From a virus: DNA of 22,654 bases. The position numbers and the translations under genes were made by a program. The stretch spans positions 108,776 through 131,429 of the IMG/VR virus record IMGVR_UViG_3300034279_001376, one strand, 5' to 3'. The notes below the pieces were generated by a model that was not told where the DNA came from, made no database searches, and saw nothing but the letters and a program-made list of their open reading frames with translations. Numbering within the stretch: position 1 is the first letter of the stretch; each line of letters starts with the position of its first letter. Positions 1 to 22,654 of this stretch are shown here, piece after piece.

Positions 1-963
1 GTGTATAATAATTCAGTAGTATGGCCTTACCTAATGAATCAGTACGATGTAACAAGTTGGAAAAATTTCATAATGTTGGGCAAAAAAAGAAATTATGTTT
101 CTTTGTCTAATATTTTTGTGGGAAAACTTACAACTAAAATAACAGAGTATCTGGCAACAATAGGGGTTTATCCAACAAAAGGTGAACTTATACCTTGTAG
201 AATTTCAAATCCACAAGAAAGAGCAGAATGGGAAGAATGCCAAAATTATTATTTGAGCAAGTGTTACACATCTGCTATTTTAGAAACTCTTGAATATTTG
301 GAATGGGAAACACTCCGAGGAAAAAAAGTTAGAAACAGCACAGCGGGATTTGTCACTTATTTTAGGCAACCTTACTCTGGAGATTCTATTTACGTTAAAG
401 ACAAAATGGATTTTAGTGCAGTCTTAAAACACAAAGGTATAGTTGTAAACAACGTACCTGATAGGTGGATAAGTACTCTGACCAAGACTAAATTTCTTGT
501 AATTCAAACTAAATTAGAACACCCAAAAATTATAGACTTTGACATAAAAAGTATGAAAGGAAAAGAAAAATTAATCATAGGAGCACTCGTAAAACAACAT
601 GGATTAAAAAATTTATGGGAGGCTCCACGCATCACTATTTTAAGAGACACTGTCCCATTTCTTGCAGAAAAACTTATCCAAATAGAGCATTCTGGTTTTT
701 GTGACATACCTCATTATTTAGTGGCTGAGGTGTTAGAATTTAAGGGTGAATTGGTAACAGATTTGGACATTCAAGGAGTACTGGATGAGTTGCCACATCT
801 TTATTTCTTGGATTTTATTAACAACTACACAAAACCCTCAGAACAGACTAATAACGCATTTTTGAGGAGTTATATAGGGTCTAAATTATTGGCCAAAAAA
901 GAAGTAAACTGGAAAGACTTCTTACCAGTAGAAAAAGAGGTTGAAGTTACAGAAGTGGACTAG
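1..963 (+). CDS. Unrecognised protein, 5' end cut by window edge
   Basis: The frame is open from the first base to a TAG at 961-963, giving 320 residues. The first codon is GTG, but nothing upstream is visible, so the real start probably lies outside the window. I recognise no domain. The visible part is a soluble mixed alpha/beta sequence with many aromatic and lysine residues and a charged tail rich in Glu and Val. It sits 40 bases before an rIIB-like gene. In T4-like phages rIIA precedes rIIB, so a diverged rIIA C-terminus is possible, but only the position supports this. Confidence 0.8.
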   Translation: MYNNSVVWPYLMNQYDVTSWKNFIMLGKKRNYVSLSNIFVGKLTTKITEYLATIGVYPTKGELIPCRISNPQERAEWEECQNYYLSKCYTSAILETLEYLEWETLRGKKVRNSTAGFVTYFRQPYSGDSIYVKDKMDFSAVLKHKGIVVNNVPDRWISTLTKTKFLVIQTKLEHPKIIDFDIKSMKGKEKLIIGALVKQHGLKNLWEAPRITILRDTVPFLAEKLIQIEHSGFCDIPHYLVAEVLEFKGELVTDLDIQGVLDELPHLYFLDFINNYTKPSEQTNNAFLRSYIGSKLLAKKEVNWKDFLPVEKEVEVTEVD

Positions 964-1003
964 ATCAACAAACTGAATTACAATTATTACTAAACAAAGA
1001 TAT

Positions 1004-2068
1004 ATGAAAATCTTAATTATTCCGAGCAGCAACGGTAAAAATATTGCTGGTAAATTGTTAGATTTTGAATTTAACACTCTAATCACCCCTCAAATTAAGG
1101 AAAGACTCGAAACTTTTTCACTCGCTGATGTTGAAGAAACAGAAGAATGGAAAGAAAAATTAATTTGGGCACTCACAGATTATTACGACAAAGAAAAAGA
1201 ACACTTAGAGAGTGTAGAAAAATTAGAATCTATTCTTGATACAGATGGATTTTACGAAGAAAACGGTAGTGTGTACCATGAAAGTGGAAAAATTGCTATC
1301 CCTAAAAATATAGCCAGTTTGATTAAAGATGATACCACTGGAAGGTGGGAGAAATTTTGGGGGTTTTTATCCAACAATCCTGACCAATTGGTTAGGGAGA
1401 CTCTTTATAACTTCATCGAGGTAAACAGGCTCACAATTCTCGACAGTGGGCTAATACTAGCAGGTAGAAGAATTTTGAGCAGAGGAAACATTGAATTGAG
1501 CAAATGGGCCAATGAGATGTTTTTGACACGAAAAAAACAGAAAAAAGGCGTAAAAATCCCTGTGTATAATAACGAAGGAGTTTACAACTTAAAAGAAGGA
1601 AAACTTGTTGGAATATTGGATGAATTAATCCACAGTATTACTTACACAGATAACCACACTAAAACTTTGGACTACAAACTGGGTGTAGAAAACCGTATGG
1701 ACAGGTCTAAAGTAAATTCAAATCCCAATAGCAGTTGTGGAGCAGGGTTTCACAGTGCAGGACCTAAATTTTGCACAAGTGGGTTTGGAGACACTCCTTG
1801 TTTAATCACAATTAACCCTGCTGACGTATGTTGTGTGCCTTATTCCAATGACATTATGCGTAGTGCTGCATTTACTATTGTGGCAATTCTAACCAAGGAC
1901 TTGGAACACATTGATGACCTAGAAATCCATGCTATTTTAAAGCAAGAAACTACTGATGTCCAAAATGAAGTGGAAGATGTAAAAACAGATCTTTACGTGA
2001 CTCCTAAACCTACTCTTAATAATTACTCTCAAACCATCAAAAATATCTTAAATGCAAGCAGAGGCTAA
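1004..2068 (+). CDS. rIIB-like protein
   Basis: This 354-residue protein carries the C-terminal signature of phage rIIB-like proteins at about residues 243-290. The signature is a Cys-Gly-x-Gly-[FL]-His segment (CGAGFHSAG), then a hydrophobic strand ending in NPADVCCVP, then an Arg-containing strand (MRSAAFTIVAI). The N-terminal half is acidic and probably helical. T4 rIIB, with rIIA, affects lysis timing and exclusion by host prophages; homologues are widespread in phages and mostly of unknown biochemical role. The ATG at 1004 follows a short A/T-rich leader without a Shine-Dalgarno motif. The last 17 bases overlap the next gene. I am fairly sure of the family and unsure of the function here. 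Confidence 0.8.
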   Translation: MKILIIPSSNGKNIAGKLLDFEFNTLITPQIKERLETFSLADVEETEEWKEKLIWALTDYYDKEKEHLESVEKLESILDTDGFYEENGSVYHESGKIAIPKNIASLIKDDTTGRWEKFWGFLSNNPDQLVRETLYNFIEVNRLTILDSGLILAGRRILSRGNIELSKWANEMFLTRKKQKKGVKIPVYNNEGVYNLKEGKLVGILDELIHSITYTDNHTKTLDYKLGVENRMDRSKVNSNPNSSCGAGFHSAGPKFCTSGFGDTPCLITINPADVCCVPYSNDIMRSAAFTIVAILTKDLEHIDDLEIHAILKQETTDVQNEVEDVKTDLYVTPKPTLNNYSQTIKNILNASRG

Positions 2069-2633
2069 GATTATTAAACTAAACACTCAAAAAGTATTTG
2101 AAAGTTTAACCAATGAAGAGTTTTATTCTGGTAGAGATTGGTATGGAGATGTACACATAAAATGCAAAAAACTGGCACAAGAAAATAATGTTTGTGTAGA
2201 AAAAGTAGTAGGGATATTTTCAGCATTTTCCCCCATTAAATCTGTTGAGCAGTGCTGGCTAATCACAGAGGATTTTCTCAAAGGAAAAGAGGTGTTTACT
2301 GTTGGTGCTCAGATCAAAAAAGCCAAGTCTATACTTGATCTTGCTGACAATAATTTGCATGAAATCAAACCAATTTTAGCAGGTTTAAAGACTCAAAGTT
2401 TTTATGATGCTATTTTTAGATCTTATGGTTACTCAAGCAATGACTTGATAACTATTGATTCACACATGTTTAAGTTGGCTCCATCTTACTGGAGGAATTT
2501 AACCCCCAATAGATACAAATTAATGAGTGATTCAATCAAATCAGTTAATTTTACAAGGGATTTAAAGCCTCACCAGTTTCAAGCAGTTCTATGGACAAAA
2601 TTAAAGCAAGTAAGTTCGATAAGAGAGATTTAG
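2052..2633 (+). CDS. Phage protein with remote resemblance to HhH-GPD DNA glycosylases
   Basis: The 193-residue product has an ordered set of motifs: an early DWYGD, then FSAFSPIKSVEQCW near residues 56-69, LAGLKTQSFYDAIF near 108-121, TIDSHMFKLA near 134-143, and a C-terminal PHQFQAVLW. I know this pattern from uncharacterised phage proteins. The Leu-x-Gly turn followed about 20 residues later by [VI]-Asp-x-His resembles the HhH-GPD base-excision glycosylase core, where that Asp is catalytic. That link is inference, not a firm assignment. The start overlaps the end of the rIIB-like gene, and the 3' end overlaps the next gene, which argues for co-transcription. Confidence 0.8.
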   Translation: MQAEAKIIKLNTQKVFESLTNEEFYSGRDWYGDVHIKCKKLAQENNVCVEKVVGIFSAFSPIKSVEQCWLITEDFLKGKEVFTVGAQIKKAKSILDLADNNLHEIKPILAGLKTQSFYDAIFRSYGYSSNDLITIDSHMFKLAPSYWRNLTPNRYKLMSDSIKSVNFTRDLKPHQFQAVLWTKLKQVSSIREI

Positions 2634-2827
2634 TTATCTACAAAAGAGAAATGTGCATTGTAATTAATTCTTGGGTAGATGCTGGGGAGGCAGTGGAGGA
2701 GACAGACATGATGGTGGCTCATTCAGGAGGTATTATTTACCTTATTCGAGACACAAACAATGAAGACCACCTTGTAGAAGAGTGTGAGATTATGAAATAT
2801 TTTCCCATCTTATTAAATCTTAATTAA
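2591..2827 (+). CDS. Small protein, possibly SH3-like
   Basis: This 78-residue acidic protein opens with KFDKRDLVIYKREMCIVINSW, an arrangement common in short phage SH3/KOW-like barrels (a strand with a Gly/Arg-Asp turn, then a hydrophobic strand ending in a polar loop). It ends with a conserved-looking HLVEECEIMKYF. It overlaps the upstream gene by 43 bases. I keep the ATG at 2591 because the presumed first strand lies before the next internal Met. The stop TAA shares a base with the ATG of the next gene. Function unknown. Confidence 0.65.
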   Translation: MDKIKASKFDKRDLVIYKREMCIVINSWVDAGEAVEETDMMVAHSGGIIYLIRDTNNEDHLVEECEIMKYFPILLNLN

Positions 2828-3105
2828 TGACAAACTTACAAAAAGAAGCAATAGAGGCTGCTGAAAAATTGAATACTAAGTTAAGCAAAGACACTCATAA
2901 GTTTGTGGTTTTTATATCAAATCAGAGTGCTGGCATTGCCCTTAATATTCATTGGGAAGAATCTCAAATACAAATCTCAATGTATGATAGTACTTTTGAT
3001 GACAGAATTTTTTATCCAAAGTTAAATAGAGAAGAAAAACTCACGGCTTTATTAAAAAGAAAATTCCGTGAGATCAAAAAAGATTTAAACAAAATAAAAA
3101 TATGA
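2827..3105 (+). CDS. Unrecognised small protein
   Basis: A 92-residue product with a helical N-terminus (QKEAIEAAEKLNTKL), a central beta stretch (HKFVVFISNQSAGIALNIHW) and a very basic helical C-terminus rich in Lys and Arg. Start and stop both abut neighbours: the ATG shares its first base with the previous stop, and the TGA overlaps the next ATG (ATGA). I recognise no family. Confidence 0.7.
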   Translation: MTNLQKEAIEAAEKLNTKLSKDTHKFVVFISNQSAGIALNIHWEESQIQISMYDSTFDDRIFYPKLNREEKLTALLKRKFREIKKDLNKIKI

Positions 3106-3635
3106 ATTTTAACGAATTTCAAGAAAATTGTCTTGTAACTTTTAGCCCTGACTCAGATTTAAGAATAGAGCAATTGCACTGTATGGTAGGTGTGACTTCT
3201 GAGATGGAAGAATTATGGGCAGCCATAGAGAAAAATGACACAGTAAACATAGCAGAAGAAGTTTGTGACATTTTGTTTTATTTGGTAGTTTATTGTAAAA
3301 AACGCAACATTAGTCTTGATCTAGTAGAAATGGCTTACCAAGAAGTAGATACGGAGGAGATGTTTTCTTTTCACCAATTGAATCTTAATAATTCAGCATG
3401 GCAAGATGCTGCAAAAAAGATTATTTTTTACAACAGGGAAATCTCAGAAGCCTTTGCTTTAATATTACTATTTTCAGAGTTATTCAAATTGGCTGCTCTT
3501 AAAGAAATCAATATTTATGAAGCAATGGATCGTCTTATTAACAAGTTAAAAGCAAGATATGCAGGAAAGTTTGACCAAGCAAGAGCCAATAACAGGAACC
3601 TCGATATTGAGCGAGCAATTCTTGAGGGAGAATGA
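3102..3635 (+). CDS. MazG-like nucleoside triphosphate pyrophosphohydrolase
   Basis: The 177-residue all-helical product shows the MazG metal-binding pattern ExxE...ExxD: Glu34 and Glu37 in SEMEEL, then Glu53 and Asp56 in EEVCDILFYL. The C-terminus (NKLKARYAGKF, then NRNLDIERAILEG) matches the tail of phage MazG-type proteins. The family hydrolyses NTPs or dNTPs to monophosphates plus pyrophosphate, sanitising or reshaping the nucleotide pool. In some phages it has been proposed to affect (p)ppGpp levels. It lies two genes before a DUF5664 protein, another predicted nucleotide phosphohydrolase. The 3' end overlaps the next reading frame. Confidence 0.85.
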   Translation: MNFNEFQENCLVTFSPDSDLRIEQLHCMVGVTSEMEELWAAIEKNDTVNIAEEVCDILFYLVVYCKKRNISLDLVEMAYQEVDTEEMFSFHQLNLNNSAWQDAAKKIIFYNREISEAFALILLFSELFKLAALKEINIYEAMDRLINKLKARYAGKFDQARANNRNLDIERAILEGE

Positions 3636-3933
3636 GGAAAAATGGTGTGCATTTTTCTGGATTAACCTTAATCTGACACCTGATGAACTGGCTTACATGG
3701 AGGAGTCTTGGAAAAAAATGACCATTTTAGACGGATTTTCAGCAGAAGATAGAATGTGTTGTTTTAAATTCCAAGTGCACAGGCCAAAATATAGCACCCA
3801 GTTGAATTACTGTAAAGAAATGAATCGTAAAACTGGTGTAAAAAGATTGAGAGATCTTGCGGAGGTATCCAGAAAATTCGGGTATTACTTAAACGTTAAT
3901 AAACTTTTTTTGACAAAAAATGGGGCTCACTAA
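3559..3933 (+). CDS. Unrecognised protein, start uncertain
   Basis: This frame gives 124 residues from the ATG at 3559, which lies 77 bases inside the mazG-like gene. Other possible starts are the TTG at 3622 or the ATG at 3697. The part beyond the mazG stop looks coding, with WCAFFWINLNL and a basic helical C-terminus. It overlaps the following gene by 14 bases, as expected for a packed operon. The last third, with RKTGVKRLRDLAEVSRKFGYY, reads like a helix-turn-helix or other small helical unit, but I cannot assign a family. Confidence 0.6.
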   Translation: MQESLTKQEPITGTSILSEQFLRENEEKWCAFFWINLNLTPDELAYMEESWKKMTILDGFSAEDRMCCFKFQVHRPKYSTQLNYCKEMNRKTGVKRLRDLAEVSRKFGYYLNVNKLFLTKNGAH

Positions 3934-4318
3934 AAAATTGGCAGAAACACCTGCTTACAAAGATAAAGTAAACAAAGTATCATTCACAGAGTTGTCTCCT
4001 AAATTCCTAATAGGAATGGCAAACAGACTGAACGAAAATAAAAAAGAGTTTGGAGGAAAGTATGAGCCGTTTAATTGGAAAGGTTCCAACAACAAGGACA
4101 TTTTGGATGCTCTTGAGAGGCATGTAATAGACATTAAGTCAATTCTTCAAACCAAAAAGGCTGTCTTATCAGATGAGCCACTTCACTCACATCTTGCTGC
4201 TGCGGCAGTAAATATTATGTTCTTATATGAAAATAACAGACCGGGCAAACTTATTAACAATACCAGTCCCAAACGACGAAAGGGTGTACAGATCAGTACC
4301 CCTAAAGGAAATCTTTGA
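3920..4318 (+). CDS. DUF5664-type dATP/dGTP diphosphohydrolase-like protein
   Basis: The 132-residue product matches DUF5664 phage proteins, which are annotated as dATP/dGTP diphosphohydrolase domains. Visible signature elements are a Pro-Lys-Phe start, then GGKYEPFNWKG, an ALERH helix, and a late HLAAAAVNIMFLYE helix with the expected paired His. The family is thought to be an all-alpha, metal-dependent nucleotide hydrolase related in fold to MazG. The domain ends near residue 105. The last 25 or so residues are basic and overlap the start of the DUF932 gene by 92 bases. The substrate is inferred from the family name only. Confidence 0.75.
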   Translation: MGLTKKLAETPAYKDKVNKVSFTELSPKFLIGMANRLNENKKEFGGKYEPFNWKGSNNKDILDALERHVIDIKSILQTKKAVLSDEPLHSHLAAAAVNIMFLYENNRPGKLINNTSPKRRKGVQISTPKGNL

Positions 4319-4934
4319 TACTCTTGATGAACTCACAGGAGAAGCAGGATGGACCCTCTCTAATGAATATCATCAAACTGCTAATAAAGATCAACAACAT
4401 CTTTTAAGGTTTGCTTATGACACCCATAACCCTCTTTTCAAATTCGAGATAGTCATTCTTAACTCTTACAACAAAACCATTGCGCTAAAAGTAGCAGCAG
4501 GAGTATCTGTGGCTGCTTGTTTTAACGGAATGATTTGTGGTGAGTTTGTGATTGACCGTAAACACACAGGAAGTGTAAAAGAAGACCTTAGTGCATTTTT
4601 TAAAGGTTTCATAGACAAAAAAGATGCTGCTGTTAGAGAGGCAGAGGAAATGTGGGAAGTGTTTAATGAAATGGAAATTAACAACCAATTCATTTATACT
4701 GTCCTTGGGGAGTTGTTTATGAAGGATTGTTTGAACACCCAGCAGTTGAACGCAGTTAAAAAAGAAATAGAATTAAACGTACAGTACGAAGGTTGCACAG
4801 ATAAATCTCTCAACTTATTGTACCAACATGTTACCTTTGCGCAGAAAAATACGCACCCACTTATATACGAGAGGGTGAGGCATACAACCACACTTATATT
4901 TAACACACATTATGAGGATTTTCAAAATTTTTAA
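4227..4934 (+). CDS. DUF932-family phage/plasmid-like protein
   Basis: A 235-residue protein with the DUF932 pattern: an N-terminal IPVPNDERVYRSVP, a central SYNKTIALKVAAG, then FNGMICGE followed by DRKHTG, and a C-terminal helical half containing LGELF. DUF932 proteins are common in phages and plasmids, and their role is not established. Because the N-terminal motif starts right after the ATG at 4227, this start is probably correct even though it lies 92 bases inside the DUF5664 gene in another frame. The end overlaps a 29-codon gene at 4912. Confidence 0.8.
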   Translation: MKITDRANLLTIPVPNDERVYRSVPLKEIFDTLDELTGEAGWTLSNEYHQTANKDQQHLLRFAYDTHNPLFKFEIVILNSYNKTIALKVAAGVSVAACFNGMICGEFVIDRKHTGSVKEDLSAFFKGFIDKKDAAVREAEEMWEVFNEMEINNQFIYTVLGELFMKDCLNTQQLNAVKKEIELNVQYEGCTDKSLNLLYQHVTFAQKNTHPLIYERVRHTTTLIFNTHYEDFQNF

Positions 4935-5001
4935 ACGTTATGGGCAGATTTGTCCTAAGTGCATGAAACCAGTTTTATCACCTTACTGTAAATGTAAATG
5001 A
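4912..5001 (+). CDS. 29-residue zinc-ribbon-like microprotein
   Basis: A very short frame, ATG at 4912 to TGA at 4999-5001. The product has a basic start (RIFKIFKRYG) followed by ICPKCMKP and a terminal YCKCK. The paired CxxC and CxC could bind one zinc ion. Support for real coding is context: it starts inside the last codons of the DUF932 gene, fills an otherwise empty gap, and its TGA overlaps the next ATG (ATGA at 4998), the dominant junction type in this operon. Function unknown. Confidence 0.6.
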   Translation: MRIFKIFKRYGQICPKCMKPVLSPYCKCK

Positions 5002-5360
5002 TAAAAGACAAAATAAAACAAGCCGAGTCTCTTCTCCAAGCAAATCCGGGTGTAAATGACCTAAATGTGACAGGGGAATGGCTTGCTGATTTTAGAATAG
5101 TCTGTTTTGATCTGGCTAAATTGTACGGGCAACTCAAAGTAAATTTTTCCAAGCACGAAATTGATATAATTAAAAGTCCTGAATATGCTAAATTGAAACT
5201 TACTTATAAAACAGTAGGGCAATGGCAAGCATATTTGGAATCAACTTTTGAGCCTATGGAAGATTTGCACACACTTAAACTCTTGTTAGAAAAGTATTTT
5301 CCGCAGGTATCCTCGGAATATATGACTCTAATGAGTGCTTCAAAACGTCAACAACAATAA
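4998..5360 (+). CDS. Unrecognised helical protein
   Basis: A 120-residue, mostly helical protein with no motif I recognise. It has an N-terminal QAESLLQANPG, a central KHEIDIIKSPEYAKLKLTY and a polar tail of Ser, Lys and Gln. It begins with an ATGA overlap with the 29-codon gene and ends immediately before a strong UUCG hairpin, so it probably closes a transcription segment. Confidence 0.7.
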   Translation: MIKDKIKQAESLLQANPGVNDLNVTGEWLADFRIVCFDLAKLYGQLKVNFSKHEIDIIKSPEYAKLKLTYKTVGQWQAYLESTFEPMEDLHTLKLLLEKYFPQVSSEYMTLMSASKRQQQ

Positions 5361-5361
5361 A

Positions 5362-5387
5362 AGTAGCCCTGCTTCGGTGGGGCTACT
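5362..5387 (+). terminator. UUCG-capped hairpin after 5360
   Basis: An 11-pair stem, AGTAGCCCTGC with GTGGGGCTACT including two G-T pairs, closes on the extra-stable tetraloop C(TTCG)G. It starts one base after a stop codon and ends nine bases before the next ATG. There is no T-run behind it (CATTAAATT follows). It may be a terminator or attenuator, an RNA-stability element or a processing site rather than a classic Rho-independent terminator. Confidence 0.6.
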
Positions 5388-5396
5388 CATTAAATT

Positions 5397-5615
5397 ATGG
5401 AACCACAAATCTTAATTATAGTAAAAGATAATAAATACTTTGCTTCTTATGGAACTCAACAGATAGAAGTAGTTGTAGTTGATCTTGATTATGTGTCAGA
5501 AGAATCAATTCTGGAAAATGTAGTAACAGAAAATTGTAGCATACTTCCTAGTACTATGGAAGATGCTATTAATCTACTTTCAACAGGATCTGACATTAGC
5601 GAACTTAACAAATGA
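5397..5615 (+). CDS. Conserved-type small phage protein
   Basis: A 72-residue acidic protein starting MEPQILIIVKDNKYFASYGT, followed by IEVVVVDLDYVSEE. This two-strand N-terminus (a hydrophobic strand, a turn, then [VI]xVVxVDxD) recurs in small bacterial and phage proteins of unknown function. It begins just after the UUCG hairpin and its stop overlaps the ninG-like start (ATGA at 5612). Confidence 0.7.
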   Translation: MEPQILIIVKDNKYFASYGTQQIEVVVVDLDYVSEESILENVVTENCSILPSTMEDAINLLSTGSDISELNK

Positions 5616-6232
5616 ACAAATTAAAACCTTGCACTATGTGCAAAAAAGATTCTGTTATATTCAAAAACAGAACAGTAGAAGGTGTCAGACTTTCTCTTTG
5701 TGTTACTTGTAACTCTAAAATAGAATCAACTATCAAGAGAGATAAAGTAGTCAAGGTTAAGGAGAAAAGAAAAGTAGCAAGAGACACCAAGAAATTGAGC
5801 CGTAAAAACATGCTCACATTGCTCCAGAAACTCGCTAGGGTGCTAGATGGAGATAAGTGCTGTACTTGTGACAAGGTGTTCACTGAGAGCAATATTGCAC
5901 ATGGAGGGCATGGTGTGAAAGCCCAGAAAAATATGTTTACTGCTTTTCTTCTCCAGAATATCCATGCTCAATGTGCTTCTTGTAACATTTTTTTGGATGG
6001 AAGCCAGTACAATTATGGAAATTTTGTCAATAAGACTTACGGGCATGGCACGTTTGAAAAAATTCAACACTTATCCAACAAAGTTCAGAAAATCCCCCTC
6101 ACTAAAATTCAAGAATTACGCACTAAAGCAGAAGAATACATTCTCCTAGGGGAAGGTAAAACTTTTGATGAAAAGTGGAAACTAAGGCTTGAATTTATCA
6201 AATGGCAAGAAAAAGAATGGGCTACCTTTTAA
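5612..6232 (+). CDS. NinG/Rap-like recombination nuclease
   Basis: The 206-residue product has an N-terminal zinc-ribbon-like part (Cys7, Cys10, Cys30, Cys33), a very basic linker, then the NinG core: CCTC at 83-86, His97 and His100 in AHGGH, and NIHAQCASCN at 116-125 followed by a YG-containing helix. NinG (lambda Rap) is a structure-specific endonuclease acting on branched DNA, including Holliday junctions, and stimulates phage recombination. The paired Cys and His residues fit an HNH-like metal site. Length is close to lambda NinG. Start overlaps the previous stop. Confidence 0.8.
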   Translation: MNKLKPCTMCKKDSVIFKNRTVEGVRLSLCVTCNSKIESTIKRDKVVKVKEKRKVARDTKKLSRKNMLTLLQKLARVLDGDKCCTCDKVFTESNIAHGGHGVKAQKNMFTAFLLQNIHAQCASCNIFLDGSQYNYGNFVNKTYGHGTFEKIQHLSNKVQKIPLTKIQELRTKAEEYILLGEGKTFDEKWKLRLEFIKWQEKEWATF

Positions 6233-6297
6233 TCCTATTTACTTTATCATTTTTAGCAGGATACACTTACAATGAAAGAATACAACGTAATACTTAA
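6202..6297 (+). CDS. 31-residue single-span membrane microprotein
   Basis: ATG at 6202 to TAA at 6295-6297, overlapping the end of the ninG-like gene by 31 bases and the next gene by 26. The product has a basic start (MARKRM), a hydrophobic stretch at about residues 7-20 (GYLLILFTLSFLAG) and a polar end. This is the expected layout of a small inner-membrane protein. Support is modest: composition plus filling the 39-base gap between two genes. An internal Met at residue 6 is another possible start. Confidence 0.4.
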   Translation: MARKRMGYLLILFTLSFLAGYTYNERIQRNT

Positions 6298-6460
6298 CAA
6301 CCAAGTAGGAATAGAAATCCTAGCAGAAAGAATAGAAATAGAAAACAATTTCATTATTCTTTGGACTGGAGATACAGTTGTAGGAGTCTTTCCTGCAAAC
6401 TCTGCTGTCTTTGAAAAACCCACCAAGAAATTACCAGAAGATGAAGCAGATTTAACTTAA
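6272..6460 (+). CDS. Small beta-rich phage protein
   Basis: A 62-residue product: MKEYNVILNNQVGIEILAER, then IEIENNFIILWTGD and VVGVFPANSAVFEKP. Alternating strands and the F-P-A-N-S motif are familiar from short, uncharacterised phage proteins that look like a small barrel. It ends 20 bases before the next small gene. Confidence 0.65.
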   Translation: MKEYNVILNNQVGIEILAERIEIENNFIILWTGDTVVGVFPANSAVFEKPTKKLPEDEADLT

Positions 6461-6480
6461 CTTAATTAATTTATTTAAAT

Positions 6481-6591
6481 ATGATTTTCAATAATTACGC
6501 TAAAGTAACGGATTATTGGAGTGAAAGTGAATTTCAACCCAAACCTTTAAAATTGAGCCTTTTTTGGAGAATAATTTATGGAATATGGTAA
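6481..6591 (+). CDS. 36-residue unrecognised microprotein
   Basis: ATG at 6481 to TAA at 6589-6591, preceded by an A/T-rich leader. The product is rich in aromatic residues (YWSESEFQPK, then LFWRIIYGIW). Its end overlaps the next start (6585) by seven bases. With the following gene it fills the 249-base stretch between the better-supported neighbours, which otherwise would be the longest gap in the + strand block. No function can be given. Confidence 0.45.
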   Translation: MIFNNYAKVTDYWSESEFQPKPLKLSLFWRIIYGIW

Positions 6592-6713
6592 AAAGGTTAT
6601 ACAGAATCAAAAAACAAACTTATGTAAATGGTATGCCAGTAGATGTTGATTATGATGTTTATGGGTTTTACATAGGCTGGGTATTAATTTTTAAATTTAA
6701 AAGAAAAGTATGA
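6585..6713 (+). CDS. 42-residue unrecognised microprotein
   Basis: ATG at 6585 to TGA at 6711-6713. The basic product has a Tyr-rich middle (VDVDYDVYGFYIGW) and a hydrophobic then basic end (VLIFKFKRKV). The tail resembles short phage proteins with a [YF]xxGWxxIxxFK ending. The TGA overlaps the next ATG (ATGA at 6710), supporting translation coupling. Confidence 0.5.
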   Translation: MVKRLYRIKKQTYVNGMPVDVDYDVYGFYIGWVLIFKFKRKV

Positions 6714-7090
6714 CACACAAATTTGAAATTTACAACCATGCACAATATGAAAACAGGAGCAAAGTCCCACCAAAAATAAAAGAGAAATGGTTAGAGGCTC
6801 TCAGAAGCGGAAATTACAACCAAATTCAAGAACGTTTAAGTTCTCCAGAAGGTTATTGTTGTTTAGGTGTTTTGTGTGAAGTTTTAGAAATTCCTAAATC
6901 AGTAAGCCCAGTTATTCAATACGAAGGCTCTCAGTCCACTTTACCATATTCTGTAACTAAAAAAACAGATCTTACGAAATACGGGGACTTTAATGGTTTT
7001 ACTATTAACGAAAAATACACTTTAGCAGACCTGAATGATTCAGGAGCCTCGTTTGAACTCATTGCTCACATTATAGAAACTTATTTTTAA
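6710..7090 (+). CDS. Conserved phage protein with YCCLGVLC motif
   Basis: The 126-residue protein shows the signature of a widely distributed, uncharacterised phage family: KWLEALRSGNY, then YCCLGVLCEV at about residues 48-57, a [LI]P segment, and a C-terminal LADLNDSGASFELIAHIIE. The two adjacent Cys plus a third four residues later are typical of the family. The biochemical role is unknown to me. Begins with an ATGA overlap. Confidence 0.8.
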   Translation: MTHKFEIYNHAQYENRSKVPPKIKEKWLEALRSGNYNQIQERLSSPEGYCCLGVLCEVLEIPKSVSPVIQYEGSQSTLPYSVTKKTDLTKYGDFNGFTINEKYTLADLNDSGASFELIAHIIETYF

Positions 7091-7091
7091 A

Positions 7092-7343
7092 ATGCACATA
7101 CAAGATTTACAGGTAGATTTAACCTTACACCCGGATGACTGGGATGGTTTTGAAGTTGTAGAAGACACCCTTTTAGATGGAGACTCAGAAAAAGGAAACA
7201 CTACAAACGAAATAGTAGTAAAAAGAATTTCAGACAACAAATTTTTCAAAGTAGAATACACTCAATACAGAGATGAAATTGAATACGAAGAAGATGTAAC
7301 AGAGGTGTTTCCAGTCACAAAAACAATAACAGTTTATGAGTAA
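7092..7343 (+). CDS. Small acidic phage protein
   Basis: An 83-residue strongly acidic, beta-rich product. It contains IVVKRISDNKFFKVEYTQY followed by a Glu-rich stretch and EVFPVTKTITVYE, a pattern I associate with short phage proteins of unknown function. It starts one base after the previous stop and overlaps the next gene by eight bases. Confidence 0.7.
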   Translation: MHIQDLQVDLTLHPDDWDGFEVVEDTLLDGDSEKGNTTNEIVVKRISDNKFFKVEYTQYRDEIEYEEDVTEVFPVTKTITVYE

Positions 7344-7632
7344 TATACCTAATGTAGAAGAGTTTTTAGAGAGAGAATATGTTCATATTGAGCATGAACC
7401 CGGAAGATTTATACATGAGTCGGATTTCAAAAAATCCATGTTAGAGTTTGCTGCATTACATGTTCAAGCAGCACTAAAAGCAGCAAGTGAAAAAGCATTT
7501 GCAAAAGGAGACACGTGCTCATTGACTACAAAAAACAATAATTTCTTTTGGACTTTTGGTGGTAGTATAGGTAGAGTTGTTATGGATACGGATTCTATTT
7601 TAAACGCATACCCTTTAACAAACATAAAATGA
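7336..7632 (+). CDS. Conserved-type Bacteroidota phage protein
   Basis: A 98-residue product starting IPNVEEFLE, then FAALHVQAALKAASEKA and a C-terminal SILNAYPLTNIK. This N- and C-terminal pairing is familiar from many small Bacteroidota phage and prophage proteins, all of unknown function. It has a helical core and neither signal peptide nor membrane span. Confidence 0.75.
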   Translation: MSNIPNVEEFLEREYVHIEHEPGRFIHESDFKKSMLEFAALHVQAALKAASEKAFAKGDTCSLTTKNNNFFWTFGGSIGRVVMDTDSILNAYPLTNIK

Positions 7633-7781
7633 ATCAAAAAGAATTAACAGATTTTATGTTAAAAGCATCCGAAGAAGATGTGATAACTTACGCAAGGTTA
7701 GAAACTGAAAAGTTTAATTGTTTGAGTAAACTTCTATATTCAGAACAAATTCAAAACTTTATAACAAAATACGGATTATGA
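7629..7781 (+). CDS. 50-residue helical microprotein
   Basis: ATG at 7629 to TGA at 7779-7781. The product is polar and helical, with QKELTDFMLKASEEDVITYA and LLYSEQIQNFITKYGL. It overlaps both neighbours by four bases with ATGA junctions (7629 and 7778), strong contextual evidence that it is translated. Function unknown. Confidence 0.65.
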   Translation: MNQKELTDFMLKASEEDVITYARLETEKFNCLSKLLYSEQIQNFITKYGL

Positions 7782-8359
7782 AAAAAGATTTAGAGGCAAA
7801 ATTTAGCAAAGCACTTGAACCAACATTGGATAGAGACGCTTTTATGGCTTTCTTTAGGGATGAAAATTCTTTTAATAGTTTAAGTGTAGATGACAGGTAT
7901 GAAATTTTTCAAGGCATTTTGTTAGGAAGTTCAGACATTACAAAAAAAGCACTAGATGAGTTAATTAATAATTACAATGTGCATGATTTGGAAGTAGTAC
8001 AAAAAATCTATCCTAAGTATAGTCATGGTCAATACGTAAAAATAGGCAGTAAAGTGTATAAAGTAAAACAAGTACACGTAAGAGATTATGATGTGATCTA
8101 CACTTTGGAAAACCCAAGAGAAAATAGGCAAAACGTAAATGAGTCTGCTTTAGCATTTGCAAACAGATATGAAATAATAAAAGAGTTTATTGGACACCAC
8201 AGAACAGGAAAATGGGTACGTGTAACTCATGGGTCTGGTTGTATGATAGACTATTACGAACCTTATTCCATTGAAGGAGTGATTTTTCACAATGGGATGA
8301 AAATGATAGGAGAACTAGCAAACTCAGCAGAAGACATTATTGACATCAAAGTATTATGA
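7778..8359 (+). CDS. Unrecognised protein with SH3/KOW-like middle
   Basis: A 193-residue product. Residues 1-75 are helical and polar. Residues 81-125 (YSHGQYVKIGSKVYKVKQVHV, then DVIYTLE) look like a small SH3/KOW-type barrel. The rest is beta-rich with GKWVRVTHG. I cannot assign a function. It is joined to both neighbours by ATGA overlaps. Confidence 0.75.
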   Translation: MKKDLEAKFSKALEPTLDRDAFMAFFRDENSFNSLSVDDRYEIFQGILLGSSDITKKALDELINNYNVHDLEVVQKIYPKYSHGQYVKIGSKVYKVKQVHVRDYDVIYTLENPRENRQNVNESALAFANRYEIIKEFIGHHRTGKWVRVTHGSGCMIDYYEPYSIEGVIFHNGMKMIGELANSAEDIIDIKVL

Positions 8360-8694
8360 TATACAAAGTTGAAGGAAATAATTTATTAATTTGTTGTAAG
8401 ACATTTGATGAGTTTAAATCCGCTTTTTTAAATATTGCTAAAGAAACAAATTCAGATGACTTTTTTGGTATACTTCAAACTCACTGTGATATTTTTAGAG
8501 AATGTTGTGAAGTTGGGTATGTAGGAACTGAAACTCCAACAGGTTTTACAGAAATTTTTTACACAGACCAATATTTTGAAGACATTGAAACTTTAGCCAA
8601 GTATTACTGGGTAGGAAAGAATACTACTTTAGTAATTGTAGATGAAAGTTTAATGTCTTACAATCCAAAAAAACTATTTAAGTTTGAATACTAA
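8356..8694 (+). CDS. Unrecognised protein
   Basis: A 112-residue acidic product with four Cys residues in its first half (ICCK near 12-15, then HC and ECC). The rest is aromatic-rich. There are no recognised motifs, signal peptide or membrane span. It is the last gene before a hairpin at 8700, so probably the last of a transcription segment. Confidence 0.7.
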   Translation: MIYKVEGNNLLICCKTFDEFKSAFLNIAKETNSDDFFGILQTHCDIFRECCEVGYVGTETPTGFTEIFYTDQYFEDIETLAKYYWVGKNTTLVIVDESLMSYNPKKLFKFEY

Positions 8695-8699
8695 ACAAA

Positions 8700-8723
8700 G
8701 CACTGGTAATAAACTGCCAGTGC
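8700..8723 (+). terminator. Hairpin after 8694
   Basis: A perfect seven-pair stem (GCACTGG with CCAGTGC) closes a 10-base loop and is followed by AATTTTC. It lies five bases after a stop codon and 10 bases before the next ATG. The short T-run fits a weak Rho-independent terminator or attenuator. Confidence 0.6.
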
Positions 8724-8733
8724 AATTTTCATT

Positions 8734-8976
8734 ATGAACAGAAAAAAACTTTGGGCTGATTATTTACCCAAATATTTTAAAATAGGAAAGTACACTCTAG
8801 CCTTATGGACTTGGGATGGTACTTGGAAATCAACCCGGATTACAATTCGAGAAGATCATTTGTGGATGTTCACTATTAAACAAGGTGAATACCAAGATAG
8901 AATCAGATGCTCAAAAGATTTTAAACCTTTCGGGATTAATTTACAAAAATTTTTTAAAAACACATGCCAACAATAA
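8734..8976 (+). CDS. Unrecognised small basic protein
   Basis: An 80-residue basic product rich in Trp and Lys (LALWTWDGTW, then EDHLWMFTI). It stands alone between the hairpin at 8700 and the promoter region of the homing endonuclease. No family recognised. Confidence 0.65.
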   Translation: MNRKKLWADYLPKYFKIGKYTLALWTWDGTWKSTRITIREDHLWMFTIKQGEYQDRIRCSKDFKPFGINLQKFFKNTCQQ

Positions 8977-8981
8977 ACTTA

Positions 8982-9011
8982 GATTTTGATAATTAATGTT
9001 GATTTTGATAA
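8982..9011 (+). repeat. Direct repeat GATTTTGATAA, 19-base period
   Basis: GATTTTGATAA occurs at 8982-8992 and again at 9001-9011. The second copy lies inside the spacer of the promoter at 8999-9027. A 19-base spacing is close to two helical turns, so a dimeric regulator could bind both copies on one face. That role is inference. Confidence 0.5.
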
Positions 9012-9027
9012 ATAATTTATACCTTTG
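8999..9027 (+). promoter_or_regulatory. Bacteroidota-type promoter
   Basis: TTG at 8999-9001, an 18-base spacer, then TACCTTTG at 9020-9027, matching the Bacteroidota -7 consensus TAnnTTTG with an upstream TTG element. Transcription would begin near 9033-9036, about 30 bases before the homing endonuclease ATG at 9067. The spacer is almost pure A/T. Confidence 0.7.
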
Positions 9028-9066
9028 CATCGAAGCCTGCTTTAAGCATAAAACGGCTTTTATAAA

Positions 9067-9723
9067 ATGCAAGGTATATACTGTATTAAAAACACTATTA
9101 ATGGAAAAATCTATGTAGGTTCTTCTGTAAATATTAAGAAAAAATTTCGGAACCATTTACTAAGTCTTAGAAAAAACCAGCATCCAAACTTTAAATTACA
9201 AAGTTCTTTCAATAAACACAAAGAAGAAAGTTTTATTTTTTACGTTTTAGAAGATGTACTAGAAAAAGAAAATTTAATTGCTAGAGAACAATTCCACATA
9301 GATACATTAGCCCCAGTTTACAATATTTGTTTGCTAGCAGACTCTTCTTTAGGAGTTAAAAGAACTGAAAAAACAATAGAAAAAGTACGCCAAGCAAATC
9401 TAGGTTTGAAACATCCAGAATGGAGAAATAAGATTAAAAGCATTGCTCAAGGTGGAGAAAATCACTGGACAAAGAAAAAAAATTTTTCAGAAGAAGCAAA
9501 ACAAAAAATGAGCACAACTCATAAAAAACTTTATGAAAACGGGTACGTAAACCCAACCAAAAAATCTATTTTGCAATACGATTTAGAAATGAACTTATTA
9601 AATGAATGGGAAAGTGGAGCGGCTGCAAGTAGAGGAACAGGATTAAGTACTTCTACTATATGCCAGTGTTTATCACAAAGATCAAAAACATCGGGTGGGT
9701 TTATCTGGAAATACAAAATTTAA
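9067..9723 (+). CDS. Freestanding GIY-YIG homing endonuclease
   Basis: The 218-residue product opens with a GIY-YIG nuclease domain: GIY at 3-5, YVG at 16-18, Arg28, Glu74 and Asn86 at the positions expected for catalysis. Two NUMOD3-like DNA-binding motifs follow (about 102-123 and 140-155, each with a [KQ]xR/KxxxxG-type helix). A C-terminal NUMOD1-like unit comes last, from about 167: ILQYDLEMNLLNEWES, then TICQCLSQ and GGFIWKY. This is the domain order of phage Seg/I-TevI-type enzymes, which cut a site in related genomes lacking the gene and spread by recombination. It has its own promoter and unrelated neighbours on both sides. Confidence 0.88.
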   Translation: MQGIYCIKNTINGKIYVGSSVNIKKKFRNHLLSLRKNQHPNFKLQSSFNKHKEESFIFYVLEDVLEKENLIAREQFHIDTLAPVYNICLLADSSLGVKRTEKTIEKVRQANLGLKHPEWRNKIKSIAQGGENHWTKKKNFSEEAKQKMSTTHKKLYENGYVNPTKKSILQYDLEMNLLNEWESGAAASRGTGLSTSTICQCLSQRSKTSGGFIWKYKI

Positions 9724-9758
9724 CCAAAATTATTAATTTTTAAATTAGACATATACAA

Positions 9759-10172
9759 ATGATTTGTAATATCGACTTTGACGGAACTTGTGTCAAACAT
9801 TCTTTTCCAGAAATAGGAGAAGAAATAGGAGCAGTACCAGTTCTTAAAACCTTAGTAGAGAATGGGCATCAACTTATTCTTTTTACAATGAGGAGTGACA
9901 CTCCTAAAGGTAATTACCTCACAGAAGCAGTAAACTGGTTCAAGAAACATGACATACCTTTATATGGGATTCAAACTAATCCAACTCAACTTTCTTGGAC
10001 GAGTTCCCCTAAGTCATACGCAAATTTTATGATAGATGATTCCGCGCTAGGAACACCTCTTGTAAGACCTGCACTTGAAAGACCTTATGTAGATTGGAAA
10101 AAGGTTATTTTCTTATTAGTGCAAGAGGGACTCATTACAGAAGTCCAATGCTATAAATTATTTCACACATGA
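9759..10172 (+). CDS. HAD-superfamily phosphatase-like protein
   Basis: The 137-residue product has all HAD motifs: DFDGT with nucleophile Asp6 and acid/base Asp8, motif II TMR at 43-45, Lys85 in SPKSYA, and motif IV IDD with Asp93 and Asp94. It is a minimal HAD core without an obvious cap domain, so a small phosphorylated substrate or nucleic-acid end is possible; the sequence does not say which. Small HAD proteins of this kind are common in phages. Its stop overlaps the next ATG (ATGA at 10169). Confidence 0.8.
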   Translation: MICNIDFDGTCVKHSFPEIGEEIGAVPVLKTLVENGHQLILFTMRSDTPKGNYLTEAVNWFKKHDIPLYGIQTNPTQLSWTSSPKSYANFMIDDSALGTPLVRPALERPYVDWKKVIFLLVQEGLITEVQCYKLFHT

Positions 10173-10444
10173 ACATAACAAAAAAATTACAAGATCAACT
10201 TATAGAATGTGAGTTTCTGTTTACAGAGAAAGATATTAATCAAACAGAAGGTCTTTACGCAAAAGTTGAATTTTATTTTTCAGGTCATTGGCAAGTAATT
10301 CGCATACGTAATAACGATAAAACTACTTTAAAAGACGTTTTAAGAATATTGGCGGAACAAGCATTTGAGTTAGGAGTAGAAAAAGGAGTAAAAGAAGGTA
10401 AAAAAGAAGTAGGGGAATATTTAAAAAACTTAACAGAAGATTAA
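10169..10444 (+). CDS. Unrecognised small protein
   Basis: A 91-residue product: a helical start, a beta centre (YAKVEFYFSGHWQVIRIRN), then a long charged helix (LAEQAFELGVEKGVKEGKKE). The stop abuts the next ATG. No family recognised. Confidence 0.7.
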   Translation: MNITKKLQDQLIECEFLFTEKDINQTEGLYAKVEFYFSGHWQVIRIRNNDKTTLKDVLRILAEQAFELGVEKGVKEGKKEVGEYLKNLTED

Positions 10445-11134
10445 ATGACAGAGGTAAAATACACACTAAGAAAACTAGACAATTCTTATCTTATCACTAG
10501 CAATGAAGAAATCAGAGAAGGCGATTATTATTATGAACCCACTTCTGATGAGCCTTTTAGTATCGCTTATTTTAATCTAGCACAGAGTAATTATAGGTCA
10601 AAAGTAATAGCAAAAACAAACTTTTACCACAATTCAGATCTACCAAATATTGATTTTTCTGCATTAACTAAGTCAGAATGCAATACTATTAAGTATATAA
10701 ATGTTGAGGTTTTGGCAGATAGAAGTAGTGAAATTCAAGAAGCAACTTATACCTCTAACCATAAAGTCACTTATGTACACGGTTATATAGACGGGTTTAG
10801 AAAGGCTCAAAAATTACTAGGGTTTAGTAAAGAAGACCTTGCAGACTATTTAGCATTCGTGGATAATAACTATTATCAGACAGATGCTTGGATAGATAGA
10901 GATTCTGGCGTAGGAGTTCCACGACATGTAATTTTGAATAATTACTTAAACTCTTTAAATAAAGTAAAAGAGTGGGGAGTTAAAATAGAATTGGAAAACT
11001 GTGAGCATTGTAAAGGAAGTAGTGTTTTTGTTGATGGAAACAATAACTGTACAGAATGCCCTGCTTGTATCAGTGGTAAATCATTTGATATTAAAATCAC
11101 AAACAACATCATAAAAGTCATTAAAATATTATGA
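10445..11134 (+). CDS. Phage protein with C-terminal zinc-knuckle-like cysteines
   Basis: A 229-residue product. The N-terminus (YTLRKLDNSYLITSNEEIRE, then GDYYYEP) is typical of an uncharacterised Bacteroidota phage family. A middle helical stretch contains GYIDGFRKAQKLLG. Near the C-terminus two pairs, CEHC and CTECPAC, separated by about 17 residues, look like a DnaJ-type zinc knuckle. Function unknown. It starts right after the previous stop and ends with an ATGA overlap. Confidence 0.75.
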   Translation: MTEVKYTLRKLDNSYLITSNEEIREGDYYYEPTSDEPFSIAYFNLAQSNYRSKVIAKTNFYHNSDLPNIDFSALTKSECNTIKYINVEVLADRSSEIQEATYTSNHKVTYVHGYIDGFRKAQKLLGFSKEDLADYLAFVDNNYYQTDAWIDRDSGVGVPRHVILNNYLNSLNKVKEWGVKIELENCEHCKGSSVFVDGNNNCTECPACISGKSFDIKITNNIIKVIKIL

Positions 11135-11541
11135 AACAAGAAATAACAGTAAAAACAGGTACTCCAGTAGATTTTAGTAATGTTAAAGTTCCTTTGTATG
11201 GAATAAACGATCAAGCATATTTGCTTCATTTTGGAAAAGTCATAAAAGTTGACATACTCGGAGTAGAGTTAAAATTAAAATGGTTTGACAATAATTACAC
11301 GTCTAGGTATGAATGGGAAATAAGGTATGAATTAGGCAATGCGGATGGTACTACACCTTGGTTTGAAGTGTGGTTTGAAGAACACGATTTGTTTAAAGAT
11401 TTAGCATCTGTTACATTAGCGGCTAAAGAATACGAATTGAAAAAATTTGTGGAAAGAAAAGACACTTTAGAAAATAACATACGTGTTACTGAGAACGCAT
11501 TAGCCACTTACAAAAAACAATACCAAGAACTTTTAAAATAA
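11131..11541 (+). CDS. Unrecognised protein with coiled-coil C-terminus
   Basis: A 136-residue product. The first two thirds are beta-rich with many Trp and Tyr residues. The last 45 residues form a charged helix likely to be a coiled coil (AKEYELKKFVERKDTLENN and onwards). Family unknown. Its TAA shares a base with the next ATG. Confidence 0.7.
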   Translation: MKQEITVKTGTPVDFSNVKVPLYGINDQAYLLHFGKVIKVDILGVELKLKWFDNNYTSRYEWEIRYELGNADGTTPWFEVWFEEHDLFKDLASVTLAAKEYELKKFVERKDTLENNIRVTENALATYKKQYQELLK

Positions 11542-12302
11542 TGCAGTACGAAGTCACACTAAAATACGCAGTAGATGAGGCAACAGGGGAATATGGTTTG
11601 ATTCCAGTAAAAACTTTAAACACAGAAACTCCTTTTAATTCATTTTGGACACCAGAAGGTGTGTTTCACGATGTTTTTGAGCATTATTTTGAAGGAGTTA
11701 ACAAATACTACAATGGGAAAGGGTTTATGCAACTATGGGGAGAAATGTGTGCATCTGGGCATGCTTTCGCTTACTATGAATTAGGTTTAGAAACATTCAG
11801 ATATAGGAAGTATAAACCCCAAAGAGATTTTACAATAGATACTTTAGGTATTATACAAGAGGCTATGTCAGAAAATTATCCAATGGATTATGAGGCGCAA
11901 AAGAAAACTTGTTTAGTACCTTATCAGAAATATACAAAAGAATTGTGGAGTGTTGAAGCAGTGGTAGAAGAGTATAAAGAAAAAATTTTGAAAAGAGTAA
12001 AGTACAATAATCCTTTTGTCTGGATTCCGGGTATTGCTAGAAACTACATGTATGGGTTTAAACAAGCACAAAAGATAATAGGAAAAGATCCAATGGATAG
12101 CCTTGAAAAAATGGATAAGTTTCTTATAGATTGGAACAAAATTTGCAAGCATGACGCTAATAATCTAGGAATAGAAAACTCAGAATACGGGTTGTACGGA
12201 ATTAAATTCAGAATAAAAAATACCGGAAAATTAAGCATTAAAACAACACTTATTGAAGATTATACACATGAAGAGTTTCATTTTTCAGACTTAATTTACT
12301 GA
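11541..12302 (+). CDS. Unrecognised 253-residue protein
   Basis: The largest unidentified gene in this block. Near residues 36-55 lie PFNSFWTPEGVFHDVFEHYFE, including H-x-x-x-x-H, followed by a second His-containing segment (CASGHAFAYYE at about 75-85). A metal site is conceivable but unproven. The middle is helical and basic (FVWIPGIARNYMYGFKQAQK). No signal peptide or membrane span. Stop and next ATG overlap. Confidence 0.75.
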   Translation: MQYEVTLKYAVDEATGEYGLIPVKTLNTETPFNSFWTPEGVFHDVFEHYFEGVNKYYNGKGFMQLWGEMCASGHAFAYYELGLETFRYRKYKPQRDFTIDTLGIIQEAMSENYPMDYEAQKKTCLVPYQKYTKELWSVEAVVEEYKEKILKRVKYNNPFVWIPGIARNYMYGFKQAQKIIGKDPMDSLEKMDKFLIDWNKICKHDANNLGIENSEYGLYGIKFRIKNTGKLSIKTTLIEDYTHEEFHFSDLIY

Positions 12303-12586
12303 TGACTTTACAAGAATATAGAAATCAAAACCCAGCCCGACAACAAAATGCTGGTTCTGTTTTATTAACCAAAAACGAGGTTAAGTTTGGGCATTGTATA
12401 AAAATTCATTCAGAACTCTATTATGTGCAAATCAAAATGGATTGGTGGAGACACACATACCTTTTAAAATCAAATGACAATACTCTCTGGACTACTGATG
12501 AAGATGGAAATCCAATGAGTAGATCAGTATTTGCTTACAATGCCACCTCGGAAGAGTGGGAAAAATTTAAAAGAAATGGAGATTGA
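12302..12586 (+). CDS. Unrecognised small protein
   Basis: A 94-residue product with a QNPARQQNAGSV start and a Trp-rich beta stretch (YYVQIKMDWWRHTYLLKS), ending in a charged helix. It is joined to both neighbours by short overlaps. No family recognised. Confidence 0.68.
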   Translation: MTLQEYRNQNPARQQNAGSVLLTKNEVKFGHCIKIHSELYYVQIKMDWWRHTYLLKSNDNTLWTTDEDGNPMSRSVFAYNATSEEWEKFKRNGD

Positions 12587-12938
12587 GGAAAAAGAGTTTA
12601 TTTATAGTTTTCCTGTTACGGAGCCTTGGCTAAGAAAACATAAAAAACAATTAAATGAATACAGGGTTAAACTTGGCATAAAAACTAAAGAAGAAGATTT
12701 TGTTTTAAGATGTATTCTTAGTTTTGACTGGCGCAAAGAAATTATTCTTGGAGAAATTGAAAAAGTAAAACTTGTAAATGATTCAGTTAAAATAATATTT
12801 AATGTAAAAGCACCACGTAAATCAATAGATTATTCTTGTTCTCACCCTTTTAGAGAAAAAGACTGGAGTTTAGAAGTTAACACTTTTTATAATAGGGCCA
12901 GTTATGTGTATTATCAGATACGTCGTTACATAATTTAA
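12576..12938 (+). CDS. Unrecognised basic protein
   Basis: I take the ATG at 12576, giving 120 residues (MEIEEKEFIYSF...), over an in-frame ATG at 12531 that lies deeper in the previous gene; the chosen start overlaps that gene by only 11 bases. The product is basic and beta-rich, with FDWRKEIILGEIEKV and a Tyr/Arg-rich C-terminus. Function unknown. Confidence 0.65.
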   Translation: MEIEEKEFIYSFPVTEPWLRKHKKQLNEYRVKLGIKTKEEDFVLRCILSFDWRKEIILGEIEKVKLVNDSVKIIFNVKAPRKSIDYSCSHPFREKDWSLEVNTFYNRASYVYYQIRRYII

Positions 12939-12960
12939 TAATAAATTCAATTTAAACAAA

Positions 12961-13350
12961 ATGACACAAACACAAAAAGATTTTAATGTTAGATGTGCAA
13001 AATTTCTAGGTTGGGATTTTTTCTATGATGCTGGGTTTTGCTATGAGGTAACTGACCATGATGGAAACAAGTACGAAACTCTGTATGAATTAAAATTTCA
13101 TTCAGATTGGAACTGGCTCCAAGAAGTAAAAGCAAAAATATGCTCTTTAGAAATAGTAGATGAATTTGAGATAAAATATGATTCAGTGTCAAAAGGATTC
13201 TATGGGCACATATCCCCTTCTTACAAAGATTCTTTTGAGTATTTTACCACAGGAACACTTGCTATTGGAACAGATGCTTACACAACAGAAATGGAAGCAA
13301 CCACAGATATAATTAATCAATTTTTAACTTGGTACGAAACACATGTTTAG
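12961..13350 (+). CDS. Conserved-type phage protein
   Basis: A 129-residue product with TQTQKDFNVRCAKFLGW at the start and ELKFHSDWNWLQEVKAKI in the centre. The F-H-S-D-W-N-W segment recurs in many uncharacterised phage proteins, usually followed by a short helix and beta hairpin, as here. The ATG is preceded by an A-rich leader in the 22-base gap. Function unknown. Confidence 0.75.
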   Translation: MTQTQKDFNVRCAKFLGWDFFYDAGFCYEVTDHDGNKYETLYELKFHSDWNWLQEVKAKICSLEIVDEFEIKYDSVSKGFYGHISPSYKDSFEYFTTGTLAIGTDAYTTEMEATTDIINQFLTWYETHV

Positions 13351-13510
13351 ATACTTAATACCTTATTATGGGATTTACCTTACTTGGAAGGAACTGCCCG
13401 GATTTTTGAGTCCAAAAACTGACCAAGAATTTATTTATTACCGCTTATCTACGTGGTGTCACGCTATTTATCTTATACTTACTTATGTCTGTATCGACTA
13501 TTTTTTATAA
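13343..13510 (+). CDS. 55-residue Tyr-rich, possibly membrane microprotein
   Basis: ATG at 13343 to TAA at 13508-13510. The product begins FRYLIPYYGIYLTW, contains a polar loop, and ends in a hydrophobic run (about residues 40-55, HAIYLILTYVCIDYFL). It fills the 134-base gap between its neighbours and overlaps both by a few bases, the usual arrangement here. Probably membrane-associated; function unknown. Confidence 0.55.
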   Translation: MFRYLIPYYGIYLTWKELPGFLSPKTDQEFIYYRLSTWCHAIYLILTYVCIDYFL

Positions 13511-13814
13511 ATACAAAGACCTTTACGAAGAAGTTCAAGAATTAGAAGCCTCTATGGATCCTGATAATGAAAGTTATGTATGGAGAGAATATGAGGATAA
13601 AAGAGAACTAGAAGAGTATATTGCTCGAATAGACAAAGAAAATCTTCACAATGTTGACCTTATTTTGAAAGTACCCAGTGAAACTTCTAGCACGACTTTA
13701 ACAAAGTCTGAATGGGTTGGTTGGACTGTTAACAACAAGATTACTAGATTGGATTCTCAGGCTATGGTGGAGTTTTTTAAAGAATACCCTGACGGGTTAA
13801 TACAAATAGGATAA
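13485..13814 (+). CDS. Unrecognised acidic protein
   Basis: A 109-residue acidic product with a charged helical first half (YKDLYEEVQELEASMD), then a beta-rich second half containing SEWVGWTVNNKITRLDS. No motif recognised. It starts inside the end of the 55-codon gene. Confidence 0.68.
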   Translation: MSVSTIFYKYKDLYEEVQELEASMDPDNESYVWREYEDKRELEEYIARIDKENLHNVDLILKVPSETSSTTLTKSEWVGWTVNNKITRLDSQAMVEFFKEYPDGLIQIG

Positions 13815-13828
13815 ACAGGATAAGTATA

Positions 13829-14155
13829 ATGAAAAAATGCTGTGGGCTATGCCCTTACAGCCGATTAAATACTTTATTTTTGCACCCTGAAAGAGCAGCA
13901 GAATTTGCTTATTCTGCTTCAAATCCTTATAATGACTTTGTATGTCATAAAACAGGAGTACTTGAGGAAAATGATGAGGAAAGTGCAGAGATAGTAAAAG
14001 GAGTAAAATCTTTTACTTGTGCTGGATTTTATGCTATGCAGCATCTCATAAATAATCCTAATAAAAAATCTGAAATAAAAATCAATACAGAAGATCATTT
14101 TGACGATGTGTATGAAATGATAGAACACCATGAAGAATATTACGAACAAAAATAA
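13829..14155 (+). CDS. Cys-rich conserved-type phage protein
   Basis: A 108-residue product with an N-terminal CCGLCPYSRLNTLFLHPER, then FAYSASNPYNDFVCHKT, and a later FTCAGFYAM. The spacing CxxC ... CH ... C suggests a bound metal, either zinc or an Fe-S cluster. I have seen this pattern in uncharacterised phage proteins. The acidic C-terminus ends in several Glu, Tyr and His residues. Confidence 0.75.
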   Translation: MKKCCGLCPYSRLNTLFLHPERAAEFAYSASNPYNDFVCHKTGVLEENDEESAEIVKGVKSFTCAGFYAMQHLINNPNKKSEIKINTEDHFDDVYEMIEHHEEYYEQK

Positions 14156-14156
14156 T

Positions 14157-14564
14157 ATGCAAGAATTAAATCAAGTAGAATTAAAAGACTCAATAGGTAA
14201 AACTATTAAAAAGGTTCATGTAGGCCATTGTGAATTTGTTATCATTTACACAGATGACTCCTTTTCGTGTTTCAAAGAATATGATGATTGGGGAAGCATT
14301 AGCAATGATGACTGCAAACTCAAGTATGAAGGGTTTATAGAAAGACTAGGTATTAAAGCAGATGGTTCAACCTATTTTACAGGGTTTCAACAATTTTTAA
14401 TAGATGCAGGAATCCTAGATGGTGAACAACTTATCTTGGATGCTAAGACTAGGATTGATGCGTATGTAGAAAACTGCAAACAAAACGAACTTAAAGAGTA
14501 CAACAGGTTAAAAGCAAAATTTGAGCAATTAGATAATGATTACAGAACCACAATTAAAGATTAA
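14157..14564 (+). CDS. Unrecognised protein with coiled-coil end
   Basis: The start is set at the ATG at 14157, one base after the previous stop, giving 135 residues; an in-frame ATG at 14130 would only add nine residues overlapping the upstream gene. The first half is beta-rich with a Cys/Asp pattern (HCEFVIIYTDDSFSCF). The second half is helical, ending in a likely coiled coil (NELKEYNRLKAKFEQLDND). It overlaps the next gene by 29 bases. Confidence 0.7.
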   Translation: MQELNQVELKDSIGKTIKKVHVGHCEFVIIYTDDSFSCFKEYDDWGSISNDDCKLKYEGFIERLGIKADGSTYFTGFQQFLIDAGILDGEQLILDAKTRIDAYVENCKQNELKEYNRLKAKFEQLDNDYRTTIKD

Positions 14565-14868
14565 AGTAGGAGATTTTGTACAATTTAATGACGGTAAACT
14601 AGGAATTTATGGCATGATTTGTAGGATTCATTCTGAAACTATTGTTGATTACGTAAGAACCAGCATGACAAGGTGGACTACTTCTATTACAAAAATTGAA
14701 CAAGGAGTTTTAATAACAGAAAATGATTTTATTACTCATGTAAAATTTAATGCTGCATTGTCTGATAGAGAAATACCTTCCACAGAACAAATAGAAAAAG
14801 CATTGGATTTGTACAAAACAAATTTTGATGTAGATTTTTCTGAAATAACTAACTGTTTTGAGCAATGA
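14536..14868 (+). CDS. Small protein with SH3-like N-terminus
   Basis: A 110-residue product. KIKVGDFVQFNDGKLGIYGMI at about residues 8-28 resembles the first strands of an SH3/KOW-like barrel; the rest is mixed. ATGA overlap with the next gene. Function unknown. Confidence 0.68.
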   Translation: MITEPQLKIKVGDFVQFNDGKLGIYGMICRIHSETIVDYVRTSMTRWTTSITKIEQGVLITENDFITHVKFNAALSDREIPSTEQIEKALDLYKTNFDVDFSEITNCFEQ

Positions 14869-15083
14869 GTCAAAAAGAACTTGAAGATTCTATTCGTAGA
14901 GCAGGCCCAGAAATACTCCAGAATCATTATCATGGTCAGTATCATACTACTTGCCCAAATTGTAATGAAACATTCATCACGGGAGAAATACATGTTTGTC
15001 CCGTGTTAATTTATTCTAAACAAGACCTGTCTAAAATTCGTGCTCAAGAAAGGCGTGATGCTAAAACAGGGTTTAATTACTAA
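14865..15083 (+). CDS. Zinc-ribbon-like small protein
   Basis: A 72-residue product with TCPNCNETFITGEIHVCPV in the middle. CxxC followed 14 residues later by HxCP looks like a zinc site. The N-terminal helix is His-rich (NHYHGQYH). It could be a small nucleic-acid-binding or adaptor protein, but this is not shown. Confidence 0.68.
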   Translation: MSQKELEDSIRRAGPEILQNHYHGQYHTTCPNCNETFITGEIHVCPVLIYSKQDLSKIRAQERRDAKTGFNY

Positions 15084-15084
15084 T

Positions 15085-15297
15085 ATGAATTTAACACAAA
15101 TAATATTAGCACTGATAGGTGCAACTGTTCTTATACAAAGTTTCTGCGTTTACTTTGTAGTAAAAGGGTCTTTGCAGAAGAGCCAACAGCCCTATGACTC
15201 GATACTCTGCATTAGAAACCTTATGGGAATATTGTTCATAACAGATGTAATTTTTATAATGCTTTTAATGGCAACTATTTTAGCGAAAAGTTTATGA
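15085..15297 (+). CDS. Two-span membrane protein
   Basis: The ATG at 15085 lies one base after the previous stop and gives 70 residues; an earlier in-frame ATG at 15040 would place basic residues encoded inside the upstream gene before the first membrane span. Hydrophobic spans lie at about 5-26 and 46-67, with a short polar loop. A holin-like shape, but it is far from the lysis operon and on the other strand, so I do not call it a holin. Confidence 0.65.
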   Translation: MNLTQIILALIGATVLIQSFCVYFVVKGSLQKSQQPYDSILCIRNLMGILFITDVIFIMLLMATILAKSL

Positions 15298-15485
15298 GTC
15301 TTATTGAAGAATTACTAGACGAAATCATTCGAGTTGCTAAATTACAAGCATTGTATTACAGTTATGAAAGTAATTATTTTAAAAACCAATTGATAGAAAT
15401 GGCTTTAGAAAAAGCAAAACAAAGTATAATCAATGGTTACGGGCTTCTCGAATCACTTGCAACCTTACAACAATTTAAAGAATGA
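15294..15485 (+). CDS. Unrecognised helical small protein
   Basis: A 63-residue helical, acidic product (MSLIEELLDEIIRVAK at the start). ATGA overlaps on both sides (15294 and 15482). No family recognised. Confidence 0.65.
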   Translation: MSLIEELLDEIIRVAKLQALYYSYESNYFKNQLIEMALEKAKQSIINGYGLLESLATLQQFKE

Positions 15486-16483
15486 AACACGCAAAAATTA
15501 ATGAAGAAGACACAGTGGCTTTTACTTGTCCTTTACTAGCCACACCTTTAGTTTTGAACCAAAAAAATATCCCACTGTTTGAGCAGTTGGGAATTAACAT
15601 CATATTACCTAATGATGGGTTGTATGACAACAGAGATCATTTTCTTTTAAGAACTCCATTAGAATTAATAGAAAATTATTCCGAACCTTTAGACCAATCT
15701 ATTAAAATTTGCATAGACTGGAAAAATGGTGCTTCAAGGATTTTACACTCCACTATATTAGAAATGAAAGAAATTCATGGAAATAACATGATTTTAATGG
15801 CAGGTAATGTAGGAAGCCAAGAAGCCTTTTTAGAATTGGCAAAAACAGGTGTAGATTACATTCGAGTAGGCTTGGATTCCTTTATAACAAGAAATGTAGG
15901 AGTGGGAGAAAATCTTGAAGGATTAGTTTGGAATTGTGCTAAACAGGTAAAATGGTACAAAGAGCAGTACGCTATGACGGAAGAAGAAGGATTTGAAGAT
16001 TATTACAGGAGACAAGGGTTTTCTAAAAACATGGATTTGGCTTTAGAACATTATGAAAATTCTAAAAAAATATCCAAGGTTAAAATAGTGGCAGATAATA
16101 TAACTGAATATGTAAAGTACTGTAAAAAATACGGATTTGCAAAAAACGGTTATGCTGCTATTAACAAACTAATAGACTGTGGGGCTGACCTTGTAATACC
16201 TGATAAAATCTTTTTACAATGCTTAGAAAGTGATGGAGAGAGAAGGGTAAAAGAAGAAGGAGACTATTACACAATTGCAGAACTTAAAGACTGGTTGGGG
16301 GAATTTACAGAATTAGAAGATCATTTTGGAGATGGGCTGTGTGTGGAATCAAAAGGTCTTTCAGAAAAAGAGTACATAACTGCAAAATGGACAATCAGAG
16401 ATTGGATGCTTGGCTCGCAAGAAAACAAATTATTTGGGTTCAGAAATTCATATTTAAAATATTTAAACTACACAGGAAAATGA
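15482..16483 (+). CDS. IMP dehydrogenase/GMP reductase-like barrel without catalytic Cys
   Basis: The 333-residue product resembles the TIM barrel of IMP dehydrogenase and GMP reductase. Residues 106-142 read MAGNVGSQEAFLELAKTG, then VDYIRVGLDS and an ITRNVGVG loop. This parallels the family's AGNV...G[AV]D...VG...TR..GVG. Residues 201-245 (KIVADNI, then AINKLIDCGADLVIP) parallel the ADGGI/GAD phosphate-binding part. In active enzymes the loop has GSICTTR with a nucleophilic Cys; here the equivalent is DSFITR, with no Cys. Length fits GMP reductase, with no CBS domains. It may bind a purine nucleotide without classic dehydrogenase or reductase chemistry, or use different chemistry. ATGA overlap at the 3' end. 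Confidence 0.75.
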   Translation: MKHAKINEEDTVAFTCPLLATPLVLNQKNIPLFEQLGINIILPNDGLYDNRDHFLLRTPLELIENYSEPLDQSIKICIDWKNGASRILHSTILEMKEIHGNNMILMAGNVGSQEAFLELAKTGVDYIRVGLDSFITRNVGVGENLEGLVWNCAKQVKWYKEQYAMTEEEGFEDYYRRQGFSKNMDLALEHYENSKKISKVKIVADNITEYVKYCKKYGFAKNGYAAINKLIDCGADLVIPDKIFLQCLESDGERRVKEEGDYYTIAELKDWLGEFTELEDHFGDGLCVESKGLSEKEYITAKWTIRDWMLGSQENKLFGFRNSYLKYLNYTGK

Positions 16484-17007
16484 GATTAACAGCATTATTT
16501 TTATTATTTGCTTTTACAGCAAATACACAGTCTATTAAAGACTACATCATTAAGTACGAGGCTTATTGCAACGAACTGGTTCCAGATACAGTAACCCAAT
16601 ATGGAAAAGTAACCAAAGAATGCTACCCGGTTTACAATAAAGAAGGAGTATTGACTTCTTATTTTTGTGTAAACAAAGACACTACTTGGCTACCAGTAAA
16701 ATGTGAAATATTCAAAGACAGAGGACTTAGTATTGGTTATAGTTCTGGAATTATTACTAATGGGCAGTTTGGGACTGGGATTACTTTAACTAGAAATGGG
16801 GTAACAAACGATGGAAAAACTTTACGGATTTATTCCAATGAAATAGCGGAAGAAGAGATTACACGTTTACATGTTTGCATGGTTAAAAGGCAACCCATAG
16901 AACCATTTGGTTGGGATTTTTGGAATTTTATAAAACCCACTGATGAAACAATACAGGTTTTTCTTTCATTATCGAAAGCAAACAGAAAGTATGACAGTGC
17001 ATTTTAG
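16480..17007 (+). CDS. Exported protein with Sec signal peptide
   Basis: The ATG at 16480 overlaps the previous stop (ATGA) and begins with a typical signal peptide: MRLTALFLLFAFTANTQS, cleaved near residues 14-18. The longer frame from 16339 lies mostly inside the upstream gene and would bury that signal. The 175-residue product has at least five Cys in the mature part (about 30, 48, 63, 75, 133), which could form disulfides outside the cytoplasm. There is no lipobox Cys at the cleavage site. No family recognised. Confidence 0.7.
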   Translation: MRLTALFLLFAFTANTQSIKDYIIKYEAYCNELVPDTVTQYGKVTKECYPVYNKEGVLTSYFCVNKDTTWLPVKCEIFKDRGLSIGYSSGIITNGQFGTGITLTRNGVTNDGKTLRIYSNEIAEEEITRLHVCMVKRQPIEPFGWDFWNFIKPTDETIQVFLSLSKANRKYDSAF

Positions 17008-17152
17008 AGGAAAATGTTACCCTTGTAAAATAGTAAACTGTTTAGTTGCTTGTCATACTAAATACAATATTGCTCAACCAAAACTTGTTTTGAGAGGTTG
17101 GTGTACTGAAATTAAAATCAGTAAAGATTCAAATACTATAACTATACAATAA
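16991..17152 (+). CDS. 53-residue Cys-containing phage protein
   Basis: The start is set at the ATG at 16991, overlapping the upstream gene by 17 bases; an in-frame ATG at 16943 would add 16 residues with no sign of conservation. The product begins MTVHFRGKCYPCKIVNC and contains PKLVLRGWC. The combination of a short beta hairpin with FRGK and a later LVLRG resembles a recurrent small phage family of unknown role. Its TAA shares a base with the next ATG. Confidence 0.65.
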   Translation: MTVHFRGKCYPCKIVNCLVACHTKYNIAQPKLVLRGWCTEIKISKDSNTITIQ

Positions 17153-17481
17153 TGGAAGAAACTATTAAATTTGAAACTGCAAAACTAGCAGAAGAAAAAG
17201 GTTATAAGTTTGAGTATATAGGGGGCACTCTAGTCAGTGTCCCAATTCAGAGTGTTCTACAAAGGTGGTTAAGATGTGAACATGACATTCACATAGCAAT
17301 ATTGTACACGGGAGAATTTGATGAAGATTTTGATTATCATTATGAAATACTTTATTTCCAAGGCAATGAAAAAAATAAGTACTTAAATGCAAAACGCATT
17401 ACTTACACGGATAATCATGGTTGTGCTTCTTACGAAATAGCATTAGAAAAAGCACTATTTAAATCATTAGAATTAATATGA
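17152..17481 (+). CDS. Tandem paralog 1, FExAKLAEEKG family
   Basis: A 109-residue product: FETAKLAEEKGY near the start, PIQSVLQRWLRCEHDIHIAIL in the middle, and YEIALEKALFKSLELI at the end. The same layout occurs in the next gene. I know the pattern from small uncharacterised proteins in Bacteroidota phages and prophages, often in several copies. ATGA overlap with the next gene. Confidence 0.75.
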   Translation: MEETIKFETAKLAEEKGYKFEYIGGTLVSVPIQSVLQRWLRCEHDIHIAILYTGEFDEDFDYHYEILYFQGNEKNKYLNAKRITYTDNHGCASYEIALEKALFKSLELI

Positions 17482-17948
17482 AAGAAGATATTACAGGGTT
17501 TGAAGTAGCAAAACTTGCTGCTGAAAAAGGTTTTGACTGGAAGACTAAACATTGGTATGACCAAACTGGAACTTTAAACCCAACTAAAGGTATGAGAGGT
17601 TCAATGAGTTATGAGAGAGTTGCTTACGCTCCTAGTCAGTTCTTACTTCAAAAATGGTTACGTGAAGTACACAATATTCACATAACTGTAAATTTTCATA
17701 GTCATCCTCAATTAGAAAAAGATTGGTATGAAATGTGGATTTCAAGCAAACATAATGATTTTAGAGGGCACAACCTACTGCTTATGAAACGAATTGAAGC
17801 AAGAGCAAAGAAAGTAAATTGGCTTGATTCCCCCGAAGAATATGGAATGTTTCCAACACATCAACAAGCATTAGAATCAGGATTACTTTACTCACTAAAT
17901 TTAATAACATGTTTGAAAGACACCATCACAGACAACACCCACACTTAG
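17478..17948 (+). CDS. Tandem paralog 2, FExAKLAxEKG family
   Basis: A 156-residue product that repeats the neighbour's plan: FEVAKLAAEKGFDW, then PSQFLLQKWLREVHNIHITV, and HQQALESGLLYSLNLI near the end. It has an extra loop after the first motif (HWYDQTGTLNPTKG). The ends match paralog 1 best, suggesting an old duplication followed by divergence. Function unknown. Confidence 0.75.
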   Translation: MKEDITGFEVAKLAAEKGFDWKTKHWYDQTGTLNPTKGMRGSMSYERVAYAPSQFLLQKWLREVHNIHITVNFHSHPQLEKDWYEMWISSKHNDFRGHNLLLMKRIEARAKKVNWLDSPEEYGMFPTHQQALESGLLYSLNLITCLKDTITDNTHT

Positions 17949-18121
17949 TTCTTGAAAAGCCAGATCATATTACTGACGAAGAATGGGTGGCTATGAGAAA
18001 TGTACAAAAGAAAATAGCAGTATGGGACCCAGAGAGAGATATAGAAATTCCAGAAAATCCAGAACCTTTAAACTTAAAATTCGATGATACAACGGCTCAT
18101 ATCTACGTTAACAATAGGTAA
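17909..18121 (+). CDS. Unrecognised small protein with His-rich start
   Basis: A 70-residue product beginning MFERHHHRQHPH, then an acidic and Pro-rich part (WDPERDIEIPENPEPLNLK). It overlaps paralog 2 by 40 bases and the next gene by 38, so translation is supported mainly by filling the gap. The His cluster could bind metal; no evidence beyond composition. Confidence 0.5.
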   Translation: MFERHHHRQHPHLVLEKPDHITDEEWVAMRNVQKKIAVWDPERDIEIPENPEPLNLKFDDTTAHIYVNNR

Positions 18122-18500
18122 GAAGGGATTTTTTTTACTGTTTGCTTTGGCAAATGCAGATTTTCTCTTAAAAATGTGGGCAAGAAAACAACCAGAAGAA
18201 TGGGTAGGTTTTCTTTATCCTTGTCAACATGCTCTCCCAATAACTCTTCACTACTTTATAGCAATAGTACTGGCAGCAGTGTTTTGTATTATTGTCAAAG
18301 TAGACAAAGAGCATTTGTTCTGGCATTGGCTATGGATTATAGGGGCTTTGTCTAACTTAACTGAACGAGCAATTTACGGAAGTGTAACAGACATGATACC
18401 TATTCAACTCTTCGGGACAAAGTGGGTCATTTTCAACCTAGCAGATGTTTACCTTTTGGGAATATTTGTAACATATAAAAATATATGGAAAAAAACTTAA
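18084..18500 (+). CDS. lspA: Signal peptidase II (LspA)-like peptidase
   Basis: The 138-residue product has four likely membrane spans (about 15-33, 51-72, 78-96, 114-132). Sequence conserved in LspA is present: Asp26 and Lys30 in NADFLLK; Asn91, Arg95 and Asp103 in GALSNLTERAIYGSVTDMI; Asn118 and Asp121 in FNLADVY. Asp103 and Asp121 correspond to the catalytic Asp pair (D124 and D143 in the P. aeruginosa enzyme), and the N-R-D spacing matches. LspA removes signal peptides of lipid-modified prolipoproteins in the inner membrane. Host enzymes are typically around 150-200 residues, so this is a compact form. The only ATG in frame is 18084, inside the previous gene. No clear lipoprotein is encoded nearby. 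Confidence 0.82.
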   Translation: MIQRLISTLTIGKKGFFLLFALANADFLLKMWARKQPEEWVGFLYPCQHALPITLHYFIAIVLAAVFCIIVKVDKEHLFWHWLWIIGALSNLTERAIYGSVTDMIPIQLFGTKWVIFNLADVYLLGIFVTYKNIWKKT

Positions 18501-18829
18501 AATTTAAAGACTACGCAGACATGGAACAGATTTTTAACATTTTTGTGCTAATGTCCAAACCAGACTTGCTTACTATGTATTTGGCAGCAAAAGCAGAAAC
18601 TGGCATTGACCCTATTGAATCTTTTACTTGGAGAAAATACCGAGTTAGAAAATACAAAAAGGTTTGGTTGGATTTTATTTTTCCTGCATACAAATACGAA
18701 GGTCACAAAGGAACCATAATTTTTGCATACCTTTGTAACGGAGATTGGAAAAAGAGACTAATAAATCTCACAGTTTTGGAAAAAGAATTTATCAGTAGAT
18801 TAAACAGATTATTGGATGATAAAATATAA
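18485..18829 (+). CDS. Unrecognised basic protein
   Basis: A 114-residue product with a helical start (DMEQIFNIFVLMSKPDLLTM), a very basic aromatic middle (TWRKYRVRKYKKVW) and a final helix. It overlaps the lspA-like gene by 16 bases. No family recognised; a nucleic-acid or membrane-surface contact is only a guess from charge. Confidence 0.68.
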   Translation: MEKNLKFKDYADMEQIFNIFVLMSKPDLLTMYLAAKAETGIDPIESFTWRKYRVRKYKKVWLDFIFPAYKYEGHKGTIIFAYLCNGDWKKRLINLTVLEKEFISRLNRLLDDKI

Positions 18830-18843
18830 ATCAATACTAAAAG

Positions 18844-19098
18844 ATGCAAATAGTTAAAAGTCTTACAGTAATAACCAAGGCTAGAAAGCAGTATCCTTGT
18901 GATGGGTTTTCCTTTTTGTTAGACACGCCATTTGATTCTGTGTATGAACCTAGGTTTAATCAATTACCAGAAGTTATTCTAAAAGGAGAAGAGTATTACT
19001 ACTTGAAGAAAAAAACTGAAACAGGAATGCAAGGAAGAAAAGTAAACCAAGAAGTTTACAAATTTTTATTAGAACTTAATTTAATTACATTTATATGA
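18844..19098 (+). CDS. Unrecognised small protein
   Basis: An 84-residue product: basic start (VKSLTVITKARKQYPCDG), mixed middle, and a final helix (NQEVYKFLLELNLITFI). ATGA overlap with the next gene at 19095. No family recognised. Confidence 0.65.
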   Translation: MQIVKSLTVITKARKQYPCDGFSFLLDTPFDSVYEPRFNQLPEVILKGEEYYYLKKKTETGMQGRKVNQEVYKFLLELNLITFI

Positions 19099-19520
19099 AG
19101 TTTATCAATTACAAATTTGTCCAAGAAAATAATGGACAAGAAACTATTTGTGCTCTCAATTTAGAAAATGTGGCACAAGTAACCCCTGTTAAAAATGATG
19201 AAGGGTTTGTGAAATTTCTCCAAATTCTTACAGATTTACCAACAGAGCAAGGTTTTAAATCTTATCCTGTTAACGGTACAGTGGATTCTGAGGGAAGAAT
19301 CAAAATGAACCGTAAAGGTGAGGCTGAGATTAAATTTGTCAACAAATCCACTCAAACCCATTTTTTTATTTTGATTCGTGATGAAGCAGACATTAAAAGG
19401 TTAATGCCTGTTTTTGGGATTGATCCTAGTGAATTTAAGTATTTGAGTGAAATGCCAGCACCAGAGGTTGTACCAGAGGTTGTACCAGAAGCGGAAATAA
19501 TCCCAATGGTAGAAGGTTAA
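19095..19520 (+). CDS. Unrecognised protein with PEVV repeat tail
   Basis: The last + strand gene, 141 residues. It has a beta-rich start (MKFINYKFVQENNGQE), a central TQTHFFILIRDEADIKRLMPVFGI and a flexible tail with two exact PEVV units followed by PEAEIIP. It ends four bases before the hairpin at 19524. Function unknown. Confidence 0.72.
   Translation: MKFINYKFVQENNGQETICALNLENVAQVTPVKNDEGFVKFLQILTDLPTEQGFKSYPVNGTVDSEGRIKMNRKGEAEIKFVNKSTQTHFFILIRDEADIKRLMPVFGIDPSEFKYLSEMPAPEVVPEVVPEAEIIPMVEG
19461..19484 (+). repeat. Two exact 12-base repeats encoding PEVV
   Basis: CCAGAGGTTGTA occurs twice back to back, followed by a partial third unit (CCAGAA). It is in frame and encodes the proline-rich tail of the last + strand gene. 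Copy number could vary between relatives by replication slippage. Confidence 0.7.
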
Positions 19521-19523
19521 AAA

Positions 19524-19558
19524 AGAAAGGGGGTGTCTTATACAGGCACTCCCTTTCT
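19524..19558. terminator. Bidirectional terminator between convergent operons
   Basis: A 12-pair stem (A-GAAAGGGGGTG with CACTCCCTTTC-T, one G-T pair) with an 11-base loop. Read on the - strand it is followed by a run of six T, the classic Rho-independent form, and so ends the lysis operon. Read on the + strand it directly follows the last gene but has a poor T-run. It separates the two convergent gene blocks. Confidence 0.75.
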
Positions 19559-19589
19559 AGGATTAAAAAAATTTCCTGACGACTAAACC

Positions 19590-19964
19590 TTACGCATCAG
19601 GATTTAATACTGGGTCTGTTGGTTTTAAACGTGCCTCACGTACTTTACGCAAAGTCACAGCCAACTGACCAGCCAATTTAACAAACTCAAGTGTGAGTTC
19701 TTCTGCAAGGTCATTACGAAGTTCTAGTTCACTCTGGATGAGTGCTGAAACTTCTGCAACTTCTGCTGCGGAAAGATCACCTAGTTCACTAGGAATAAGG
19801 TTTGCATCTTTAATGGCTGCACCTGCTACCTTTAGGGGGGATAGGACAAAGGCTGCATCAAACATGTTTACTTTACCATCTTCCAAGGCAGATGTACCTG
19901 CACTTACAAGCCTACAAGCAAATGTTACCATCTCGCTTGTCTGAATAATACCAAATTTTTCCAT
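19590..19964 (-). CDS. Helical protein at the end of the lysis operon
   Basis: I use the ATG at 19964, giving 124 residues (MEKFGIIQTSEMV...), because the longer start at 20006 would add 14 residues overlapping the upstream gene. The product is helical with an Asp-Gly turn (LEDGKVNMFDAAFVLSPL), an Ala-rich middle (SAAEVAEVSALIQSELELR) and a Pro-containing end. The pattern is familiar from Bacteroidota phage and prophage proteins next to lysis genes. The role is unknown; the Asp-rich turn could be a calcium loop, unproven. A terminator follows. Confidence 0.72.
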   Translation of the reverse strand: MEKFGIIQTSEMVTFACRLVSAGTSALEDGKVNMFDAAFVLSPLKVAGAAIKDANLIPSELGDLSAAEVAEVSALIQSELELRNDLAEELTLEFVKLAGQLAVTLRKVREARLKPTDPVLNPDA

Positions 19965-19984
19965 AATTGTGTAAAATTTAAAAA

Positions 19985-20686
19985 TTACAGTACAAAGGTA
20001 CTCCAATCAAACTTAGTACCATAGGATTTAAAGTTAATTTTTTGTTGTGTGACCAATTCAGAGGCTGCTTTGGTCCAACTAAGCAAAGGATGCCCTGTGT
20101 AAGTCTTAAACATAGTCTCCGTAAACAATCCATTTACCTCACCGTCTAAGGCTGGTTGTGACTCAGCAGATGCGTTTATGGAAAGAAAACTACACTTCAA
20201 AATCCTAGATTTAATAGGAATAGGAGCCGGAATAGGTAAAGTGGCTTTAATGGATTTTCTAATTCCTAAAGCATTTCTATGGACTCCACCACTAAAGCAA
20301 CAGTCAAAAATTCCCACAACTTTGATACCTTTTTTGATAGTGGCCAAGTTGTTGTTAAAATTCTTGTCCAAGAAAATCCGATTGTAAAAGCAAAATGCTT
20401 CATCCAATTCATCCTTCTCAGATTTCGAGGTTGAGGGGACTTGAGTTCCATGACCTGAATACATAATGTAAATGGTGTCTCCCTCAACTGCTTTTACTTT
20501 AACCGAGTGTAAACACCCTAGGAAATTTTCAGGAGTTGCTTCTTCGTTCAAAAGGACTTGAAATTCATCCGGTTTTATCAGATTTATCCAAGTGTTTACA
20601 TCATTGATACAACCTCTCAGGGCTCCATCAGTTCCATAATATTCAGGGTCTATTTTGTTCAGACCCATAAGAATTGCGTATTTCAT
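19985..20686 (-). CDS. Caspase/metacaspase-like (peptidase C14) protease
   Basis: The 233-residue product starts YAILMGLNKIDP, then LRGCINDVNTW, as in metacaspase-type caspase folds. The catalytic dyad is visible: His79 in YSGHGTQVP and Cys130 in DCCFSGG. Substrate-pocket acidic residues are suggested by KDELDEAF (Asp92, Asp95), and a later ASAESQPALDG followed by GLFTETMF matches the family's SAxxxQxA and G-x-[FL]-T segments. There is no signal peptide, so it should act in the cytoplasm. Such enzymes cut after Asp (caspases) or Lys/Arg (metacaspases); the acidic pocket favours basic residues. It lies between the endolysin and the last gene of the lysis operon. Confidence 0.85.
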   Translation of the reverse strand: MKYAILMGLNKIDPEYYGTDGALRGCINDVNTWINLIKPDEFQVLLNEEATPENFLGCLHSVKVKAVEGDTIYIMYSGHGTQVPSTSKSEKDELDEAFCFYNRIFLDKNFNNNLATIKKGIKVVGIFDCCFSGGVHRNALGIRKSIKATLPIPAPIPIKSRILKCSFLSINASAESQPALDGEVNGLFTETMFKTYTGHPLLSWTKAASELVTQQKINFKSYGTKFDWSTFVL

Positions 20687-20701
20687 ATTATACCTGTTGG
20701 T

Positions 20702-21370
20702 TTACATAATTTTGTCCCAATCAAAAATAGGAGACAAGTCAAACTTGTTCAGCCTAAAATCTGTATGAGTTGTGATGCCTTTGAAATTAATGACTTCATT
20801 AGAATATCCTTTAGTGTATCTTACATTAGGGATTGCGTAAAGGGCACAAAGTTTGTTCTTAATCAATTTAAGGCTTACATATTGAGCCTCAGTGTACTTT
20901 GAGAAGTATCTAACATTTACATTGCCAAATCTTTTCCAAGGTTTGCTTTCCTCGTATAAATGTGTGTCAGTCATTTTACAATGTGGTCTTCCTAAGTAAT
21001 TGAAAAGAATATCTCCTTTACGTACTAGAAATCCCCAATTGCTCAGTTCTATTCCTATACTTATACGAGATTGAGCCTCATTACCTCCTAAAGCACCTTT
21101 ACCCAGATGCCACGCCCAAAATCTAGGATGGTGCAGCATGACTATTTTTCCTTGAGGAGAAATAAGAAAAGCAACACTTACTGTGCTAGATAAAAGAGTA
21201 ATAAGATCCCCTTCAAACCCGCCAGCAGTGTGATGAATTACTATTTTGGATTTTCTACCCGCCTCATTAAAGAAGTGCTTAGTGAGTTTATTGTTTGAAT
21301 AAACTTCTATTCCATTGTAATTAGTGAGTGCAAACCCGTAATTTGCGAGGATTACTTCTTCACTTTTCAT
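20702..21370 (-). CDS. Endolysin, N-acetylmuramoyl-L-alanine amidase
   Basis: The 222-residue product is an amidase_2/PGRP-type enzyme that cuts the bond between N-acetylmuramic acid and L-alanine of peptidoglycan. Visible signatures: IVIHHTAGG (zinc ligand His46), SVAFLISPQGKIV, WAWHLG, SIGIELSN (Glu108), and THTDF with His202, then KFDLSPIFDWD with Asp211 as the third likely ligand. The extra N-terminal 40 residues are not a signal peptide, so release to the cell wall needs a holin; two holin-like genes precede it. ATGA overlap with the upstream gene. Confidence 0.87.
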   Translation of the reverse strand: MKSEEVILANYGFALTNYNGIEVYSNNKLTKHFFNEAGRKSKIVIHHTAGGFEGDLITLLSSTVSVAFLISPQGKIVMLHHPRFWAWHLGKGALGGNEAQSRISIGIELSNWGFLVRKGDILFNYLGRPHCKMTDTHLYEESKPWKRFGNVNVRYFSKYTEAQYVSLKLIKNKLCALYAIPNVRYTKGYSNEVINFKGITTHTDFRLNKFDLSPIFDWDKIM

Positions 21371-21621
21371 TTGTTAGATTGATCTATTTCAGGAAACTGG
21401 TACTCGGCTGCTTTTTGAGAAGTCCTTGGTGAAATCCCTGCCACTATACTTCCTAAGATAATAATAATAGTGTTGTCCACACTTTGATTGATGTTAATTA
21501 CGTCAGTGCTAAACAAAAGTAAAGTCCCACAAATTAATGTTTGAACTACCACATAAGTAATAGGGTTGCTTATCTTGAGTTTGTCAAGATAAAAAGCAAG
21601 AAATATTTGCACATTTTCCAT
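21367..21621 (-). CDS. Holin-like two-span membrane protein
   Basis: An 84-residue protein with spans at about 20-38 and 51-63 and a polar, charged C-terminus (SQKAAEYQFPEIDQSNK). Size, two spans and position directly before the amidase, with an ATGA overlap, fit a small holin that opens the inner membrane at lysis. No sequence family is recognised, so the call depends on topology and context. Confidence 0.65.
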   Translation of the reverse strand: MENVQIFLAFYLDKLKISNPITYVVVQTLICGTLLLFSTDVININQSVDNTIIIILGSIVAGISPRTSQKAAEYQFPEIDQSNK

Positions 21622-21623
21622 AA

Positions 21624-21980
21624 TTATTTTTCTTTATTGTTGTTGTTACTTTTTGCAAAGGTATCTAAAATCTCAGAAACAATCTTGTTAAGTGTTTCTT
21701 TCCAAGGAAACTCTAAAGCAAGCCTCATTATAGTCATTCCCATTAAACCGCATATAAATGAAACAAAGGAAATGTTAAGAAAAGAAAAATGCTCTACAAT
21801 TTCAGGGCTTGCATACACCGAGAATATCACCCCCATTAAAAATTCTAAGAAATTGGACACAGTTTCTCTTTTTAAATACACATGCGAGTATATAAAATAT
21901 ACTGCACCTCCCATTATAGCATCTTTATAAGGGACAAGGAAAGACAGGATGCTGTCTATAAATTCAACGATTCTAGTCAT
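21624..21980 (-). CDS. Holin-like three-span membrane protein
   Basis: The ATG at 21980 gives 118 residues; a longer start at 22046 would overlap the upstream gene by 70 bases and add a basic, unconserved-looking leader. Hydrophobic spans lie at about 22-36, 45-58 and 68-88. The tail is polar with four consecutive Asn. It may be a second holin, an antiholin or a holin partner. ATGA overlap with the upstream gene; two bases before the next. Confidence 0.65.
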   Translation of the reverse strand: MTRIVEFIDSILSFLVPYKDAIMGGAVYFIYSHVYLKRETVSNFLEFLMGVIFSVYASPEIVEHFSFLNISFVSFICGLMGMTIMRLALEFPWKETLNKIVSEILDTFAKSNNNNKEK

Positions 21981-22471
21981 ATAATTATTTTTATGTCGTG
22001 TGGAGCAGGATAAATACCTCCAAACCAAGGTCTTATTTCTCTGCAAAAATTGGTTGTTTTACCATCTGCAAAGGTATAATTATTTTTACTACTAAATAAA
22101 GCCTTATTTCCTTCAAAGTTAATTTTTGCTTGTCCCCGACACATTAATTTATTATTTTCTTTAATTAAAGGCAAAGATTGGAGCAACCCAGATAAATGAT
22201 CTCCTTTTGGGTTGTTTACATACCAGTAGATTCCTATTTTATCTGTGTCCCAAGACCAACCTATCATGTAAGACCAGCCTTTGTTTGCAGGAGTACCGGG
22301 TGAAAAATCTACCCCACCTAGTTTATTAATACCTGCATAACCATTTTTGTGATAATATTCCGCACTTGAATCAAACTCAAAGTTTATTACTATTTCTGGT
22401 TTTCTAAACCAAACCTTAGGTAAATAAAGATTACAGGCATGATTTCCCTTTTTATGAATTATAGTTCTCAT
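21977..22471 (-). CDS. Unrecognised beta-rich protein of the lysis/tail operon
   Basis: A 164-residue protein rich in aromatic residues: MRTIIHKKGNHACNLY, then YAGINKLGG, a Trp/Tyr-rich centre (GWSYMIGWSWDTDKIGIYWY) and PWFGGIYPAPHDIKI at the end. The [FY]-F-G-G...A-P-H-[Dx]-I ending occurs in uncharacterised Bacteroidota phage proteins beside tail and lysis genes. Beta-sandwich or receptor-related roles are possible, not shown. It starts one base after the stop of the tail-fibre gene. Confidence 0.72.
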   Translation of the reverse strand: MRTIIHKKGNHACNLYLPKVWFRKPEIVINFEFDSSAEYYHKNGYAGINKLGGVDFSPGTPANKGWSYMIGWSWDTDKIGIYWYVNNPKGDHLSGLLQSLPLIKENNKLMCRGQAKINFEGNKALFSSKNNYTFADGKTTNFCREIRPWFGGIYPAPHDIKIII

Positions 22472-22472
22472 A

Positions 22473-22654
22473 TTATTTTCTAAAAATTATTAATACATAT
22501 CCATTTCCTCCATTACCTCCTCTACCAGAATTAAATCCATTCAAAGAAGCAGCACCACCTCCGCCACCTCCACCTCTAAGAGCATCACCACCTCTGCCAG
22601 CAGTTGTGGCAGAAGAACTTCCACCACCAGCACCAGCACCAGCGTAGTAAGCAC
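22473..22654 (-). CDS. Glycine-rich C-terminus of a tail fibre/adhesin, 5' part outside window
   Basis: The - strand frame is open from the right edge to a TAA at 22475-22473, giving 60 residues. The composition is mostly Gly, Ala and Ser, with several poly-Gly runs split by Arg and Asn, and a terminal GNGYVLIIFRK. Long glycine-rich tips closing with a V-[IL]-I-[IF] strand occur at the end of phage tail fibres and adhesins, where the polyglycine loops contact the receptor. Being next to the lysis genes fits this. Only the tail is visible, so the main body is not known. Confidence 0.7.
   Translation of the reverse strand, partial: AYYAGAGAGGGSSSATTAGRGGDALRGGGGGGGAASLNGFNSGRGGNGGNGYVLIIFRK

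Follow-up and report, generated by a model that had tools for sequence, protein, structure and literature searches.

A caspase-like protease encoded beside the endolysin of a phage distantly related to crAss-like phages, and its possible role in lysis

The usual account of phage lysis involves holins, endolysins that cut peptidoglycan and spanins that disrupt membranes. The stretch of DNA analysed here, a window of 22,654 nucleotides at the right-hand end of a virus record of 131,429 bases, raises the question of what a caspase-like protease might do when its gene lies directly after that of an endolysin. The protease family concerned, the C14 peptidases with the metacaspases, is well known from bacteria, plants, fungi and protists. 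An initial annotation had assigned one open reading frame (ORF) of the window to this family, at a place that the ORF list confirmed (Table 1).

Profile searches and modelling bore out the assignment. The Pfam profile PF00656 (Peptidase_C14) matched residues 3-212 with E=1.9e-14 and 54.3 bits, above its curated cut-off of 21.4 bits, and a PHROGs profile search gave no family match for the 233-aa protein. The solved structure nearest to it by sequence was that of Geobacter GSU0716 (3bij, E=9e-18), followed by plant, yeast and trypanosome metacaspases. An AlphaFold2 model built on 34 viral homologues (pLDDT 82.1, pTM 0.82, with an unreliable loop at residues 132-149) had 3bij as its top Foldseek match (E=8e-17, TM 0.79-0.82), and then the metacaspases of Candida, T. 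brucei (MCA2), Arabidopsis and yeast (TM 0.60-0.72) and MALT1. The ORF is predicted by this model to have a caspase fold, and not the different fold that would have spoken against the initial annotation.

The catalytic pair that had been proposed, His79 and Cys130, is intact and was numbered correctly. The proposed metacaspase-type pocket also found support, in that all four S1-pocket residues of T. brucei MCA2 (TbMCA2), Cys92, Asp95, Ser156 and Asp211 (PMC4357240), have counterparts in C26, D29, S77 and D128, as matched by hand from motif spacing in profile alignments with no direct pairwise alignment. Since all four are kept, the window protein is predicted to cleave after Arg or Lys at P1. 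Type I metacaspases (TbMCA2, yeast Yca1 and Candida Mca1) share the fold, the dyad and the S1 Cys/Asp/Ser/Asp set with the phage protein, which differs from them in having no N-terminal prodomain. It also keeps just two of the four TbMCA2 calcium ligands (D95 and D107), with K108 and R137 in place of Asp190 and Asp220, and thus lacks the four-Asp calcium site of a strict type I metacaspase. The Asp220 position is R or K in most phage homologues as well, arguing against a strict type I metacaspase but not against a C14B-like fold and pocket. Judged by these residues, the protein is best classed as a C14 protein of metacaspase/orthocaspase type and not as a textbook calcium-activated type I metacaspase. 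The idea that the periplasm gates the protease through Ca2+ was downgraded because two calcium ligands are absent, and a simple Ca2+ gate cannot be predicted with confidence. GSU0716, a standalone prokaryotic orthocaspase-type C14 protein, resembles the window caspase in size class, N-terminal motif and single-domain form; in contrast, it is a bacterial gene with no assigned function (a structural genomics target), has the usual DSCHSG motif and shows 23-25% identity to the phage caspase.

The caspase gene is the penultimate gene of a minus-strand operon that runs from a Gly-rich tail-like gene through a 164-aa gene, a holin-like gene, an 84-aa membrane protein and an Amidase_2 endolysin to the caspase, a 124-aa gene and a terminator-like hairpin. 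The caspase start lies 15 nt past the amidase stop on the same strand, directly downstream of the endolysin as had been described, and the strong terminator-like hairpin is found only 3' of the 124-aa gene, beyond the caspase. The protease is therefore encoded within a holin-endolysin operon, as predicted from gene layout. Regarding the earlier claim of a single, late transcript, the lysis-operon layout stood, whereas co-transcription was deduced from gene spacing and lateness was presumed; on this basis the caspase would presumably be made late, with the holin and the amidase. Known phage holin-endolysin cassettes share the holin-like gene, the small membrane gene and the amidase with this locus, but the literature searched describes no caspase component in them. 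Pfam and PHROG searches returned no family match for the 84-aa membrane protein and no recognised defence partner in the operon, which also contains no CRISPR parts. No family or phage match was obtained for the 124-aa protein in Pfam, PHROG and phage searches, and its candidacy as a conserved inhibitor was dropped as no homologue was found.

Table 1. Features of the caspase operon and of related viral loci (positions are those of the window unless a locus is named)
Feature	Position	Strand	Basis or remark
Terminator-like hairpin then U run, operon end	19524..19558	-	-16.4 kcal/mol, z=-4.58
124-aa helical protein, no assigned function, last operon gene	19590..19964	-	ORF list
Caspase-like protease (Peptidase_C14, metacaspase-type), 233 aa	19985..20686	-	Pfam, sequence, AlphaFold2 model
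Catalytic Cys130 codon, motif D-C-C-F-S-G	20297..20299	-	Cys motif partly selected by search pattern
D128, S1-pocket residue (TbMCA2 Asp211)	20303..20305	-	correspondence to TbMCA2
Catalytic His79 codon	20450..20452	-	invariant in alignment A3
S77, S1-pocket residue (TbMCA2 Ser156)	20456..20458	-	correspondence to TbMCA2
C26 and D29, S1-pocket residues (TbMCA2 Cys92, Asp95)	20600..20611	-	correspondence to TbMCA2
Endolysin, N-acetylmuramoyl-L-alanine amidase (Amidase_2), 222 aa	20702..21370	-	PF01510 E=4.3e-10; PHROG amidase/endolysin
84-aa membrane protein overlapping the start of the amidase; holin- or antiholin-like only from its position	21367..21621	-	sequence
Holin-like membrane protein, 118 aa	21624..21980	-	phrog_2359 holin E=1.2e-4
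164-aa protein, no assigned function, same operon	21977..22471	-	ORF list, family searches
3' end of Gly-rich protein, probably secreted or tail-associated	22473..22654	-	rest of gene at other contig end, G000:869, minus strand
Permuted caspases	L109:9950-10744, L114:9929-10732, L116:9721-10509, L117:9776-10561, L157:9353-10153		sequence reading
TIGR02594 endolysin near caspase	L015		curated model
M15_4 endolysin near caspase	L026, L049		curated model
NlpC/P60 + PG_binding endolysin near caspase	L041		curated model
GH24 lysozyme near caspase	L065		curated model
N-acetylmuramidase near caspase	L140		curated model
Glucosaminidase near caspase	L142		curated model
GH25 near caspase	L145		curated model
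M15_4 near caspase	L157		curated model
Amidase_2 near caspase	L109		weaker: below cut-off
M15-like endolysin near caspase	L114		weaker: homology to L157
Endolysin near caspase	L037, L023		reading of sequence alone

The Gly-rich gene crosses the contig ends, which overlap exactly over 127 bases (window 22528-22654), indicating a closed genome of ~131.3 kb although its IMG/VR class is linear. The portal matches phrog_6547 (E=4e-43) and the terminase phrog_6681 (E=6e-53), and the portal is also similar to those of csAssE-Sib and Cellulophaga phages phi17:2 and phi4:1, which we take to be crAss-like phages. The presumed capsid protein had no PHROG match, its sole similarity being to Leptolyngbya phage Lbo-JY46 at 25%. 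Upstream, a minus-strand block encodes giant proteins of 1,200-2,400 aa, among them one with a DYDYD motif, presumably the virion RNA polymerase of crAss-like phages. By these comparisons the phage appears to be a distant relative of the crAss-like phages. Scans of viral contigs with the caspase, the amidase and the major capsid protein (MCP) found no diverged close relative: the single-protein scans with the caspase and with the amidase returned no relatives, and the MCP scan returned one contig with an identical MCP gene (L057), apparently a fragment of the same virus. Two mobile-element-like features were seen elsewhere in the genome. The large terminase gene (G000:57001-59888, minus strand, locus L005, outside the window) has an apparent intein-like insertion, in that PHROG terminase, primase and helicase-loader profiles share an internal stretch at about residues 139-519, and window positions 9067-9723 (plus strand) hold an ORF (MQGIYCIKNTINGKIYVGSS...) that by eye alone resembles a GIY-YIG homing endonuclease.

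Profile-guided scans of IMG/VR identified 89 other caspase-encoding viral contigs, non-redundant at 80% identity, where "viral" denotes IMG/VR membership and not proof that each is a phage. The catalytic Cys was found in 89/89 copies and the catalytic His at its usual place in 84, with a relocated His in the other five, so the loss of either residue that could have undone the initial annotation was not seen. The Cys motif formed part of the search pattern and its invariance is thus partly selected; the His lay outside the pattern, and H79 was present in every copy whose His block could be aligned. D29, D107 and D128 vary little or not at all, and F occupies the H131 position in 21/89 homologues. 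Among 50,697 deposited phage records, just one, from a huge uncultured phage, encodes a caspase. Related proteins are widespread on bacterial plasmids (up to 36% identity), and bacterial and phage sequences are intermingled in one clade of the tree, in which the branch to the window caspase is very long (2.24 changes per site). A terminal membrane anchor, C- or N-terminal, was dropped as a general feature of these caspases since it occurs in 5/67 assessable copies; C-terminal anchors were seen on phage caspases L145, L085, L097 and L100, with similar tails in bacterial relatives L159 and L166.

The five copies with a relocated His belong to one phage clade; in them the p10 part precedes the block with the catalytic His, now C-terminal, and the Cys block follows directly after alpha 2. 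Loss of the catalytic His in these proteins was considered and rejected, since their sequences show it relocated; both His and Cys are invariant among the five. A low-confidence model (pLDDT 55) of a permuted caspase shows its strands and helices in permuted order and still matches metacaspases, and the block order was normal in all 13 cellular relatives inspected, of 21 matches. Endolysin or membrane genes lie near the permuted caspases in these loci.

Comparison of gene neighbourhoods, which the initial annotation had proposed, revealed that the caspase recurs beside endolysins of different families in unrelated phages. Nine viral contigs have a profile-supported peptidoglycan hydrolase within two genes of the caspase, representing six unrelated families, so the caspase has joined with endolysins more than once. 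Most clearly, the caspases of L109 and L114 are 69% identical and their adjoining endolysins are non-homologous, so that within a single clade the caspase is kept while the endolysin switches from amidase to M15. Endolysin-adjacent caspases are spread over several clades, with 10 changes of state on the tree. About 85% of phage caspases, however, have no recognised endolysin adjoining, and other neighbours among the matches listed include terminase, ParB, methylase, nuclease and patatin genes; a Pfam comparison of near and distant neighbours, which covered at least 25 families, was not taken as proof.

A test that needs no recognition of endolysins, in which short ORFs on the same strand as the caspase and at most two genes away were compared with farther ORFs of the same locus, found 33 short same-strand membrane proteins near the 89 caspases against 23.2 expected (p=0.001, within-locus permutation). 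The enrichment persisted when loci already read as lysis cassettes were removed (p=0.0004) and was stable over three thresholds. Across whole contigs, 6/13 endolysins adjoin a caspase (p=6e-5). Four of the contigs in this set, however, were already known to be adjacent when the families were picked, and a fifth joined the set afterwards; excluding these leaves 1/8 adjacent (p=0.28). The association of caspases with lysis genes is real but partial, and their small membrane partners could, instead of being holins, serve as defence effectors. Three related contigs carry a patatin-like phospholipase gene upstream of the caspase (L030:2700-4010, L040:7299-8420 and L143:7814-8971; profile match in L030 and L143, 50% identity in L040), whose product is a possible membrane-attacking partner. 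In addition, a staphylococcal-nuclease-like gene (L065:9619-9984) and an endonuclease-like gene (L022:9582-9986) each directly precede a caspase.

An intact caspase after the endolysin, together with similar genes beside unrelated lysis genes, suggests that a caspase may help some phages to open the host. The reading we favour, to which we give a little less than even likelihood, is that the window protein is a compact standalone metacaspase-type protease, Arg/Lys-specific and auxiliary to lysis. Produced late together with the holin and the amidase, and having no obvious signal peptide, it would either work inside the cytoplasm or escape with the amidase once the holin opens the membrane. Passing through the holin lesion alongside the amidase, it might then cleave, after Arg or Lys, host proteins such as those of the envelope or of division, and this cleavage could speed or complete disruption and virion release.

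An unlikely alternative is that the caspase acts in counter-defence or inter-phage exclusion, cutting a host immune protein or, as a module with a small membrane effector encoded nearby, killing the infected cell or shielding it against rivals. The PADLOC "caspase" defence model, which mainly recognises the domain, matches the window protein (E=1e-9). The enrichment of small membrane proteins even where no endolysin is recognised, and the many phage caspases among DNA-metabolism or other non-lysis genes, are consistent with such a role, and caspase-like proteases are effectors of CRISPR subtype III-E, whose Craspase acts in phage-bacterium conflict (PMC12805718). Craspase, however, serves host defence, and the window caspase lies in a presumably late lysis operon instead of an early or accessory region, with neither CRISPR parts nor a recognised defence partner.

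Two further readings we consider improbable. The first is that the caspase processes a protein of the virion, tail or lysis machinery, for instance by maturing the Gly-rich protein or the giant tail or RNA-polymerase-type proteins of the late block. The Gly-rich tail-like gene is indeed the first of the operon, the block of giant proteins lies upstream, and the caspases of L034 and L048 lie among apparent virion genes. An essential processing protease would nevertheless be expected to be more conserved than a gene so rare in deposited phage records and absent from the portal and MCP relatives. The second, to which we give similarly little weight, is that the gene is a recently acquired bacterial orthocaspase, an accessory at the operon end with no defined lysis role. 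The plasmid relatives and the mixed clade fit recent acquisition, as does the fact that retention is seen in no diverged close phage relative, none having been found; against this, the catalytic and S1 positions have stayed intact along a very long branch, suggesting selection and not decay, and the gene recurs beside unrelated endolysins. Finally, a catalytically inactive fold serving as scaffold or decoy, which the DCCFSG motif in place of the usual DSCHSG and the two lost calcium ligands might suggest, is very improbable given the intact His, Cys and S1 acids and the frequency of F at the H131 position among homologues.

What is known and what is new can be separated. The protease family is known, including virus-encoded metacaspases: those of giant eukaryotic viruses (Clandestinovirus, Fadolivirus and others) share the metacaspase fold and were the best matches in a viral structure library, but they have eukaryotic hosts and show 17-20% identity for the best four. 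To our knowledge none lies in a phage lysis operon. The phage lysis setting is new, in that no description of a phage-encoded caspase, in a lysis cassette or elsewhere in the genome, was found in the literature searched (most subscription journals and all bioRxiv preprints lay outside it). Phage caspases are likewise absent from PHROGs and from the closest BFVD matches, so they have probably been overlooked in current annotation.

We propose, more tentatively than the role of the window protein itself, that caspase-type proteases are a previously unrecognised and repeatedly recruited component of phage lysis cassettes, through which the phage and not the host completes cell death by caspase. 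Held just as tentatively, and jointly with recruitment to lysis, is the proposal that one phage clade rebuilt the caspase fold by shifting the block with the catalytic His to the C-terminus. If true, the presence of a caspase-class protease beside several endolysin families would add a step to the model of phage lysis and would make caspase-type killing a tool of the parasite and not of the host.
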